Assembly: GCA_021730285.1 (NCBI GenBank)
Contig: CP082962.1
Coordinates: 4,287,501 to 4,351,500, forward strand
Direction of reading: 5' to 3'
DNA length: 64,000 nt
Origin: Desulfovibrio sp. JY
GTDB taxonomy: Bacteria; Desulfobacterota; Desulfovibrionia; Desulfovibrionales; Desulfovibrionaceae
The position numbers and the translations under genes are program-made. The notes beneath the pieces were generated by a model. The model was not told the DNA's origin, did no database searches, and worked only from the letters and a program-made list of their open reading frames with translations. Positions 1-64,000 of this stretch are shown here, one piece after another (positions within the stretch are counted from its first letter, which is position 1; each line of letters opens with the position of its first letter).

Positions 1-1
1 G

Positions 2-433
2 CGCAATATCGAGGAACTGGAAGTCGAGCAGGACGCCACCCGCTACAAGCCCCGCAAGACGCCCGAGCAGCTCGAGGCGCTCAAGGCCAAGGGCGTCGAG
101 GTCAAGGACTACGACGGCATGATCGGCCAGATGGACAAGAACTCGCTGATCATCGACGACATCAGCCAGTACGAGACCGAAAAGCTCATCGAGATCATGA
201 AGCCCGACATCTTCTGCGCCGGCATCAAGGAAAAGTACATCATCCAGAAGATGGGCATGCCCATGAAGCAGCTGCACAACTACGACATCGGCGGCCCCTA
301 TGCCGGGTTTGTCGGGGCCATCAACTGGTACCGGGACATCGACCGCATGGTGAATTCCAAGATCTGGTCGCTGACCAAAGCGCCCTGGCAGTCCGAAGGG
401 CCTGAACTCGAAGCCAGTTACGTGGCGGAATAA
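2..433 (+). CDS. nifD: nitrogenase molybdenum-iron protein alpha chain, C-terminal part
   Basis: The reading frame is open from the left edge and ends at TAA 431-433, so only the last 143 residues are present. The stretch HNYDIGGPYAGF carries the conserved C-terminal histidine that binds the iron-molybdenum cofactor in NifD, and the following INWYRDIDRM and KAPWQ segments are typical of NifD ends. The protein forms the alpha2beta2 MoFe protein with NifK, whose gene starts 31 bases downstream, so the two are surely co-transcribed. No promoter can be seen because the operon begins outside the window. Confidence 0.95.
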   Translation, partial: RNIEELEVEQDATRYKPRKTPEQLEALKAKGVEVKDYDGMIGQMDKNSLIIDDISQYETEKLIEIMKPDIFCAGIKEKYIIQKMGMPMKQLHNYDIGGPYAGFVGAINWYRDIDRMVNSKIWSLTKAPWQSEGPELEASYVAE

Positions 434-464
434 ACAAGCTTTTCGCTAGAGAAGGAACGTATTT

Positions 465-1850
465 ATGGCTCTCCTCAGACACACCACCGGCGAGATCAAG
501 GAACGCAAGGCGCTCACCGTCAACCCGGCCAAGACCTGTCAGCCCATCGGCGCCATGTACGCCGCGCTCGGGGTGCACAACTGCTTCCCCCACAGCCACG
601 GCTCCCAGGGCTGCTGCGCCTACCACCGCTCCACCCTGACGCGCCATTACAAGGAGCCCATCGTCGCCGGCACCTCGTCGTTCACCGAAGGCTCCTCGGT
701 CTTCGGCGGCCAGTCGAACCTGATCACGGCCATCGACAACATCTTCACCCTGTACGACCCCGAGATCATCGCGGTCCACACCACCTGCCTGTCCGAGACC
801 ATCGGCGACGACCTGCGCCAGATCTCCCAGAAGGCCAAGGACGACGGCAAGGTGCCCGAGGGCAAGGTCCTCATCTACGCCAGCACCCCGAGCTATGTCG
901 GCACCCACATCACGGGCTACTCCAACATGGTCAAGGGCATCCTCAAGGGCTTCGTCGCCAAGACCGGGACCCCCAACGGGAAACTCAACATCATCCCCGG
1001 CTTCTGCGAGCCGTCGGACATGGCCGAACTCCGTCGCCTGTGCGGGATGATGGGCATCGAGATCATCATGGTCCCGGACACCAACGGCGTGGTCAACGGC
1101 CCGATGACCGGCAAGTACGAGATGTTCCCCAAGGGCGGCGCCACCAAGGAAGAGATCGCCACCATGGGCGACTCCATGGCCACCATCGGCCTCGGCCGCT
1201 GGGCCACCACCGACGCCGTCAATTACCTCGACGCCGATTTCAAGGTGCCGGGCACCATCCTCGGCATGCCCATCGGCCTCCAGGCCACGGACCGCTTCAT
1301 CGAGACCCTGCACAAGCTGACCGGCAAGGCGGTTCCCGACGCCATCACCTTCGAACGCGGCCAGCTCGTGGACATCATCTCCGACTACGACCAGTACCTC
1401 TACGGCAAGAAGGTGGCCCTGGCCGGCGATCCGGATCAACTGCTGCCCCTGGTCGAGCTGATCGTCACGCTGGGCATGATTCCGGCCTACGTCGTGTCCG
1501 GCACGGCCGGCAAGTACTTCGAGGACCGCATGGCCGAGCTGACCAAGGACGTTCCCTACGACTGCAAGTACAAGTGCGGCCCCCAGGCCGACATGTACCT
1601 GCTGCACCAGTGGATCAAGAACGATCCGGTCGACCTGCTCATCGGCAACACCTACCTCAAGTACATCGCCCGCGACGAGGACATCCCGCTTTTGCGCCAC
1701 GGCTTCCCGATCCTCGACCGGGTGGGACACCAGTACTTCCCGACCTTCGGCTACTCCGGCGGCATGCGCCTTCTGGAAAAGATCCTGGCCGCCATCATGG
1801 ATCGCCAGGACCGCGACGCCCCCGAGACCCGCTTCGAACTGCAGATGTAA
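465..1850 (+). CDS. nifK: nitrogenase molybdenum-iron protein beta chain
   Basis: This 461-residue protein is the NifK subunit of the MoFe protein. Cys25, Cys50 and Cys108 have the exact spacing (25 and 58 residues) of the three P-cluster cysteine ligands of the Azotobacter subunit, in the contexts KTCQP, GSQGCCAYHR and HTTCLSE. It lacks the roughly 45-residue N-terminal extension of aerobe NifK, as is usual in anaerobes. An AGAAGGA ribosome site lies just ahead of the ATG. It follows nifD directly and is followed by a small 2Fe-2S ferredoxin gene, which is a common arrangement in sulfate reducers. Confidence 0.97.
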   Translation: MALLRHTTGEIKERKALTVNPAKTCQPIGAMYAALGVHNCFPHSHGSQGCCAYHRSTLTRHYKEPIVAGTSSFTEGSSVFGGQSNLITAIDNIFTLYDPEIIAVHTTCLSETIGDDLRQISQKAKDDGKVPEGKVLIYASTPSYVGTHITGYSNMVKGILKGFVAKTGTPNGKLNIIPGFCEPSDMAELRRLCGMMGIEIIMVPDTNGVVNGPMTGKYEMFPKGGATKEEIATMGDSMATIGLGRWATTDAVNYLDADFKVPGTILGMPIGLQATDRFIETLHKLTGKAVPDAITFERGQLVDIISDYDQYLYGKKVALAGDPDQLLPLVELIVTLGMIPAYVVSGTAGKYFEDRMAELTKDVPYDCKYKCGPQADMYLLHQWIKNDPVDLLIGNTYLKYIARDEDIPLLRHGFPILDRVGHQYFPTFGYSGGMRLLEKILAAIMDRQDRDAPETRFELQM

Positions 1851-1886
1851 CGGAACCGCAACTTCAAGGGAGAGGAGACGAGACGC

Positions 1887-2198
1887 ATGGCCATTGAAAA
1901 GCCGCAATACCTCATCAATGTCTGCGCGAGCTTTCGCGTCAAGGGTGAAGCCAAGGGCATCTGCCACAAAAAAGGCTCGCACAACCTGATGGGATACTTT
2001 GAAGAGGGTGTCCTCGACCGGGGCATCGACGCCCGAATCGTCAGCACCGGCTGCATGAAGCAGTGCGAAGAAGGCCCCATCGTGGTGGTGATGCCCGAAA
2101 ACTGGTGGTACCGGGGCATCGACAGCGAAGACAAAGTGGACGAGATCCTGGACGCCCTGGAAAATGGCGAGGCCTGCGAGGAACACTTGCTCCCCTAA
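1887..2198 (+). CDS. thioredoxin-like [2Fe-2S] ferredoxin of the nif operon
   Basis: A 103-residue protein with Cys13, Cys26, Cys56 and Cys60, the last pair in GCMKQC, which is the four-cysteine pattern of thioredoxin-fold 2Fe-2S ferredoxins (the Clostridium pasteurianum / Shethna type). These proteins often accompany nif genes and are thought to supply or interact with nitrogenase electron transfer. A strong GGGAGAGGAG site precedes the ATG. It is the last gene of the operon because a hairpin terminator follows 45 bases after the stop. Confidence 0.88.
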   Translation: MAIEKPQYLINVCASFRVKGEAKGICHKKGSHNLMGYFEEGVLDRGIDARIVSTGCMKQCEEGPIVVVMPENWWYRGIDSEDKVDEILDALENGEACEEHLLP

Positions 2199-2242
2199 CC
2201 GAAAGCCGGTTTGCCAACCGCTTGGATTGGACTTCCCATAGA

Positions 2243-2288
2243 AAAAGCCGCCCTGCTGTCACGGACCAGCGGGGCGGCTTCATTTTGC
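2243..2288 (+). terminator. terminator of the nif operon
   Basis: A perfect 14-base stem (2245-2258 with 2267-2280, core GCCGCC and GGCGGC) closes an eight-base loop and is flanked by AAAAA on the left and TTCATTTT on the right. It lies between the ferredoxin gene and a convergent gene, so it can stop transcripts from both sides. nifE, nifN and nifB are not present after it, so the rest of the nif set must be elsewhere. Confidence 0.8.
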
Positions 2289-2299
2289 GCGACTTCGCC

Positions 2300-2611
2300 T
2301 CATACAAGCGTCGCGGCCACAACCTCAAAGTGCCGCACCACCGTCTCGGGCACGATTTCGTAGGCGTCGTCGCCGGGATAGAGCACCGCCCGGCCGATAT
2401 CCGCACCGGCGAAAGCTTCTATGGCGGCCAGGGACTCCCAGTAGCTGACGAACGTCACCTCGACCAGGCCGTCGACCTTGCGCGTGAGAATCTGGTGCCC
2501 CCGATACCCCGGCGTCACCGATGTTTCGGCCACGCCCGTGGCGGCCAGATGGGCCAAAAAACCGTCCCTATGGACCGGCGGACACAGACATTTCCATTCC
2601 CTGGCAACCAT
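2300..2611 (-). CDS. antibiotic biosynthesis monooxygenase-like small protein
   Basis: A 103-residue protein whose middle part (ILTRKVDGLVEVTFVSYW, then SLAAIEAFAG) matches the ferredoxin-like alpha/beta fold of ABM-domain proteins, with the typical 'strand-W-helix' segment. The ATG shares its A with the TGA of the preceding oxidoreductase gene (TGATG), so the two are translationally coupled. A GTG one codon upstream is an alternative start. The family includes small oxygenases and many proteins of unknown role; the reaction here is not known. Coupling suggests it serves the molybdoenzyme. Confidence 0.75.
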   Translation of the reverse strand: MVAREWKCLCPPVHRDGFLAHLAATGVAETSVTPGYRGHQILTRKVDGLVEVTFVSYWESLAAIEAFAGADIGRAVLYPGDDAYEIVPETVVRHFEVVAATLV

Positions 2612-4566
2612 CACGGCAACCTCTCCACGTCAACGACCGCTTCGTAATAGGGTGTTCCCTGCCCCACGGCGCTGACCATATCCGGGATGATCGTGTTGAT
2701 CCCCTGCCCGGCCTTGATCCAGCCGCCCCGTTCACAGAAAACCACGTCCGGGCGCAGGGCCGGATCGTGGCGCACGGTCACGGGAAGCTCCCCGAGCTCC
2801 CCGACCAGTCTGGCCGGTCCGCCGTCGGCAATGCCGCACCGCGTCGCCTCCGAGGTGGCCATGGCCAGCACAATCGGGCCGCCATGGTCGCCCGGCACCC
2901 GCTCGGAACACAGATGCTTCGCCATGCCCGGGGTGAGCAGCCGGTACGGATAGCGCGTGGCCTCCCGGCAGTCGTCACAGCCCGTAACGTCCGTCAGAAG
3001 CTGGAACCGGCCGCTCGGAGTCGCGAATTTCCCGTCCGCCCAGGGCACCATGGGGGCGTCCGGAATACGCACCGGTCCTTTCCACAAATCGTCCCAGGCC
3101 ACACCCTGGGCGAGCAGCGGCCGCAGGATCAGCCGCAGCCACTGTTCGTCGGTTTTGACGAACTCGTCGGCAAAGGGAAAGCGCCTGGCCAAGTCCATGA
3201 AGATATCGAACTGTGACCGGCACTGCCCGGGCGGCGGCGCGGCCGGCACCAGCGGCCCCACATGGTTGTGGCCGAAGCTGGCCACGATGTCGCGTTGCTC
3301 GAAAAAAGCGGCGCAGGGCAGAAACAGGTCGCAATGGTCGGCCGTGTCGTCGAGAAAAAGATTCATGTTCACGACAAAGGGCACGGCGTCGAGCGCCCTG
3401 GCCACCAGGTTGGAATTGGGAGCCATGCACACCGGATTGGCGGCGCTTATGACCGCCATTTCGATGGGCGGGTCCTTGGCCGCCAGAATCTCCCGGCCGA
3501 TCTGCGGCATAAGGAGCTTGCGGCGCGGCGGATGGAGCCCCTCCCCCCACATGGCCTGGTCGTACGGCCCCCACTCCTCGAAGCCCTGGGACACCCCGCC
3601 GCCGGGGATGCCGATGTTGCCGGAAACGGCCCCCAGCGCATCGACAGCCCGCACCATCTCGTGGCCGAGCGTGAAGCGGTGCAGGCCCCAGCCCAAAAGC
3701 GTGGCCGTGGGCCGACCGGCCACGTAGGCCTCGGCCAGCTCGTCGACGACGCGTTCGTCCACGTCGCAGGCCCGGCACAACTGCTCCAGGGAATAGCGGT
3801 GCAAGAGCGCCAGATAGGCGTCCAGATGATCGCAATGGCGGGCAAGGAATTCCCGATCCTCCCGGCCGTTTCCCACGATGCGCCTGGCCACGGCCAGGGC
3901 CAGAAAGGCGTCGCGGCCGGGCCGGGGCGCGATGTGTTCGTGGGCCAGGGAAACCGATTCGCACGGGCGCGGGTCGATGAGGATGATGCGCGCGCCACGC
4001 TTTTTGGCCTCGCGCAGATGGGCCATGATCCCGGGCTGGGTGGCCACGGGATTACGGCCCCAAAGGACGATGGTGCGGGCGTTTAAAATATCCAGGGGAT
4101 CGTGGGAAACGCGCGGCCCGTAATCGAGGCTTTGGGCGGCGTAGCCCGTGCCGCCGCACAAGGTGCCGGCCAGGGTGGTCACGCCGCCGAGGTGGGCGAA
4201 GAAGCGGGCGTTCACGATCTTGAGCGCCGTGCGCTCGCCAAAACCCATATAGTAGAGGATGGACTCCGGGCCATAGGTGGCCACGCAGGCCTTCAGCCGG
4301 TCGGCCATCTCGTCCAGGGCCTCGTCCCAGCTGACCGGGACAAAATTGTCACCCCGCCGGCGAAGCGGCGTCAGCACGCGCTCGGGGCTGTAAAAGCGGC
4401 GCAAAAAAGCCGGGGCCTTGCGGCAGATCGTCCCTTTGTTGACAGGATGGTCGGGATTGCCGGTCAAACGCACCACCCGGTCCCCTTCCACATGGGCCAG
4501 CAGGCCGCAGGCGCTGGGGCAATCCCGGGTGCAGGTGGCGACGAAGGTTCTCGCGCCGTTTCTCAT
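2611..4566 (-). CDS. molybdopterin-dependent oxidoreductase, DMSO reductase family
   Basis: A 651-residue catalytic subunit of the bis-MGD (DMSO reductase) family. Cys12, Cys16, Cys20 and Cys48 form the N-terminal 4Fe-4S motif, followed by the pterin-binding domains (VLWGRNPVATQPG, ILIDPRP) and a C-terminal dinucleotide-binding domain ending near YYEAVVDVERLP. A cysteine in GTLCGGTGY is a candidate molybdenum ligand. I start it at the ATG with GGAGGAG upstream; an upstream TTG would add 18 residues. There is no Tat signal, so it appears cytoplasmic. No ferredoxin or membrane subunit is next to it, and the substrate cannot be inferred. Confidence 0.88.
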   Translation of the reverse strand: MRNGARTFVATCTRDCPSACGLLAHVEGDRVVRLTGNPDHPVNKGTICRKAPAFLRRFYSPERVLTPLRRRGDNFVPVSWDEALDEMADRLKACVATYGPESILYYMGFGERTALKIVNARFFAHLGGVTTLAGTLCGGTGYAAQSLDYGPRVSHDPLDILNARTIVLWGRNPVATQPGIMAHLREAKKRGARIILIDPRPCESVSLAHEHIAPRPGRDAFLALAVARRIVGNGREDREFLARHCDHLDAYLALLHRYSLEQLCRACDVDERVVDELAEAYVAGRPTATLLGWGLHRFTLGHEMVRAVDALGAVSGNIGIPGGGVSQGFEEWGPYDQAMWGEGLHPPRRKLLMPQIGREILAAKDPPIEMAVISAANPVCMAPNSNLVARALDAVPFVVNMNLFLDDTADHCDLFLPCAAFFEQRDIVASFGHNHVGPLVPAAPPPGQCRSQFDIFMDLARRFPFADEFVKTDEQWLRLILRPLLAQGVAWDDLWKGPVRIPDAPMVPWADGKFATPSGRFQLLTDVTGCDDCREATRYPYRLLTPGMAKHLCSERVPGDHGGPIVLAMATSEATRCGIADGGPARLVGELGELPVTVRHDPALRPDVVFCERGGWIKAGQGINTIIPDMVSAVGQGTPYYEAVVDVERLP

Positions 4567-4656
4567 GTCTCCTCCGGATGCGGGCGTGACCGTTGCCGTC
4601 ACCCCGCCAACCGGCGTCAATACCGGGAGAAGACCGGCGGCGCAAGCCGCATCGGG

Positions 4657-6618
4657 TCACGCCTTGATCGGCGCGATCCCGGTCAGCGGCAGGGTCAGGA
4701 AAAAGGTCGTGCCCTGGCCGGGTCGGCTGACGAAATCCACAGACGCCTTGTTGCGCGCCATGATGGCGTGGACAATGGCCAGCCCCTGGCCCGTGCCCTT
4801 GCCCACCGGCTTGGTGGTGAAAAAGGGGTCGAACACGCGGGGGCGCGCCGTTTCCGGGATGCCGCCCCCGGTATCGGTGATAGCGATGCGCACGGCGTCG
4901 CCGTGGCGGGCGGCGCTGACGCGAATGGAGCCTTTGTCCCCGGAACCGGTGTTTTTTTCCTCGAGAGCCTGGGCCGCATTGACGATAATGTTCAAAAGCA
5001 CCTGGTTGAATTCGCCAGGCACGAACGGCACCAGGGGCAGGCCTTCCTCGATGTCCGTTTCCACGTCGGCCACGTATTTCCAGGCGCTGCGGGAAACGGC
5101 CAGGGCGTCGTCGATGGCCTCGCCCACATCGAGCGGCCGTGCGCCCTCCATATCCGGGTGGGCGAAACGCTTCATGGAGCCGACGATGGCAGCCACCCGG
5201 TCGAGGCCCTCACGGGATTCGCGGATGGCCGCCGGCGTTTCCTCGAGCACGAAACGCAGGTCCTCGTCGGCCAGCATGGCGGCGAGCCGCTCCGGCAGGT
5301 CTTGCGCGCCGCCCCGGGAGGCCAGGACCAGGGCGCTTTGCGCATCGAGCAATTCCACGAGCCGGCTCAGGGCCTTGGCCAGAAATTCCAGATTGCCGCT
5401 GATATACTGCACCGGGGTATTGATCTCGTGGGCGATGCCGGCCGCAAGCTGCCCCAGGGACTCCATTTTGAGCGCATGGGCCAGTTGGCGTTCCATGTCC
5501 TTCTGGGCGGTGACGTCGACCACGCTCGCCACCACTCCCTCGAGGCCCCCGTCAGGCCCGGTCAGGGGCGCGGCGCTGACGGATATGAACCGCCGTCCGT
5601 CCGACGGCCGGGCGATGGAAAGCACCACGTCGTAGACGGGTTTTCCCGTGGCCAGGACCCGGTCAAAGGGATGCCCGCCCAACGGCAGAATATGCCCATG
5701 GAGGGTCTCGGGGGCGAACTCCGGCGCGTCGTAGGCCCAAGCGCCCGGACCGCGCGCCGTCAGCTCCAGGATAGCCTCGGCCCGCGGGTTGCAAAAGACG
5801 ATGGTCCCCTTCCTGTCCAGCCGGACCACCCCGCCCGGCAGCGTATCCACGAGCAGGGCGGAATATTCCCGCTCCCGGCGCAAGGCTTCGTCGCTGCGAA
5901 GGCGCATCAGGGTGCGTTCGAGCCGTTCGGCCACAATCCGCGCCAGTGCCGTCTCCTCGGGCGAAAAAGCGGCGTCGGCGTAATGGACTTCCAGGGTGGC
6001 GTCCGGCTGCCCGGACCGGGCCAGGGGAAACGACAGTTTGTACGGCCCCGGCGTAAATCCCGGGGAGGCAAAGGCCTGGCCGTCGGCCAGAACGCGCGCC
6101 CCGGCGGCCTGCGGGCGCGTCATCGCCGGGGGGAGCAAGGCCGCGATGCCGCAGAAAAGCGCTTCCCGGGGTTGGTCGAAGCGCTGGATCACGGAATGGA
6201 CGTCGGCCAGGCAGCCAAGCATCTTGACCTTCCAAGCCAGCACGGTCTTTTCCTCGCGCGACGCGACCCGGCAACGGCGCAAGGCCGAAAGCAAGCGCAG
6301 CCGCGCGGCCAACTCGGCCGGACCGGCGGGGTCACGCACGACCTCGTCGGCGACGGTAAGCGCCCGGACGACCGTTGCCTCGTCGGCACCCGGCGGCAGC
6401 ACGGCCACGACCGGAAACCCGTCCGGATCGGCGGCGCGAAGGCTCCGCACGGTGTCGCCATGCCGGTCAAGGAGCGCCAGATCGGCCACCAACCCCTGGC
6501 AGTCCCCGGGCAGGGAGGCCGCATCGGTCACCGACCGCACGGAATATCCCGCCGCCTCCAAACCGGCGGCAAGAGCGCCGCCCGTCTTCCCGTCACGCCA
6601 TAAGCCGATCACACTCAT
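4657..6618 (-). CDS. soluble PAS-domain sensor histidine kinase with degenerate receiver
   Basis: A 653-residue histidine kinase without membrane segments. The order is: a receiver-like N-terminal domain (residues 1-120) in which the usual phosphorylation region is weak, a GAF-like region (about 130-250), a PAS domain (about 260-380), a HisKA domain with phospho-acceptor His397 in GIAHEINTP, and a HATPase domain with N, G1 and G2 boxes (NIIVNAAQAL, DTGGGIP, GTGQGLAI). The chosen ATG has GAGGTG upstream; longer starts are not supported by a ribosome site. No cognate regulator is adjacent, so its partner is unknown. Confidence 0.9.
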   Translation of the reverse strand: MSVIGLWRDGKTGGALAAGLEAAGYSVRSVTDAASLPGDCQGLVADLALLDRHGDTVRSLRAADPDGFPVVAVLPPGADEATVVRALTVADEVVRDPAGPAELAARLRLLSALRRCRVASREEKTVLAWKVKMLGCLADVHSVIQRFDQPREALFCGIAALLPPAMTRPQAAGARVLADGQAFASPGFTPGPYKLSFPLARSGQPDATLEVHYADAAFSPEETALARIVAERLERTLMRLRSDEALRREREYSALLVDTLPGGVVRLDRKGTIVFCNPRAEAILELTARGPGAWAYDAPEFAPETLHGHILPLGGHPFDRVLATGKPVYDVVLSIARPSDGRRFISVSAAPLTGPDGGLEGVVASVVDVTAQKDMERQLAHALKMESLGQLAAGIAHEINTPVQYISGNLEFLAKALSRLVELLDAQSALVLASRGGAQDLPERLAAMLADEDLRFVLEETPAAIRESREGLDRVAAIVGSMKRFAHPDMEGARPLDVGEAIDDALAVSRSAWKYVADVETDIEEGLPLVPFVPGEFNQVLLNIIVNAAQALEEKNTGSGDKGSIRVSAARHGDAVRIAITDTGGGIPETARPRVFDPFFTTKPVGKGTGQGLAIVHAIMARNKASVDFVSRPGQGTTFFLTLPLTGIAPIKA

Positions 6619-6739
6619 TTCCACCTCGCCGGCGCTTGCGCCCTTGTCCGTGGGCCTGGGCCGTTGCCCAACACCACGCGATTCCTGTATACGATAAAAG
6701 ACCGCCCCGCTCGCCAGCCCCGTTTCGAGGAGAACCGCC

Positions 6740-7000
6740 TGGGCCATTCCGGCAGCGATCCTCGATTTGGCCGGCGCCTGGCTCGTCGTCCTCTACAACG
6801 GCCCGGCGCGCGGCCGCAACCTGGCCGCCGAGCCCAAAGCGGCATGGACGCGCCGCTGCAACGCCGCGCGGGCCCGATTCCCGATCTCGTCTCCACGGTC
6901 CAAGGCTCCATGGCCCATGAACGCGGCATTTTGGAGAGGGCCATTGGAAACGAGATACAGCTTGCCCGCCGCGATTACAACGACGCGGCCACGGCCCCGG
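6740..7000 (+). pseudogene. remnant of a lemA gene
   Basis: Two overlapping frames carry consecutive pieces of a LemA protein. The first frame reads a hydrophobic segment then LVVLYNGPARGRNLAAE, matching the LemA start (membrane helix, YN-LVRLRN). Around 6840 the match moves to the next frame, reading GMDAPLQRRAGPIPDLVSTV, as in LemA's 'DVQLKRR-DLIPNLVETV', then QGSMAHERGILERA. The sequence then jumps to GNEIQLARRDYNDAA, which in LemA lies about 50 residues further on. So there is a frameshift plus an internal deletion. A glycine-rich stretch after it (7018-7060) may be the tail of a neighbouring TPM-domain gene. Confidence 0.72.
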
Positions 7001-7419
7001 AGTCGCGTTCGGGAAGCCCCGGCGACGGCGGAGACGAGGGCGGCGGCGAGGGCTGGTCGCGGCAATCAGGCAAAAAAAGCCGCTGTCCCACAGCCATGAA
7101 CCCGTCATGGCCCTTGGTTTCAAGGCTGAGGCATGTTAGGCAACCGCAGGCTTTTCGGGCAGCCCTGTTTTCCCAGGCGAAAGCGCCGCAGTGTGGCGTT
7201 CCCCTTGAAGCAGCCGGACCGCATGACCGCATCCCCTGCCTTGCATGGCAATATTTCCGGATGCCGTCCCGTTTCCGGCGCGTGCGACATCGCGCTGACA
7301 GGCTTTTGCGTTGCCGCCATGTTCCGTTTGCATCCGGTGCAGGCGCGTTCGGTGACCGCCTCCGATCGCCGCCTTGCCCGTAAACGTTGCAACGTTTCCA
7401 GCTTGCCCCGTGAGCCACC
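7001..7419. other. intergenic stretch without a recognisable gene
   Basis: About 420 bases between the lemA remnant and the receiver-TPR gene. Open frames exist on both strands but have no ribosome sites or recognisable protein features. It probably contains decayed sequence and the promoter of the downstream gene, but no promoter stands out. Confidence 0.4.
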
Positions 7420-8499
7420 ATGGATAAAAGCGAAATATCCGTCGCCATACTGACCAACAACCAGCATCATGCGGCGCGGGACAAGCAGTGCCTGGTCAAG
7501 CTCAACGTCAAAAGCATCCAGGTGTTCGACGATCCGGAGGACGTGCTGGAGTCAATACGGCGGCAGGACGTGCAGCTTTTGCTCATCGACGCGTCCGTCC
7601 GGACCATGAGCGGCAGCGCCTGTCTGCGGACCCTGCGCAAGGCGGCGCGCAGCACGCTTTTGCCGGCGGTCATGGTCACACCCGAAAGCCAGTTGCAAAG
7701 CGTCATCGACGCCATCGCCGCCGGTTGCAACGGCTACGTCATTCGCCCCTATTCCCTGCAAACCTTCGAGCGCCATCTGCGCATGGCCTTCGATTCCATG
7801 CACGGCGACAGCATCGAATCGGCCCAGCTCGAAGCAGCCAACGAGCTGGTCGCGCAAGGCCGCTTTGACGAGGCCATCAGCGAATACACCGAATTGGTGG
7901 AAGAGGAAAACGAAGCCACGAGCTTCTTCAACAAGGGTATGGATTACCTGCATCGCCAGAAATTCGGCAAGGCCATCCTGGCGTTCAACAAGGCCGTTGC
8001 CCTCAATTCCATGTACGCCGAAGCCTACAAGGGCATGGCCTACGCCTACAAGGGCAAGGGCGACGAGGCTGGTTTTCGGGCCTGCCTGGATAAATCGGCA
8101 GCCATCCTGGCCATGCAGGACCGTCTCGACGAACTCAAGGAACTTTTCGCCGAAATACTCCAAGCCAACCCCGACGCGGTCAATCCCTACAACACCATGG
8201 GCATCGACCTGCGCAAAAAGGGCGACTACGTGGGCGCGCTGCATGCCTACACCCAGGCCCTGACGCTGACGCCCAACGACGAGAACCTGCACTACAACAT
8301 CGCCAAGGCCTGCATTTTCTCCAAGGACTACGACGCGGCCATGGGACATCTGGAACAGGCTTCCGCCCTGCGCCAGAATTTCGAGGAAGCCAAGCGCCTG
8401 CTTGCCAAGCTTCGGGCCAAGCAATACGATTCCCTCGGCGGATCAAACGGCGCGGCCCGGGACCCTTCCGGACGGGACGGCCTGGCCATGGACTCCTGA
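7420..8499 (+). CDS. receiver-domain protein with TPR repeats
   Basis: A 359-residue protein with an N-terminal CheY-like domain (residues 1-130) followed by tetratricopeptide repeats (about 135-340; for example FFNKGMDYLHRQKFGKAILA and NTMGIDLRKKGDYVGALHAY). Asp57 in LLLIDASVRTMSG is in the phospho-acceptor position, but the usual acidic pair near residues 13-14 is Asn-Asn and the conserved Lys-Pro is replaced by RPY, so phosphorylation is doubtful. The TPR part should bind partner proteins. The next gene is another TPR protein, suggesting a shared complex. Confidence 0.85.
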   Translation: MDKSEISVAILTNNQHHAARDKQCLVKLNVKSIQVFDDPEDVLESIRRQDVQLLLIDASVRTMSGSACLRTLRKAARSTLLPAVMVTPESQLQSVIDAIAAGCNGYVIRPYSLQTFERHLRMAFDSMHGDSIESAQLEAANELVAQGRFDEAISEYTELVEEENEATSFFNKGMDYLHRQKFGKAILAFNKAVALNSMYAEAYKGMAYAYKGKGDEAGFRACLDKSAAILAMQDRLDELKELFAEILQANPDAVNPYNTMGIDLRKKGDYVGALHAYTQALTLTPNDENLHYNIAKACIFSKDYDAAMGHLEQASALRQNFEEAKRLLAKLRAKQYDSLGGSNGAARDPSGRDGLAMDS

Positions 8500-8518
8500 C
8501 CGGTTCCCGCAGCGCGAC

Positions 8519-9253
8519 ATGGAGCAAGAAAACCGCATAAACGGCATCTTTTCCCGCAAAACCACCATCAAGGTCGGTTTCGGCACGACAAAGCATGCCG
8601 CCCTTTCGGAAACCTACTGGTTCGTCAAGGAACTGGAGTCCGGGCAGTTCCAGGTGCAAAGCCTGGACATGGACTTCAAGCCCCAGGGCCAGCCCTTCAC
8701 CATATCCCGGAACAAACTCTTCGAGGATTACCATCTGGAGCCGGACCTGAGCTACCGGCTTCTCAGCCAGCCGCTGCTCGTGGGCGACCATTACCGGTCC
8801 ACGGCCAAATACGGCAACGCCGAGCAGGAATACCTCAAGATCAAGCGTATCGACGAGGACAACATCCGGGCCAATTTCGGACTGGGGCTGATCTATCTGG
8901 CCCTCGAGAAGACCGACAAGGCCACCTACATCTTCGATCGGCTGGTGCGGTTGGAGGAAACCTTCGAGCCCAAGCACAAGCACCTCTTCAACGAATTCGG
9001 CATCAGCCTGCGCAAGAAAGGCCTCCACGAAGAAGCCCTCAAGTACTACTTCAGGGCGCGTGAACTCTCCCCCAACGACGACCATCTGCTGCTCAACATC
9101 GCCCGCGTCCACTACGAGCAAAACCGCCTGCCCGAGGCCGAAGCCGCCGCCCGCGAAGCCCTGGCCATCAACCCCGACCTCATCGAGGCCCGGCGGCTGC
9201 TCAACCGCATCTGGGACGGCCCGCCGCGCGAAAAGTCCCCGCCGGATATTTGA
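8519..9253 (+). CDS. tetratricopeptide repeat protein
   Basis: A 244-residue cytoplasmic protein starting MEQENRINGIF 19 bases after the previous stop. The first 90 residues form a conserved unknown segment; residues about 95-235 are TPR units (NIRANFGLGLIYLALEKTDK, GISLRKKGLHEEALKYYFRA, NIARVHYEQNRLPEAEAAAR). The upstream in-frame region inside the previous gene is not taken as coding. It is very likely co-transcribed with the receiver-TPR gene and may share its partner. Function unknown. Confidence 0.82.
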   Translation: MEQENRINGIFSRKTTIKVGFGTTKHAALSETYWFVKELESGQFQVQSLDMDFKPQGQPFTISRNKLFEDYHLEPDLSYRLLSQPLLVGDHYRSTAKYGNAEQEYLKIKRIDEDNIRANFGLGLIYLALEKTDKATYIFDRLVRLEETFEPKHKHLFNEFGISLRKKGLHEEALKYYFRARELSPNDDHLLLNIARVHYEQNRLPEAEAAAREALAINPDLIEARRLLNRIWDGPPREKSPPDI

Positions 9254-9344
9254 AAACCCGGCCGTGAAAAGCGTCGCGCCGACCTACCGCCGCCGCCGGG
9301 CCTGTGTTACATACGGGTGACGACCCGCGAACACAGGAGGCGCC

Positions 9345-9743
9345 ATGACCAAGATCGCATCGTTTACCAAACTGGAAAACACCCTGGTCCCCCGCTTCCG
9401 GGAAAGCATGTCCCGGGCGCAATCCACGGCCGACGTGCAAAAGTTTTTCGTCTACAGCATGCTGGATCTGCTCAATAGCGTCCTGGCCGAACCCGAAGGC
9501 GGCTTCGAGCTGCACTACGAGGACATCTGGCTGACCCCGGACGAGGAGGCCGGGCCGGGCTACGCCCTTTCGCCGCGTCTGGCCGGAAACGAAGCCCTGG
9601 CCGAACACCTCGCCGGCTCCGACCTGTCGGCCATCCTGGCCCGATTCGCGGCCGTGGGCGTCAAGCGCTACCAGTATCTGGCCCAGAAACCCGAAAAGAC
9701 CGAAGCCAAGATGTACCACGGCACCGGCCGCGCCGCGCGGTAG
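9345..9743 (+). CDS. conserved hypothetical protein
   Basis: A 132-residue soluble, mildly acidic protein with good coding character and an ACAGGAGG ribosome site ahead of the ATG. It has no signal peptide, no cysteine cluster and no motif I recognise. It follows the TPR gene by 91 bases in the same direction and is followed by a dispersed terminator repeat. I cannot assign a function. Confidence 0.75.
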   Translation: MTKIASFTKLENTLVPRFRESMSRAQSTADVQKFFVYSMLDLLNSVLAEPEGGFELHYEDIWLTPDEEAGPGYALSPRLAGNEALAEHLAGSDLSAILARFAAVGVKRYQYLAQKPEKTEAKMYHGTGRAAR

Positions 9744-9769
9744 GAAGTGTAAGAGCTTGGGAAGATGAG

Positions 9770-9920
9770 ACCGGGGGGAAACCTTTCTGAAGAAAGGTTC
9801 TCCCCCCGGGCCCCCTTTCCAAAGACTTTTAGCGATAACATCCTGTAACCAATAAAAATTTTTCGGAGGGGAGAGCGCGAGAGGGGGATCCTTTTTTCAA
9901 AAAGGGTCCCCCTCTCGCAC
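9770..9920. repeat. dispersed bidirectional-terminator repeat, full copy
   Basis: About 150 bases built of two hairpins joined by an AT-rich middle. The left half has a GGGGGGAAACCTTTCT arm pairing with AGAAAGGTTCTCCCCCC; the middle reads CTTTCCAAAGACTTTTA; the right half is GAGAGGGGGATCC...GGGTCCCCCTCTC around a T/A-rich loop. Similar copies lie near 24.6, 35.5 and 37.7/40.3 kb. This copy sits between the convergent hypothetical gene and lhr, where it can end transcripts from both sides. Confidence 0.85.
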
Positions 9921-9931
9921 ACTCTTTTCCT

Positions 9932-12900
9932 TCATTTCCTACTTCTGAAAAGTGTAACTCCCTTGCGTTCCTGGACGGCTTCGAAAAGCTGTCGCAGTAG
10001 CGCGGCGTAGGGACTTTTTTCGGCGGGCGTTTCGTTGATGCTCGTCAGGGTGAGGCGCGGGACGGGGGCAACGCGGCGCGAGAGCAGGTGCGTCAGGGGC
10101 GCGAGGGCTGCCGGGAGCGCGGCGTCTTCGGGTGGGAGTCTTATCGTGAGCCGTCCGGGGCCGGTTTCGAGGGTCAGGACGGGGTCCGGGCCGAGGAAGG
10201 CGACATACACGCCGGCGGCCCGGCGCGGCAGCGGGAACTCCCCGATTTGCGGCGTCGGCAGGCTCCACAAGGCGGCGGGATCACGGCCGCAGCACCACCA
10301 GTCCTCTCTTCCCGAGAGGCCGGCGGCAACAAGGCGCACGGCCCGGGAGGCCGCGAACTGCGGCCCGGAGAGGCCGGCGAAAAATTCCCCGGAGACGACC
10401 TCGCCGGAAAGCTCCATGCGCCGCAGTGCCCGAAATACCCCCGGCCAGGCAAAGGCCTTGCCTTCCCTGGCGATGGTCTCCCGACAGACCACGCCGTAGC
10501 GCGCCAAAAGAAGCCGGGCCCGGTCCATGGCCAGTTCCTCGCGGGCCAGCGGATCGTCCGGCGGCTCCGGAACGCGTAGCGCCCGCCACATGCCGGCCGT
10601 GGGCAGCGCGGCGGCAAACCGGGCTGGCGCGGTGCGGCGGATGGTACGCCGGCCGCGTATGGCTCCTTCGTAGGTCGCGGCCTCGGGGGTGAAATCCGTG
10701 GCCACGCCCCGGCGCAACACAGCCAGGGAGTCGCAGGACGCCCGACCGTCAAAGGCCGCCTGCCACAGGGCCTTGGCCAGTTCCGACGGCGGCAGACCGG
10801 TAATTTCCAGCAGGGCGGAAAAATCGTAGCCGGCCCGGGGATCGGGAAACAGCCCTTCCGTCCCCTTGGGCGGCATGAATCCGGCCAAATCCAGGTCGTC
10901 CGGCAAGGCGAAAAGCACCCGCTTGGCCCCGGCCCCGTACCAGCCCATGCCGGTCGCGCCAAGGGCCGCGTCGAGCCAGGCCGGATCGTAGCTTATGCTG
11001 CGCGCCGGCAGCACGTCGGCCTCCCACAGCGCGGCCGGAAGCGGCAGGCAGGCCAGCTGTTCCAGGCGATCGGCCAGATCGTCGGCATCCCGGGCCGGCT
11101 TGGCCAGGCCCTGCCAGACGGCGGCGAAATACGGCAGTCGGTTGGCCGCAAGCGCCGCCACCCGGGGACGCCGGGCCGCCCGGGCCAGCCGCAGCAGGGT
11201 CTCGAAATTGGCCGCGTCGCACCAGCGCGATTCTTGGCGGCCGGAAACGAGTTCCCCGGACACCCACTTGCCGGCGGCGGTCAAATCCTCGGCCACCCCG
11301 GTCACGATATCCGGTCCGAGGGAAAGCAGTTCCGCCATACGGGCAAGGGGTATGGGGCCGTAAAAGGACATCCATTCCGTGAAAAGCGTTTCCCGTACAG
11401 CGGCGATCTCCTCCCCGGCAAGGGCGGTCCGGCGCGGCAGCTTCCCCTGTTCCGAAAAAGGCTTGGCCAAGGTGGCGTCGCCGTAGAGGGCCAGGGCGAT
11501 CTCCCCGGCCCGTTCCAAGGCGGCCAGACGCGGTTCCCCGTCTCCAGGGACATCGATGTAAGCCAGCTTCGGGGCAAGGGCCGCTTCGAGCGCCTCCGGC
11601 TCCTCGCCACTATCGCGGTGGGCGGCGGCGAGCATGTCCCGCCACTGTCCGCGCGTCACCAGCACCCGTTCCTTGAGCCATTCGAGCAGTTCGGCCGGCG
11701 TGGTGGGGGCGTAGCCCGGGAAAAGTCGCTGCCGTTTGGTCTCGAAAGCCGTCACCACAGCCTCGGGCACGGCCGGCCGGACCGGCCCCCGGGCCACCTC
11801 GGCCACCAGATCGGGCCGGGCTCCGGTCGGACCGGCGGCGGTGCCGGCGTCGGTCAGGTACATGTATTCGGTGACGTGGCGCCAGACGAGATCGGCGGCA
11901 AAGGGGCTCTGGACACGGGTATGGACGATGCTGACGGCCACATCCCCGACCCGCAGGGCAGTCAGGAAGCCGGCCAGACCTTCGATGTCGAATATCTCGC
12001 CAAGACAGGTGCGCCAGGCTTCGAGCACCATGGGGAAATCGCCGCTTTGGGCCACGGCGGCGAGCAGCTTGCGAGCCCGAAGCCGCGTGATCCAAAGCGG
12101 CTGACGCTTGCCGAAGCCGTCCTTGGGCAACAGGAGCGCCCTGCCGGCCGCTTCCCGAAAAGCCAGACCGAACGCGCCCGAACCTTCGAGGCGCGAACGT
12201 AGCATGGGGGCGACATCCCCGGCCGGCAGCGCGGCGAGCACGGCCTGCGGATCGATCTCCCGGGGCAGGGTCACGGCCACGCAGTCGTTGCCGGCAAAAA
12301 CCGGAGCCGTCTCGCCCAGCCGTTCGGTCAGCCCCGTTTCCAGCACAAGGGACAGCGGCGCGGTGACGGCGAGCCCAAGCGGCGCGTGCAGGATCACCTG
12401 GCTGCCGGGCGCGCCGCCGGGACCGGTGGCCGTGACCTCGACCACCAGATGCCGGGCATGGGGCAGGCCTACGCCGGTCGTCTCTCTCTGGCCGCGCAGG
12501 TAATCGAGGAGTTCCCCGGCCGCCTGGGGCTCCATGGCATATTCGGTTGCAAGCTCCCGGCGGAAATCGGGATCGTCGAGCCGGGTGTCGGCCTCCTCCA
12601 GAAAATCGGCCAAGAGCTTCGAGAAATGGCGGTCGCGCGAACGGCCGTCGCCAATCCAAAACGGGGCCGGCACGGTCCCGGTCGGCGCCGGCGACACAAA
12701 GACGTCGGCGTCGGTGATGCGCTCGATGCGCCAGTTCTGCGCGCCAAAGGCGAAAATCTGGCCAAGCCTCGCCTCCCAGACGAACACCTCGTCCAGTTCG
12801 CCAAGCCTGGCCCCGCTCTCCTGGCGGCGCAGGGCATAATAGCCCCGATCGGCAATGACCCCGCCCGAGGCATAGAGCCGCAACAGCGCCCCCTTGCGGG

Positions 12901-14368
12901 CGGAAACGGTCCCGTCCAGGCCGTCCACGGCCACGAGCGGGGCCAACTCGCGAATGCGCGTGGCGGCATAGCGCCCGGCCAGCATGCCAAGCGTCAGGTC
13001 GAAGGCGGTGCGGGACAAGTCGCGATAAGCCCATATCCGTCGCACGGCCCGATAGAGCGCGCCGACGTCCCAGGTTTCCATGCCGCACATGGCCACGAGC
13101 GTCTGGGCCAAAACGTCAAGGGGAGCCAGGACCGGGCGCAGGGGCTCGATGTCACGGGCATTGGCCGCCTTGGCCATGACCGCCGCCTCGAGCAGGTCCT
13201 TGCCGCCGGTCGGCAGGAAAACGGCCTTGCTCACCTCGCCCACGCGGTGGCCCGAACGGCCGATGCGCTGCACGGCGGAACTCACCGTGGGCGGGCACTC
13301 GACCAGCAGCACCGCGTCCACGGCTCCGATGTCGATGCCGAGCTCCAGGGAATTGGTGGCCACCACGGCCCGTAGCTCGCCGGCCTTGAGCCGCGTTTCC
13401 ACGGCCTGGCGCAGTTCCCGGGAAAGGGAGCCGTGATGGGCGTAGGCTAGCGGCTCGTCGGCTTCGGCGTTGATGAGCCGGGCCAGCTTTTCGCACAGCC
13501 TGCGGTTGTTGACGAAAACGAGCGTCGTGCCGGCGGAAAGAATGCGCGCGCGGATGTCGTCGGCCAGGGCCTTGACGTAGCCGCCTTGGGTCTCGCCGGC
13601 CGGCCAGGGAATGCGGCGCACGCCAAGCGACATCCGCTTTGCGGCCCGGCTGGTCACGATGGAAACCGGACGCGGGACAAGCTCCGGGGCATCAGGATCA
13701 AGCGGATCGGGCAGATCGGGCGCAGGGGCAAATCCCCCGACCATGGCCGCCACCGTCTCCAAGGGCGAAACCGTGGCCGAAAGGGCCACGCGCTGGAACT
13801 CGCCGGCAAGCAAGGCCAGCCGCTCCACAGCGGCCAGCAGGAACACGCCGCGCTTGCTGCCGGCCACGGCATGGATCTCGTCGAGAATGACCAGCCGCAC
13901 GTCGCCGAGCATGCCCCGGCCGCCCCGGGAACTGAGCAGCAGATTCAGCGATTCCGGCGTGGTGATGAGGATCTCCGGCGGTTGGCGCAGCATGCGGCGT
14001 CTGGCCTCGGGCGCGGTATCGCCGGTGCGGACCTCGGCCCGGATGGGGGGCATGGTCCGGCCGGCGGCCACGAAGGCCCGGCGCAGCCCGGCCAGGGGCA
14101 CGAGCAGATTGGCCCGCACATCCGTGCCAAGGGCTTTGAGCGGTGAAACGTAGACCACCGAAACCCGGCCGGACGGCCAGACGCCCGTGGCCAGCTTGTC
14201 CAGGGCGCACAAAAAGGCGGTCAGGGTCTTGCCCGAACCGGTCGGGGCCACGGCCAGCACATGCTCGCCGGCGGCGATGCGCGGCCAGGCGCGCTCCTGG
14301 ATGTCGGTAGGCGCGCCGACATGCGCCCTGAACCAGTCTGCGACAAGGGGATCGAACGGAATGCCCAT
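9932..14368 (-). CDS. lhr: large Lhr-type DEAD/DEAH helicase
   Basis: A 1478-residue superfamily 2 helicase of the long Lhr type. Visible motifs: Q-like region IQERAWP, Walker A APTGSGKT near residue 40, motif Ib TTPES, Walker B/DEIH (LDEIHAV), motif III SAT (ALSATVSP), motif V region NSLELGIDIG and motif VI QRIGRSGHR, followed by the winged-helix domain and the long Lhr C-terminal domain. Full length matches bacterial Lhr, a DNA-repair helicase that tracks along single-stranded DNA and unwinds RNA:DNA hybrids. It is monocistronic here, ending just before the dispersed terminator repeat. Confidence 0.93.
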   Translation of the reverse strand: MGIPFDPLVADWFRAHVGAPTDIQERAWPRIAAGEHVLAVAPTGSGKTLTAFLCALDKLATGVWPSGRVSVVYVSPLKALGTDVRANLLVPLAGLRRAFVAAGRTMPPIRAEVRTGDTAPEARRRMLRQPPEILITTPESLNLLLSSRGGRGMLGDVRLVILDEIHAVAGSKRGVFLLAAVERLALLAGEFQRVALSATVSPLETVAAMVGGFAPAPDLPDPLDPDAPELVPRPVSIVTSRAAKRMSLGVRRIPWPAGETQGGYVKALADDIRARILSAGTTLVFVNNRRLCEKLARLINAEADEPLAYAHHGSLSRELRQAVETRLKAGELRAVVATNSLELGIDIGAVDAVLLVECPPTVSSAVQRIGRSGHRVGEVSKAVFLPTGGKDLLEAAVMAKAANARDIEPLRPVLAPLDVLAQTLVAMCGMETWDVGALYRAVRRIWAYRDLSRTAFDLTLGMLAGRYAATRIRELAPLVAVDGLDGTVSARKGALLRLYASGGVIADRGYYALRRQESGARLGELDEVFVWEARLGQIFAFGAQNWRIERITDADVFVSPAPTGTVPAPFWIGDGRSRDRHFSKLLADFLEEADTRLDDPDFRRELATEYAMEPQAAGELLDYLRGQRETTGVGLPHARHLVVEVTATGPGGAPGSQVILHAPLGLAVTAPLSLVLETGLTERLGETAPVFAGNDCVAVTLPREIDPQAVLAALPAGDVAPMLRSRLEGSGAFGLAFREAAGRALLLPKDGFGKRQPLWITRLRARKLLAAVAQSGDFPMVLEAWRTCLGEIFDIEGLAGFLTALRVGDVAVSIVHTRVQSPFAADLVWRHVTEYMYLTDAGTAAGPTGARPDLVAEVARGPVRPAVPEAVVTAFETKRQRLFPGYAPTTPAELLEWLKERVLVTRGQWRDMLAAAHRDSGEEPEALEAALAPKLAYIDVPGDGEPRLAALERAGEIALALYGDATLAKPFSEQGKLPRRTALAGEEIAAVRETLFTEWMSFYGPIPLARMAELLSLGPDIVTGVAEDLTAAGKWVSGELVSGRQESRWCDAANFETLLRLARAARRPRVAALAANRLPYFAAVWQGLAKPARDADDLADRLEQLACLPLPAALWEADVLPARSISYDPAWLDAALGATGMGWYGAGAKRVLFALPDDLDLAGFMPPKGTEGLFPDPRAGYDFSALLEITGLPPSELAKALWQAAFDGRASCDSLAVLRRGVATDFTPEAATYEGAIRGRRTIRRTAPARFAAALPTAGMWRALRVPEPPDDPLAREELAMDRARLLLARYGVVCRETIAREGKAFAWPGVFRALRRMELSGEVVSGEFFAGLSGPQFAASRAVRLVAAGLSGREDWWCCGRDPAALWSLPTPQIGEFPLPRRAAGVYVAFLGPDPVLTLETGPGRLTIRLPPEDAALPAALAPLTHLLSRRVAPVPRLTLTSINETPAEKSPYAALLRQLFEAVQERKGVTLFRSRK

Positions 14369-14609
14369 GGCCGGCAGGATATGCCGGAGGACGGGCCTGA
14401 GGCAAAAGGCTTTCCAGCCCGCGCCAAAAATTATTTCATCTTTTTATTTCAATGTATTACTTAAGATACGCACAGAAAAGGAACACATAGGGAACAATTT
14501 CACCATCAAAAGGAACAGCAAAGCGACAATCCGGCCCCGGAAAGGAACACGGAAGGAACAGGTCGCGCACAAACCTTCGCCCGTAGAGAACACGATACGA
14601 ACACGTTTC

Positions 14610-14882
14610 CTACACGTCCTCGCCAAAGGCCCGGCGCACCCGCACCTCCACGCCCCGGCCGGAAAGATAGGCGGCATACGCCTCGGCCGAAGCCGCATCG
14701 GCAAAAGCCCACACCACCAACTGGGCCCGGTCGATTTCGTCCCAGACCCAGACGTATTCGTCCGGCACGATGGCCAGCAGCAACAACTCCTGGCGCAGCC
14801 GCACCCGGGCCACCTCGCGCGCCCCAAAATCGTCGGGATCGTACGCCCCGCCGAGCGCCAGCACCCACCACCCATCAGCCAT
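14610..14882 (-). CDS. small conserved hypothetical protein
   Basis: A 90-residue protein beginning MADGWWVLALGG and ending in a possible ferredoxin-like fold (AYAAYLSGRGVEVRVRRAFG). It starts 9 bases after the methyltransferase stop in the same direction, so it is likely the second gene of that transcript. No known motif is visible. The 240 bases between it and lhr contain an AT-rich stretch (14425-14470) and no gene. Confidence 0.65.
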   Translation of the reverse strand: MADGWWVLALGGAYDPDDFGAREVARVRLRQELLLLAIVPDEYVWVWDEIDRAQLVVWAFADAASAEAYAAYLSGRGVEVRVRRAFGEDV

Positions 14883-14891
14883 CCGCAGCCC

Positions 14892-15692
14892 TCACTTCAC
14901 GCCGATGCGCATGGTATAGCCCCAATGAAACGGCACGTCGCCAAGCGCCGCCGCTTCCCGGCGCAGCACGTCCAGCCCGAAGGCCGACTCCTCCACCCCA
15001 TGGGCCAACAGCGTCGCCACGCCGCCCATGGACAAGGCCAACTCCACCAGCCGCGCCCCGCTGCCCGGCTCCACATGATGCGCCAAGACCTCCCGCGTGT
15101 AGCGAAACTGGCCCGAGGCAGCCATGCGCCCCAGATGTCCGGCCTTATCCCAGCGCTTGACCGGCGTCAGTTGCAGCTTGTCCTCCAGGGCCCGGTGCCG
15201 ACGCCGCAGCGACAGAAACGCCGCCTCGGCCGGGCCGCCGAAGGACGGCGTCATGTCCGCGTCAATGGCCGCGAACACCCCGCCCGGCCGCAGGATCCGC
15301 GCCGCCTCGGCAAAGGTCGGATGCGGGTCCATCCAATGCAGACTCTGGCTGCACGTCACGATATCCGCGCACCCGGACATAAGCCCCGTTTCATCACCAT
15401 ACCCCTTGCGAAACGAAATGATCTCCCCGCCCGGAACCCTGGTCGTGACCTCCTCCGCCCGCTGCCGCATATCGTCCCCCGGCTCGATGCCCATCACACG
15501 CCCGGCCAGCCCGATCCACATCCGCGTCGCCAGCCCGGTGCCGCTGCCAAGATCCACCACCAGCTCCGGCCGCTCCACTCCCGCATACCGGCACAACAAT
15601 TGCGCCAGGACCACCGGCGGCGCGGGACGGCTTGCCTCGTACACCGCCGCCAAGCCCTCGAACCGATCCGCATTGGATTGCAAATTTGTCAT
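14892..15692 (-). CDS. class I SAM-dependent methyltransferase
   Basis: A 266-residue methyltransferase of the UbiE/SmtA-like kind. Motif I is VVDLGSGTGLAT near residue 44, followed by GIEPGDDM (motif II acidic region), a motif with CSQSLHWMD and the post-motif RILRPGGVFAAID. These read as a cytosolic Rossmann methyltransferase with an unknown small-molecule substrate. Its ribosome site and start are buried in a perfect 12-base inverted repeat (15691-15717), which may control translation or bind a regulator. Confidence 0.85.
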   Translation of the reverse strand: MTNLQSNADRFEGLAAVYEASRPAPPVVLAQLLCRYAGVERPELVVDLGSGTGLATRMWIGLAGRVMGIEPGDDMRQRAEEVTTRVPGGEIISFRKGYGDETGLMSGCADIVTCSQSLHWMDPHPTFAEAARILRPGGVFAAIDADMTPSFGGPAEAAFLSLRRRHRALEDKLQLTPVKRWDKAGHLGRMAASGQFRYTREVLAHHVEPGSGARLVELALSMGGVATLLAHGVEESAFGLDVLRREAAALGDVPFHWGYTMRIGVK

Positions 15693-15717
15693 AATAGTTT
15701 CCTCCGGAAACTATTAT
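15691..15717 (-). promoter_or_regulatory. perfect palindrome over the methyltransferase ribosome site
   Basis: Two perfect 12-base arms (ATAATAGTTTCC and GGAAACTATTAT) around a 3-base loop. On the coding strand the GGAGG Shine-Dalgarno lies in the loop and arm, and the second arm ends at the ATG. In RNA it would be a stable hairpin hiding the ribosome site; in DNA it could be an operator. Confidence 0.6.
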
Positions 15718-15743
15718 ATCGCGTCCCTTGCGGCTTCTCAACC

Positions 15744-15780
15744 GGGGCTCTGCCCCGGCACCCGGCAGGGGCAGAGCCCC
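15744..15780. repeat. GC-rich hairpin repeat
   Basis: Perfect 13-base inverted repeat GGGGCTCTGCCCC / GGGGCAGAGCCCC with an 11-base loop, followed by further C/G runs up to 15825. It has the look of a dispersed GC-rich element common in this lineage and lies in the 5' region of the methyltransferase gene. Confidence 0.6.
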
Positions 15781-15880
15781 GGCACCCCGCCGGGAGGCCA
15801 CGGGCCCCCCGGGCCCCCCTTCTCGGCTCTGGTTTGGCGGGGATGACGTTGGCTAGCGGAAGGGCGGAGAGTGGAGAAGA

Positions 15881-15950
15881 TGGAGGCGGAATTTGTCGGG
15901 ACGCTGCCGCCGCTTCGCGGCAGGCTCGTCCCAAGCAAATTCCGCCTCCA
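15881..15950. terminator. 70-base near-perfect hairpin behind the ABC permease gene
   Basis: A 15-base perfect outer stem (TGGAGGCGGAATTTG with CAAATTCCGCCTCCA), an inner GGGACG/CGTCCC stem and an apical CTGCCGC/GCGGCAG stem. It starts 9 bases beyond the permease stop and would stabilise or end that transcript, although there is no clean T-run. Confidence 0.55.
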
Positions 15951-15959
15951 CCCCGCCGC

Positions 15960-17102
15960 CTAATCCAGCGTCTGCCGGTAACGCACGACGCCGATGCCGA
16001 GGGAGACGAGCAGAAACAGGCCGATGGGCCACATATGGGGCGCGATTTCGATCCAGGTGTTGCCCTTGAGCACGATGCCCCGCACGACGCGCAGGAAATG
16101 GGTCAGCGGCAGCACGGAGCCGATCCACTGGGCCCATTGGGGCATGCCCTGAAAGGGAAACATGAAGCCCGAGAGCAGAATGGAGGGAAGAAAGAAGAAA
16201 AAGGACATTTGCACGGCCTGGAGCTGGTTCTGGGCGATGGTGGAAAAGGTGATGCCGACGCCAAGGTTGGCGGCGATGAAGGGAAAGGAGACGAGAAAGA
16301 GCAACGGCAGGCTGCCGACGAAGGGGACGTGGAAGAGGAGTTTGGCGGCGATGATGATGAGTATCATCTGGAGATAGCCGACGACGATGTAGGGCAGGAT
16401 TTTGCCGAGCAGCACCTCCACGGGCCGCACCGGGGTGATGAGCAGGTTTTCCATGGTGCCGCGCTCGCGTTCCCGGGTGATGGCAAGCGAGGTGATGATG
16501 ACCAGCGTCATGGTGAGGACCACGCCCATGAGTCCGGGCACGATATTGAACTGGGTGATGGCTTCGGGGTTGTAGCGGGCGTGCATGCGCAGGTCGACGA
16601 GGCCCTCGCCGGTGCGAAGCGGCAGCAGCGGCCCGGTGAGGTCGCGGTTGAAGGCCTCTGTTGCGGCCTGGCGCACGGCGGCCACGGCATTGGAGGTGGC
16701 CGAGGGGTCGGTGGCGTCGGCTTCGAGGAGCACCACCGGCCGGTCGCCGCGCACGAGGTCGCGGCCGAAGTTCTGAGGAATGGTCAGTACGAACTGGATG
16801 CGGCCCAGGCGCAGCAGTTCGTCGGCTTCGGCCTCTGTCGTGAGTTCCTTGGTGAACTTGAAGTAGAGGCTGTTTTTCATGGCTGCGGCCATGTCGCGGG
16901 AAAAGGCGGACCGGTCGTTGTCCAGGATGGCCGTGGGCAGGTATTTCGGGTCGGAATTGATGGCGTAGCCGAAGAGGATGAGCTGAAGCAGCGGGATGCC
17001 GACCATCATGCCGAAGGTGACGCGGTCGCGGCGCATCTGGGTGAATTCCTTGGCCACCATGGCCGCGAACCGCTTGGGGGAAAAGCTGAACAAGCGCGCC
17101 AT
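15960..17102 (-). CDS. ABC-2 type transporter permease
   Basis: A 380-residue inner-membrane permease of the YhhJ/YbhR kind: one N-terminal helix (FGMMVGIPLLQLILFGYAI), a periplasmic domain of about 140 residues, then five or six helices at the C-terminus. ABC-2 permeases with this layout pair with an HlyD protein and an ATPase to export drugs or envelope compounds. Its ATG overlaps the TGA of the ATPase gene (TGATG), so the two are coupled. It is the last gene of the TetR-HlyD-ATPase-permease operon. Confidence 0.9.
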   Translation of the reverse strand: MARLFSFSPKRFAAMVAKEFTQMRRDRVTFGMMVGIPLLQLILFGYAINSDPKYLPTAILDNDRSAFSRDMAAAMKNSLYFKFTKELTTEAEADELLRLGRIQFVLTIPQNFGRDLVRGDRPVVLLEADATDPSATSNAVAAVRQAATEAFNRDLTGPLLPLRTGEGLVDLRMHARYNPEAITQFNIVPGLMGVVLTMTLVIITSLAITRERERGTMENLLITPVRPVEVLLGKILPYIVVGYLQMILIIIAAKLLFHVPFVGSLPLLFLVSFPFIAANLGVGITFSTIAQNQLQAVQMSFFFFLPSILLSGFMFPFQGMPQWAQWIGSVLPLTHFLRVVRGIVLKGNTWIEIAPHMWPIGLFLLVSLGIGVVRYRQTLD

Positions 17103-18022
17103 CACGACACCGCCTTGCGCATGAGGCTGATGAAGACCTCTTCGAGGTTGGGGGGAATCTTTTGCAGGGTAAGGGGCGGGTTGGCGTAGGGAGCGAGGCT
17201 TTTTTCCAGGGCCGGGCCGTCCCGGCCGCTGACGTGGAGCGTCACCCCGAAGGCCACCACCTGCTCCACGCCGGGAAGCCCCCGCAGCTTGTCGATGAGG
17301 CCGTAGAGTTCCGGCCCGGCAATCTCGTAGGTGGTAAGTCCCTCGGACGCCACGATGGCAGCCACGGTCCCGGTGGCGAGCAGATGGCCGTAGGCGATGT
17401 AGGCCAGCCGGTGGCAGCGCTCGGCCTCATCCATATAATGGGTGGAAATAAGCGCCGTGATGCCCTCGCCGGCCAGCGTGTGCACCTCGTCCCAGAAGTC
17501 GCGCCGGGCCATGGGGTCCACGCCGGCCGTGGGCTCGTCGAGCAGCAGCAGCTTCGGTTCGTGGATCATGCAGCCGGACAGGGCCAGACGCTGTTTCCAG
17601 CCGCCGGAAAGCGTGCCGGCGAGCTGGTTGGCGAAGCGGCCGAGGTTCATGCGGCCAATGGTGGCATCGACGGCCTGCCGGCGGTTGGCCACCCCGTACA
17701 TGCGGGCGATAAATTCCAGGTTTTCCCGCACGGTCATATCCTCGTAGAGGGAAAAACGCTGGGACATATAGCCCACGTGGGGCTTGATGAGCTCGGCCTG
17801 TTCCCGGACATCGAATCCGAGACAGGTGCCGCTGCCGTCGTCCGGGCGCAACAGGCCGCAGAGCATGCGGATAAAGGTGGTCTTGCCCGAGCCGTTGGGA
17901 CCGAGAAAGCCGTAGATCTCGCCGCGCGACACCCGCATATCGATATGGTCGACCACAGTCTTGTGGCCGAAGACCTTGGTCAGCCCGGTCACGTCGATGA
18001 CCGGTGGCGACGAGGCGTTCAT
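17102..18022 (-). CDS. ABC transporter ATP-binding protein
   Basis: A 306-residue ATPase beginning MNASSPPVIDVTGL. Walker A is GPNGSGKTT, the signature is LSGGWKQR, Walker B LLLLDEPTAG with the D-loop, and the H-loop is ISTHYMDE. A C-terminal extension after residue 220 is typical of exporters of the CcmA/YbhF type. The start overlaps the end of the HlyD gene and the stop overlaps the permease start, so the three are one translational unit. Confidence 0.93.
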   Translation of the reverse strand: MNASSPPVIDVTGLTKVFGHKTVVDHIDMRVSRGEIYGFLGPNGSGKTTFIRMLCGLLRPDDGSGTCLGFDVREQAELIKPHVGYMSQRFSLYEDMTVRENLEFIARMYGVANRRQAVDATIGRMNLGRFANQLAGTLSGGWKQRLALSGCMIHEPKLLLLDEPTAGVDPMARRDFWDEVHTLAGEGITALISTHYMDEAERCHRLAYIAYGHLLATGTVAAIVASEGLTTYEIAGPELYGLIDKLRGLPGVEQVVAFGVTLHVSGRDGPALEKSLAPYANPPLTLQKIPPNLEEVFISLMRKAVS

Positions 18023-19113
18023 GCGCCGCCCCCGGCCTTTGCGGCCGGCTCCAGGGACACGTCCATGGGCTGGCCGGGGTGCATGCGCGCGGCCACGTCC
18101 GGGGCGAAACGCGCCTCGACCATGATGACGAGCTTTTCCCGAAAGCTCTGGCTGTAGATGACCGGCGGCGTGTATTCCACGCTCGGGGCTATATAGGAGA
18201 TGGCGGCGGTAACGGGCGCCTTGCCGCCGTCCCAGGAAACGCGGATCTTTTGGCCGACGGCCAGCGCGCCGGCCACGGCCTCGGGCACGAAAAAGCGCAC
18301 CTTGACGTTTCCCGGCGGCAAAAGGACCACCACCGGGCTGCCGGCCGCCACCCATTCGCCCGCGTAGTGCAGCACGTCGTAGACAAGCCCGGCCACGCCG
18401 GCCTGCTGGGTCATCTGGTCCAGGTTCCACCGCGCCTGTTCCACGGAGGCCTTGGCCGCGTCCGCAGCGGCCTGGGCGGCCCGGACCTGGTCGATGCGGC
18501 TGGAAAGCTTGCCCGTGGCCAACTGGGCCTCCAGGGCTTTGACCTGCTGCTTGTCGCGGTCGTGGGAGGCGCGGGCGTTGTCGAGCTCCTCCTTGGCAAT
18601 GGTGGCGTCGGCGTAGAGCTTGACCCGGCGATTGAATTCCAGGGTCGACAGGGTCCGGGCGGCCTCGGCCCGGCGCAGGTCGGCCACGATCTGGTCGATC
18701 TCCTCCGGACGCAGCCCCTTTTCCTTGTCGTGGAGCGTATCCTCGGCCTGCTGCAACTGCGCCTTGGCCAACGCCAGCCCCTCGGTCTCGTAGGCGTGCT
18801 CCAGCACATAGAGTGTCTGCCCGGGCGTGACGGTCTGCCCCCGGGCCACGCGCAAATCGTCCAGCCGGCTGGCGATCTTGCCGGCCACGTACACGAACTC
18901 GCCTTCGACATAGCCCTGCCAGACGGCGGGCTTTTGGGCCTCGCACCCGGCCAGGAGAACGAGCACGGCGGCCACCAGCGCCACCTGGAAAAAACGCTTT
19001 CGGAAGACAGATTCTCCCCCCCGCCCTTCTTTCCAAGGACATTTCCCCTGGGAAAAGGGAGGGAGACATGCCGCGTCCGCAACCGCTTGCAACCGCGTCT
19101 TAACCATGGCCAT
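18019..19113 (-). CDS. HlyD-family membrane fusion lipoprotein with unusual N-terminus
   Basis: A 364-residue periplasmic adaptor (HlyD/YbhG type) with a lipobox LLAGC ending a signal helix at residues 41-57, a lipoyl half (VYVAGKIASRLDDL), a long coiled-coil hairpin (about 110-220), and a beta-barrel region. The ATG at 19113 has AAGGAGG upstream. Unusually, about 40 residues come before the signal helix, and their DNA (18991-19064) resembles the dispersed terminator repeat; no nearer start codon exists. It may be poorly exported, or processed differently. It overlaps the tetR gene by 14 bases. Confidence 0.87.
   Translation of the reverse strand: MAMVKTRLQAVADAACLPPFSQGKCPWKEGRGGESVFRKRFFQVALVAAVLVLLAGCEAQKPAVWQGYVEGEFVYVAGKIASRLDDLRVARGQTVTPGQTLYVLEHAYETEGLALAKAQLQQAEDTLHDKEKGLRPEEIDQIVADLRRAEAARTLSTLEFNRRVKLYADATIAKEELDNARASHDRDKQQVKALEAQLATGKLSSRIDQVRAAQAAADAAKASVEQARWNLDQMTQQAGVAGLVYDVLHYAGEWVAAGSPVVVLLPPGNVKVRFFVPEAVAGALAVGQKIRVSWDGGKAPVTAAISYIAPSVEYTPPVIYSQSFREKLVIMVEARFAPDVAARMHPGQPMDVSLEPAAKAGGGA
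18991..19064. repeat. diverged copy of the dispersed repeat inside a coding region
   Basis: The plus strand reads AAACGCTTTCGGAAGACAG, then ATTCTCCCCCCCGCCC and TTCTTTCCAAGGACATTT, which lines up with the left half of the full repeats (AAACCTTTCT-AGAAAGG, TTCTCCCCCCGGGCCC, CTTTCCAAAGACTTTT). It encodes, on the other strand, residues about 18-40 of the HlyD protein. Confidence 0.55.
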
Positions 19114-19759
19114 CGCCTTCCTCCTTGGCCGTCGCGTCCGGCCGCAGTCCCCTGCCGATCAGGTCGCCCAAAAACGCGGCAGCCTCGGCCAGCGGCGCAT
19201 CGATGCGCGCGTCCATATCCCGGGCTGCGTCCGCAAAGCGCAGGCGTAACGGTTCGGACAGGCTGTAGACCACCAGCGTGCCGACCAGGGCCAGATGAAC
19301 AAAGGCGGGATTGGCCGGACGCATGACGCCGGCTTCCTGCCCACGGCGCAGGATGTCGCGCGTCGCGCCGAAAATGCGGCGAAATTCGGCCAGGGCCGCC
19401 TGGGGCATGTTGCGCGCGCCCGAGGCCATTTCCATGGCCATGATACGCGGCAGCATGGGCAGACGGGCGAAAAGCCCGGCCAGGGCCCCGGCCAGGGCGG
19501 AAAGCGCGGCCACCGGGTCCGGGCCGGCCTTGGCCGCCTGCTCCAGGGTCCCGGCCACCTGGCCGAAGAGGTGCAGCAACACGGCCTCGTAGAGCTTTTC
19601 CTTGGTGCCGACGTGGTAATACAGCGCCGCCTTGTTCACCCCAGCCAGCCGGGCGATGGCGTCCACCTTGGCCCCGGAAAAGCCGACCCGGCCGAACTCC
19701 TCGGCCGCCGCCTCCAGGATGCGGGCCAGGACCGGCGCGGTTTCTTCAGCATCGACCAT
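19100..19759 (-). CDS. TetR/AcrR-family repressor of the export operon
   Basis: A 219-residue regulator with an N-terminal helix-turn-helix (AAEEFGRVGFSGAKVDAIAR, then GVNKAALYYHVGTKEKLY) and an all-helical ligand domain with a TetR_C_33-like middle. It is the first gene of the operon with hlyD, ATPase and permease, so it most likely represses the operon and its own gene through the GTTTAAC repeats just upstream. The inducer would be a compound exported by the transporter. Confidence 0.9.
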   Translation of the reverse strand: MVDAEETAPVLARILEAAAEEFGRVGFSGAKVDAIARLAGVNKAALYYHVGTKEKLYEAVLLHLFGQVAGTLEQAAKAGPDPVAALSALAGALAGLFARLPMLPRIMAMEMASGARNMPQAALAEFRRIFGATRDILRRGQEAGVMRPANPAFVHLALVGTLVVYSLSEPLRLRFADAARDMDARIDAPLAEAAAFLGDLIGRGLRPDATAKEEGDGHG

Positions 19760-19762
19760 TTT

Positions 19763-19796
19763 GTTTAACCTCTTTGTTTAACTATTTGGTTAAAAC
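19763..19796 (-). promoter_or_regulatory. putative TetR operator
   Basis: GTTTAAC at 19763-19769 and again at 19776-19782 (13-base period), with GGTTAAAAC at 19788-19796 as an inverted partner. The block lies immediately upstream of the tetR start and stands out as AT-rich in a GC-rich region. Confidence 0.55.
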
Positions 19797-19904
19797 ATAT
19801 TGTCAGCCTCGTCAAGCCCGCCTGATCGCTTCCCATTCGAGTTAAAGAAGTGTAACCGACACACGCGGTCGGCCCGCGAACACCAAGGGCCAGGCCAGGA
19901 AACC

Positions 19905-20711
19905 ATGACCGATGCGCTGATCATACTTTTTTCCCCCATCACCTGGCTTGGCCGGACGGTGCTTTCCATCCTGTCCGAACTGGGCGGTTTTTTCATTTTC
20001 CTGTGCCAGGGATTGTGGCGCATCTTCGTGCCGGCGCCCTCGGTGACGAAGATCGTGCAGCAGGTCTATTTCATCGGGGTCAAATCGATCTTCGTCATCG
20101 TGCTCATCGGGCTTTTCACGGGCATGGTGCTGGGGCTGCAAGGTTACTACACCCTGGTCAAGTTCGGCTCGGAAGGGCTTCTCGGCGCGGCCGTGGCCCT
20201 GTCCATCATCCGGGAGCTGGGGCCGGTGTTGACGGCCATCATGCTCACGGGCCGGGCCGGATCGTCCATGGCGGCCGAGATCGGCATCATGCGCATTTCC
20301 GAGCAGATCGACGCGCTGAGCACCATGGGGATCAACCCCATGCGGTTTCTCATCGCGCCGAGGCTTGCCGCATCGCTGATCTGCTTTCCGCTTTTGACGG
20401 CCATATTCGACGTGGTCGGCATCGGTGGAGGCTACGTGACGGGCGTGGTGCTTTTGGGCATCAATCCCGGCGTCTATTTCGATCGCATCGACGCGGCGGT
20501 GGAGCTGGCCGACGTGACCGGCGGCTTCGAGAAATCCCTTGTCTTCGCCTTGCTCGTTGCGGCCGTGTGCTGCTATGAAGGCTACTTCACCCACACCCGG
20601 CGGGAAGGCTTCGGCGCCAAGGGGGTCAGCCTCGCCACGACATCGGCCGTGGTCGTGTCCTGCGTTACCGTTTTGGTGGCGGACTACGTGCTGACATCGT
20701 TTTTACTGTGA
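19905..20711 (+). CDS. mlaE: phospholipid-transport ABC permease MlaE
   Basis: A 268-residue inner-membrane protein with the MlaE/permease signature ELGPVLTAIMLTGRAGSS and five or six helices. It is the membrane part of the MlaFEDB complex that moves phospholipids between membranes and keeps outer-membrane lipid asymmetry. The ATG has CAGGAAACC upstream; an earlier in-frame start is not supported. Its TGA overlaps the GTG of a short stub where mlaF should be, followed by mlaD, mlaC and mlaA. Confidence 0.93.
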   Translation: MTDALIILFSPITWLGRTVLSILSELGGFFIFLCQGLWRIFVPAPSVTKIVQQVYFIGVKSIFVIVLIGLFTGMVLGLQGYYTLVKFGSEGLLGAAVALSIIRELGPVLTAIMLTGRAGSSMAAEIGIMRISEQIDALSTMGINPMRFLIAPRLAASLICFPLLTAIFDVVGIGGGYVTGVVLLGINPGVYFDRIDAAVELADVTGGFEKSLVFALLVAAVCCYEGYFTHTRREGFGAKGVSLATTSAVVVSCVTVLVADYVLTSFLL

Positions 20712-20773
20712 AGGACACGGAGCCAAGCGTGTTGCATCTTCGACGGGTTCGCCGTAAAAGGCCACTGGCATGA
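20708..20773 (+). pseudogene. mlaF: 21-codon stub of mlaF (ATPase gene collapsed)
   Basis: Between mlaE and mlaD, where the ATPase gene mlaF normally lies, there is only a GTG-started frame reading VKDTEPSVLHLRRVRR then KRPLA and a stop. The first part resembles MlaF N-termini (EP-V--L-G-RK ahead of the core ATPase domain). The GTG overlaps the mlaE stop (GTGA) and the stub stop overlaps the mlaD start (ATGA), exactly as a full gene would. So almost the whole ATPase was removed in frame. Alternatively the stub is chance spacer sequence. Confidence 0.55.
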
Positions 20774-21219
20774 AAAAATACACGATGGAAACCACGGTCG
20801 GGGTTTTCGTTCTGGCCGGGCTTTTGTGTGTGGCCTACCTGACCATCAAACTCGGCAAGCTCGAAGTCATCAACAGCGACAGCTATACGGTGACGGCCCG
20901 GTTCAAGGACGTGACCGGGCTTAAAAACGGCGCTTACGTGGAGATGGCCGGGGTCCGCATCGGCCGGGTGACCGGCATCAGGCTCGATCCCAAGGACAAC
21001 ATGGCCATGGTCAGCCTGGACATCCAGAAAGGCGTTCGCCTGACCGACGATACCATCGCCTCCATCAAGACCAGCGGGCTTATCGGCGACAAGTTCGTCA
21101 AGGTTTCGCCGGGCGGTTCGGACGATATCCTGAAGCCCGGGGGCCTTATCGTCGAAACCGAGCCCTCGATCGATCTCGGCGACCTCATCGGCAAATACGT
21201 TTTCGGGGGCGTGAAATAG
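20770..21219 (+). CDS. mlaD: MCE-domain lipid-transport protein MlaD
   Basis: A 149-residue protein with one N-terminal membrane helix (VGVFVLAGLLCVAYLTIKL) and an MCE domain (residues about 40-115, including FKDVTGLKNGAYVEMAGVRI). MlaD forms the periplasmic hexamer of the Mla complex that receives phospholipid. Its ATG overlaps the stop of the mlaF stub. Short for MlaD but complete. Confidence 0.92.
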   Translation: MKKYTMETTVGVFVLAGLLCVAYLTIKLGKLEVINSDSYTVTARFKDVTGLKNGAYVEMAGVRIGRVTGIRLDPKDNMAMVSLDIQKGVRLTDDTIASIKTSGLIGDKFVKVSPGGSDDILKPGGLIVETEPSIDLGDLIGKYVFGGVK

Positions 21220-21274
21220 CCGGCCCTGCCGACTGTCCCAACCCTCTAGCCCAAAAAAAGAGTGGACTGGCCGT

Positions 21275-21865
21275 ATGCATCGCACCCTGCTTCGTTTTTT
21301 TCTCGCCCTGCTGCTCGTGGCCGCAACCGTCGCCCCGGCGGCGGCAACTTCGGCCTCGGCAACGCTTTCCGCCTCCGTGGACCGCATCATAGAACTGCTG
21401 GTCGATCCGGCCTACAAGAATCCCCAAACCCGGCCGGCCATGCGGGCCAAGCTCATCACCGCCATCAACGGCATCTTCGACATGAAGGAGCTGTCCCGCC
21501 GGGCGCTCGGCGCCCAGTGGAACAGGTTCACGCCCGAGCAGCAAGGCCGGTTCGTGACCGCGTTCGGCAATCTGCTGCAACACACCTACCTTGACAAAAT
21601 CGAGAGCTACACCGATGAAAAGGTGCAGTATCTCAAAGAGCAGGAGTTGGGGCCGGGCAAAGCCGAAATCGCCACCAAGGTGGTCGGCAAGGGCAAGGAA
21701 ATCCCCATCACCTACAGGCTCATCGACCATAGCGGTTGGAAGGTCTACGACGTGATCATCGAGGGAGTCAGCCTCGTGCAGAACTATCGCACCCAGTTCG
21801 GCCAGATACTCGCCAACGAGACTCCGGACGTGCTGATCGCGAAAATATCGGCGAAGATGTCCTGA
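21275..21865 (+). CDS. mlaC: periplasmic phospholipid shuttle MlaC
   Basis: A 196-residue protein with a Sec signal (LRFFLALLLVAATVAPAAA) and the MlaC/Tgt2 domain (FDMKELSRRALGAQWNRF, YLDKIESYTDEKVQYL, WKVYDVIIEGVSLVQNYR). It carries phospholipid between outer-membrane MlaA and the inner-membrane complex. It lies 55 bases after mlaD in the same operon. Confidence 0.92.
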   Translation: MHRTLLRFFLALLLVAATVAPAAATSASATLSASVDRIIELLVDPAYKNPQTRPAMRAKLITAINGIFDMKELSRRALGAQWNRFTPEQQGRFVTAFGNLLQHTYLDKIESYTDEKVQYLKEQELGPGKAEIATKVVGKGKEIPITYRLIDHSGWKVYDVIIEGVSLVQNYRTQFGQILANETPDVLIAKISAKMS

Positions 21866-21954
21866 CGCCGGGAAACCAGTCCGTCCAGGAAGACTGTACA
21901 GGGAATACGGATCGGTCGGCACCACGGCCGCAAGACCATTCCCGGAGAGGTTCC

Positions 21955-22827
21955 ATGAACGCCATGCCGCGACGTCTCGTCATCTTTCCCCTGCTTGCCG
22001 CCATGCTTTTGGCGGGAGTCGATTGCTTCGCCGGTCCCCGCACAGGGGCCCCGGCCAAAGACGCCACGCCCGCGGTGTCCAAGGTCGCCAAGCCGTTTAT
22101 TCCATCCGCCACGGCGGACGCGACGGCCCAACCGGCCCAATCCACGTCGCAAGCGACGCCCCCGGCCGACGACGAGTACGATGCCGCGCCGGCTCCCGTC
22201 GCCGACCCGCTTTACCGCTGGAACAAGTTCTGGTTCGGCTTCAACAACCTTTTCTACAGCGGCCTGATGCGCCCCTTCGCCAGGGGCTACGCCTACGTCG
22301 TGCCCAAGCCCCTGCGCCAGGGACTGACCAATGCCTACCAGAACTTCATCTTCCCCATCCGATTTGTAAACGCCCTGCTGCAGCTCAACTTCACCCAGGC
22401 GTCCCGGGAATTCGGCCGGTTCATGATCAACTCCACCCTCGGCATCGGCGGCCTGATGGACGTGGCCAAGGCCGATCCGAACCTCCAGCCCGGCAACGAG
22501 GATTTCGGCCAGACCCTCGGCCATTACGGCATTGGCGACGGCTTTTACATCGTGTGGCCGCTGCTTGGCCCGTCGAGCCTGCGCGACAGCATAGGCCTCG
22601 CCGGCGACGCCGCCGCCAATCCGCTCACCTGGATCTTCGGCCCCTGGTCCATCCACGGCGATTACAACCCCTGGTACTGGTCCTACATCATCAAGGCCGG
22701 CGACGTGTTCAACAACATGCCCGGCACGCTTGAGGCCTACGACAGCGTGGTGGGGCCGGCCGTCGACCCCTACAGCGCCATCAAGGACGCCTACATCCAG
22801 TACCGCCGCAACGCCGTCAGCAAGTAG
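21955..22827 (+). CDS. mlaA: outer-membrane lipid asymmetry protein MlaA (VacJ)
   Basis: A 290-residue secreted protein: signal peptide (LVIFPLLAAMLLAGVDCFAG, without a classical lipobox), a 50-residue Pro/Ala-rich linker, then the MlaA domain with DPLYRWNKFWFGFNNLFY, RFMINSTLGIGGLMDVA, FGQTLGHYGIGDGFY and PLLGPSSLRDSIG. The family forms a ring in the outer membrane that removes misplaced phospholipid. The ATG with GGAGAGG upstream is chosen. Last gene of the mla operon. Confidence 0.93.
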   Translation: MNAMPRRLVIFPLLAAMLLAGVDCFAGPRTGAPAKDATPAVSKVAKPFIPSATADATAQPAQSTSQATPPADDEYDAAPAPVADPLYRWNKFWFGFNNLFYSGLMRPFARGYAYVVPKPLRQGLTNAYQNFIFPIRFVNALLQLNFTQASREFGRFMINSTLGIGGLMDVAKADPNLQPGNEDFGQTLGHYGIGDGFYIVWPLLGPSSLRDSIGLAGDAAANPLTWIFGPWSIHGDYNPWYWSYIIKAGDVFNNMPGTLEAYDSVVGPAVDPYSAIKDAYIQYRRNAVSK

Positions 22828-22855
22828 ACCGCACGCGGCGCGGTCCGGCGGCACC

Positions 22856-23710
22856 ATGAACGGCCAAAGCGACACGCCCTCCCGATCGAAAGTCACAGCC
22901 CGCCCGCTCCCTCTGGGAACGGGCGGGCTGGCGCTTTGGGCCAGCTACCATAACCAGCGCTTCTCCCGCCACGCCCACGAAGGCTACGCCCTGGGCGTGA
23001 TCGAGGCCGGGGGGCTGGCCTTCCGCTACCGGGGCAGTCGACTGGTGGCCCCGGCCGGCAGCGTCAATCTGGTCCAGCCGGGCGTGCCCCATGACGGGGA
23101 ACCCGCCCTGCCCGGCGGCTGGCGCTACCGCATGCTCTATATTCCTGTCGAGCTCCTGGCCATGGTCCAAGCCCAAGGCGCGCCGCCGCCCTATTTCCGT
23201 CAGGGCGTGATCGAGGACCCGGAGCTGGCCGGCTTGGTCGCCGCCACCCACAAGCTGCTTCTGGACGCCAGGGCGGACGCCCTGGCCCGACAAACGCGGC
23301 TGTTGTCGCTTCTCGCCTTCTGGGTCCGCCGCCATGCCACGGAGGGGACGGCCGCACCCGCGCCCGGTCCCGAACCACGTGCCGTGCGTCTGGCCCTGGA
23401 AGTGATCGACGACCGCTTTGCCACCCCCCTCGCCCTGGCCGATCTGGCCGCCGCAACCGGCCTTTCTCCCTGGCACATGGCCCGCGTGGTGGCCCGGTCC
23501 ACGGGCCTGCCGCCCCACGCCCACCTGCTCGCCCGGCGGCTGCGGGCCGCCAAGGACGCCCTGGCCGGCCCGACCCGGTTGGCCGACATCGCCGCCGCCG
23601 CCGGCTTTGCCGACCAAAGCCACCTGACCCGGGCTTTCGCGGCCCGTTTCGGCATGACGCCCGGGGCCTACCGCAAGATTGTTCAAAACAGCGATTCCGC
23701 CGAAGGTTAG
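22856..23710 (+). CDS. AraC-family transcriptional regulator
   Basis: A 284-residue regulator with an N-terminal cupin-like ligand domain (residues 20-150; FSRHAHEGYALGVIEAGG, GSVNLVQPGVPHDGEP) and a C-terminal double HTH (LALADLAAATGLSPWHMARV and DIAAAAGFADQSHLTRAF, then FGMTPGAYR). It starts 28 bases after mlaA. The next gene is a DMT-family exporter, and AraC regulators of this kind usually control such a neighbour. Confidence 0.88.
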   Translation: MNGQSDTPSRSKVTARPLPLGTGGLALWASYHNQRFSRHAHEGYALGVIEAGGLAFRYRGSRLVAPAGSVNLVQPGVPHDGEPALPGGWRYRMLYIPVELLAMVQAQGAPPPYFRQGVIEDPELAGLVAATHKLLLDARADALARQTRLLSLLAFWVRRHATEGTAAPAPGPEPRAVRLALEVIDDRFATPLALADLAAATGLSPWHMARVVARSTGLPPHAHLLARRLRAAKDALAGPTRLADIAAAAGFADQSHLTRAFAARFGMTPGAYRKIVQNSDSAEG

Positions 23711-23741
23711 CCTGCTTCCCGCAGCAACGCGGGAGGTTTTC

Positions 23742-24695
23742 ATGCACGCGCGCACTCTTGCCGTGACCGCCCTGGTCGCGGCCATGATCCTGGTCGGTTC
23801 GTCCGTCGCCGTGGGCCGCATCCTGGCAACCACACTGCCCATTCATTTCGCGTCCATGGTCCGGTTCGCCCTGGCGTCCCTGGTGCTCGTTCCCCTAACC
23901 ATGGCCGTGGAGGGCCGCTTTCCACGCATCGCCCCACGGACCCTGGCCATCCTGGCGGCCCAGTCGCTTTGCGGATCATTTCTTTTTACGGTTTGTCTGC
24001 TCGAAGGACTGCGCCTGACCGGAGCGGCCGACGCCGGCGTGGTGGCGGCAACGACGCCGGCCATGGTAGCGCTTCTGGGCTGGCTGCTCTTCCGCGAGCG
24101 GCCGAGCCGACGCGCTCTGGCCGGCATCGTGATCACGGTCGCCGGCGTGGCCGCCGTGAGCGCCGCTCCGGCAAGCGCCCATGGCGCATCCTCGGCCCTT
24201 CTCGGCAACGGGCTCGTCGGGCTGGCCGTGGTCTTCGAGGCCGTTTTTTTACTGCTGCGCCGGGCCGTCGACGAACCGCTTTCCCCCCTGGCCGCCGCCA
24301 TGTGGGTGTCGCTGCTGGGCTTTTTCCTGTTTCTCATCCCGGGGCTCTGGCAGGTGGGCGAGATTGCGGTCGGGTCCATGACGCCCTGGGCCATGGCCGA
24401 ACTGGCCTACTACGGCCTCGGCGTGACGGCAGCGGCATACATGCTGTGGTTTTACGGCGTGGTGCGGGTGGAAGCGGCCACGGCCGGCGTGGTCACGGGC
24501 GTCATGCCCGTGGCGGCCCTGGCCTTTGCCGCCTGGCTGTGCGGCGAAGGGATCGGCGTGCGCCAACTCGTCGGGTGCGCCGGGGTTCTTGCCGGCATCG
24601 CCATTTTGTCCGGGATGGGCAGAAGAAAAAGACCGGGGGGAAACCTTTCTTGCAGAAAGGTTCTCCCCCCGGGCCCCCTTTCCAAAGACTTTTAA
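23742..24695 (+). CDS. EamA (DMT-superfamily) transporter with repeat-derived C-terminus
   Basis: A 317-residue inner-membrane protein with ten hydrophobic segments in two EamA halves (first helix LAVTALVAAMILVGSSVA, last LVGCAGVLAGIAILSG). Such proteins export amino acids or metabolites. GGGAGG lies ahead of the ATG. The last 20 or so residues after GMGRRKR are encoded by the left half of the dispersed terminator repeat, which also supplies the stop codon, so the original end of the gene was replaced. Confidence 0.88.
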   Translation: MHARTLAVTALVAAMILVGSSVAVGRILATTLPIHFASMVRFALASLVLVPLTMAVEGRFPRIAPRTLAILAAQSLCGSFLFTVCLLEGLRLTGAADAGVVAATTPAMVALLGWLLFRERPSRRALAGIVITVAGVAAVSAAPASAHGASSALLGNGLVGLAVVFEAVFLLLRRAVDEPLSPLAAAMWVSLLGFFLFLIPGLWQVGEIAVGSMTPWAMAELAYYGLGVTAAAYMLWFYGVVRVEAATAGVVTGVMPVAALAFAAWLCGEGIGVRQLVGCAGVLAGIAILSGMGRRKRPGGNLSCRKVLPPGPLSKDF

Positions 24696-24800
24696 TAGGA
24701 TAATTGGCCTATTACGGACAAATTCACCCTATTATAAAGTTTAGGAAGGGGAGAGCGCGAGAGGGGAGAACCCTTTGCAAAAGGGTTTCCCTTCTCGCAT
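24631..24800. repeat. dispersed bidirectional-terminator repeat, full copy
   Basis: Same structure as the copy at 9.8 kb: left hairpin AAACCTTTCT/AGAAAGGTT inside a GGGGGG/CCCCCC frame, CTTTCCAAAGACTTTTAA, an AT-rich middle that is longer here, then GGGGAGAGCGCGAGAGGGGA and the second hairpin with AACCCTTT/AAAGGGTTT. It lies between the convergent EamA and SPOR genes and overlaps the EamA 3' end. Confidence 0.85.
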
Positions 24801-24812
24801 GTTCATTCTCCC

Positions 24813-25703
24813 CTATTCCTTCGTTTTGGGAGGCGGCGGCACGTAGCCGTCCGGCAAGGGCGGGGCCGGTTCCACCACCGGGGGCGCGTAGCGCACCTGG
24901 GGCTTGGCCGTGGCGGCGGGAGCCGGTTTGGCGGCGACGGGGGCAGGCTGCGCGGCTGTGGCAGGGGCCGGTTTCGCCGCCGGGACGGCGGCCGGAGACG
25001 CGGCTGCGGCCGGAGGCGCGGCGACATGGCCGGCGGGCGCGGGAGCCTTTTGCCCGGCCGGGGCGGCGGCGCCGGCGGGGCGCTCCGCCGTCAGGCGCGG
25101 CTCGGTCACGCCCAGGGAAAAGAGTTCCCCTTCCAGGGCTGCCCTTGTTCCCTCCTTGGTGGCGAAGACCTTGTAAAACGTCTTCTTGTTGAGCTTTCCC
25201 TGGTCGATACGCACGGCGTAGCCCCGGCCCTGGAGCGTGGCCATAAGCTGGTTGGCCGTCTGGGCATGGGCGAAGGCCCCCACCTGGAAGGTGAAAAGCG
25301 CGCCATGGGACGTGCCGTGGGCCGCCGGGACCGGCTTGGCCGGGGGCGTGGCCGGGGGCGGCGTGGAGACGGGTCCGGCCGGAGCCGGCTGGGCCGGAGC
25401 AAAAAGCTTGGGCGCGGCGGGTTCCTCAGCCGGAGCATGGGGCACGACGGGAGCCGGCGCGTTTCCCTGGGGGACTGGCGCGGGCGCCTCGGCGGGCGGC
25501 GGCGCAACCGGCCTTGGCGCGGGCGCGGCGCTCGGCGGCGGGGGGGGCGGAGGCGGTGGTGTTCCCGGCCCACGGGACCACCCCGTGTCGTTCGGTGACG
25601 GGGGCGCCGGATGTCCCAGGATTTCCTTTTCAAACGACTTGTCCGTGGCGCACCCGGACAGGCAAAGGGCCAGTGCGGCCGCAGCCAACAACAAACGCCG
25701 CAT
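24813..25703 (-). CDS. SPOR-domain lipoprotein with Pro/Ala-rich linkers
   Basis: A 296-residue lipoprotein: lipobox LSGC with Cys18, a Pro-rich segment (residues 45-135) including a nine-proline run, a SPOR domain (about 135-210; FTFQVGAFAHAQTANQLMA, GYAVRIDQG, FYKVFATKEGTRA) and an Ala/Pro tail. SPOR domains bind denuded peptidoglycan at division sites, so the protein is probably a cell-envelope/division factor. It stands alone. Confidence 0.88.
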   Translation of the reverse strand: MRRLLLAAAALALCLSGCATDKSFEKEILGHPAPPSPNDTGWSRGPGTPPPPPPPPPSAAPAPRPVAPPPAEAPAPVPQGNAPAPVVPHAPAEEPAAPKLFAPAQPAPAGPVSTPPPATPPAKPVPAAHGTSHGALFTFQVGAFAHAQTANQLMATLQGRGYAVRIDQGKLNKKTFYKVFATKEGTRAALEGELFSLGVTEPRLTAERPAGAAAPAGQKAPAPAGHVAAPPAAAASPAAVPAAKPAPATAAQPAPVAAKPAPAATAKPQVRYAPPVVEPAPPLPDGYVPPPPKTKE

Positions 25704-25739
25704 GGGCGACTCCTTTCGTAATCTTGCGGACCGGATTTG

Positions 25740-26120
25740 TTAACGCGGTTCCATGCCGACCAGACGGCAAAGCGTTTCCCGGGCCGTGCGCAACGCATCC
25801 ATGGCAGCGTCGAGGGCCTGCTGATCGCGGGCCTCGGCCGCGTGTTCCACCGTAGCGGCGGCGCGGCTCAAGCCCTCGGCGCCAATGGTGGCGGCAGCGC
25901 TTTTGATGGTATGGGCATGCAGCCCGATCTGCTTGAAATCCCCGGCCTGCCAGGCAACATCGATCAGGGTGCGGCGCTCGGACACCTCACGCCAGATGTG
26001 CTCGAACACGCGGCCAAAGCCGGCCCGGTCGACGCCCATGTGACGCCTCGCCCGTTCGGGATCGAAGGCGGACAGGGCATCCTCGGGCAGCGACGCGCCG
26101 CAAGGATACATCGCTTTCAT
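25740..26120 (-). CDS. histidine phosphotransfer (Hpt) protein
   Basis: A 126-residue all-helical protein with the Hpt motif HAHTIKSAAATIG, giving His70 as the phospho-acceptor. Hpt proteins relay phosphate between hybrid kinases and regulators. It lies between envelope genes on the same strand, with the SPOR gene 36 bases on, so it may be part of a relay for one of the orphan kinases or regulators in this window. Confidence 0.85.
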   Translation of the reverse strand: MKAMYPCGASLPEDALSAFDPERARRHMGVDRAGFGRVFEHIWREVSERRTLIDVAWQAGDFKQIGLHAHTIKSAAATIGAEGLSRAAATVEHAAEARDQQALDAAMDALRTARETLCRLVGMEPR

Positions 26121-26178
26121 GCGTCTCCTCCCCCGCGCCCCCGGGAATGCCCCGTGTACGGCAGGCAGCCGGGCCTTT

Positions 26179-26919
26179 TTACTGCAAAAAAACCACTTCC
26201 GTGCCTACGTCGAGGAGCTTGGCCATTTCCTTGCCCTCGTCGTTACGCATGCGGATGCAGCCGCTGGTGACGGGAAGGCCGATGGAGCGAGGATTGTTGT
26301 TGCCGTGAATGCGAAATCCCATACCGTGGGACAAAAAAACCTTGAAGGTGCCCATGGGGTTTTCCCTGACCCCGGGCGGCACCACCGTGGGCAGCGTCTT
26401 GCCCTTCTTGCGGGCCCGTTCCTTCATGGCCACCGTCGGCCGCCACCAGGGCTCGAAGCTGATCCCGGTCACCACGCCCCAACCCTGCGGCGCTTCCATG
26501 TCCCGGCCCGGCACGGCGACGGTATAGACCCGGTCCAGCCGCCGGGACCCGTCGGGCAGGTTTTCATACAGATACAACCTTCGCTGGGAGAGACGCACCT
26601 CGATGGAGTACCGGTTACTGCTGGCGGCAAAATCCGCCATGCGCGCATCGGACGCCAAGCCTGACCGGCTTCCGGCCGGTTTCCCCAGGTTGCTGATGAA
26701 AAGGTCCAGCCCGCCGCCGTCAGCCACCGGCGCATAGGCCGGTCCGGACGCGCCCGGATGCGCCGCCGCGCCTGGCGTGGCCTCGGTCGCGGCCGGCATG
26801 TTTCCCGGCAACGAGGCGACCTGCTTGAAATTTTTTCCTTCCTCGGCCGCGACAAAGCGCGGCGACGCCATCGCCAGTCCCAGCACCAAGGCCAGGACGA
26901 AAGAGAACCTGCCCCGCAT
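26179..26919 (-). CDS. L,D-transpeptidase (YkuD family)
   Basis: A 246-residue secreted protein with a signal peptide (FSFVLALVLGLAMASPRFVA). The YkuD catalytic block is HGNNNPRSIGLPVTSGCIRM, with the conserved His and the Cys nucleophile in SGCIRM. It should cross-link peptidoglycan or attach proteins to it. The upstream in-frame extension lacks a ribosome site. Next to it are an Hpt gene and, upstream, a nitroreductase. Confidence 0.9.
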   Translation of the reverse strand: MRGRFSFVLALVLGLAMASPRFVAAEEGKNFKQVASLPGNMPAATEATPGAAAHPGASGPAYAPVADGGGLDLFISNLGKPAGSRSGLASDARMADFAASSNRYSIEVRLSQRRLYLYENLPDGSRRLDRVYTVAVPGRDMEAPQGWGVVTGISFEPWWRPTVAMKERARKKGKTLPTVVPPGVRENPMGTFKVFLSHGMGFRIHGNNNPRSIGLPVTSGCIRMRNDEGKEMAKLLDVGTEVVFLQ

Positions 26920-27007
26920 CGCTTCCCCTCCCCGAAAACGTCGGCATCCCCGGCCCCCGCCGGACACGCCCCCCGGACGTCTCGGAATGGACTGCCCCGC
27001 CGACTGC

Positions 27008-27913
27008 TCAGGCGGTGTGGTAGCGCACGACCGGCCGACGCCGAAACGTGTGCCGCAAAAATACTCCGTCCGGCCACCCGAGCGCCACCACGGCGTGTAC
27101 GGCTTCCCGGGCCGGCAACCCCGCCGCCGCCCGAACCCGCTTGTCGTGGCGGATGGCCTCGACGGCGTAGCCGATCAGGCAGGAGCCAAGGCCCATGGCA
27201 TGCCCGGCAAGCAGCATGTTCTGGGCGGCCAGCAACGCATCCTCGGCCGGACAACTCGCCCCCGGCGCCGAACCGATGACGATGGCCGCCGTGGCCCCGT
27301 GAAAGAGCATATCCGTCTGGTCCCGGTCCCACTTGGCCAAGGCGGCGGCAACGGAAGAATAATGCTCCCGAAAGTAGTTTTCAAGCTCCACCCGGCCAAG
27401 CAGGGCATAACCTTTGCGCACGATCGGGTTCGCGGCAAGCTTGTTTATGCGCCGGAAAAAACCGGCCACGGCCTCGGCCAGGCGCAGCACCGCCGCCCGC
27501 GACGTCAGCACCGTGAATGTCCAGGCCTGGGAGTTGGTGCCCGACGGGGCGGTCACGGCCGCGCGCACGAGGTCCTCGAGCATGGGACCGGGGACGGGAT
27601 CGGGCTTGTAGCGGCGGCAGGAGCGCCTGGATCGCAACAGATCCACCAATTCGGCCGGGGAGAACTCTCCGGGCGCGACCACCTTGCCGGGAGCTTCGAT
27701 GGTGGCGAAGGCCGCCGTCCAGTTTTCCCCGGCGGCAACGGTCACGGCCTCGGCCGGACACACGGCCGCGCAATGCCCGCAGCCGATGCAGCCGTCGGCA
27801 ACGACAGAGGCCTTCTGCCCGTCGAAACCCAAAACACCCGAAGGGCACACTGCGGCGCAAGCACCGCAGCCCAGACAGGCATCGGCATCGACGCGGGGAA
27901 CGCTTTTTTCCAT
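27008..27913 (-). CDS. nitroreductase fused to a 2x[4Fe-4S] ferredoxin domain
   Basis: A 301-residue protein with two ferredoxin motifs at the N-terminus (CLGCGACAAVCP and CIGCGHCAAVCP, residues about 13-52) and a FMN-binding nitroreductase domain (RSRRSCRRYKPDPVP, APSGTNSQAW, GLGSCLIGYAVEAI). It probably passes electrons from ferredoxin-like clusters to FMN. The ATG has GGAGTTGTC ahead. Common in anaerobes; substrate unknown. Confidence 0.92.
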   Translation of the reverse strand: MEKSVPRVDADACLGCGACAAVCPSGVLGFDGQKASVVADGCIGCGHCAAVCPAEAVTVAAGENWTAAFATIEAPGKVVAPGEFSPAELVDLLRSRRSCRRYKPDPVPGPMLEDLVRAAVTAPSGTNSQAWTFTVLTSRAAVLRLAEAVAGFFRRINKLAANPIVRKGYALLGRVELENYFREHYSSVAAALAKWDRDQTDMLFHGATAAIVIGSAPGASCPAEDALLAAQNMLLAGHAMGLGSCLIGYAVEAIRHDKRVRAAAGLPAREAVHAVVALGWPDGVFLRHTFRRRPVVRYHTA

Positions 27914-27956
27914 GACAACTCCCGTCAGCCGCTTTTTCGCGCGGCGACACGCCGCC

Positions 27957-28649
27957 TTATCTGGCCGCTCCTTTGGCCTCCGCCACTTCGACCCGGGCCA
28001 GACGCCTGGCCCCCACGAACCAGCGCTCATAGTCGGTTCCGGCCAGTCGGTCCACCCCGACGCCGCCACGACGGGGACTCGAGTGCAGCATGCGCCCGCC
28101 GCCGAGATAGATGCCCACATGGCTTATGCCCGCGTTTCTGTCCGGGGCGAAAAAAAGCAGGTCCCCGGCCTCAAGCTCGGTCGGGGCGACGGGGGTGCCG
28201 CGCTCGGCCTGCAACCGGCTCTGGCGCGGCAGATCACAGCCGAAGCCGGCGAAAACGCCCTTGGTCAGCCCCGAACAGTCGATGCCGGCCGGCGTGTCGC
28301 CGCCAAGGCGATACGGCGCGCCGAGATACGGCTGGGCCAGATGCATGATGCGCTCGCCGCGTTCGGACAGCGGACCGAGGTCCACCGGCAGCCCGGCGGC
28401 AAGCCGTGGCGGCGCGGGGCCGCCGATGGCGTCCTTGTCCTTGAGTGCCCGCATCAGGGTCTCGTGGTCGGCCTTGCCCGTATACAGCAGCTTGTAGTGG
28501 GCATTGCGCTTGACCGGGCTCGTGTGCAGCATGCCGCAGTCGTCCTCATAGCCATAGACGGCCCGCCCCTTGTCCGGACCGGCCCAGGCGACCGGCGCAG
28601 CGGCCGCGACGACCGCTGCGGTGAGGGCGCACGGCAAAAGCCACTGCAT
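27957..28649 (-). CDS. NlpC/P60 cell-wall peptidase
   Basis: A 230-residue secreted protein with a signal peptide and a C-terminal NlpC/P60 domain: catalytic Cys in GIDCSGLTKG, His in SHVGIYLGGG, and a third polar residue near HSSPRRGG. It should cut peptide bonds of peptidoglycan stems. I use the ATG of MQWLLPCALTAAV because it gives a proper signal peptide. It precedes the nitroreductase gene by 43 bases on the same strand. Confidence 0.88.
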   Translation of the reverse strand: MQWLLPCALTAAVVAAAAPVAWAGPDKGRAVYGYEDDCGMLHTSPVKRNAHYKLLYTGKADHETLMRALKDKDAIGGPAPPRLAAGLPVDLGPLSERGERIMHLAQPYLGAPYRLGGDTPAGIDCSGLTKGVFAGFGCDLPRQSRLQAERGTPVAPTELEAGDLLFFAPDRNAGISHVGIYLGGGRMLHSSPRRGGVGVDRLAGTDYERWFVGARRLARVEVAEAKGAAR

Positions 28650-28749
28650 GGCAATCCCGCATAAGCCTTTCCCGCAACTGCGCCGGATACCGACTTCAAT
28701 TTCCCTTTTTCTCATAAAAATCAGCGCCGGGGTTGGCGACGAGTTCCCT

Positions 28750-30117
28750 TCAGGTCGGACCGTCATTGGTCCCCCCGTAGGTGATGCGGCGCACGTCGCC
28801 GATGCGGGTCGTCTTCACGCATTCCCGGCGAAAGGCGCACAGTTCCTGGCCGCAGCGGTCATGCACGCCCCAGGCGAAACACGGGGCGAATCCCTCTTTT
28901 TCCTGGATGGCCCGCACGGCGTCGATGGTCGTGAGCCCCGTGACGTCGAGCCCCAATTCCCGGGCCTTGGTCTTGATCTCGCGCACATCGAGGCCCATGG
29001 GCCCGCAAAAGGCCTCCCGGCCAAGCCCGGCCTCGGGGGTGTCGAAAAGGCGCATGGACACGGTCGTGCCCCCGCCTTCGGCCGGACGCACGTCGATTTC
29101 GCCGTTGTGCTCCGACACGGCCCGCCGGGCCAGAGTCAGGCCGATGCCCGCGCCCCGGGCCTTGGTGGTGAAAAACGGGTCGAACACGAAGGGAAGCAGG
29201 TCGCGGCGCACGCCCGGGCCGTCGTCGGTCACGGCCAAAAGGACGTTGTCGTCGCGCCGCGCCAGGGTGATGGCCACGCGCACGGTGTCGCGCCCGGAAA
29301 ATTCCAGGGCGTTGAGCAAAATTTCATGCAGCGCCTGGCCGAGCATGCTGCCGTCGGCCACGATCTCGACGTCCTCCAGGGACAGGGAGCATTCGAGGCG
29401 CTTGTGCAGGGACTCGGCCGCCTGCTCGGCCCTTCCCGCCGCCTCCTCGACCAGCCCGCCCAGGGGCAGGGCCGTCAGGCGCGGATGGGGCAGCGAGGAC
29501 AGCCGCACCACCGCCGCAACCAACTCCTCGAGCCGTCTGGCTTCCTGAAAAATGATGTCCGGGGATTCCGTCGGCAGGTGCCGCTCCTTGTGCTCGCGCA
29601 AAAGCTTCAGGGCGAAGCCGCCGATGGCCGCGGCCGGATTGCGGATCTGGTGGGCCACCGACAGGGCCAGATTGTTGAGGCTCTCGATCATGTCGTATTG
29701 CAGGCGGTTTTTCTCCCGCAATATGGCCGTCTCGCGCTCCCGGCTGCGGTAGAGCGCCGTGACGTCGTCGAGCAGAAAAGTCACGCCGGCCCGCTTGCCC
29801 CCGTTTTCCGCGCACGAGGCGGTCATGGAAAAACGGCGCGGCTGGCCGTCCGGGCACTGGTAATCCGTCAGGCAATGGCGAAAGGCCCGGCCTTTTTCCA
29901 CGGCATCGCCGACATTGCGATTGAACTGTTCGTTGGCGGGTTCCGGGCGGATGAGCGTGCGCCAGCTTTTGCCTTCCAGGCTTTCCGCCGGTATGCCGAG
30001 CAGCACCCCCGCCGAGGGGCTGGCCACCATCACGTCGCCTTTCGGGTCGATGACGACAAGGCCCACGGGCAAGGATTTGATGACGTTCTGGACGAGTATC
30101 TGTCTGACGCTTGGCAT
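28750..30117 (-). CDS. PAS histidine kinase with Cys-rich C-terminal domain
   Basis: A 455-residue soluble kinase: PAS domain (residues 5-125), HisKA with His156 in SVAHQIRNPA, HATPase with LLNALEFSG, TDDGPGV and GIGLTLARRA, and a C-terminal extension (about 375-455). The extension has a SAP-like piece (EIKTKARELGLDVTGL) and four cysteines in CFAWGVHDRCGQELC and REC, which may bind metal. No membrane segment and no adjacent regulator, so input and output are unknown. Confidence 0.88.
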   Translation of the reverse strand: MPSVRQILVQNVIKSLPVGLVVIDPKGDVMVASPSAGVLLGIPAESLEGKSWRTLIRPEPANEQFNRNVGDAVEKGRAFRHCLTDYQCPDGQPRRFSMTASCAENGGKRAGVTFLLDDVTALYRSRERETAILREKNRLQYDMIESLNNLALSVAHQIRNPAAAIGGFALKLLREHKERHLPTESPDIIFQEARRLEELVAAVVRLSSLPHPRLTALPLGGLVEEAAGRAEQAAESLHKRLECSLSLEDVEIVADGSMLGQALHEILLNALEFSGRDTVRVAITLARRDDNVLLAVTDDGPGVRRDLLPFVFDPFFTTKARGAGIGLTLARRAVSEHNGEIDVRPAEGGGTTVSMRLFDTPEAGLGREAFCGPMGLDVREIKTKARELGLDVTGLTTIDAVRAIQEKEGFAPCFAWGVHDRCGQELCAFRRECVKTTRIGDVRRITYGGTNDGPT

Positions 30118-30160
30118 GGCACGACCTGGCCCAAAGGCCTTTTGGATATCCCTCCATAGG

Positions 30161-30191
30161 CCGGGCGGGCCCGGATGACAAGCCCGCCCGG
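30161..30191 (-). terminator. inverted repeat after the DsbA-like gene
   Basis: CCGGGCGGGC (30161-30170) pairs perfectly with GCCCGCCCGG (30182-30191) around an 11-base loop. It sits between the DsbA-like stop and the kinase start on the same strand. No T-run follows, so it is either a weak terminator or a transcript-stabilising hairpin. Confidence 0.5.
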
Positions 30192-30252
30192 GGAGGAGGT
30201 TCCTTCCTGCCCGCCTGCGAATCCCGCCCGCGTCAGGGACGGTACGGCGGCG

Positions 30253-31035
30253 TCAGGGCTTCGGGGTCGCGGCCGCCTTGGGATTCTTGGCCACGGCCAC
30301 GTATTCTTCAAGAATATCGAGCGGTACGGCCCCGCGCACCGCCGCGCCGTTGATCAGGAAGATGGGGGTGCCGGCAAAGCCGAAGCCCCGCGCCTCCTTC
30401 ACGTCGGCCTTGATGCGCTCGGCAAGGTCCTTGTGGGTCAGGTCCTTGGCCAGCCTATTCATGTCCACGCCGACTTCCTTGGCTATGGCCGAGAGGGCCT
30501 CGTCGCCCTTGGTGGCCACGGCTTCCTGGTCGGCGAAGGCCTTGTCCATGAACGTCCAGGCTTTCTTGGGGTCCTGGAGGTTGATGGCCTCGAAGTAGAG
30601 GGCGGCCCGGGCGTCGTTTTTCCCGGTGGCGAAGTGCTTGAAGATGAGCCGCACATCCTCCGGGTGCTTTTTGAGCAGGGCCTTGACCGTGCCGTTGGCC
30701 TGGGCGCAGAAATGGCACAGGAAATCGGAGTATTCGACGATGGTCACCGGAGCGTTTGCCGGTCCGAGGGCGGCGCGGCCGGGCTCCAGCGCGGGTTTCA
30801 GCGGTTTGGCCAGCTCGGCGGCGAAACGGGCGCGCTCGAGATCGCGTTGCCGGGCCCTGGCCGTATTTTCGATCACTTCCAGCACGGCCGGACCTTGGGC
30901 CTTGATGGCCTCCACGACGATCTCGGGGTGCTCCTTTAGCACCTTGCGCACCCGGTCGACATCGTCATCAGCCCGTGCGGGCGCGGCCACGCAGGCAACC
31001 AGGGCGGCCGCAAGCAGCCAGTTCCATTTTCGCAT
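30253..31035 (-). CDS. DsbA-family periplasmic thiol-disulfide protein
   Basis: A 260-residue secreted protein with a signal peptide (residues 1-22), a helical N-terminal segment, and a DsbA-like thioredoxin domain with active site C107-H-F-C110 in YSDFLCHFCAQ and the cis-Pro region FAGTPIFLING. This layout (N-terminal helices plus CxxC domain) is that of ScsC/BdbD-like isomerases. Single gene; the ATG has GGAGG upstream. Confidence 0.9.
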   Translation of the reverse strand: MRKWNWLLAAALVACVAAPARADDDVDRVRKVLKEHPEIVVEAIKAQGPAVLEVIENTARARQRDLERARFAAELAKPLKPALEPGRAALGPANAPVTIVEYSDFLCHFCAQANGTVKALLKKHPEDVRLIFKHFATGKNDARAALYFEAINLQDPKKAWTFMDKAFADQEAVATKGDEALSAIAKEVGVDMNRLAKDLTHKDLAERIKADVKEARGFGFAGTPIFLINGAAVRGAVPLDILEEYVAVAKNPKAAATPKP

Positions 31036-31155
31036 GTGTCCTCCAATAGAGCTTCAAAAAGCTATGGCAACTGTCGCCGTCAGATAGATCGTTTTGACGC
31101 GGCTGTCATCTCTTGCCCATCGACGTGGAGAGGGAGACATGATAGGATTGCAACA

Positions 31156-31245
31156 ATGGAATATTTGGTCATCATGGCGGTCATCATCATCGGCGTCGTC
31201 GCGTTTTGTCTGACCGGCGACAAAGCGAGCCCGGGGGGAACATGA
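31156..31245 (+). CDS. 29-residue single-span membrane protein
   Basis: A short frame MEYLVIMAVIIIGVVAFCL followed by TGDKASPGGT. The first 19 residues form one hydrophobic helix; AGGA lies 9 bases before the ATG. Its TGA overlaps an ATG in the frame of the rhodanese gene (ATGA), suggesting coupling. Function unknown; short membrane peptides are easily missed and also easily over-called. Confidence 0.45.
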   Translation: MEYLVIMAVIIIGVVAFCLTGDKASPGGT

Positions 31246-31328
31246 TTGCCCGAGACCTGCCGCCGGGAGCGGCGGGAAATTTCAAGCCTCTCTCCCGCCC
31301 GAAAGCCTGGGCCGGACAAAAAGAAATC

Positions 31329-31853
31329 ATGAGCCGGACACCGCTGGCAACGGCCCTTTTTCTGCTGGCGGCCCTGCTCGCCCTGGCCGCCTGTTCCCGG
31401 CCGCCGGCCGATGACGCCGGGCGCAAGGCCCGCGTCTACGAACTGTTCGCCCAATACAAAAAAGATTTCCCCACCGCGCCGGAAGTCTCGGCCGAGGAAG
31501 CCGTGTCGCTGTGGCGGCAGGGCAAGCTCCTGCCCATCGACGTGCGCGAGCCGGCCGAGCGGGCCGTATCCACCCTGCCCGGGGCCATCACGGCCGAGGA
31601 GTACCTGGCCGATCCCGGCCGGTTCGGCGACAAGCGGCCCGTGGCTTATTGCACCATCGGCTACCGCAGCGGGAAATGGGCCGAGGCCAAGGCCAAGGAA
31701 GGCCTGCCCGTGGCCAACATGGCCGCCGGCTTGCTCGGCTGGCTGCACGCCGGCGGCACGCTGGTCGACGCCAGGGGCGAACCGACCAAGACGGTCAACG
31801 TCTACGGCCGCACCTGGGACCTTGCGCCCAAGGGTTATATCGGCGTCTGGTGA
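31329..31853 (+). CDS. rhodanese-like lipoprotein
   Basis: A 174-residue protein with a lipoprotein signal (ATALFLLAALLALAAC) and a rhodanese fold (LLPIDVREPAERAVSTLPGA) whose active-site loop is CTIGYRSGKWA, with the Cys nucleophile. Rhodaneses transfer sulfane sulfur. An upstream in-frame ATG at 31242, with GGGGGG ahead and overlapping the stop of the small membrane protein, would add 29 residues before the signal, so the true start is uncertain. The 3' end overlaps the convergent glycosyltransferase gene by 19 bases. Confidence 0.85.
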   Translation: MSRTPLATALFLLAALLALAACSRPPADDAGRKARVYELFAQYKKDFPTAPEVSAEEAVSLWRQGKLLPIDVREPAERAVSTLPGAITAEEYLADPGRFGDKRPVAYCTIGYRSGKWAEAKAKEGLPVANMAAGLLGWLHAGGTLVDARGEPTKTVNVYGRTWDLAPKGYIGVW

Positions 31854-33910
31854 GGCGGCCGGCCGTAGTAGCGCCGGTAGTGGCGCACGCCCGTCGGATC
31901 GCCCAGCCCCAGGCGGCGGCCCAGGAGATAGCCGATAAAAAGCGTGAGCACCCGGACCACGTTGGGGCCAAATCCCCGGCCGGACCACCGCCTGGCCGAA
32001 ACGGTCAGCCCGCCGCCGAGATAAGCCGTCTCGCCGGCCTCGCGCAGCCTTAGCGCCAATTCCACGTCCTCCATGAGCGCCATGTCCGGAAAGCCGCCCG
32101 CAACGTCCAGGGCCTCGCGCCGGAAAAACTGGCCCTGATCGCCAAAGCTTAGGCCCGTGGCCCGGGCGCGCAGGGCGTTTAAGGCGGCAATGCCCCAAAG
32201 CCCGAAACCGCCGCCGGAAAAATCCATGCCCACCGCCCCGCCGGAAAGGCGCAGGTCCCGGTTGAGGGCGAAAAGCACCCGCCCCGGCACGTCCGGCCGG
32301 CACACCGCGTCGGCGTGGACCACCAGCACGGCCTCGCCGGCCCAGGCGGCCAGGGAGGCCAGGGAGGCCAGGGCGGCGGCGATCTGCCCCCCCCGACCGC
32401 CCGTTGCCGCGACCACCCGCGCCCCATGGGCGGCGGCCACGGCGGCGGTGGCGTCGCTCGAACCGCCGTCGGCGACCACCACCCCGGCGAGGGTTCCGTC
32501 GGCAAGCCCCGAAGCCAGGGACGTGAGGCACGCCCCGAGCCGCTCGGCCTCGTTTCGGGTCGGGACCACCACCCAAAGCCGCGCCACCGGCGCAAAGCGC
32601 TTGCCGGCGACCAGCAGCAACGGACGTCGCCAGCCAAGGATCGTCAACGCGACAAACGGCAGCCAGACGACCGCCATGGCCCAGGCCTCGCCGCCAAGCC
32701 CGCCGGCCCGGAGCCAACTCGGCGCGGTCACAAGGCCCTGGCCGGCCAAAATCCACCAGTAGGCCCAGCCCGGTCGGGCCAAAAGCAAGGGCACAAGTGG
32801 CAGGAAGTACCAGGGATAGACCGTGGGCAGGCAGGCGAGCCCGACGGTCAGCCCGGCGATGGGGCCGCGCCGATCGTCCTGGACCGTAAGCCACAGGCCG
32901 GTCAGACAAGCCGCGCCAAGGGCCAGGGACGCCCACGGGGCCGCACTTCCGAAAAGTGGACGTAGTCCGGCCGCAACCGGCCCGCCATGGGCGACATAGC
33001 CGGCAAAAGCGGCCAGGGAAGTGAAAAGATGCCCCCCGGCCGGGCCATACAGCCCGAAGAGCGCCAGGGGCAGGCAGGCCGTCCAGGCCTTGCCGGCGTT
33101 GGTCCGGTGCAAAAAGAAAGGAACAAGGAGCACGGCCGGGTATTTCACCATGGCCGCCGCGCCGAGCAGGAAAAAGCCCATCCGGTCCCGCCTGGAGGCA
33201 AAAGCGCCCACGGCCAGGGCTACGCCGAGGGCCGCGAACGCGTCGCAATGCCCCTCCCCGGCCGCCATGGCAAGCGAGAGCGGATTGGCCACGCACAAAA
33301 GCAAAAGCGCCGCCGGACGTCCCGTGCGCCACACCCAGACGGCCGCGGCCAGGCACAGCGCAAAGTCCGCCAGGGCGGCCACCGCCTGAAACGCGCCCGG
33401 CGTCGGGGAAATCGCGGCCACCAACCGGCAAAAGAGCTCGGCCAGAGGCGGATAGGCGGCAGAGAGTTCCGGGTGGTTGACCCGGCCAATCACCGGGCGC
33501 AGGGCTTCGGGCAAAAGCCGCAACGTTTGCGGATCACCCGGGGCCAGCAGATACGGATTGCCGCCGGCGGCTTGCAACGCGCCTTCGACGATGTAGCGGT
33601 TGACGTCGGAGTCGGCCGGCCAGGCCCACACAAAGACCAGACGCAGCCCAACGCCCAGGGCAAGGAGCGCCAGGACCGCCCTGCCCCGCCCGAGCGCCGG
33701 AAAGCGGACAACGGCCCAGGCCAGCCCGCCAAAGGACGCCAGCCACCAGAAGACAAACCACCATCGCCCGGCTTCCAGCCGCCCGGCCAGCGCCAGCCCG
33801 GCCAGGGCGCAGAGCAAGCACAAAAGTGGCGTCGCCGCCCTGGAACTCCACGGCCGGGGAACTCCTTTCCCTGCCCCGCCCGGGAGGAAATCAGGCTTGG
33901 CGGAAGGCAT
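31835..33910 (-). CDS. fusion of a polytopic membrane domain and a family 2 glycosyltransferase
   Basis: A 691-residue protein. Residues about 25-440 form ten or more helices with a GT87/mannosyltransferase-like loop (DSDVNRYIVEGALQAAGGNP). Residues about 455-690 are a GT2 enzyme (VVVPTRNEAERLGACL, VVADGGSSDAT, VHADAVCRPD, LMEDVELALR) of the 'rSAM/selenodomain-associated transferase 2' kind. It probably builds a glycan or lipid-linked sugar at the inner membrane. The stop of the DUF547 gene is two bases away, so they form a unit, and the fusion is unusual. Confidence 0.83.
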   Translation of the reverse strand: MPSAKPDFLPGGAGKGVPRPWSSRAATPLLCLLCALAGLALAGRLEAGRWWFVFWWLASFGGLAWAVVRFPALGRGRAVLALLALGVGLRLVFVWAWPADSDVNRYIVEGALQAAGGNPYLLAPGDPQTLRLLPEALRPVIGRVNHPELSAAYPPLAELFCRLVAAISPTPGAFQAVAALADFALCLAAAVWVWRTGRPAALLLLCVANPLSLAMAAGEGHCDAFAALGVALAVGAFASRRDRMGFFLLGAAAMVKYPAVLLVPFFLHRTNAGKAWTACLPLALFGLYGPAGGHLFTSLAAFAGYVAHGGPVAAGLRPLFGSAAPWASLALGAACLTGLWLTVQDDRRGPIAGLTVGLACLPTVYPWYFLPLVPLLLARPGWAYWWILAGQGLVTAPSWLRAGGLGGEAWAMAVVWLPFVALTILGWRRPLLLVAGKRFAPVARLWVVVPTRNEAERLGACLTSLASGLADGTLAGVVVADGGSSDATAAVAAAHGARVVAATGGRGGQIAAALASLASLAAWAGEAVLVVHADAVCRPDVPGRVLFALNRDLRLSGGAVGMDFSGGGFGLWGIAALNALRARATGLSFGDQGQFFRREALDVAGGFPDMALMEDVELALRLREAGETAYLGGGLTVSARRWSGRGFGPNVVRVLTLFIGYLLGRRLGLGDPTGVRHYRRYYGRPPHQTPI

Positions 33911-33912
33911 GG

Positions 33913-34659
33913 CTATCCGCCGTTGAGCGACCAGTCGTACGGGTCATAGACCAGTTCGTGGCGGGGCGCGGCGTCCATTTCCCCGGCCAGGGGGGCATCG
34001 GCGAAGCGGCGGATGAAGGCCCACACCCCGGACTCGCCGCCGAAATCCTCGCCGTACCAGTCGAAGATGCGACTCACATGCAGCGCGCCGTCCTTGAAAA
34101 AGGTGTTTTTCGGGTTGTTCACGAAGGCCCGGGTCGCGGCGTCGAGCTGGGCGTCAAGCGTCTCGCCGCGATACGGCGCGCCGGCCAGGGGCGGACAGCT
34201 TATGGAGGCGCAGTTGACGGCGAAATGCACCCGGGGGTCATGGAAACGCGGCCGCAGGATGCCGTGCTCGATGTCGTCGAGGCTCACCACCCCGTCCCGC
34301 AGACGCACGAAGGACCGTTTCCACGGCGAACGAAAAAGACTCCCCGCCTCCTTGATGGAACGAATGCCCGGGTAATGCTCCAGGATCAGCTTCAGGGTCC
34401 AGGCGTTATAGACATTGATATAGTAGGCGAATTGCTCCTGGGGCGAGAGCGCGGCCGGGTCGACCCGGGCCATGGCCTCCAAGGCCGCGTCGAGTTGCGC
34501 TTCCTCTTTTTTCAACCCGGCATAGTCCACGCGCCCGTCCGCCACATGGCGCGCCAAAAGCCGGCCATACCCCGCGTCGTCGCCGGCAACAGCCGGCACG
34601 GACACGACGGCCGCCAGAAACAACACCATCGCCGTCAGCAGAACAATGCGCCTATTCAT
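33913..34659 (-). CDS. secreted DUF547 protein
   Basis: A 248-residue protein with a signal peptide and the DUF547 domain: YYINVYNAWTLKLILEHYPG, SLDDIEHGILRPRF, HFAVNCASISCPPL and YDWSLNGG at the end. This is a papain-like fold of unknown activity whose genes often accompany rhodanese and family 2 glycosyltransferase genes of the selenodomain neighbourhood, as here. It is upstream of the glycosyltransferase fusion in the same operon. Confidence 0.88.
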   Translation of the reverse strand: MNRRIVLLTAMVLFLAAVVSVPAVAGDDAGYGRLLARHVADGRVDYAGLKKEEAQLDAALEAMARVDPAALSPQEQFAYYINVYNAWTLKLILEHYPGIRSIKEAGSLFRSPWKRSFVRLRDGVVSLDDIEHGILRPRFHDPRVHFAVNCASISCPPLAGAPYRGETLDAQLDAATRAFVNNPKNTFFKDGALHVSRIFDWYGEDFGGESGVWAFIRRFADAPLAGEMDAAPRHELVYDPYDWSLNGG

Positions 34660-34762
34660 AAAAGAAGCTCAATAATCCTGATCTCTCTTTTGCCGCAAGC
34701 CTGCCATAAGCACGTTCATGTTGTCATCAGGCAAGAAGGTTTCTTTTTTTGCGGAACCCTAT

Positions 34763-34791
34763 TGAGCCTGGCAAAAAAAAGTTCCATACTG
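34763..34791 (+). promoter_or_regulatory. sigma70-type promoter candidate for the response regulator
   Basis: TTGAGC at 34763-34768 and CATACT at 34786-34791 with a 17-base spacer containing an A-run. It is 90 bases ahead of the response-regulator ATG. The rest of the 220-base divergent gap (34660-34881) shows nothing else. Confidence 0.4.
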
Positions 34792-34881
34792 GAAGAACCG
34801 TGATATGTCCGCTATTCGTTGTCCGTTTTCACCCAACAAGTTAAACGTTACGCTTCACGAGCAAACAACACGCGACACACT

Positions 34882-35433
34882 ATGCCAGACTGCCCACGTC
34901 CGCCCAACCACCTGCCGGCAGGCCGGCGCGCCCCGCCAGCGGCCCCCTTGCCCGGCATTCTGACCGGGCGGGAGACCGGCCCTCCGCCGGACGCGTCCCC
35001 GGACAAAAACGCCGCCCGGACCGGACCGGCCTGGCCCCCGGGCGGCCCCTGGCGCCTGCTCGTGGTCGACGATTCCACCATCAACCGGCACCTCGTGCGG
35101 CTGTACCTGGAAGAGGCGCCCGTTGTCCTGGAAGAAGCCCGAAACGGCCGGGAAGCGCTGGAACGGTTCGTCGCCGGGGCCTACGACTGCGTCATCATGG
35201 ATACGATCATGCCGGTCATGGACGGCCTGGAGGCCACGCGCCGCATCCGGGCCCACGAAGCCGGACGCGGCCTGGCTCCGACTCCCATCGTGGGGCTTTC
35301 GGGCAGGGCACTCAATGCGGACGAAGCCGCCTGTCTGGAAGCCGGCTGTACCCTTTTCCTGCGTAAACCCGTGCGCAAGGCGACGCTGCTCGCAGCCCTG
35401 GCCGGAATTTTGCCCAAGAAGCCTCCGCAGTGA
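34882..35433 (+). CDS. stand-alone response regulator (receiver only)
   Basis: A 183-residue protein with a Pro-rich N-terminal 50 residues and a complete receiver: acidic pair in LLVVDDST, phospho-acceptor Asp in VIMDTIMPVMDG, Ser in VGLSGRA and Lys in FLRKPVRK. No output domain, so it may act through an Hpt (one is encoded at 25.7-26.1 kb) or as a phosphate sink. An earlier TTG start is possible but unlikely. Confidence 0.87.
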   Translation: MPDCPRPPNHLPAGRRAPPAAPLPGILTGRETGPPPDASPDKNAARTGPAWPPGGPWRLLVVDDSTINRHLVRLYLEEAPVVLEEARNGREALERFVAGAYDCVIMDTIMPVMDGLEATRRIRAHEAGRGLAPTPIVGLSGRALNADEAACLEAGCTLFLRKPVRKATLLAALAGILPKKPPQ

Positions 35434-35449
35434 TGCCCCTCGAAAAGAG

Positions 35450-35513
35450 GCTGGGGGGAAACCTTTCTTGCAGAAAGGTTCTCCCCCCAGACCCCCTTTC
35501 CAAAGACTCTTCA
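35450..35513. repeat. dispersed terminator repeat, left half only
   Basis: Contains the GGGGGGAAACCTTTCT / AGAAAGGTTCTCCCCCC hairpin and CTTTCCAAAGACTCTT, then diverges; the second hairpin is absent. It lies between the convergent response-regulator and surface-adhesin-like genes. Confidence 0.8.
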
Positions 35514-35576
35514 ACAGAGCCGAATCACCACAGAGCTACAAGGAATATCTAGATAATTTAAACAAGCGTGATCCGT

Positions 35577-35981
35577 CTAATCCAGTTCCTGGCAAAGCGC
35601 CTGGCCCAGGCCCCCGTAGCGCAAGGGCCGCCAGGGCACGCCCGGCGTGGCCACGGTCCGTTCGAGCAGTTTGCCGTTTACGCCGAACCACGCCGCAGCA
35701 TTGCGCTTGATCCGCCGGCCGGCGCAGTCCAGCAGGATGCGCTCCACACTGTAGGCAATGGGTTGCCCGTCGCCGTGCTCGGCGGCCAGTTCCCGGCCTT
35801 CGTCCTCGGAAAAGACCCGCTTCACACGGACCCAGACGGTGTTTCCGGACACCCGCACGGAGTGGCGGTCATAGTATAGTTCCACGGACTGGTCGTCGTG
35901 CGCGCCCAAAAAGACCCAATCCGTGGCCAAAGCCGGGCTGGCCACAGTCACGGCAAGGACCATGAAAAAGCAGGTCCGCAT
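35577..35981 (-). CDS. small secreted protein, surface-adhesin E-like
   Basis: A 134-residue protein with a signal peptide (CFFMVLAVTVASPALA) followed by DWVFLGAHDDQSVELYYD and VWVRVKRVFSEDEG, the beta pattern seen in the surface-adhesin E-like family (small periplasmic proteins with two conserved cysteines, here in DCAGRR and LCQEL). Function not known. The ATG after a GGAGGCGG site is chosen. Confidence 0.7.
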   Translation of the reverse strand: MRTCFFMVLAVTVASPALATDWVFLGAHDDQSVELYYDRHSVRVSGNTVWVRVKRVFSEDEGRELAAEHGDGQPIAYSVERILLDCAGRRIKRNAAAWFGVNGKLLERTVATPGVPWRPLRYGGLGQALCQELD

Positions 35982-36096
35982 CACGCCGCCTCCCGATAAT
36001 TTCGTGCCATTTCCCATGGTTTCCGTGTATCATCGGCGCGGCGCGGGCACAATATCCCGATCGGAAAGCTTCCCGACCGGGATCGCCCCAATCCCT

Positions 36097-36125
36097 TTGA
36101 CGCGCCTGGGAAACGGCCTTATTGG
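36097..36125 (+). promoter_or_regulatory. promoter of the RNase P RNA gene
   Basis: TTGACG at 36097-36102, 17-base spacer, TATTGG at 36120-36125; the predicted start is 6-7 bases further, right at the first base of the RNA. The fit between predicted start and RNA end supports it. Confidence 0.6.
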
Positions 36126-36130
36126 AATGT

Positions 36131-36496
36131 CGGGGAGTCGGACAGGTCGTCGTCGCGGGCCTTTTGGCCCGGGGAGGAAAGTCCGGGCTCCATAGGGCGG
36201 GACGCTGGGTAACCCCCAGCGGGAGCGATCCCGGGAGAGCGCCACAGAAAGCAAACCGCCGGCGCATGCGCCGGTAAGGGTGAAACGGTGGGGTAAGAGC
36301 CCACCAGTTGTCGCGGTGACGCGGCAAGCTCGGCAAGCCCCGTTCGGAGCAAGACCAAATAGGAGGGCGTCAAGGCTGGCCCGGCCGTGCCCTCGGGTAG
36401 GTTGCTTGAGGCCGCGGGTAATCGCGGTCCTAGAGGAATGACGACCGCCCCGGAATCTCCGGGGAACAAAACCCGGCTTATCGGCCGACTCCCCTT
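36131..36496 (+). ncRNA. rnpB: RNase P RNA (bacterial class A)
   Basis: The RNA that cuts the 5' leader from pre-tRNAs. The ends pair (GGGGAGTCGG at 36132-36141 with CCGACTCCCC at 36485-36494). Conserved core pieces are present in order: GAGGAAAGTCCGGGCTCC, ACAGAAA, a GGTAAGGGTGAAACGGTG segment, AGAGGAATGAC and the 3' AACAAAACCCGGCTTA. A T-run after the last stem serves as terminator. It lies just upstream of ispDF. Confidence 0.96.
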
Positions 36497-36525
36497 TTTT
36501 TCCACCTTAGCCTGAAGGATGTCCC

Positions 36526-37734
36526 GTGTCCGTTTGGACCGTTCTGCTCGCCGCCGGCTCGGGGACCCGACTCGCCGAAGCCTCGGGCGGCATCAAAAAA
36601 CAGTTTCTGCGTCTTGACGGCAAACCGCTCTACTGGCGGTCGCTGACCGCCTTTGCCCGCTGCCCGGATGTCGTCGGCGTGGTGGTGGTGTTTCCGCCGA
36701 CCGAGCTGGACGCGGCCCGGGAAGAGCTGGCCGGATTGCTGGCCGCCCACGATCCGGGCGTGGCGGTCGTCACCACGGCCGGAGGCGTCCGCCGGCAGGA
36801 TTCGGTCCAAAACGGCCTTGGCGCGCTGCCGTCCGGCTGCCGCTTCGTGCTCGTCCACGATGCGGCGCGGCCCTTTGTCGATCCGGCGCTCATCGGCCGG
36901 GTCGTAACCGCCCTTCGCGAGGGACACGAAGCCGTCATTCCGGTGCTGCCCGTCACGGACACCATCAAGGAAGTGCGCGAAGAAACGGTACAGGCCACCT
37001 TTGACCGCAGCCGGCTGGCCGCCGTACAAACGCCACAGGGGTTTGACGCGGCCCTGCTGCGCCAGGCCTTCGCCCACGCCGGCGAGGATTTCACCGTCAC
37101 CGACGACGCAAGCCTCGTCGAGCACCTCGGCCGCCCGGTGCATACCGTACCCGGCCACCCGGACAACCGGAAAATCACCAATCCCGAGGACCTGCTCTTG
37201 CTCGAAGACGCCACTCCATCGCCCGTGCCCGTGGTCGGCTACGGCTACGACGTGCACCGCTACGCCGATCCCGCCCACCCCGGCAAACAGCCGGCCCGGC
37301 CCATGAAACTCGGCGGCTACCCTATCCTCGGCGCGCCCGAGGTGCTGGCCCATTCCGACGGCGACGTGCTGCTGCACGCCCTGACCGACGCCATCCTCGG
37401 CTGTGTGGCCGGCGGCGACATCGGGCAGCTTTTCCCGGACAGCGATCCCGAGTTCGACAACATGGCCTCGGGGGTCTTCGTCAGCGAGGCGCTGCTTCTG
37501 GCGCGCGACCGGGGACTTGCCATCACCCACGTGGACCTGACCGTCATCGCCCAGATTCCGCGCATCGGACCCCATGCCCAGGCCATTCGCCTGAACGTGG
37601 CGGCGCTTTTGGGGCTCGACAAGTCCCACGTCAACGTCAAGGCCACGACCGAGGAAGGACTGGGATTTACCGGCGAGAAAAAAGGCATCAAGGCCATCGC
37701 CCTGGTCACGGGCTGGAAGCTCGCATCGAAATAA
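36526..37734 (+). CDS. ispDF: bifunctional IspD/IspF isoprenoid enzyme
   Basis: A 402-residue fusion catalysing two steps of the MEP pathway. The N-terminal half is the cytidylyltransferase IspD (LLAAGSGTRL, KKQFLRLDGKPL, VLVHDAARPFV, TPQGFD); from about residue 240 it is the cyclodiphosphate synthase IspF (GYGYDVHRY, HSDGDVLLHALTDA, GDIGQLFPD, KATTEEGLGFTG). The GTG start has GAAGGA upstream. The fused form is usual in delta- and alphaproteobacteria. It is followed by the IS-interrupted repeat. Confidence 0.96.
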   Translation: MSVWTVLLAAGSGTRLAEASGGIKKQFLRLDGKPLYWRSLTAFARCPDVVGVVVVFPPTELDAAREELAGLLAAHDPGVAVVTTAGGVRRQDSVQNGLGALPSGCRFVLVHDAARPFVDPALIGRVVTALREGHEAVIPVLPVTDTIKEVREETVQATFDRSRLAAVQTPQGFDAALLRQAFAHAGEDFTVTDDASLVEHLGRPVHTVPGHPDNRKITNPEDLLLLEDATPSPVPVVGYGYDVHRYADPAHPGKQPARPMKLGGYPILGAPEVLAHSDGDVLLHALTDAILGCVAGGDIGQLFPDSDPEFDNMASGVFVSEALLLARDRGLAITHVDLTVIAQIPRIGPHAQAIRLNVAALLGLDKSHVNVKATTEEGLGFTGEKKGIKAIALVTGWKLASK

Positions 37735-37737
37735 GCA

Positions 37738-37788
37738 TTGGGGGAAACCTTTCTGAAGAAAGGTTTCCCCCCGGACCCCCTTTCCAAA
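37738..37788. repeat. dispersed terminator repeat, first fragment (interrupted)
   Basis: Left hairpin of the repeat (GGGGGAAACCTTTCT, AGAAAGGTTTCCCCCC) ending at CCTTTCCAAA, where the IS110-type element begins. The next piece of the repeat resumes at 39238. Confidence 0.85.
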
Positions 37789-37870
37789 TACCATGTTGGC
37801 CTCGACCCTCAAACTGGCTGATAGTGCCAGTAAATGTGCTCGTAGACACAAACGAGGCGAGGAGACCAAC

Positions 37871-38953
37871 ATGGCAGGACAAGCGTTATCCCAACTTCAA
37901 GCGTTTGTGGAGGCTTCACAAGGTCGATCTTTTTTTGTCGGATTGGATGTCCATAAAAATAGTTATTTTGTTGCGTTACGTCGGTTTGATGGAGTCGTCC
38001 ACACCTTGGTGATGTCGGCGAGCCCGCAGGCTCTGATCGACAAATTGGCCGCGGTGGGCGTCACCGTGGCCATGGCGGCCAGTGAATCCGGGCCGACCGG
38101 ATTCACCCTGTCCAGAGCGCTCACAAAGGCAGGGATTCCCAATCTCGTGGCGGCTCCCAGTCGGATTCCCCGCCCCGTGGTCTGGGGCGCAAAAACAGAC
38201 CGGCTCGATTGCGTCAAACTGGCCGATTACGCCGCCAAGGGGATGCTGCGTCCCATCGCCGTGCCGACCGAGGAGCAAGAAGCCCAGAGGAGCCTGGAGC
38301 GCCGACGACACGATCTGGCCGACGACCTGCGTCGTGTGAAACTTCGCATCCATTCCCATCTGCTTTTTTTGGGCCTTACCGAACCACCCAATCTGAAATA
38401 CTGGAGCAAGGTCGCTGTAGCATCCCTGCTTAAACTGCCCATGCATCAGGCTGCCCGGTATACGCTGGAAAGTTTTGTGCGGGAGATGCATGCCATCACC
38501 AGCGAATTGTCCCTCGTTGAACAGCAACTTGAGACAATTTGCCGCCAGGGAGAGCATGACAAAGTCATCAAGTGCCTGCGCACCGTGCCCGGTGTGGGGC
38601 CGCTCATCGCCGCGACCTTCCGTCTGGAGTTGTTTCAGCCGGAACGTTTCAGCCGGGCCGAAGAGGTGACAAGCTATCTGGGACTTGCGCCCATGGTGCG
38701 CCAGAGCGGCGAGAGCAAGGGCCGGGCCAGGTTACGGCCCGTGGGGCAGACCAAACTGCGAAGTCTTTTAGTGGAGGCGGCCTGGAAATGGCGCGCACAC
38801 GATCCGAAGGCTCAGGCCTGGTATCACAAGTTGCTGGGGAAAAGCGGCCTGGCCCAAAAGGCCATCACAGCCTTAGCTCGAAAACTGGCCATCATTTTGT
38901 GGCGGCTGAGCCTGGAGAAACGAGCGTACCGATTTGAGGCGGTTATGGCGTGA
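37871..38953 (+). CDS. IS110/IS1111-family transposase (DEDD recombinase)
   Basis: A 360-residue transposase. The N-terminal RuvC-like domain has FFVGLDVHKNSYFVA, ASESGPTGF and KTDRLDCVKLADYA, supplying the D-E-D-D residues; a coiled-coil middle follows; the C-terminal Tnp domain has the helix-hairpin-helix TVPGVGPLIAATF and YLGLAPMVRQSGESKG with the catalytic serine. GAGGAGACC lies ahead of the ATG. It looks intact. Confidence 0.92.
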   Translation: MAGQALSQLQAFVEASQGRSFFVGLDVHKNSYFVALRRFDGVVHTLVMSASPQALIDKLAAVGVTVAMAASESGPTGFTLSRALTKAGIPNLVAAPSRIPRPVVWGAKTDRLDCVKLADYAAKGMLRPIAVPTEEQEAQRSLERRRHDLADDLRRVKLRIHSHLLFLGLTEPPNLKYWSKVAVASLLKLPMHQAARYTLESFVREMHAITSELSLVEQQLETICRQGEHDKVIKCLRTVPGVGPLIAATFRLELFQPERFSRAEEVTSYLGLAPMVRQSGESKGRARLRPVGQTKLRSLLVEAAWKWRAHDPKAQAWYHKLLGKSGLAQKAITALARKLAIILWRLSLEKRAYRFEAVMA

Positions 38954-39205
38954 AACGGCGGCGGGCGAGGATCACGCCGGCTCTGGGAAGCCCCGTGCTC
39001 CTCGCCCGCCAAGAGGGTATTGCAGCGCCAACAAGGACCTGTGGCAACGAACGGGGAAGACTGAAAGCCTAACAGCCAACAATTTTTCGGATTGGTCGCG
39101 GAAAAGTCTGGCCGCATGGCGGCGTTTCTCAAATGGCGAAAATCCGAAAACTACCGAATCGGTACTTGGCGCTTCGGGCGCGAATAGGAAACGGGCGGTT
39201 AGACT
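38954..39205 (+). ncRNA. candidate bridge/seek RNA region of the IS1111-type element
   Basis: About 250 non-coding bases between the transposase stop and the right inverted repeat. In IS1111-group elements this is where the guide (bridge or seek) RNA that pairs with target and donor DNA is encoded. The start contains a strong stem, GGCGGGCGAGGA with TCCTCGCCCGCC (38957-39012). RNA boundaries and loops cannot be fixed by eye. Confidence 0.45.
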
Positions 39206-39237
39206 ACATCAGCCGGCTTGACTTCGGGCCACATAGG

Positions 39238-39279
39238 AAAGACTTTTAACGATAACAACTTGTCACCGTTAAAAGTTTT
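39238..39279. repeat. dispersed terminator repeat, middle fragment
   Basis: AAAGACTTTTAACGATAACA then TTGTCACCGTTAAAAGTTTT, matching the middle of the intact copy at 9.8 kb. It is bounded on the left by the IS1111-type element and on the right by the IS1595 element. Confidence 0.8.
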
Positions 39280-40312
39280 CCTGCTTACACACAATCATCA
39301 GCTAATTGTCAGCGGTCATTGTTTTGTGTATTTTCTGGGGGTTGGAGGCGCTGGATATGGCAAGAAACATTGTGCAATTCCAGAAGGGTATGAGCGAAGA
39401 TGCGTTTGAGGCGCAATTCGGCACCGAGGAGAAATGCTGGGCACACCTCGTGCAATGGCGTTGGCCCGAAGGATTCGTTTGTCCAATTTGCGGCAGGGAT
39501 AAGTACTCGCTGCTTATTGTTGGCAGGCGACGGCTCTTTCAGTGCTCACATTGCCGTACGCAGACTTCGGTGACCGCTGGCACAATCTTCGCTTCCACCA
39601 AAGTTCCCCTCAAGAAGTGGTTCCGCGCCATTTATCACCTCACTCAAAGCAAGGGCGGCATCTCCAGTGTCGAATTAGCCCGCAGACTTGGTGTCACGCA
39701 AACGACGGCCTGGAAAATGTCTCACAAGCTGATGCAGGTCATGCTCGAACGTGAACACCAGCAACGTCTCACCGGCCGCGTAGAGATGGACGATGCTTAC
39801 CTTGGCGGTAAACGACGTGGTGGGAAACGTGGACGTGGTGCCCCAGGAAAAATTCCGTTTATTGCGGCAGTTGAAACGACAAAAAGTGGACAACCACACA
39901 AGATGAAGCTGTGCCGAGTCAAAGGTTTTCGGCGTAATGAGGTGCAGCGGGCATCTCAGAAAATCTTGCGTTCCGGGACATTGGTGGTGACGGACCGGTT
40001 GCCATGTTTTTCCGAGGTCCAGGCTGCGGGCTGTCGGCACGAACCCGTTCAAGACAGTGGCCGCAAGGCTGTGCAGGACTCAGTATTTAAGTGGGTCAAC
40101 ACCATGCTTGGCAATGTGAAGTCAGCATTATTGGGAACATATCGTGCCGTGAGAGGCAAACATGTGTCGCGCTATCTGGCCTCGTTCGGATATCGATTCA
40201 ATCGCCGTTATGACTTGGCGACAATGCTCACGCGGTTGGCCTGGGTCTCCTTGCGGACGCCGCCCATGCCTTACAGACTGCTCAAACTGGCTGAGGATTG
40301 TGCGTAACCAGG
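39280..40312 (+). mobile_element. IS1595-family element with terminal repeats and 8-bp target duplication
   Basis: 1033 bases. The left end CCTGCTTACACACAATCATC and the right end (inverted) CCTGGTTACGCACAATCCTC are imperfect terminal repeats of about 23 bases. The element is flanked by the direct repeat AAAGTTTT (39272-39279 and 40313-40320), the 8-base duplication typical of IS1595. It therefore looks complete and not very old. Confidence 0.92.
39357..40307 (+). CDS. IS1595-family (ISXO2-like) transposase
   Basis: A 316-residue transposase with an N-terminal zinc ribbon (CPICGRDKYSLLIVG, then CSHCRTQTSVTAGTIF) and an ISXO2-like catalytic domain: VEMDDAYLGGKRRGGK, VVTDRLPCFSEV and VNTMLGNVKSALLGTYR, ending in the family's SFGYRFNRR-like segment (ASFGYRFNRRYDL). 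GGAGG lies 7 bases before the ATG. It appears intact. Confidence 0.93.
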   Translation: MARNIVQFQKGMSEDAFEAQFGTEEKCWAHLVQWRWPEGFVCPICGRDKYSLLIVGRRRLFQCSHCRTQTSVTAGTIFASTKVPLKKWFRAIYHLTQSKGGISSVELARRLGVTQTTAWKMSHKLMQVMLEREHQQRLTGRVEMDDAYLGGKRRGGKRGRGAPGKIPFIAAVETTKSGQPHKMKLCRVKGFRRNEVQRASQKILRSGTLVVTDRLPCFSEVQAAGCRHEPVQDSGRKAVQDSVFKWVNTMLGNVKSALLGTYRAVRGKHVSRYLASFGYRFNRRYDLATMLTRLAWVSLRTPPMPYRLLKLAEDCA

Positions 40313-40378
40313 AAAGTTTTTGGGAGGGGAGAGCGCGAGAGGGGAACCCTTTTTTCAAAAAGGGTTCCCCTCTCGCAT
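40313..40378. repeat. dispersed terminator repeat, right fragment
   Basis: AAAGTTTTTGGGAGGGGAGA, GCGCGAGAGGGGAACCC and the second hairpin (GAGAGGGGAACCCTTT with AAAGGGTTCCCCTCTC). Joined to the pieces at 37738 and 39238 it restores one full copy of the repeat between convergent genes. Confidence 0.85.
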
Positions 40379-40398
40379 TTCTTTCCTCTCTTCGCCTC

Positions 40399-41034
40399 CT
40401 ACCGCGCTTCCACGCGGAGGAGCCGTGGGCCACGGTAGGAACCGTCCGGACCGAAATCGAGGGAGAGCAAGGCCTGGCCGAGCACATCGCAGGCGTGGCA
40501 GCCGTTTAGGAGCGGATAGCTGAAGACGAACCCCTGGCCGCCGCCGGGCGGGGTGTTCACGGCGCTCGGGCCCTCGCCGGTCGGCCAGAACATGAGTTCG
40601 GGATGGGCCTTTTGCAGGGCGGCATAAACCGGGTCGGCGGCAAGCGGCAGGTCGGCGGGCTCGATTTCGCTCGAAACGAGAGTCGGCGACCCATTGACCA
40701 GATAGGTCACGGCGTTGGTGTTGGCCCGCAGCGGAAAGACCATCACCGCCACGTCCACCCGTCCCATTTCCTGGAAAGCCTCCATGTAGCCTTCGCCCTC
40801 GAGCAGCTTGTTTACGGCCAGGGCCTGGGGCGTCGCGCCGGTTTGCTCCATGATGCGCGCCAGGCAGCCGGTGGCGTCCTGCCCCTTTTGCAGACAGTCG
40901 GTCCAGGCGGCCTCGGGCAACGCCCACACGCCCTTCTGGTCAATGGTTTCCGCGCCATCGGCCAGGGCCAGGCTCTGGGAAAAAAGCGCCCAGACAACCA
41001 ACCACACGAGAACGCATCCATACCTGGGTCCCAT
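40399..41034 (-). CDS. secreted protein of unknown function
   Basis: A 211-residue protein with a signal peptide (VLVWLVVWALFSQSLALA). The mature part has four cysteines (TDCLQKG, TGCLARI, NGCHACDVLG) and ends LLRVEAR. The CHAC pair might bind metal or form a disulfide. GGAGG precedes the ATG. I recognise no family with certainty. Confidence 0.72.
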   Translation of the reverse strand: MGPRYGCVLVWLVVWALFSQSLALADGAETIDQKGVWALPEAAWTDCLQKGQDATGCLARIMEQTGATPQALAVNKLLEGEGYMEAFQEMGRVDVAVMVFPLRANTNAVTYLVNGSPTLVSSEIEPADLPLAADPVYAALQKAHPELMFWPTGEGPSAVNTPPGGGQGFVFSYPLLNGCHACDVLGQALLSLDFGPDGSYRGPRLLRVEAR

Positions 41035-41427
41035 GGGGCCTCCTTTTCCGACCTCCTGCCGACATAGGGGGAATCTGGAGACTCCGCAAGCCAAGCCTAT
41101 CCCAAAGCACGGTTCAACGTCCGAGGGACCGTCATGGCGATTTCCGGCGGGCCAGGGGCGACGCCGGCGGATTACCGGCCGGCCCATCCCCAAAAGGGGG
41201 GAGAACAAATCCCCCTTTCGGGGGATTGGCAAGGGAAGACTTTTTAGGTCACGCTTTTATAAGAAAAGGTAGCGGAAGGATCCGGTCCAGGGGAAGCCAG
41301 GGATGCATCCACGCGACGGCGCAATGATACGAATATTTTGAACGGGAAGCAAAGGGAAAATACGCATGTAGCATTGCCATGAAGCCTGGGCCGCTTCGTC
41401 AACCTCAACCACCAGGAGGCTTGCGTC
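41035..41427. other. divergent intergenic region ahead of the diol dehydratase
   Basis: About 390 bases between divergent genes. It has a small hairpin with CCCCC/GGGGG arms (41208-41227) and an AT-rich part with TTTTATAAGA near 41255, which may be the -10 of the dehydratase promoter. A strong CAGGAGG lies before the dehydratase start. A binding site for the nearby NarL-type regulator would be expected here but I cannot point to it. Confidence 0.4.
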
Positions 41428-43842
41428 ATGACCAGCAGTATTGAGAAAGAGTTGTTGAGCAAGATCGACGTACTGCATTTGCCCGGTCCGACGCCGCGTG
41501 TCGAGGCCATACGGGAACGCTTCATCTCCCTGACTCCCGAAATCTGCGTGGAACGGGCCCAATACATCACCGAATCGTACAAGGAGACCGAGGACCAGCC
41601 CATCCACATCCGCCGGGCCAAGGCGTTGGAAAAGATCCTCGGCCAGATGACCATCTTCATCCAGCCCGACGAAATCATCGTCGGCAACCAGTGCACCAAG
41701 CCCCGCGCCGCGCCGGTCTTTCCCGAGTTTTCCTGCAAATGGCTGGAGGACGAACTCGATCGCCTGGAAAAACGCACCGGCGACGTCTTTTTGATCTCCG
41801 AGGCCAAGAAGGCCACCCTGCGCGAACTCTTTCCTTACTGGAACGGCAAGACGACCAACGAACTGGCCACGGCGCTCATGCCCCACGCCGCCAAGGAAGC
41901 CCAGAAATACGGCGTGTTCACCGTCGGCAACTATTATTTCAATGGCGTGGGCCACATCTCCGTCGACTATGCCAAGGTTCTGGACAAGGGCCTCGACGGC
42001 ATCATCGCCGAAGCCCGCTCCGAACTGGCCGGGCTCGACATGACCAACCCGGCCCACTCGGCCAAGATCACCTTCCTCAATGCCGTCATCATCTCCAACC
42101 AGGCGGTCATCGCCTTTGCCAAGCGCTTTTCCGATCTGGCCGCCGAAATGGCCGAAAAGGAAGCCGACCCGACCCGCAAGGCCGAACTGCTGGAGATCGC
42201 CCGGGTCTGCGCCGCGGTGCCCGCCTCCCCGGCCCAAACCTTCGCCGAGGCGCTCCAGTCCTTCTGGTTCATCCAGCTCGTCTTGCAGATCGAATCCAAC
42301 GGCCACTCCATCTCGCCCATGCGCTTCGACCAGTACCTGTTCCCCTATCTGCTGCGGGACAAGGACCTCGGCGTTGAAAAAGCCCAGGAGCTGCTGGACC
42401 TGCTTTTCATCAAGTTCAACGAGATCAACAAGGTGCGTGACGAGGGCTCGACCAAGGCCTTCGGCGGCTACCCCATGTTCCAAAACCTCATCGTCGGCGG
42501 CGTGGACCGGGAAGGCGAGGACGCCACCAACCCCCTGTCCTACATGTGCCTCCAGGCCACGGCCAACACCCGGCTCTACCAGCCCTCCATCTCCATCCGG
42601 GTGCACAGCGAAACGCCCCGGGCCCTGTACGAGAAAGCGGCCGAAGTGACGCGCCTGGGCCTTGGCATGCCGGCCTATTACAACGACCGCTTCATCATCC
42701 CGGGACTGCTCAGCCGCGGGCTCACCCGCGAGGACGCCCGCGACTACGGCATCATCGGTTGCGTCGAACCGCAGGTCGGCGGCAAGACCGAGGGCTGGCA
42801 CGACGCCGCATTCTTCAATATCGCCAAGGTCCTCGAGCTGACGCTCAACAACGGCGTCGATCCCCTCTCCGGCGAGCGCCTCGGCCCGGAAACCGGCGAC
42901 CTGACCACGTTCGCCACCTACGACGACCTCATGGCCGCCTACCGCAAGCAGATGGAATACAGCGTCAAGCTGCTCGTGGTCAGCGACAACGCCGTGGACG
43001 TGGCCCACGGCCAGCGCGCCCCGCTGCCCTTCCTGTCCTCCCTGGTCGATGACTGCATCGTCAAGGGCAAATCCCTCCAGGAAGGCGGCGCGCATTACAA
43101 CTTCACCGGCCCCCAGGGCGTCGGCGTGGCCAACGTGGCCGACTCCCTGGCCGCCCTGCGCAAGCTCGTCTACGAGGACAAGGCCGTCAGCCTCGCCGAG
43201 CTCAAGGCGGCCCTGGCCTCGGACTTCGCCGGCGTCGAGGGGGAAAGCCTGCGCCAGAGGCTCGTCAACCGCGCGCCCAAGTACGGCAACGACGAGCCCT
43301 ATGCTGACGAAATCGCCCACGAAGGCGCCCTGATTTATTGCAAGGAAGTCGAGAAATACACCAATCCCAGGGGCGGGCGCTTCCAGCCCGGCCTGTACCC
43401 GGTCTCGGCCAACGTGCCCCTGGGCACCGTCGTCGGGGCCACCCCGGACGGGCGCAAGGCCGGCACGCCCCTGGCCGACGGCGTCTCGCCGGTGTCGGGC
43501 ATGGACCACTCCGGCCCCACGGCCTCGGTCAAGTCCGTCACCAAGCTCGACCACGTCATCGCCTCCAACGGCACCCTGCTCAACATGAAGTTCCACCCGA
43601 GCGCCCTCAAGGACGGCCAGGGCATCTCCAACCTCATCGCCGTGACCGAGACGCTCTTTAACGGCGGCGGCACGCATATCCAGTACAACGTCATCAGCAA
43701 GGACACGCTCACCGACGCGCAAATGCACCCCGACAACTACCGGGGCCTGGTCGTGCGCGTCGCCGGCTACAGCGCGTTCTTCACCTCCCTTGACCGCTCC
43801 ATCCAGGACGACATCATCTCGCGTACCGAGCAGATGTTCTAG
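41428..43842 (+). CDS. glycyl radical B12-independent glycerol/diol dehydratase
   Basis: An 804-residue glycyl radical enzyme. His176, His293, Ser294, Cys445, Glu447 and Asp459 sit exactly 12 residues after the substrate-binding and catalytic residues known for Clostridium butyricum glycerol dehydratase (H164, H281, S282, C433, E435, D447), in GHISVDY, SNGHSIS and GCVEPQVGGK...HD. The glycyl site is Gly780 in RVAGYSAFF, 24 residues from the end as in that enzyme. So a diol/glycerol dehydratase is much more likely than pyruvate formate-lyase; glycerol and 1,2-propanediol cannot be separated. Activase and glycerol facilitator genes follow. Confidence 0.88.
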   Translation: MTSSIEKELLSKIDVLHLPGPTPRVEAIRERFISLTPEICVERAQYITESYKETEDQPIHIRRAKALEKILGQMTIFIQPDEIIVGNQCTKPRAAPVFPEFSCKWLEDELDRLEKRTGDVFLISEAKKATLRELFPYWNGKTTNELATALMPHAAKEAQKYGVFTVGNYYFNGVGHISVDYAKVLDKGLDGIIAEARSELAGLDMTNPAHSAKITFLNAVIISNQAVIAFAKRFSDLAAEMAEKEADPTRKAELLEIARVCAAVPASPAQTFAEALQSFWFIQLVLQIESNGHSISPMRFDQYLFPYLLRDKDLGVEKAQELLDLLFIKFNEINKVRDEGSTKAFGGYPMFQNLIVGGVDREGEDATNPLSYMCLQATANTRLYQPSISIRVHSETPRALYEKAAEVTRLGLGMPAYYNDRFIIPGLLSRGLTREDARDYGIIGCVEPQVGGKTEGWHDAAFFNIAKVLELTLNNGVDPLSGERLGPETGDLTTFATYDDLMAAYRKQMEYSVKLLVVSDNAVDVAHGQRAPLPFLSSLVDDCIVKGKSLQEGGAHYNFTGPQGVGVANVADSLAALRKLVYEDKAVSLAELKAALASDFAGVEGESLRQRLVNRAPKYGNDEPYADEIAHEGALIYCKEVEKYTNPRGGRFQPGLYPVSANVPLGTVVGATPDGRKAGTPLADGVSPVSGMDHSGPTASVKSVTKLDHVIASNGTLLNMKFHPSALKDGQGISNLIAVTETLFNGGGTHIQYNVISKDTLTDAQMHPDNYRGLVVRVAGYSAFFTSLDRSIQDDIISRTEQMF

Positions 43843-43970
43843 CCGTCCGCAAGCGGAAACCGAAAGCCGCCGCCTCGCCTGGGAGGCGGCGGCTCCCCGG
43901 ACGCCCGAAAAACGGCCACGGGGCGATGCCCATGCCGCCCCTTCGGCCCGGCATGGCAAACGGAGCCACC

Positions 43971-44939
43971 ATGACCTTGCGCAAGAAATTTCAGCTTTTC
44001 TCCCCTCGGGGCGTCGACGCCGACGACACGACCGGCGTGGTCAGCGACTTCCAGCGTTTTTCCATCCACGACGGCCCCGGCATCCGGACCATCGTCTTTC
44101 TCAAGGGCTGCCCGCTCCATTGCCTGTGGTGCCAGAACCCGGAAAACATCCGGCCCGCCCCCCAGCTCATGTACATCGCCGCCAACTGCATCCGCTGCGG
44201 CAAGTGCGTGGAGGCCTGTCCCAATCACTGCCTCACGGCCACGCCGGAGGAAGGCATCGTCCTTGACCGGGAGCGCTGCGCCCTGCCCCAGTGCGGGCAA
44301 TGCCAGCGCGTGTGCTACGCCAACGCCCTCACGGTCTGCGGCCGCTACCTGAGCGTGTCCGAGGTCATGGAGGAAGTGGAGCTCGACCGGGAATTCTACG
44401 ACCGTTCCGGCGGCGGCGTGACCTTTTCGGGCGGCGAACCCTTCGCCCAGCCCCGCTTTCTGGAGGCGTTGGCCGAGGAGGCGAAAAATCGGGGCCTGCA
44501 CACGGCCGTCGAAACCTGCGGTCAGGCCGACTGGCAGGTCATGAGGCCGGCCCTGCGCCACATGGACCTGGTTCTTTTCGACATCAAGCACATGGACGCG
44601 GCGGTCCACAAGGAACTTACGGGATCGACCAACACGCGCATCCTGGCCAATCTTCGCGCCATCGACGACATGGGCATCCCGACGCGCCTGCGCCTGCCGC
44701 TGATACCGGGACGCAACGACTCGCCGGAAAACCTGCGCCGGACAGTCGCCCTGGCCGCCGAACTCAAGCATCTGATCGCCCTGGACATCCTGCCCTACCA
44801 CCGTATGGGCGAACCGAAATGGCAACAATTGGGCCAGGACTACGCCCTGCACGGCCTCGTTCCCCACGGCCGGGACGAGGTCGAGCGGCTCACGGCGTCG
44901 CTGCAGCCGTTTCCCATCGCGGTCACCATCGGCGGTTGA
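43971..44939 (+). CDS. glycyl radical enzyme activase (radical SAM)
   Basis: A 322-residue activating enzyme with the radical SAM cluster CPLHCLWC (CxxxCxxC), two further ferredoxin-type cysteine clusters (CIRCGKCVEACP and CALPQCGQCQRVC) and TFSGGEPFAQP, the GGEP motif for SAM. It makes the glycyl radical on the dehydratase encoded 128 bases upstream. GGAGCCACC lies ahead of the ATG; longer starts would lack a site. Confidence 0.92.
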   Translation: MTLRKKFQLFSPRGVDADDTTGVVSDFQRFSIHDGPGIRTIVFLKGCPLHCLWCQNPENIRPAPQLMYIAANCIRCGKCVEACPNHCLTATPEEGIVLDRERCALPQCGQCQRVCYANALTVCGRYLSVSEVMEEVELDREFYDRSGGGVTFSGGEPFAQPRFLEALAEEAKNRGLHTAVETCGQADWQVMRPALRHMDLVLFDIKHMDAAVHKELTGSTNTRILANLRAIDDMGIPTRLRLPLIPGRNDSPENLRRTVALAAELKHLIALDILPYHRMGEPKWQQLGQDYALHGLVPHGRDEVERLTASLQPFPIAVTIGG

Positions 44940-45115
44940 CCGCGAAAGCCCTCCGCGCTGAGCGCCGGGGGAGACGATGCGTCTTGTCGCCGTGTCGCCG
45001 CCACGGCCGTCTCTTGGCCTCGAAGGCCTGCGTCATGCCATGGGAGTTGCCCCGGTCGTGAGGGCAGGCTGGGGGGAGCGCGGCGGCAAGGGGACCGTCG
45101 CGCAAATGAGGAGCA

Positions 45116-45182
45116 GTGTGCCAACCGCCGCCTCCTGCCCGCATTTCCGGGCAGGAGGGCCGAAAGTCCGGTTGGCGAACAC
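45116..45182 (+). promoter_or_regulatory. structured leader ahead of the glycerol facilitator gene
   Basis: Nested stems: GTGT-GCCAACCG (45116-45127) pairs with CGGTTGGC-(gaa bulge side)-ACAC (45169-45182), and inside it CCTCCTGCCCG (45131-45141) pairs with CGGGCAGGAGG (45148-45158). No T-run follows. It lies in a 328-base gap with no gene and could be a cis-acting RNA or a processing hairpin between the activase and facilitator genes. Confidence 0.45.
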
Positions 45183-45267
45183 CGTGTCGAAGGAATGCCT
45201 GGGCAAACAGCCCATTCCCTCCCGGAGGGGAAGGGATAACGGTCGAAACGCCGCAAGGGAGGGAACC

Positions 45268-46059
45268 ATGAGCGCGCCGTCATTGAGCAAAGAGATGTTC
45301 TCCGAATTCCTGGGAACCATGATCCTCATCATCTTCGGAGCCGGAAGCGTGGCCATGAAGGTCTTTTTTGGCGATGCACTCAACATCTCCTGGGATACGA
45401 TCACCTTCGGCTGGGGCCTGGGCGTATTTTTCGGGGTGCTCGCCAGCCTGCGTTCCGGCGCGCACATCAATCCGGCCGTGACCCTGGGGCTCGCCGTCAC
45501 GGGTCGCTTCCCCTGGAGCAAGGTGCTCCCCTACGCCCTGGCCCAGACTGCCGGCGGGTTTCTGGGCGCGGCCATCGTATTCCTCGATTTCAAGGCCAAA
45601 TGGCTCATGGCCGACCCCGCGCTGGTCAAAACGGCCGGCATCTTCTGCACCTTCCCGGCCGTGCCCGGCTTCTGGCCCGGTTTCATCGACCAGGTCATCG
45701 GCACCGCCGTGCTGCTCTTCGGCATCCTTTCCATCGGCGACTTCGGGGCCAAGAACAAAGTGCCCTGGATCGGGCCCGTGGCCGTGGCCATGCTGGTCAT
45801 GGCCATCGGCATGAGCCTTGGCGCCATGAACGGCTACGCCATCAATCCGGCCCGCGACTTCGGTCCCCGGTTCTTCGCCCTGGTGGCCGGCTTCACCCAG
45901 CCCAACCTGATGGACGCCAGCATCGTGCTCGTGCCCATCCTTGGTCCCCTGGTCGGTGGCGCGCTTGGCGCGTTCGTGTACGACATGACCACGGGCGCCT
46001 TGAACAAAGACCCCGATGCCGAGTTTTGCGAAGACGGCGCGCAGGCGTGCGAGTCATGA
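45268..46059 (+). CDS. glpF: glycerol uptake facilitator (MIP family)
   Basis: A 263-residue channel with six membrane helices and the two NPA boxes, HINPAV and YAINPARDFGPR. The Asp after the second box (NPARD) is the feature of glycerol facilitators as opposed to water-only aquaporins. It should admit glycerol or small diols, the substrates of the neighbouring dehydratase. GGGAGGGAACC lies before the ATG. Confidence 0.88.
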   Translation: MSAPSLSKEMFSEFLGTMILIIFGAGSVAMKVFFGDALNISWDTITFGWGLGVFFGVLASLRSGAHINPAVTLGLAVTGRFPWSKVLPYALAQTAGGFLGAAIVFLDFKAKWLMADPALVKTAGIFCTFPAVPGFWPGFIDQVIGTAVLLFGILSIGDFGAKNKVPWIGPVAVAMLVMAIGMSLGAMNGYAINPARDFGPRFFALVAGFTQPNLMDASIVLVPILGPLVGGALGAFVYDMTTGALNKDPDAEFCEDGAQACES

Positions 46060-46164
46060 CCACGCGCCGTGCGCCCACGGGGACACGACACAGCATACAT
46101 TGCGTTGTTTCCTGACATACTGGCGTACTTTGGATGGACGCAACGCGAACCCGCAACCGCACCC

Positions 46165-46200
46165 CCGGGCCGTCGTTTCGCTTTCGAGGCGACGGCCCGG
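46165..46200 (+). terminator. inverted repeat after the facilitator gene
   Basis: CCGGGCCGTCG (46165-46175) pairs with CGACGGCCCGG (46190-46200), a perfect 11-base stem with a 14-base loop. No T-run. A CACGA direct repeat (about 46229-46245) follows. The 276-base gap otherwise holds nothing recognised. Confidence 0.45.
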
Positions 46201-46335
46201 CCGGCGGGCGTCTGGCCAGCAGCGTGGCCCGGCACGACACGACACGACAAAGGGGACATACCCTTGCCAGCAAGCCCAGGATATCGCATGCTTTAAACGC
46301 CGCCCCGGCAAGACGCACTGGCAGGGAGGAAGCTC

Positions 46336-46995
46336 ATGGGACCGACGGCAGCCAAGCCTCCGATCACGCTTTTTATCGCCGATGACCACCCCTTGCTGCG
46401 CATCGGCCTGCGCTTGGCCTTCGACAGCATAGACACCATCACGATCGTCGGCGAATCGGACAACGGCTTCGACACCATCGAAAAGATCCAAAAGACCGTT
46501 CCCGATGTTGCCCTCATCGACATCGACATGCCAGGCCTCTCGGGTATCCCGGCCATCCGCGTCTTGCGCAAGGTCTTGCCGGCCATGAAGATCCTGGCCC
46601 TCTCCACCTACAACGACACCAATTACATCAAAAACGCCATGCAGGCCGGGGCCGACGGCTACGTGCTCAAGACCATCGGCATCGACAACCTGGCGCGCCT
46701 CATCGAGGCCTTCCATGCCGGCGAGCCCATCGTTTCCCCCTATCTGGTCAATCTCTCCATCGACCTGGCCCCCGAGGATGCCCAACCGGACCTCCCCATC
46801 GAAGCGCTCACCCATCGCGAGATGCAGATTCTGCGATCCATCGCGGCGGGAAAAAACAACAAGGATATCTCGGCGCTGCTTTTCCTGAGCATCGAGACGG
46901 TCAAGTCGCACATCAAGCATATTTTCAGGAAACTCCACGTCAACAACCGGTTCGAAGCCGTGATCGCGGCCCGGGAAGCCAAGCTGATCGATTGA
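46336..46995 (+). CDS. NarL/LuxR-type response regulator of the diol module
   Basis: A 219-residue regulator: receiver with acidic pair in FIADDHPL, phospho-acceptor Asp62 in ALIDIDMPG, and a C-terminal LuxR HTH (LTHREMQILRSIAAGKNNK, then LFLSIETVKSHIKHIFRKL). The site GGGAGGAAG precedes the ATG. The PocR-domain kinase follows 95 bases on, forming a two-component pair that probably controls the dehydratase-activase-facilitator genes. Confidence 0.9.
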   Translation: MGPTAAKPPITLFIADDHPLLRIGLRLAFDSIDTITIVGESDNGFDTIEKIQKTVPDVALIDIDMPGLSGIPAIRVLRKVLPAMKILALSTYNDTNYIKNAMQAGADGYVLKTIGIDNLARLIEAFHAGEPIVSPYLVNLSIDLAPEDAQPDLPIEALTHREMQILRSIAAGKNNKDISALLFLSIETVKSHIKHIFRKLHVNNRFEAVIAAREAKLID

Positions 46996-47090
46996 CGGCC
47001 CCGCATGGCCCTTGGCCACGAATCGATCCGTCCTCTCAATCCCCGGTCCCCACTGGCGCAAAACGTGTCAGGCCCAGGAGTCACGCCGTC

Positions 47091-48761
47091 ATGAAGCAGT
47101 CCATCAAGCTTCTGGATCTGATATCCAAAGAAAAACTCGATGAGATTTTGCAAGCCGTCAACGAAGCCTGCGGCATCGGATCGGTCATCGCCGATACCGA
47201 GGGCCGGCCTATTTCCAGCGAATCCAATTTCTGCACCTTTTGCAAGGACTACTGCCGGGCGACCACGGAAGGACGGCTGAAGTGCTATGCCAGCGACGCC
47301 TATGGCGGCAAGATGTCGCTCAACGACAAGGAACCCTACGTCTACGATTGCCTCAATGCGGGCTTGGTCGACTGTGCGACTCCGATCATCGTGGCCGGGC
47401 AACACATCGGGAACCTCAACGGCGGTCAGGTCTTGGAGGAAGCCATCCCCATGGAGGAAGCCGTCCTGCGCGCCAAAAGCATCGGCGTCACGGATCTGGA
47501 CGGCTACCTGCTGGCGCTCAAAAAAATTCCCCGGGTGAAACGCTCGCGGCTTCGCAAGATCGTCAACCTCATGTCGGTCATCACGCAGACCATCAGCGAC
47601 ATGGCCTTGCAGCAGATCCTGTTGACCCTGCAATCCAAGGAATATTTGAACAAACTCATCAACAGCGTTTCGGACTGCATCATCTCCGTGGACACGGATT
47701 TCTCCATCGCCGTCAACAACGACCGCTGCGCGGACGTGTTCGGCTGCCCGCCGAGCTCCTTCACGGGGCAGTCCCTGCTCAATTTCATCCAGGATGAGAA
47801 GATCCTCAACGCCTACAAGCAGAACCTCGACCAGGGCGCTCAGGACAACTTCCGCTTTGAATTGACGGCCCTGACGCAGCAAAAAAGACCTTTTCCCGCC
47901 CAGATATCCCTCTCGCGCGTCAACGACGAGTCAGGCAAGGCCGTCAGTTACGTCGCCATCCTGCGCGATATCACCGAGGAAAGACGCATCGCCAAGATGA
48001 AGGAAGACCTCGTCGGCATGCTCACCCACGACATGCGCAATCCCATCCTGGCCATCGACCGGGCCCTGGAACTGCTGTGCAACGGCCGCCTTGGGCCGGT
48101 CAGCAGCAATCAGGAGAAAATCCTCAAGCTGGCCATCAATACCAACGATCAGTTGAGCAGCATGGTCAACGCCTTCCTCGACATTTTTCGCGACGAAAGC
48201 GGCCGGTTCGAACTCCATGCGAATTACTACGATATCCACAAGATCATAAACCAATGCATAGAAGAATATTCCCTTCTGGCCGAAGAGAAGGAATTGACCA
48301 TTTCCTTCCCACAACAAGGACATTTCCTTAAATTATATTGTGATTTATTCCGAATAAAAAGAACTATCAGCAACATCCTTGCCAACGCCATCAACTACAA
48401 CGTGATAGGCGGCAGAATCGATATCTCCACCACGGTCATCAATGGCAGCACCCTCGGGCTCAGCCCCTGCCTGCCCGGATCGTACCGCCAGAAGGTCGTG
48501 CCAGCCCGAAGTTATCTCTGGATCATCATTTCTGATACCGGATTTGGCGTCCCCGAGGCTTACCAAGAGACCATTTTCGAAAAATTCTTCACGATCCAAA
48601 CCGAGGAAGGCCTGGGCCGGCGGGGGATCGGACTTGGCCTCGCCTTCAGCAAGCTCGTCGTGGAAGCGCACCAGGGCTTCATCTTCTGCCGCACGCCGTC
48701 TCGTTCGGACAGCAAGTCCCGTTCTCCCGGCGTGGAATTCCATCTGATCCTTCCCCATTAG
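47091..48761 (+). CDS. PocR-domain/PAS histidine kinase
   Basis: A 556-residue soluble sensor kinase. Residues 1-170 form a PocR sensory domain (LLDLISKEKLDEILQAVNEA, NFCTFCKDYCRATTEG, CLNAGLVDCATPIIVAGQHI), which in known proteins is linked to propanediol or similar small molecules. Then a PAS domain (about 185-300), HisKA with His313 in MLTHDMRNPIL and a HATPase domain (SNILANAINYN, DTGFGVPEAY, GIGLGLAFSK). It pairs with the preceding NarL regulator and with the diol dehydratase module, which gives a coherent sensing-and-use unit. Confidence 0.9.
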   Translation: MKQSIKLLDLISKEKLDEILQAVNEACGIGSVIADTEGRPISSESNFCTFCKDYCRATTEGRLKCYASDAYGGKMSLNDKEPYVYDCLNAGLVDCATPIIVAGQHIGNLNGGQVLEEAIPMEEAVLRAKSIGVTDLDGYLLALKKIPRVKRSRLRKIVNLMSVITQTISDMALQQILLTLQSKEYLNKLINSVSDCIISVDTDFSIAVNNDRCADVFGCPPSSFTGQSLLNFIQDEKILNAYKQNLDQGAQDNFRFELTALTQQKRPFPAQISLSRVNDESGKAVSYVAILRDITEERRIAKMKEDLVGMLTHDMRNPILAIDRALELLCNGRLGPVSSNQEKILKLAINTNDQLSSMVNAFLDIFRDESGRFELHANYYDIHKIINQCIEEYSLLAEEKELTISFPQQGHFLKLYCDLFRIKRTISNILANAINYNVIGGRIDISTTVINGSTLGLSPCLPGSYRQKVVPARSYLWIIISDTGFGVPEAYQETIFEKFFTIQTEEGLGRRGIGLGLAFSKLVVEAHQGFIFCRTPSRSDSKSRSPGVEFHLILPH

Positions 48762-48803
48762 CGACCGCCGTACGGGTATCCAGCCAGGTTATCCGCATGA
48801 GAA

Positions 48804-48845
48804 AAGGGGTCAGGCATACATTCCCTGACCCCTTCTTTTTCTTTT
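48804..48845 (+). terminator. Rho-independent terminator of the kinase operon
   Basis: AAGGGGTCAGG pairs with CCTGACCCCTT around an eight-base loop, followed by CTTTTTCTTTT. A clean intrinsic terminator after the PocR kinase gene. Confidence 0.88.
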
Positions 48846-48904
48846 CGTGCGCTCGGAAGGATTCGGACCTACGGCCGTCTCCAGGAAGCACCCCGGAAGG
48901 CTCC

Positions 48905-49546
48905 CTACTTGTCGCCTCTCATTTTCGTCCGCGCATCGGCGACAACCTGCTTGAAATCGTCATAGCCAAGAGCGGAAGGAACAATGTAGGGGCCGACGAG
49001 AAATGCCGGCGTCCCTTGCAGGCCCAACGTTTCGGCCTGTTCGGAATTGCGTTCCAGCAAGGCGTCGATCTCCTTGGCATGCGCTTTGAGATCGCTTTCC
49101 AGACGCTTCATATCCACGCCCGAGGCCTTGACGGCTTCCAGCATCCGGTCCTTTGGAATCCGCATGCCCGGGATTTGCATGAGCGCCGCATGGACCGCGG
49201 CGTATTTCCCCTGATAGCCGGCGGCCAGGGCCAAGCGCGCCCCATAGGCCGAGGCATCCGTCAGCACGGGCCAATCCTTGTGAACGACACGGATTTTGCC
49301 GTCCGACTTGACCAACTTGTCGAGGGCCGCGGCGGATCGCTTGCAAAAGGGGCAATTGTAATCGGAAAACTCGACGATGGTGACATCCCCTTTCGGATTG
49401 CCGGTGACCGGAGCGGCGGGATCGTTAAATACCGCGGCGGAATCCACGGACACGGGTTGCTCGGTCGCGACGGCGCGCCGCAACGGCGCGATGGCGGCCA
49501 CCAGGGCCAGACAGACGACAAGCGCAAACAACACCTTCGATTTCAT
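48905..49546 (-). CDS. DsbA/ScsC-like periplasmic thiol-disulfide protein
   Basis: A 213-residue secreted protein with a signal peptide (residues 1-27) and a DsbA-like thioredoxin domain with active site C65-P-F-C68 and cis-Pro region LQGTPAFLVG. It starts 38 bases after dsbD on the same strand, so DsbD most likely keeps it reduced, as in ScsB/ScsC pairs linked to copper or redox stress. Confidence 0.9.
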   Translation of the reverse strand: MKSKVLFALVVCLALVAAIAPLRRAVATEQPVSVDSAAVFNDPAAPVTGNPKGDVTIVEFSDYNCPFCKRSAAALDKLVKSDGKIRVVHKDWPVLTDASAYGARLALAAGYQGKYAAVHAALMQIPGMRIPKDRMLEAVKASGVDMKRLESDLKAHAKEIDALLERNSEQAETLGLQGTPAFLVGPYIVPSALGYDDFKQVVADARTKMRGDK

Positions 49547-49584
49547 GCATGCATCCTTTCTTTTGCGGTTGGAAGGGGGATCGC

Positions 49585-51360
49585 TCAGGCGCCGACCTTC
49601 CCCAGGGTCCGGAGAAACTGCGCGACCGAAACCGCGCCGACAGAGCGGCTGTTGTCGATTTCCCGGCCGGTATGGGCATCGACGAACAGCAGGGTGGGCG
49701 GTCCCACGACGTCGAAGCGGCGCATGAGCGCGCGGCTTTGGGGAGTGTCCGCCGTTACGTCCACGCGCAGGATGGAAACGTTGCGCAGGCGCGGGGCAAC
49801 GGCCGCATCGGCCATGACCTCGCGGTCGATCTCCCGGCAGACCACACACCAGTCGGCAGAGAAATCGACCAGGATAGGCTGCCCCTTGGAACGGGCCTCG
49901 GCCATGGCCGCGTCAAACCCGTCCATGGTGCGCACCTTGCGAGAAAAAACACTCGCCGTATCCATGGATGCCGTCGGCGCATCGGCGCAGGCTGCCAGGG
50001 GACAGGAAAAGGGGAAAACGCCCAAGCTGACCGTCAACAGGAGCACTCCGCCAAGAGCGATCCCGCCGCCAGCCAGACGCATCCCGTATCCGTGGCTTCG
50101 CAGCAGGCCGAACCACACTCCGGCCGCGATCGCCAACAGGCCCCACAACCCACGGATCACCTGCCCGGGCAACACCCGCCCCAGGATCCAGATGGCAAGC
50201 CCCAGGAAGAGGAAGCCGAACACCTGTTTGACCGTGACGAGCCAGGGGCCGGATTTCGGCAGCAACCTGCCGCCGAATGCGCCAAAAGCAAGAAGTGGCA
50301 GCCCCATGCCAAGCCCCAGCGCGAACAAGGCGGCCGCCCCCCGGGCGATGTCACCCGTTTGCGCCACGTACAAAAGCGCCGCGGCCAAGGGCGGCGTCAC
50401 GCACGGGCCGACAATGAGCGCCGATCCGAAGCCGAGCAGCGCCGCGCCGCCGACCGAGCCCCCGGTCCGCCCCGTGGCCCGGGACAGGCGCACGGTGAGC
50501 GATGCCGGCAGCGCCAGATCGTAGAGCCCGAACATGGAGAGCGAGAGGACCACGAAGACAAGGCCCATCAGGACGATCGCCACCGGCCGTTGCAGCAGAA
50601 TCTGGAGGTTTTGCCCCGACCAGGCGGCAACGACGCCAAGGGCCGCATAGGCAAGGGCCATGGCCAGCACGTAGGCGCCGGAAAGGACAAGTCCCTTGCG
50701 CGCCGAAAATTCCCGGCCGGAGCGCGCCAGCATGCCGGAAAGGATCGGCACCATGGGGAAGACACAGGGGGTGAAGGCCAAAAGCAGGCCGAACCCCAGG
50801 AAACTGAACACCATCGCCGGCAAGCCGCCGGAAAGCGCGGACGCCAACGCGCCGTCCGTCTTGCCGTGGGCGGTTTGCGCCGTTTCGGCTGGCAGCGCGA
50901 CGTCCGGCTCAAGGCTCTTTTTTCCCGGCGACAACGCGAGCGTGGCCAGATCGATGTTCTTGCGCACGGGTGGATAGCACACGCCATGCTCGGCGCAGCC
51001 CTGGTAGGTCACCTGGACCGCGCCCGAGGAAGGCAGGGCCGACCTGGCGAGGGACGCCGCCACGTGGTCGTGGTAGACCTGCGTGCTGCCGAAGGTCGGA
51101 TCGTCCTTTTCCTGCCCGGGGGGCAGGGCAAGGGGCACGGCCTTGCCGTCGTTCGTCGTGACTTCGATCCGGTCCTTATAAAGGTAATGCCCCGGGGCGA
51201 TATCCCAGGTGCAAACGAGGTTCCCGTCGCCGCCCCTGGCGACGCCCAACCGGAATGCCGCATCGGCCGGAAGTGGCGTCCTGGCCGGTGCCGCGGCGGG
51301 AAGCAGGATCAGCGCGACAACAAAGGCCAGGCTGTACGTCCATGGAAATGCTCTTGACAT
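49585..51360 (-). CDS. dsbD: thiol:disulfide interchange protein DsbD
   Basis: A 591-residue protein with all three DsbD parts: signal peptide and N-terminal domain with Cys122 and Cys128 (GCAEHGVCYPP), eight-helix membrane domain with FTPCVFPMVPIL and GPCVTPPL, and C-terminal thioredoxin domain with ADWCVVCREID. It carries electrons from cytoplasmic thioredoxin to the periplasm. AAGGAGCGG precedes the ATG. It is divergent from an OmpR/kinase pair with a regulatory box between. Confidence 0.95.
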   Translation of the reverse strand: MSRAFPWTYSLAFVVALILLPAAAPARTPLPADAAFRLGVARGGDGNLVCTWDIAPGHYLYKDRIEVTTNDGKAVPLALPPGQEKDDPTFGSTQVYHDHVAASLARSALPSSGAVQVTYQGCAEHGVCYPPVRKNIDLATLALSPGKKSLEPDVALPAETAQTAHGKTDGALASALSGGLPAMVFSFLGFGLLLAFTPCVFPMVPILSGMLARSGREFSARKGLVLSGAYVLAMALAYAALGVVAAWSGQNLQILLQRPVAIVLMGLVFVVLSLSMFGLYDLALPASLTVRLSRATGRTGGSVGGAALLGFGSALIVGPCVTPPLAAALLYVAQTGDIARGAAALFALGLGMGLPLLAFGAFGGRLLPKSGPWLVTVKQVFGFLFLGLAIWILGRVLPGQVIRGLWGLLAIAAGVWFGLLRSHGYGMRLAGGGIALGGVLLLTVSLGVFPFSCPLAACADAPTASMDTASVFSRKVRTMDGFDAAMAEARSKGQPILVDFSADWCVVCREIDREVMADAAVAPRLRNVSILRVDVTADTPQSRALMRRFDVVGPPTLLFVDAHTGREIDNSRSVGAVSVAQFLRTLGKVGA

Positions 51361-51405
51361 GCCGCTCCTTCCTTGAATGAAGTTTCCCCCAGTTTCGCCG
51401 TCCAC

Positions 51406-51422
51406 CTTAAGCCAGCCTTAAG
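51406..51422. promoter_or_regulatory. PmrA-type direct repeat in the divergent promoter
   Basis: CTTAAG-CCAGC-CTTAAG: two hexamers with a 5-base spacer, the form of the binding site of PmrA/QseB-type OmpR regulators. It lies in the 98-base gap between dsbD and the OmpR-type regulator gene, which encodes a protein of that class. Confidence 0.6.
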
Positions 51423-51458
51423 GCGCGGGAAGAAAACCGGGGGCGGAGGAAGCCGGAC

Positions 51459-52121
51459 ATGCGGATTCTTATTATCGAAGACGACCAGATCCTTGCCGAC
51501 GGGCTCAAGGTGGGGCTTGGCCTGGCCGGCATGACCGTGGATCTGGTCGGCTCCTGCGCGCAGGCAGGCGAGGCGCTTGCCACGACAACCTTCGACGCCG
51601 TGGTGCTCGACCTGATGTTGCCGGACGGTTCCGGGCTTGATGTGCTGCGGGGCATGCGCCAGCGGGGAGACCGCACCCCGGTCCTGCTGCTCACCGCCCT
51701 TGACGAGATCGCGGACAGGGTCAAGGGACTCGACCTCGGCGCGGACGACTACTGCGGCAAGCCTTTTGATCTGGAGGAACTGGCCGCACGCATCCGGGCC
51801 ATAGGACGGCGTGGAGCCGGGCGCGCCTCCCCTTGCCTGACGGCCGCCGGCATTGCCCTTGAGCCGTCAACCCTGTCGGTCACCTTAAACGGGCAGCCTC
51901 TCACGCTGTCCAGGCGGGAGTTCGCGGTCCTGGCGCTCTTGATGGAGCATCCCGGCGCGATCCGCTCCAAGGGTGAAATCGAGGATCGCCTCTACGGCTG
52001 GGGCGAGGAAGTGGAAAGCAATGCGGTGGAGGTGCACGTGCATCATTTACGGGCCAAGGTCGGCCGTGAAAAAATAGAAACCGTACGGGGTATTGGCTAC
52101 CGTATGCGGGTCTCGCCATGA
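51459..52121 (+). CDS. OmpR/PmrA-type response regulator
   Basis: A 220-residue regulator: receiver with IIEDDQIL, phospho-acceptor Asp51 in VVLDLMLPDG, Thr in LLLTALDE and Lys in CGKPFDL, then a winged-helix DNA-binding domain (LTLSRREFAVLALLMEHPG, ESNAVEVHVHHLRAKVG, ETVRGIGYRM). The stop overlaps the kinase start (ATGA). It probably binds the CTTAAG repeat upstream and controls itself and dsbD. Confidence 0.93.
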   Translation: MRILIIEDDQILADGLKVGLGLAGMTVDLVGSCAQAGEALATTTFDAVVLDLMLPDGSGLDVLRGMRQRGDRTPVLLLTALDEIADRVKGLDLGADDYCGKPFDLEELAARIRAIGRRGAGRASPCLTAAGIALEPSTLSVTLNGQPLTLSRREFAVLALLMEHPGAIRSKGEIEDRLYGWGEEVESNAVEVHVHHLRAKVGREKIETVRGIGYRMRVSP

Positions 52122-53458
52122 CGTCCCTGCGCCGGCGTCTTTTCGTCATTCTGGTCGCCGCCACAGGCATCATATGGCTGTGCGGCATCCTCTGGATTTT
52201 CGTGGGGGCAAAAGCGGAACTCGAACATGTGCTCGACACCCGCCTGAAGGAGGCGGCGCGCATGGTCAATTCCCTCGTGGCCAAAAGCGGCCCCTCCTTT
52301 GCCGCCGCGGCAAGCGCCGCCGCAACGCCGGAACATTATGAACGCCAGCTTTCCTGCCAGATATGGACGTTGGACGGACACCTTCTCGCCCGGTCCGGCA
52401 GCGCGCCGGACGTCTCCCTGACCGACCAGGCGTCCGGCTTCTCCGATCGCCGCATCCAGGGCGAATACTGGCGGGTGTACACCATCGACAACCCGGCCAA
52501 GGGCGTGCGCGTGATGATCGGCGACCGTCTCGGCCAGCGCGACCAGCTTGCGGTCGACCTGGTCAAGGGGCTTTCCATCCCCGCCATCCTGATGCTTCCC
52601 CTGCTCGGCGGCCTCATCTGGCTCAGCCTGGGACGCGGACTGCGCCCACTGCTCGGCATGGCCGTGGAGCTCAAATCCCGGGCAGCCGACGACATGCGGC
52701 CTTTGCGGACACGACACGCCCCTGACGAACTTCTGCCCCTGGCCGAGGCATTAAACAGCCTGTTCGCCAAGGTGGAGACGGCCCGACGCCACGAACGAGA
52801 TGTCACGGCCTTCGCCGCCCACGAACTCCGCACGCCCCTGGCCGGGTTGAAGACCCATGCGCAAATCGCCATGGCCACCGACGATCCCGGCGTCCGGCAA
52901 GGAGCCTTGCGGCACATCCTGCTCTCCGTCGACCGCTCCACGCGCCTGGTGCGCCAACTGCTGACCCTGGCCAAGCTCGAAAGCGGACTGGTCACCAGCC
53001 AAGCGGAGCCGATTTGCGTTGGCGAGATTATCGAGGAGATCGGCAAATCGGCGCAGCCGGCCGGGCAGGTCATCACGGTGCGCATCGATCCCGCCCTGCG
53101 AGACTTCACGATCACGGCGAATCGGGAAACCCTCGGCATCGCCCTGCGCAACCTCCATGAAAATGCACTGCAACATACGCCAGACGGCGGCACCGTCACC
53201 TGGAACGTCATGCCGGATGGGCGTGGCATACTGGTGGAAGACGAAGGCCCCGGCATGCCTCCTGACGAAATTCCCCTGGCGACGCAACGCTTCTTTCGCG
53301 GCAAACGGCAGACGCCTGCGGGGTGCGGGCTGGGACTCGCCATCGTCGAGGCCGTGCTGCAACAGATGGGAGGCCACCTTGTGCTGGAAAATCGAGAAGG
53401 CGGCCTGGGGCTTAGGGCCATGGCTGTGTTGCTGCGCGCAACCACTTCGTGCCCTTGA
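52118..53458 (+). CDS. QseC/PmrB-type sensor histidine kinase
   Basis: A 446-residue membrane kinase: helix 1 (residues 8-29), periplasmic loop (30-150) with one cysteine, helix 2 (about 152-172), HAMP-like linker, HisKA with His235 in FAAHELRTPL, and HATPase (LHENALQHTPDG, EDEGPGMP, GCGLGLAIVEAV). Its signal may be metal or redox stress given the dsbD neighbour, but the sequence does not show this. Confidence 0.92.
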   Translation: MTSLRRRLFVILVAATGIIWLCGILWIFVGAKAELEHVLDTRLKEAARMVNSLVAKSGPSFAAAASAAATPEHYERQLSCQIWTLDGHLLARSGSAPDVSLTDQASGFSDRRIQGEYWRVYTIDNPAKGVRVMIGDRLGQRDQLAVDLVKGLSIPAILMLPLLGGLIWLSLGRGLRPLLGMAVELKSRAADDMRPLRTRHAPDELLPLAEALNSLFAKVETARRHERDVTAFAAHELRTPLAGLKTHAQIAMATDDPGVRQGALRHILLSVDRSTRLVRQLLTLAKLESGLVTSQAEPICVGEIIEEIGKSAQPAGQVITVRIDPALRDFTITANRETLGIALRNLHENALQHTPDGGTVTWNVMPDGRGILVEDEGPGMPPDEIPLATQRFFRGKRQTPAGCGLGLAIVEAVLQQMGGHLVLENREGGLGLRAMAVLLRATTSCP

Positions 53459-53699
53459 GGTTGTCCCGATGGACGTGCCGTCAGCCCTACAGCATAGGCC
53501 TTGCCGTTCTTGGGGATAAATTTCGAAGCAATCTCCTCTACACGGTCCGCCGACGTTGGGTTGTGGCGGTTCGTCAGCTCAAAGCGGTTCGCTACCGTAC
53601 CACAGGGGGTTCAGGAGCGGCGGATTTCAAAGGCGCCCGCCGAAAATCCTCCTCCATTTTGCCGGCGTTCCCCGCTTTTGCTGATGGTTCTTCGTCCGT
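53459..53699. other. intergenic stretch, no gene recognised
   Basis: About 240 bases between the convergent kinase and repeat-protein genes. On the minus strand one frame reads a continuous stretch including DRVEEIASKFIPKNGKAYAV with no start or ribosome site; it may be a scrap of a lost gene. Confidence 0.35.
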
Positions 53700-55493
53700 T
53701 CAACCAAAATAACGGGCACTCCACTCGTGCATGAAATTATCGTTAGCGGCATTGCGTGCTTCAATCTCCGCTGTGGTCATGGACCGATTGAGATAGGTGG
53801 TCTGCCCGGTGCCCTGCTTCACAGGGGTTTCGTCTCTCCCAAAAAAGATGGTATTTTGGCCATTCCCCACGCTGATGCTTGGCGACAAGGTAAACCAGCC
53901 AAAATACTCTGCCAATTCAAGAGTATTGTTGCCGTCACCCAAGGTAAGGTCGCCAATTATATCCATGCTGCACCCTATGGCAGTGTTGTTTCCATCGCCA
54001 AGATGGATTGATACGCCAGGAGCTGACGAATTCCAGCGCAGAGTGTTATTGCCATCGCCCATTTCCACCTTACCACCTATCATATTTACTGTGACCGTAT
54101 TATCGCCTTGCCCCAGAAAAATGGATGTTTTGCTATGGCCGAACATACGCCCTATGTTAACGGTATTGTCTCCACCACCTGCGGCAAGCATTCCTTGAAA
54201 GGAGTTGATAAGGACAGCATTGTTTCCGTCGCCTGCCGTTATGCCGCCGTCACGCCATGAATCAGCCGTAATCGTGTTGTTCCCTTTGCCCAGCATGATG
54301 TTCCCGCTCCCCGAACACGCAGTGATGGTATTGTCGCCGCCCCCCGCAGTAACCTGACCTGAAAGATAACTGGCATTCAGGGTGTTATCGCAATTCCCCA
54401 TAATAATCTGGCCTGACAAAGAACAAGTAGTCAATGTATTAGTGCCGCATCCCGCAGAAACATAGCCTTCAAGAGAGCAGGTATTAAATTCATTGCTTCC
54501 ACCACCAACAGTAACTTTGCCAGCAAGGGAACATATATTCAATGTATTATTGCCATCCTCCGCAGTAACCCGTCCGGCAAGATAATCGGCTTTCACGGTA
54601 TTGTCGCCGTTCCCCAAATCTATGTTCCCCTTCACATTGCCCACCTCCACGGTGTCGTCGCCATCGCCCATATCGACGGAAATACAGGCATTCAGGACGT
54701 CGCCGCGGAGGGTGTCATTTCCATTGCCGGCATTGAGGCAGGTCGCGCCTGCAACCCCCTTGCCGACCAGAATAGTATCATTGCCCGCGCCGGCGTTGGT
54801 TGCTCCGCCCCCGGCCAACACGACAATGGCGTCGTCGCCCGCACCCGCGTCAATGGTGCTGGCCGCCGTAAGTTGCAAAAATACGTCGTTTCCGTCCGTG
54901 CCGGACAGTTCGCCGGGCGCTCCCTGTTCCACGGTCACGGAACCGTCCGCAGCGTAAATGCGGATTTCACCCGTGGACGCAAAGGCCACGGCCAGAGATC
55001 CGTCTTCCCGCTCGTTAAGGCGCACGTTGCCGTCCGCTGCAAAGGCGACGCTTTGCCCGTTGGCGCGGACAACGGAAACGGAAGCTCCCGTCACGGCAGC
55101 ATTGTGATAATTTGTTGTCACAACAACACGCATGCCGCTGCCGGTGGTCAGCGCGTCTTGCGTCTGCGTCGGCGCTATCCCTCGCGCGGCGGCCAAGGCG
55201 GGAGATACCGTGCCCTTATTGAGGTATTCAAGTAGATCCGCGCCGCTCACCATATCTGCGGAGCGCACCAGGCCCTTGAGCAAATTATGCATGGTGCAAC
55301 CGCGGGATAGCAACGTTTGCTCCAACAGGGATTGCGCACGCTCGGTCTGGCTCTGGCCGGATTGGCCAAGGGAGACGGCATCGCCCGCAGCAGCAGTCGC
55401 AGTGGACGTATCCAATTGCTCCATGGGAAATTCATATATTCGCTCTGGCGCAGTCCACTGATGAACATTATACGCATATGAAATACTGTTCAT
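53700..55493 (-). CDS. RTX-like / beta-helix repeat protein
   Basis: A 597-residue protein. After about 190 residues without a signal peptide come repeats of about 18-20 residues. The first are classical calcium-binding type (DAGAGDDAIVVLAGGGATN, GAGNDTILVGKG); later ones change to GDNT or GNNT turns (GNIDLGNGDNTVKADYL, GQVTAGGGDNTITACSG). The stack should fold as a parallel beta roll or helix. Many such proteins are exported by type I secretion, but no exporter is adjacent. Composition is less GC-rich than the neighbours, hinting at transfer. The target or role is unknown. Confidence 0.75.
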   Translation of the reverse strand: MNSISYAYNVHQWTAPERIYEFPMEQLDTSTATAAAGDAVSLGQSGQSQTERAQSLLEQTLLSRGCTMHNLLKGLVRSADMVSGADLLEYLNKGTVSPALAAARGIAPTQTQDALTTGSGMRVVVTTNYHNAAVTGASVSVVRANGQSVAFAADGNVRLNEREDGSLAVAFASTGEIRIYAADGSVTVEQGAPGELSGTDGNDVFLQLTAASTIDAGAGDDAIVVLAGGGATNAGAGNDTILVGKGVAGATCLNAGNGNDTLRGDVLNACISVDMGDGDDTVEVGNVKGNIDLGNGDNTVKADYLAGRVTAEDGNNTLNICSLAGKVTVGGGSNEFNTCSLEGYVSAGCGTNTLTTCSLSGQIIMGNCDNTLNASYLSGQVTAGGGDNTITACSGSGNIMLGKGNNTITADSWRDGGITAGDGNNAVLINSFQGMLAAGGGDNTVNIGRMFGHSKTSIFLGQGDNTVTVNMIGGKVEMGDGNNTLRWNSSAPGVSIHLGDGNNTAIGCSMDIIGDLTLGDGNNTLELAEYFGWFTLSPSISVGNGQNTIFFGRDETPVKQGTGQTTYLNRSMTTAEIEARNAANDNFMHEWSARYFG

Positions 55494-55653
55494 GTAATAC
55501 TCATTATAATATAAACTATTACGACGTTACATAAGGCGCATCCAACTCATTTTTTAAAGGCATGTACTCCGTGTCAAAAATTGACCAATGGCGGCACGGT
55601 ATGAAGTGTATCGGGGAACGCGCCTGAAGCGGTCAGGCTCTCCCGCCGTGCTG

Positions 55654-55740
55654 TCATCCTGCCAACGGAGCCTTTCTCCCCGGGTAATCCTTTTTGACGT
55701 CCTCAGTACAGGATTTCGCAGTTGCGTGAACGCCGGACAT
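55654..55740 (-). CDS. possible 28-residue small ORF
   Basis: A frame MSGVHATAKSCTEDVKKDYP then GRKAPLAG with an excellent GAGGAGG site 5 bases before the ATG, in an otherwise empty 550-base region upstream of the repeat protein. AT-rich promoter-like DNA lies further upstream (55800-55830). It resembles nothing I know and could be a leader peptide or chance. Confidence 0.3.
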   Translation of the reverse strand: MSGVHATAKSCTEDVKKDYPGRKAPLAG

Positions 55741-56047
55741 GTTTCCTCCTCACCCTCTTGCCGCTCGAGGCAATGGAGACCCAGAGGGGAATTTTTTTCC
55801 CAATAAATAATATAGCAAAATTGACGCCAAAAAGCCCTGAAGTTGCGGCCTTGAAATAAACATACCGTCTCCTGTTAAAGAGACTCGCATGGGGGGTTCG
55901 GGTAACAGTCGCGTTGGCGGAGGAGCTGGCAGCGAGGCTGTGCATATGGGTCGGTTCCGGTCTAAATGGGGGCTACTCCAGAATAAATTTACCGAATATT
56001 TTATTCATTCTATTAAGGTATGACTTTCCCGACGCCACGGTATATCC
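55741..56047. other. AT-rich region between the repeat-protein locus and the CRISPR trailer
   Basis: About 300 bases with AT-rich patches (55797-55830 and 55980-56025) but no convincing gene. It borders the trailer (distal) end of the array, not the leader. Confidence 0.4.
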
Positions 56048-58211
56048 GCTTCAATCCACGCCCCCGTGCGGGAAGCGACTGGCGTCTACCTTGAGAGCTT
56101 GAAGCATCGTTCGACGTTTCAATCCGCGCTCCCGCGCAGGGAGCGACGTGGTCCTGATGTCCTGGCGCACCCCTCCGTCCAGACTTCAATCCACGCTCCC
56201 GCGCAGGGAGCGACCCAGCCCGGCCATGTCGTTCATGCCCATGCGGTGCTTCAATCCACGCCCCCGCACGGGGAGCGACTGGTTCGGGAGCGGCGCAAGA
56301 AGATGAAGGGCATGCTTCAATCCACGCCCCCGCACGGGGAGCGACGCCGCTGATCGTGCCGTAGGAGAGCGGTACGCAATGGCTTCAATCCACGCTCCCG
56401 CGCAGGGAGCGACCCGGAGACGACCAGGGGCATGACCTCCCCTTCCTGCTTCAATCCACGCTCCCGCGCAGGGAGCGACTCACGCACTACATTAGACTCT
56501 TTTAAACGATTGATGCTTCAATCCACGCTCCCGCGCAGGGAGCGACGGGCTCGATGTCGGGCAAGTTCGGTTCGGGCATAGGGCTTCAATCCACGCCCCC
56601 GCGCAGGGAGCGACACATCCAACGGGTGGTGACCTTCACCGGGCCTGCGCTTCAATCCACGCCCCCGCGCAGGGAGCGACTCGCGCTTGACCGCCCGCCC
56701 TTGGCCGGGGCCGTGCTTCAATCCACGCCCCCGCGCAGGGAGCGACCCGGGTCAGTCCGCTCTAAGCCTTTGCCGACGATGCTTCAATCCACGCCCCCGC
56801 GCAGGGAGCGACTTGATCGCCCCGCCCGTGGAGCCGCCCGCGTTGGTGCTTCAATCCACGCCCCCGCGCAGGGAGCGACCCCGCCGCGACCTCGATTTCC
56901 GTCTCGGGGAACGCTTCAATCCACGCCCCCGCGCAGGGAGCGACACGCCGGCTGCACCATCGTTTCGTCGGCCGAAAGCGCTTCAATCCACGCCCCCGCG
57001 CAGGGAGCGACTAAAGGGGGCGACATGAAAGCGATCTGCAAAACGCTTCAATCCACGCCCCCGCGCAGGGAGCGACCACAAAATGGGCCTGCTGCGCAAC
57101 GTCGTCGGGGTGCTTCAATCCACGCCCCCGCGCAGGGAGCGACGAACGCGCCGGCTTTAACCAAGTCACGTACGGTCGGGCTTCAATCCACGCCCCCGCG
57201 CAGGGAGCGACCGATGGAGCGCCTTCCCCGGATACAAAACAGTACGAGCTTCAATCCACGCCCCCGCGCAGGGAGCGACGCGACGTGCGGAAGAGGCGGA
57301 GGCAAAACTGCGTGCTTCAATCCACGCCCCCGCGCAGGGAGCGACCTTGTCCTTGGCAAGGACATGTATTATTTGTATCTGCTTCAATCCACGCCCCCGC
57401 GCAGGGAGCGACGTCGCGCTTGACCGCCCGCCCTTGGCCGGGGCCGTGCTTCAATCCACGCCCCCGCGCAGGGAGCGACCGAAATTCCAGGTCCGGTAGG
57501 GTCTCTTGAGGCTTGCTTCAATCCACGCCCCCGCGCAGGGAGCGACCTGTTTGAGCATGCCGCCCTTCGATCCCAGCGATGCTTCAATCCACGCCCCCGC
57601 GCAGGGAGCGACACATGCTCGAACTCTCGGGGGATTGTCGCCACCATGCTTCAATCCACGCCCCCGCGCAGGGAGCGACCAGACGTTATTGAGGACCTCG
57701 TCAATGCTGAAATGCTTCAATCCACGCCCCCGCGCAGGGAGCGACGGAGGTTACCCGGCGTGGCTCTAAACGTAAGGATGCTTCAATCCACGCCCCCGCG
57801 CAGGGAGCGACCGGTCGCCGGGGGCGCATTGTTGTCCAGCGCATGAGCTTCAATCCACGCCCCCGCGCAGGGAGCGACGCGCACGCGGAGGCCGGGCCGC
57901 AGCCGACGGGCGGCTTCAATCCACGCCCCCGCGCAGGGAGCGACGCAGTCCCGGTAGCGTCAGTGGCCAAGTCAGCCTGGCTTCAATCCACGCCCCCGCG
58001 CAGGGAGCGACTTCCTGTATTACAACAAAATTACGTCGAGAAAATGCTTCAATCCACGCCCCCGCGCAGGGAGCGACTCGGACTCGGGCCGTCTTTTTCT
58101 CTCCGAGGCGAGGCTTCAATCCACGCCCCCGCGCAGGGAGCGACCCGGAGTGCTCGGACACCAAAGCGCAGGAGACGGCGCTTCAATCCACGCCCCCGCG
58201 CAGGGAGCGAC
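56048..58211 (-). CRISPR. type I-C CRISPR array, 33 repeats and 32 spacers
   Basis: Thirty-two-base repeats, on the plus strand GCTTCAATCCACGC...GGGAGCGAC, with spacers of 33-36 bases. On the minus strand this is the I-C repeat ending GGATTGAAGC, so the array is transcribed leftwards, away from cas2. Repeats 9-33 (from 56583) are uniform. The eight at the left end vary: 56048 and 56116 are the most degenerate, 56183, 56382, 56448 and 56515 have GCTCCCGCG, and 56248 and 56314 have CCCCGCACGGGG. This is the normal pattern of an old trailer end. Spacer 56681-56714 recurs at 57413-57447 with one extra base. Confidence 0.98.
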
Positions 58212-58493
58212 TGTTACGCCGATTATGCCTTGCCGTCACACGATTTGCCAGCCACGATTCGAGGACGGCGTCAACCTCGAACGGCAAGCGCTGGATCACT
58301 TCAACCACAAAAATATTAAGTAAATTATATCAATGCATTACAAAATCGAGGACCTCCCAGGAAAACCCTGTGTGCTTCAGGTCCTCGCACCCCAGCCTCC
58401 CCTCCTCCGCGCCTGGCATTTTTCCGGGCCAGCTTGTTCCTCGCAGACGGTCGCTGGCCAATGTCCGCCGCATCCCGCACATCCGGAAGGCTG
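58212..58493 (-). promoter_or_regulatory. CRISPR leader with promoter
   Basis: The 282 bases between cas2 and the first repeat, AT-rich near 58310-58345. A perfect TATAAT reads leftwards at 58324-58329, about 110 bases from the first repeat, and is the likely -10 for the pre-crRNA. No good -35 is obvious. An inverted repeat lies upstream at 58347-58387. Confidence 0.55.
58347..58387 (-). terminator. hairpin behind cas2
   Basis: CGAGGACCT (58347-58355) pairs with AGGTCCTCG (58379-58387); on the minus strand ATTTTG follows the stem. It probably ends the cas operon transcript before the array's own promoter. Confidence 0.5.
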
Positions 58494-58784
58494 TTAAAGA
58501 ATGAGAAGTCCCTGCGGATCATAGGCGGGTTTGGCCCCCACATGCTCAACACGATTTTTCCAGTTGGCCCCGAGAAAATAAAACCGCAGACTGTCTTTCT
58601 CCGTATCCATGCACTCCAGCAGATTGGTACGCAGGGCTACCCACTGGGCGGGGTCCACCACGCACTCGAAAACCGAAAACTGCACCCGCTGTCCCCAGTT
58701 CTCACAGTGCCGCGCGATCCTCCGCAACCGACGCCGTCCGGCGGCATCCTGCGTGTTCACGTCATAGCTTACCAGAACCATCAT
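58494..58784 (-). CDS. cas2: CRISPR adaptation protein Cas2
   Basis: A 96-residue Cas2 with the N-terminal beta strand and aspartate (MVLVSYDVNTQDAAGRRRLR), RIARHCENWGQRVQFSVFEC and a C-terminal dimerisation strand. With Cas1 it forms the spacer-integration complex. The start is four bases from the cas1 stop. Confidence 0.97.
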   Translation of the reverse strand: MMVLVSYDVNTQDAAGRRRLRRIARHCENWGQRVQFSVFECVVDPAQWVALRTNLLECMDTEKDSLRFYFLGANWKNRVEHVGAKPAYDPQGLLIL

Positions 58785-58788
58785 GGCG

Positions 58789-59808
58789 TCACCGGATCAC
58801 AAAGGGAGGGTAGGCGTCCAGGTCACCGCGCAGATAGCGGGCAAGCAACCGTGCCTGACAATGATACAGCAGGCCCGCCGCCATCTTTTCCTGCAAAAAG
58901 GGATGCTCCACGGTCTCCTGTTTGCGCTCCTGCCAGGCGGTTATCACGTCCTTGCGGGTGTCCTCGTCCATGATGACGGCCCCTGATTCCGTGCGCCTGA
59001 AGCCTTTGCCCTTCACCTGCCCCCGGTTGATCAGCGTGCAAGCCAGTCTGTCCGCCAGATAGGGACGAAATTCCTCCATGATGTCCAGAGCAAGGCTTGG
59101 CCGGCCGGGCCGGTCGCGGTGCAGAAAACCTACCGCCGGATCAAGCCCGCAGCCTTCAAGCGCGCTCCGCACGTCGTGGGCAAGCAGCGTATACAGAAAG
59201 GAAAGGAGGCAGTTCACGGCATCCAGCGGCGGACGCCGGTTGCGGCCGGCAAAACGGAACGCGGGGTCCTTGCTATGGATAAGACTGCCGAAAGCGCCAA
59301 AATAGGCCTGCGCGGCCTCGCCCTCGATACCGCGAACCATATTAAGAGGTTGAGGCTCGCGTAAACGCATAAGACACTGGGCCAGGCGGGCTACGGCTGT
59401 ATCGAGCTCCGGGCCTGGGCGCTCCCGCGCGGTGCGCAGCAGCACGGTGCGGCAGTTGGCTATTTTGCCGATGACGATGAACGCGGCAATGGCGGCGGAG
59501 GAGGCATCCTCGTCCGCCCGGCGGTACTGCTCGCGGCGCAGCAGCACGTTGCCGCTGACCGGGCCATGCATGGAGGCCAGAAAACGCCCGTTTTGCGTCA
59601 ACCACGAGACCGTCACGCCGTGTTCCGCGCAGTGGCCCAGCAGAAAGGGGCTGCACGAGATCTGACCGAAAAGCACGAGCCCGCCCAACGTATGGATAGG
59701 CACTTTGCCCTTCAAGGCATCGCCCTGGTACACGGCCACGCATTCGCCATCCTTGGCGAGATAACTTTCCTGGGTGGTGACGAACAGCGTGTTGAGCAGC
59801 GGCTTCAT
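58789..59808 (-). CDS. cas1: CRISPR integrase Cas1 (type I-C)
   Basis: A 339-residue Cas1. The catalytic residues are visible in EGEAAQAYF (Glu), GFLHRDRPGRPSLALDIMEE (His and Asp), and the central LLSFLYTLLAHD helix is typical. It inserts new spacers at the leader end. The ATG overlaps the cas4 stop (ATGA) and has GGAGG ahead; the long upstream extension in the same frame is not part of it. Confidence 0.97.
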   Translation of the reverse strand: MKPLLNTLFVTTQESYLAKDGECVAVYQGDALKGKVPIHTLGGLVLFGQISCSPFLLGHCAEHGVTVSWLTQNGRFLASMHGPVSGNVLLRREQYRRADEDASSAAIAAFIVIGKIANCRTVLLRTARERPGPELDTAVARLAQCLMRLREPQPLNMVRGIEGEAAQAYFGAFGSLIHSKDPAFRFAGRNRRPPLDAVNCLLSFLYTLLAHDVRSALEGCGLDPAVGFLHRDRPGRPSLALDIMEEFRPYLADRLACTLINRGQVKGKGFRRTESGAVIMDEDTRKDVITAWQERKQETVEHPFLQEKMAAGLLYHCQARLLARYLRGDLDAYPPFVIR

Positions 59809-60446
59809 GCGTCCTCCAGTACGGATTGCAGATAGGCAGCCGCCGATTTTCGCGGCGCAAGCGGCATGCAGACGTCGCGCAACGAGCAGGCCGGGCAGAT
59901 GGTGTTGGCGATTTCCAGCGGCGGAGGCGGCGGCGTTGCGCCTTGACCCAACAGGGCATGCACGGCCTCGGCGGTTTTGCGGGTTTCTTCCCGCAGGGCT
60001 TCGTCGAAGGACACCACCTGTCGTCGTCGGGTTTTGCCGTAAAAAAGCGCACCCTCGGGAATGGAGGCATCCAGCATTTCTTCCAGACAAAACGCCTGGG
60101 CGCAAAGCTGTATGCGGTCGGCGTCGTTGTTTTTGGGGCGACCGCGCTTGTATTCCACGGGGTACGGCTGCCAGCGTCCTTCGCGCCGGTGGAACTCCAC
60201 CACATCGGCCTGGCCGGTCAGCCCGTATTCATGGGAGCAAAGCAAAAGCCCGGTGACGATTTTGCGGTCGCCACGGCTTTCCGCCACGTTGCCGTGGGCT
60301 TTTTCGTGCAGCTGCCGCCCTTCGGCCGTGTAGACGTTCTCCGTCCACAGCTGTTCCAGATGGATAAGCGCGCACTGCCGGGGGCAGTACAAATAGTGCT
60401 GCAACGCGGAGATGGGGATGGGGTCGGTCGGGGGAAGGTGCTGCAT
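59805..60446 (-). CDS. cas4: CRISPR exonuclease Cas4
   Basis: A 213-residue Cas4: first cysteine region CPRQC (residues 21-25), RecB-like core with GLTGQADVVEF and YPVEYKRGRPK, and C-terminal CPACSLRDVC that completes the 4Fe-4S cluster. In type I-C it selects PAM-containing prespacers with Cas1. AGGAG precedes the ATG. Unlike the rest of the operon it is separated from the gene before it (cas7) by about 400 bases. Confidence 0.96.
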   Translation of the reverse strand: MQHLPPTDPIPISALQHYLYCPRQCALIHLEQLWTENVYTAEGRQLHEKAHGNVAESRGDRKIVTGLLLCSHEYGLTGQADVVEFHRREGRWQPYPVEYKRGRPKNNDADRIQLCAQAFCLEEMLDASIPEGALFYGKTRRRQVVSFDEALREETRKTAEAVHALLGQGATPPPPPLEIANTICPACSLRDVCMPLAPRKSAAAYLQSVLEDA

Positions 60447-60470
60447 GGCGGCATTCTCCTAAGAGGTTTC

Positions 60471-60554
60471 GGCCCCCTCCTTAAGGAAGGGGCCTGCCTA
60501 CCACCGCGAATCATCTCATACAGGCTTCAATCCACGCTCCCGCACAGGAGCGAC
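60471..60554 (-). ncRNA. candidate CreA-like RNA: orphan degenerate repeat with spacer-like flank
   Basis: One 31-base repeat at 60524-60554, in the same orientation as the array, has lost one G but keeps the stem (CGCTCC with GGAGCG) and the GGATTGAAGC 3' handle. The next bases on the minus strand (60523 down to about 60489) would be a spacer of about 35 bases, and a near-perfect 24-base palindrome (60471-60494) closes the unit. This is the layout of a crRNA-like antitoxin (CreA). Cas5c processing and Cascade loading are inferred. Confidence 0.5.
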
Positions 60555-60587
60555 GAGCAATCAGTGGACCCATGATTGCCCCGCCTG

Positions 60588-60617
60588 TTGACAGACGGGA
60601 CAATCATAAGTTTAAAT
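60588..60617 (+). promoter_or_regulatory. promoter-like sites in the cas7-cas4 gap
   Basis: On the plus strand TTGACA (60588-60593), 18 bases, TTAAAT (60612-60617). On the minus strand TATGAT (60608-60603) could be the -10 of an RNA running into the orphan repeat. The two overlap, so transcripts in both directions may start here. Confidence 0.4.
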
Positions 60618-60637
60618 GAATAGAAATCGACAGGGAC

Positions 60638-60686
60638 TGGAGAGTCTTCCTGACACTCTTGCCAGGACGCGCGGGAAGACTCTCCA
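60638..60686. repeat. long inverted repeat in the cas7-cas4 gap
   Basis: TGGAGAGTCTTCC (60638-60650) pairs perfectly with GGAAGACTCTCCA (60674-60686); inside, CCTG pairs with CAGG. On the minus strand it directly follows the 14-codon ORF and may act as its stabilising or terminating hairpin. Confidence 0.6.
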
Positions 60687-60699
60687 ACTGCGGCGAAAA

Positions 60700-60744
60700 T
60701 CACGCCCCTATATGACTGCCGCCTGCGGCTAATAACATCTGCAT
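60700..60744 (-). CDS. candidate CreT-like mini-ORF (14 codons) with tandem rare codons
   Basis: ATG CAG ATG TTA TTA GCC ... ATA ... TGA encodes MQMLLAAGGSHIGA. A perfect AAGGAGG lies 8 bases before the ATG. TTA-TTA and ATA are among the rarest codons expected in DNA this rich in GC. Some CreT toxins are mini-ORFs that trap ribosomes and rare tRNAs at such codons. Coding as a functional peptide is not claimed. Confidence 0.45.
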   Translation of the reverse strand: MQMLLAAGGSHIGA

Positions 60745-60853
60745 ATTGCCATCCTCCTTAATACCCTTTTTCCCGGCCCCAGAAATACGTACGAGAGAAT
60801 TTGCGGGCTGTCTAGCAAAAAATCTTCCTGTAGAGATAATTCAAGGTAACAAA

Positions 60854-61702
60854 TTAAAACCCCTCCAAAACCTCCGCCGTCAGCCCCGGCGTGGCCTCAC
60901 CGTCCAGCTCGTAACTCCCGTCGCCCTTGACCGTCAGGCTCTTGTGGACCTTGGCCGACGAGAACTGCCCGGCCTTGCTGTTGTGCTGCCACCAGAAGAC
61001 GTGGTTGACGGCCATGCTGCCTTCCGGCCGGGCGGACGAGGCGTCGTTCTCGAACAGCCGGGGCAAAATACCCTTGAGTACCGTCGCGTCCTCGTCACGA
61101 AAGCCCGTGCGCTCGGCAAGCTGTGGGTTGATGCTGCCGTAAAAAACGTACACGCCCCTATCCACACGGTGCTTCATGCCCATGGTGTCCGAGCCGCGCT
61201 TACTGCCGTCGCCCTCGCTGCTCACGCTCTTGGTGATCTGGATGCTGGCCACGCTGACCGGCTCCACACTGAAGGCGGCATGGAGGCTCACCGGGCCGCG
61301 AACCGCAATGGAAACGCCGGCGGCGTCATCCTGCTTGCCAAAGGCGAAAAGCTGGCCGAAAGCCCGCACGTCGTACCACTTGGCGCAGGCCTTGCGCGCC
61401 GTTTCTTCCTTGCTGCTCTTTTTCGGGTTGAAAGCGTCCTTGCCCAGGCCATGTTCGGCGGATTCCGCCCGCTCCTTGAGCGAAGCCATGCCGTCCAGCT
61501 TGCGGTCGTCGGACTGCACAAAAACACCCTGCCCCAGCTCCATGAGCCGGTCACGAATCTTGCGTTTGAGACAGACGTCGCTGATTTCGCCGTAGCCTTC
61601 ATAGTCGGTGCGGGGGCGGTTGCCGTTGAGCGGATCGCCGTTGGGGTTGGCATGGTCAACGGTGAGAATGACGGCGAAGTCGATCTTGTGTTGCAGACTC
61701 AT
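60854..61702 (-). CDS. cas7: Cascade backbone protein Cas7 (Csd2)
   Basis: A 282-residue Cas7 of type I-C. It opens with KIDFAVILTVDHANPNGDPL and contains GEISDVCLKRKIRDRLME, VRAFGQLFAFGKQ and SIQITKSVSSEG, the normal Csd2 landmarks. Several copies coat the crRNA. The start is two bases after the cas8c stop with GGAGAATAG ahead. Confidence 0.97.
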   Translation of the reverse strand: MSLQHKIDFAVILTVDHANPNGDPLNGNRPRTDYEGYGEISDVCLKRKIRDRLMELGQGVFVQSDDRKLDGMASLKERAESAEHGLGKDAFNPKKSSKEETARKACAKWYDVRAFGQLFAFGKQDDAAGVSIAVRGPVSLHAAFSVEPVSVASIQITKSVSSEGDGSKRGSDTMGMKHRVDRGVYVFYGSINPQLAERTGFRDEDATVLKGILPRLFENDASSARPEGSMAVNHVFWWQHNSKAGQFSSAKVHKSLTVKGDGSYELDGEATPGLTAEVLEGF

Positions 61703-61703
61703 T

Positions 61704-62114
61704 CTATTCTCCTTCCTGATTATTTTCTTCTGGTGTATTGTCTTTTTCTGTCTTGGTATAGAGATCTGCCATCTGGGTGTGATAGCCCAACAGAAATTCT
61801 CCGCTGAGCTTGGCAGAGGAGATAAACGCCTCCGGCAAAAATTTATCGAAAATTTCGCGCAGAACTTTCTGCGCGCGCGCAAGCAACTTGACACGTGCGC
61901 TACTTTGCAGCCGCTGAATATAGGGAGAAAGTTGCAGTTCCAGCTGCCGCCAAGTGGCATACGGATGGTCGGCAAAGCGCTGCATAAGACGCTCCGCATT
62001 CGTAGGACGTCTTTCTTCCGTCATCGTAAGAGCCGTGCGCTCTATGTATTCCGCCACAGCCAGAAGTCGCCCGTACAGGTAGTCTCGGGATGTACGATCC
62101 TTATCAAGAGCCAT
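61704..62114 (-). CDS. cas11c: internal small-subunit gene cas11c (in frame within cas8c)
   Basis: An in-frame ATG at cas8c residue 537 (MALDKDRTSRDYLYG) has AAAGAGGAA 6-8 bases upstream and would give a 136-residue helical protein identical to the Cas8c C-terminus. In type I-C systems the small subunit Cas11c is known to be made from such an internal start. Expression is inferred. Confidence 0.65.
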   Translation of the reverse strand: MALDKDRTSRDYLYGRLLAVAEYIERTALTMTEERRPTNAERLMQRFADHPYATWRQLELQLSPYIQRLQSSARVKLLARAQKVLREIFDKFLPEAFISSAKLSGEFLLGYHTQMADLYTKTEKDNTPEENNQEGE

Positions 62115-63722
62115 ACCGTATTCCTCTTTTTGAAGATGCCTGGCGTAATACCCTTTATAGACGCCGCAGGCCACGCCGAGCACTTCCGGCCATTCCCATT
62201 TTTCCAGCGCGACACGGTTGCAGGCCCGGCGCACGCAGCACTCCACGATGTCGCGCGGCAGAGGCGCGGCATCCACAACGCAGGGCAGCAGGCGCTCCAC
62301 CGTGGCCTTGCGCAGCTTGTCGTCGATACGCCTGCCGTAGGCCACCCGGGCGATGGTTTCCGGCGTCGGCGCGCAGACGGCAAAGACCGTTCGCAAACGC
62401 TTTTTACCACGCCCCGTATCTTCTTCCGGCAGACGCACCGGCAGCACCCAGGCGCAATCTTCCTGCCATTTTTCCAGATTGCCCAAATACTGTTCCAGCA
62501 TCTGTTCGCGGTAGAAGGTCACGGCAAGACGGCCGGGGCTGGCGGCATCCAGCGCCATGATCGCAATGCCGTCCGTGTCTCGCAGGTCGGCCCGGTAGCC
62601 CGCCAGGGCCTTGCGTAGCCTTTCGGCGAACACCAGCCCCATATTCGGCGGCGGCGTTTTGGGCTGCGCGCCGGCGTCCGCGTCCGCCGACAACTCCGGC
62701 GCATCATCCCGCAACAAATCCTCGTCAGCCATGTTTAAGAAGTCTTCGCAAGGATTGGGCACGCGCGCGCCGCTCACGGCCCAGGCCACAACCGCCTGCT
62801 CCCCGTTGCGGTAGCCTTGGCGGGCGATGAGCCAACGCAGAGCGTTATGGGCCTTGTGGCTTGTTTCATACCCCACGGTGCAGGCCTCATCCGCCTCGAT
62901 AAATCGCCCCCTGAAGGTGAAGTTGGCGGCATCATTGGACGAGATGAGCTTGGCTCCGTCACCGGGGCGACGGATATTGCGGGGATGGTTCTGGGCGCAC
63001 GCCACAACCTCGCCGGCAGCCATACAAAGTGCGCTGTTCTTTACCAGCTGCGCATCGAAAAGCATCCACTGCTTTTGCAGTTCCTTGTTTCTCCACGTGC
63101 GGTCTTCCAGTTCCTTACCGACAACTTTCCAGCATACGATGGCATCACCCTGATCAAAGAGTTTTGTCTTCTGATCCTTGGTGATATATTTAAAAATTCC
63201 GTCGATCTCCCCTTCCTTCGGGTTTGTCAGCAAATTTCCCGACGTATCGACACGAAGGATTCCTTCCTCAACAAGCTTTGAAACCAGCTCTCCCTTGGCA
63301 ATGAATGCGCGAACAGCCTGAACCATGGGATGTGTAAATTCTGACTCGCTCCACTTCGTCAAAAGCTCAAAATATGCTTCAAACCCACCCTTGAATGTTT
63401 CCGCCTTTTTCCCCTTGTAGTCCCTGGCGCAATAATGGATCTTATCAATCAAAGGGTGCGGGGCGACTTTTGCGCCAGCTCTTCCAGCGGAACCTTCCGT
63501 CGCGGGAATGATGAGTTGCGCCTTAAGCGGCATGAGTTCGGCGCGTTTGAAATTGCCCTCGCTGTCAAGCGTAACGCAAATGTGCGCCTGCTGGCTGGTG
63601 TGGCTCACGGGCATGAGCGTCGGGGCTTCCTTGCCGCCGTCCTCCGCCTGCGGTGGCTCCGTGTAGTCTGAGTTGCTGGCGCAGGCCTCATAGGTTTCAA
63701 AAAGCTTCTGCATCCAGCTCAC
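61704..63722 (-). CDS. cas8c: Cascade large subunit Cas8c (Csd1)
   Basis: A 672-residue Cas8c. Csd1 features are WMQKLFETYEACA at the start, the central VVAWAVSGARVPNP and PPNMGLVFAERLRKAL segments, and a helical C-terminal part (ERLMQRFADHPYATWRQLE). It reads the PAM and starts R-loop formation. The ATG overlaps the cas5c stop. The C-terminal 136 residues probably also exist as a separate Cas11c. Confidence 0.96.
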   Translation of the reverse strand: MSWMQKLFETYEACASNSDYTEPPQAEDGGKEAPTLMPVSHTSQQAHICVTLDSEGNFKRAELMPLKAQLIIPATEGSAGRAGAKVAPHPLIDKIHYCARDYKGKKAETFKGGFEAYFELLTKWSESEFTHPMVQAVRAFIAKGELVSKLVEEGILRVDTSGNLLTNPKEGEIDGIFKYITKDQKTKLFDQGDAIVCWKVVGKELEDRTWRNKELQKQWMLFDAQLVKNSALCMAAGEVVACAQNHPRNIRRPGDGAKLISSNDAANFTFRGRFIEADEACTVGYETSHKAHNALRWLIARQGYRNGEQAVVAWAVSGARVPNPCEDFLNMADEDLLRDDAPELSADADAGAQPKTPPPNMGLVFAERLRKALAGYRADLRDTDGIAIMALDAASPGRLAVTFYREQMLEQYLGNLEKWQEDCAWVLPVRLPEEDTGRGKKRLRTVFAVCAPTPETIARVAYGRRIDDKLRKATVERLLPCVVDAAPLPRDIVECCVRRACNRVALEKWEWPEVLGVACGVYKGYYARHLQKEEYGMALDKDRTSRDYLYGRLLAVAEYIERTALTMTEERRPTNAERLMQRFADHPYATWRQLELQLSPYIQRLQSSARVKLLARAQKVLREIFDKFLPEAFISSAKLSGEFLLGYHTQMADLYTKTEKDNTPEENNQEGE

Positions 63723-64000
63723 AGCGCGCCCCCTTGCGACCCGTCTTCCCCAAGCAGGGTTCGCGCGTCCGGGTAGGCCACGGTTTCCGGCTCCTGGACA
63801 AGGCGCGTCAACTCCGCTTCCTCATATCCCGCATGGTTCTTGCCTGGCGTGAAAACCTTGGCTTCCATGGCGCGAATATCCTTGCGCAAAAGCGAAGCAT
63901 CGTCCGGGGCGGGAAATTCTATGATCCCACGCCGCATGACAGGCTTCCAGAACCGCGCCCCGAAACGCGTTTCGCCGGTTTCATCCGGGTAGTCGAAGCC
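63719..64000 (-). CDS. cas5c: CRISPR endoribonuclease Cas5c, C-terminal part
   Basis: The last 93 codons of Cas5c are present; the frame is open to the right edge (GFDYPDETGETRFGARFWKP...). In type I-C Cas5c cuts the pre-crRNA and caps the 5' handle. The stop overlaps the cas8c start. cas3 would be expected further right. Confidence 0.85.
   Translation of the reverse strand, partial: GFDYPDETGETRFGARFWKPVMRRGIIEFPAPDDASLLRKDIRAMEAKVFTPGKNHAGYEEAELTRLVQEPETVAYPDARTLLGEDGSQGGAL

Follow-up and report, generated by a model that had tools for sequence, protein, structure and literature searches.

A putative CreTA-type RNA toxin module between cas7 and cas4 of a type I-C CRISPR-Cas operon in Desulfovibrio

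The type I-C operon

The DNA discussed here, called the window, is a stretch of 64,000 nucleotides from Desulfovibrio sp. JY (contig CP082962.1). Its minus strand carries an intact type I-C operon in the order cas3, cas5c, cas8c, cas7, gap, cas4, cas1, cas2, and then a CRISPR array. The genes were assigned by NCBIfam matches, which are to type I-C models for cas5, cas8c, cas7 and cas1, and to general models for cas4, cas2 and cas3. As an earlier note on this DNA had remarked, and as is seen in the sequence, the cas genes are tightly packed, overlapping or nearly touching at every junction save one. The exception is the spacing between cas7 and cas4, which is 407 bases long (60447-60853).

Type I-C systems use a TTC PAM, and their guides are processed by Cas5c with an 11-base handle. 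The seven cas genes of this operon do not include a cas6, and the Cas6 model TIGR01877 has zero matches in the genome of the window, a single contig of 4.69 Mb. This model finds matches in just 7 of 14 control genomes and does not detect every Cas6 family, so a Cas6 of another family may be present.

The region holds 34 copies of the repeat, 33 in the array and one in the gap between cas7 and cas4. The array repeats are more variable toward the low-coordinate end, and an identical spacer stands twice in the array, at 56680-56710 and 57413-57443, with some 733 bases between. An ORF of 597 residues adjoins the array (53700-55493, minus strand); it has an internal 54-base repeat and probably encodes a repetitive beta-type protein.

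Elements between cas7 and cas4

Within the gap there is no complete ORF as long as 80 codons. Searching the gap against Rfam gave a single chance miRNA match, far under the cut-off, and a plasmid search with its sequence gave zero matches. Read in the sense of the operon, the gap contains a PAM with a match site, a presumed promoter, a Shine-Dalgarno (SD) sequence, a 14-codon ORF, a stem-loop, a palindrome, a degenerate repeat, a guide and a GC-rich hairpin (Table 1). The earlier note had listed AAGGAGG, a mini-ORF, a hairpin with a 13-bp stem, a degenerate I-C repeat, a spacer-like flank and a palindrome, and every one of these is there; the PAM-flanked match site beside the end of cas7 was not in its list.

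Table 1. Features of the type I-C operon and of its cas7-cas4 gap, in window coordinates
Feature	Coordinates	Strand	Remarks
cas8c (Csd1)	61704..63722	-	TIGR01863
cas7 (Csd2)	60854..61702	-	TIGR02589
Predicted CreA target	60825..60842	+	PAM TTC (60825-60827) + protospacer CTGTAGAGATAATTC; homologous sites in L003, L004
Presumed creT promoter and leader	60763..60824	-	between target and SD; inferred from position only
SD AAGGAGG of mini-ORF	60759-60753	-	
Putative creT mini-ORF, 14 codons	60700..60744	-	AUG CAG AUG UUA UUA GCC GCA GGC GGC AGU CAU AUA GGG GCG UGA
Putative creT stem-loop	60638..60686	-	stable, 13-bp stem; z -4.2
Promoter-like TTGACA-17-TTTAAA	60588..60616	+	antisense to operon; presumed function
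Palindrome	60572..60607	-	overlaps the antisense -35 motif
Putative creA degenerate repeat (psiR1)	60524..60554	-	I-C handle intact, 7-bp stem, altered loop
Putative creA guide (psiS)	60494..60523	-	about 30 nt
GC-rich hairpin ending creA	60471..60494	-	about 30 nt after handle
cas4	59805..60446	-	TIGR00372
cas1, type I-C	58789..59808	-	TIGR03640
cas2	58494..58784	-	TIGR01573
CRISPR array	56048..58211	-	33 repeats

The degenerate repeat, psiR1, has 31 bases, one fewer than the 32-base array repeat. A search of the 4.69-Mb genome with an 18-base pattern from the handle-side half of the repeat, allowing up to three mismatches, returned 37 places. These are the 33 of the array, psiR1 (0 mismatches) and three others with 2-3 mismatches; the three others are at the level of the backward control, which also gave 3 places. 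A second repeat, psiR2, is usual although not universal in CreTA modules. Here its place is taken by the GC-rich hairpin, in which the handle sequence is lost. This hairpin is either a worn second repeat, with its stem retained and its handle gone, or an independent 3' end.

Recurrence in relatives

Genomes of the order, 348 in all, were searched for a Cas7 of the window type (E up to 1e-60). Eighteen have one, and the cassette is found in three of these. The carriers are the window, a genome of the same genus (G025, locus L003, gap of 461 bases) and a genome of another genus in the same family (G068, locus L004, gap of 477 bases). At least 14 of the 18 are without the cassette. In 11 of the other 15, cas7 either overlaps cas4 or is separated from it by no more than 19 bases. 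In two others the gap is 89 bases (G224) or about 56 bases (G293), with no repeat in either, and in G327 it holds a protein-coding insert. In G158, cas4 lies outside the stretch examined.

Comparing this gap among related I-C loci had been proposed as a check on the module. In both relatives, the position of the mini-ORF, the rare codon pair, the stem-loop, the degenerate repeat and the guide all recur. This recurrence in related I-C operons favours the reading of the note; of the 18 genomes whose Cas7 is of the window type, just three have the cassette.

The putative RNA of the window folds more stably than 100 of 100 shuffled sequences (z -4.8), and the corresponding RNAs of the relatives give z -5.3 and -4.6. 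The stem-loop behind the mini-ORF is the same helix in the window and in L004, where a T-A pair has become C-G by a two-sided, compensatory change; L003 has a different stem-loop, directly behind its ORF. In all three modules, psiR1 forms a hairpin with a free handle, with a loop and length unlike those of the array repeats, and a GC-rich hairpin follows the guide. A C-G pair in the psiR1 stem of the others is T-A in L004, again a paired change. Taken alone, the psiR1 hairpins do not exceed shuffled sequences in stability (z about -1.1 to -1.3); what supports them is the paired change, together with the conservation.

The guides and their targets

In the window, the guide CTGTATGAGATGATTC matches the TTC-flanked protospacer of Table 1, at a site 11 bases past the stop codon of cas7. 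Bases 1-5, 7-11 and 13-16 of the guide are paired, base 12 is unpaired, and base 6 is left partnerless by a one-base gap. Over 17 positions this gives a score of 13 (14 matches, one deletion charged). With one gap allowed, 3 shuffled guides in 20,000 attain this score at a TTC site; when TTC is not required, 0.8% of shuffles do so. Ungapped, the match is unremarkable, with a best score of 11 anywhere (reached by 30% of shuffles) and 6 when anchored at TTC (93%). Among the 33 spacers of the array, one reaches 14 in this region without TTC, and at TTC sites they score 10 at most. The pattern of TTC plus guide, ungapped and with three mismatches, occurs at four other places in the window genome versus seven in the backward control. 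On its own, then, the case for a guide and target in the window is suggestive.

The relatives strengthen the case. In L003, the guide GTGTATGGAGATGTCAG agrees with GTGTAAGGAGATGTCAG behind cas7 at 16 of 17 positions, base 6 alone differing, and none of 20,000 shuffled guides reaches 16 of 17 with any PAM. The bases beside this match are TCA, with TTC one base further out. Across the whole G025 genome, the only zero-mismatch matches of the guide pattern are the L003 guide and target themselves, and the 67 array spacers of that genome score at most 13 in the L003 gap. In L004, the guide GAGTGTAGAGTAATTAG matches TTC-GAGTGAAGACTTATTAG at 14 of 17 positions, with differences at 6, 10 and 12. Here, no shuffle among 20,000 does as well ungapped at TTC, and 0.2% do so without the TTC requirement.

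When the guide of one module is set against the gap of another, all six cross-pairings score 11 or less. The three guides are related yet distinct, and each target has followed its guide. Published CreTA guides pair through bases 1-5 and 7-11 with a PAM-flanked toxin promoter, bases 6 and 12 being irrelevant (PMC8501985). By this seed test, L003 is fully paired with its PAM register off by one, L004 is paired except for a mismatch at position 10, and the window is complete only with guide base 6 left partnerless.

Rare codons and tRNA

Three ORF starts can be set side by side: AUG CAG AUG UUA UUA in the window, AUG CGU GUC UUA UUA in L004, and AUG CAU GUC AUA AUA AAU UAA in L003. Common to them are a start, two codons, and then an identical rare pair at codons 4-5, which is TTA-TTA in the window and L004 and ATA-ATA in L003. 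The ORF of L004 runs for 56 codons, with no early stop; rare codons that open a longer ORF could act likewise (PMC8501985).

Codon usage was sampled from ORFs with 250 codons or more: in the window genome (G000) these were 117 genes, with 61,019 codons in total, in G025 81 genes and in G068 77 genes. Per 1000 codons of these sampled genes, TTA occurs 2.29 times in G000, 1.89 times in G025 and 1.37 times in G068; the figures for ATA are 4.42, 2.83 and 7.25. The earlier note had staked its reading in part on the rarity of TTA and ATA, and the sampled genes of the window genome bear this out. TTA is among the rarest codons there, at 2.3% of Leu codons, and ATA makes up 11.8% of Ile codons. In every module, the doubled codon is one that is rare among the sampled genes of the same genome. 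Ordinary genes do contain such tandem pairs of TTA or ATA as well, 5 in the 117 genes sampled from G000 and 4 each in the samples from G025 and G068. Where the note had counted TTA-TTA and a later ATA together as the rare-codon feature, the tandem pair is shared; the later ATA of the window ORF is probably incidental, because the shared feature is the pair at codons 4-5.

ARAGORN finds one tRNA-Leu(UAA) gene among 45 tRNA matches in the window genome, in a list that contains neither tRNA-Ile(GAU) nor tRNA-Ala(UGC) and is, for that reason, incomplete. The cassette of the window has the design of a tRNA-sequestering creT, with a strong SD, AUG, two consecutive rare codons and a stem-loop. Tandem rare codons whose identity changes between relatives are difficult to account for unless they are translated and trap a tRNA.

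Promoters in the cassette

Between the target and the SD of the window there is no good sigma-70 match. Candidates for the creT promoter in the relatives are fair, and better than in the window: TTGACG-17-TACATG in L003 and TTGCAA-17-TAAAAC in L004. The PAM stands some 3-4 bases before the fair -35 box in L003, and 8 bases before it in L004. This position, just before a -35 box, suits occlusion of a promoter.

A scan for promoters and terminators over 60300-61000 reported no promoter and no terminator-like site. The best-scoring sigma-70-like site in all three modules is on the strand antisense to the operon, where TTGACA is followed, after 17-18 bases, by TTTAAA or TTAAAT / TATTAT / TAGAAA. 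The window's site at 60588-60616 was missed by the stricter promoter scan. In L003 and L004, too, TTGACA lies between the stem-loop and the repeat. An RNA started from the antisense promoter-like site would cover the stem-loop, the mini-ORF and the SD in antisense. The ORFs beneath these sites are, by eye, unlike among the three modules.

A proposed circuit

The anatomy of the gap, the match of guide and target, their joint change, the paired changes in helices, the rarity of the codons and the presence or absence of the cassette are all observed. From these we infer the transcription, processing, repression, toxicity and addiction of a module. The earlier note had read the gap as a CreTA-like module in a Cas4-containing I-C operon, and this reading is largely supported by codon rarity, by recurrence in two relatives and by the co-change of guide and target. 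Judged by its sequence, the gap is probably a CreTA-type module of type I-C, with an RNA toxin repressed by Cascade.

Such a module would work as follows. A promoter just behind cas7 would give a short RNA, CreT, whose mini-ORF would combine strong initiation with an immediate UUA-UUA, ahead of a stable stem-loop. Repeated translation would tie up scarce tRNA-Leu(UAA), and growth would be arrested. The worn I-C repeat, with handle and stem intact, would give a crRNA-like CreA, cut by Cas5c; since no Cas6 was found, it is Cas5c that would mature the guide. CreA would bring Cascade (Cas5c-Cas8c-Cas7), by its partial match and the TTC PAM, to the creT promoter, which would be silenced, and so short a guide match would not license cutting by Cas3. 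Were Cascade lost or inhibited, the toxin would be freed, and the cell would thereby depend on its CRISPR effector.

The main rival, which we regard as unlikely rather than implausible, is autorepression of the kind described for CreR. Here, the guide and Cascade would repress a promoter in the gap that serves cas4-cas1-cas2, and would tune acquisition to the supply of free Cascade, the mini-ORF being a non-toxic leader. The cassette does split genes that overlap or nearly touch in those 11 of 15 relatives. Because it separates cas7 from cas4, the genes cas4-cas1-cas2, which lie downstream of the target, must be read either through it or from it. CreRs repress cas promoters by partial matches in types I-B, I-E and V-A (PMC13131331). 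For a pure regulator, however, a strong SD, tandem rare codons of changing identity and a stem-loop of 12-13 bp would be superfluous; and the target adjoins the mini-ORF, some 380 bases away from cas4. A mixture, in which one promoter serves both the toxin and the adaptation genes, is possible.

It is improbable that the rare-codon mini-ORF and the stem-loop are a translation-coupled leader, controlling read-through into creA or cas4 by the stalling of ribosomes. The order of ORF, stem-loop and downstream genes would suit such attenuation, as would the tandem rare codons, but it leaves the co-change of guide and target without account, and the region from 60300 to 61000 is without a terminator-like site. 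Equally improbable is a remnant of an array or of an off-target integration, that is, a decayed and functionless repeat beside a mini-ORF and matches that arose by chance. Four genomes from another genus do have I-C mini-arrays at this place between cas7 and cas4, with no comparable TTC-flanked self-target, and the window's own match is imperfect. Against this, handle and stem have been kept while loop and flanks diverged, and guide and target have changed together in L003 and L004. An RNA anti-CRISPR (Racr), a solitary repeat of a mobile element that titrates Cas proteins, would explain a solitary repeat unit with an intact handle, but is scarcely credible for a repeat that lies inside a cas operon, in the same place in two relatives, with a guide that has a local PAM-flanked target; Racrs are described as encoded by viral genomes (PMC10651486).

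Comparison with known systems

The CreT of Halobacterium hubeiense (type I-B) is a six-codon ORF of AUG, two codons and two AUA, and sequesters tRNA-Ile(CAU) (PMC8501985). The ORF of L003 has this same layout, and a stem-loop and a degenerate repeat are likewise shared. Pairing through 1-5 and 7-11 at the toxin promoter, with a TTC PAM on the complement strand (PMC8501985), has its predicted counterpart here. Unlike that system, the putative module here is of type I-C, bacterial, without a match to the Cas6 model, and placed between cas7 and cas4. The window toxin would use UUA (Leu), its second repeat is at most a hairpin, and one guide base is partnerless.

The CreTA of Haloarcula hispanica (type I-B) shares with the cassette of the window a strong SD, an AUG start, a consecutive pair of rare codons (AGA in that case) and a stem-loop. 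Its creA has one repeat and ends in something other than a repeat at the 3' side (PMC8501985), as the putative creA here may do. Its codon and its CRISPR subtype are different, and the window has no proven terminator.

The Acinetobacter CreTA (type I-F) lies, like the module here, in a gap of about 400 bp in an otherwise continuous cas operon, and in some relatives only. It too has a mini-ORF with an SD and a guide that partly matches a PAM-flanked site, and the published evidence for its prediction is of the same kind as ours (PMC10097628). In Acinetobacter, however, creA and creT are divergent, whereas they are on the same strand here; Csy4 matures the guide there; and its toxin has been characterised as a bactericidal RNA of a distinct kind, unlike the putative creT here (PMC10097628). 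Earlier predicted CreTA modules were said to surround cas6, in type I or III loci; a cas6 in the neighbourhood is thus a regularity of the first published cases, though no part of the definition (PMC10097628), and this operon departs from it.

CreR (types I-B, I-E and V-A; PMC13131331) resembles the proposed module in its crRNA-like guide and in repressing a promoter by a partial match. It generally has no toxin gene and targets a cas promoter, where the gap has a toxin-like mini-ORF. CrePA also uses a crRNA-like guide to silence a toxin gene; its toxin is a protein, typically with a KilA-N domain (PMC12737573), for which the gap is too small.

No type I-C CreTA or CreR was found in the open-licence literature, where the characterised CreTA systems are of types I-B and I-F. 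In these, a nuclease of the Cas6 family matures the antitoxin. What the window encodes is likely the same circuit as CreTA, in a subtype without Cas6, with tRNA-Leu as its victim. If so, the addiction strategy would also work where Cas5c does the processing and Cascade is minimal, and this would suggest a reason for the persistence of I-C operons in spite of what they cost. Guide, target and putatively trapped tRNA vary together among the three related cassettes, which form a natural series for testing each step.

Similar cassettes in other I-C loci

A wider scan covered 80 named loci with a related Cas4, out of 348. Here, 37 solitary handles were scored for a self-match within 1,500 bases, TTC being favoured. 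Nine handles scored at least 16.5 (0.52 expected from shuffled guides) and eight at least 17.5 (0.045 expected); all nine of these top-scoring self-matches are at TTC. Unrelated cassettes of similar plan are thus found in seven or eight of the 80 loci. These are L123 (Candidimonas), L132 (Burkholderiales), L136 (Ramlibacter), L147 (Rhizobiales), L152 (Methyloversatilis), L164 (Telmatospirillum) and L168 (Gluconacetobacter aggeris), all of which we take to be alpha, beta or gamma Proteobacteria; L134, with a score of 16.5 (0.52 expected per set), is probably a further one. L121 (17.5) was discounted, lying inside cas4 and having no stem.

Seven of the cassettes stand upstream of cas5 (L123, L132, L134, L136, L147, L152 and L164), among the 52 loci in which that region spans 150 bases or more. 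The gene before cas5 in these loci was judged by eye to be cas3, and the L147 cassette is on the opposite strand. The L168 cassette is in the cas7-cas4 gap, also on the opposite strand, and ends with a terminator-like hairpin and a run of T. In all eight loci, the 90 bases that follow the handle can form a hairpin of -18 kcal/mol or stronger, as counted without a shuffle control.

The possible toxins of these cassettes vary. Similar basic peptides were seen by eye in L164 (201-281, plus strand), L168 (3782-3856, minus strand) and L147 (205-291, minus strand). They have 24-28 residues, RIR near the start, and an acidic or aromatic end with PP last, and their ORFs sit between target and repeat. 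In L123 and L134, ORFs chosen by eye give peptides with a hydrophobic end, and L136 and L152 share, again by eye, the start of an SD-led mini-ORF. A scan for short SD-led ORFs gave none in L132, and none in sense for L123 and L134. Five of the small peptides were tested, with no match in Pfam (E up to 1) or NCBIfam (E up to 0.01). The small-peptide ORFs of L123, L134, L147, L164 and L168 may be nearer to the CrePA class. Scanning for a solitary degenerate handle with a TTC-flanked self-match nearby offers a way to RNA and peptide toxins which a search by homology would be unlikely to reveal.

These loci invite a broader proposal, which we put forward tentatively and which, taken as a whole, is more doubtful than the reading of the window itself. 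I-C systems may broadly carry interchangeable toxin cassettes silenced by Cascade, in the cas7-cas4 or the cas3-cas5 gap and on either strand. Their guides would be cut by Cas5c, not Cas6, and capped by a strong hairpin in place of a second repeat. The toxin would vary, from RNAs with tandem rare codons that switch the trapped tRNA (UUA to AUA), to short basic peptides ending in PP, to small membrane peptides. The form in the Desulfovibrionaceae would add control of the toxin by an RNA from the antisense promoter.

Four loci from one other genus, L024, L025, L032 and L042, have mini-arrays between cas7 and cas4, made up of I-C repeats that are in part degenerate. As a negative control, with matches to their own duplicated spacers excluded, these gave best scores of 12.5 to 17.0, and no TTC-flanked score above 14.5. 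L032 has duplicated spacer units, and one of its spacers scores 17.0 without TTC. Since each has at least two repeats and none a TTC-flanked self-target of comparable quality, the four were rejected as further cassettes and treated as ordinary mini-arrays. The cas7-cas4 gap of L228 holds an unrelated gene of about 190 codons, whose product resembles, by eye, a four-helix protein of the 23S-rRNA-intron type.
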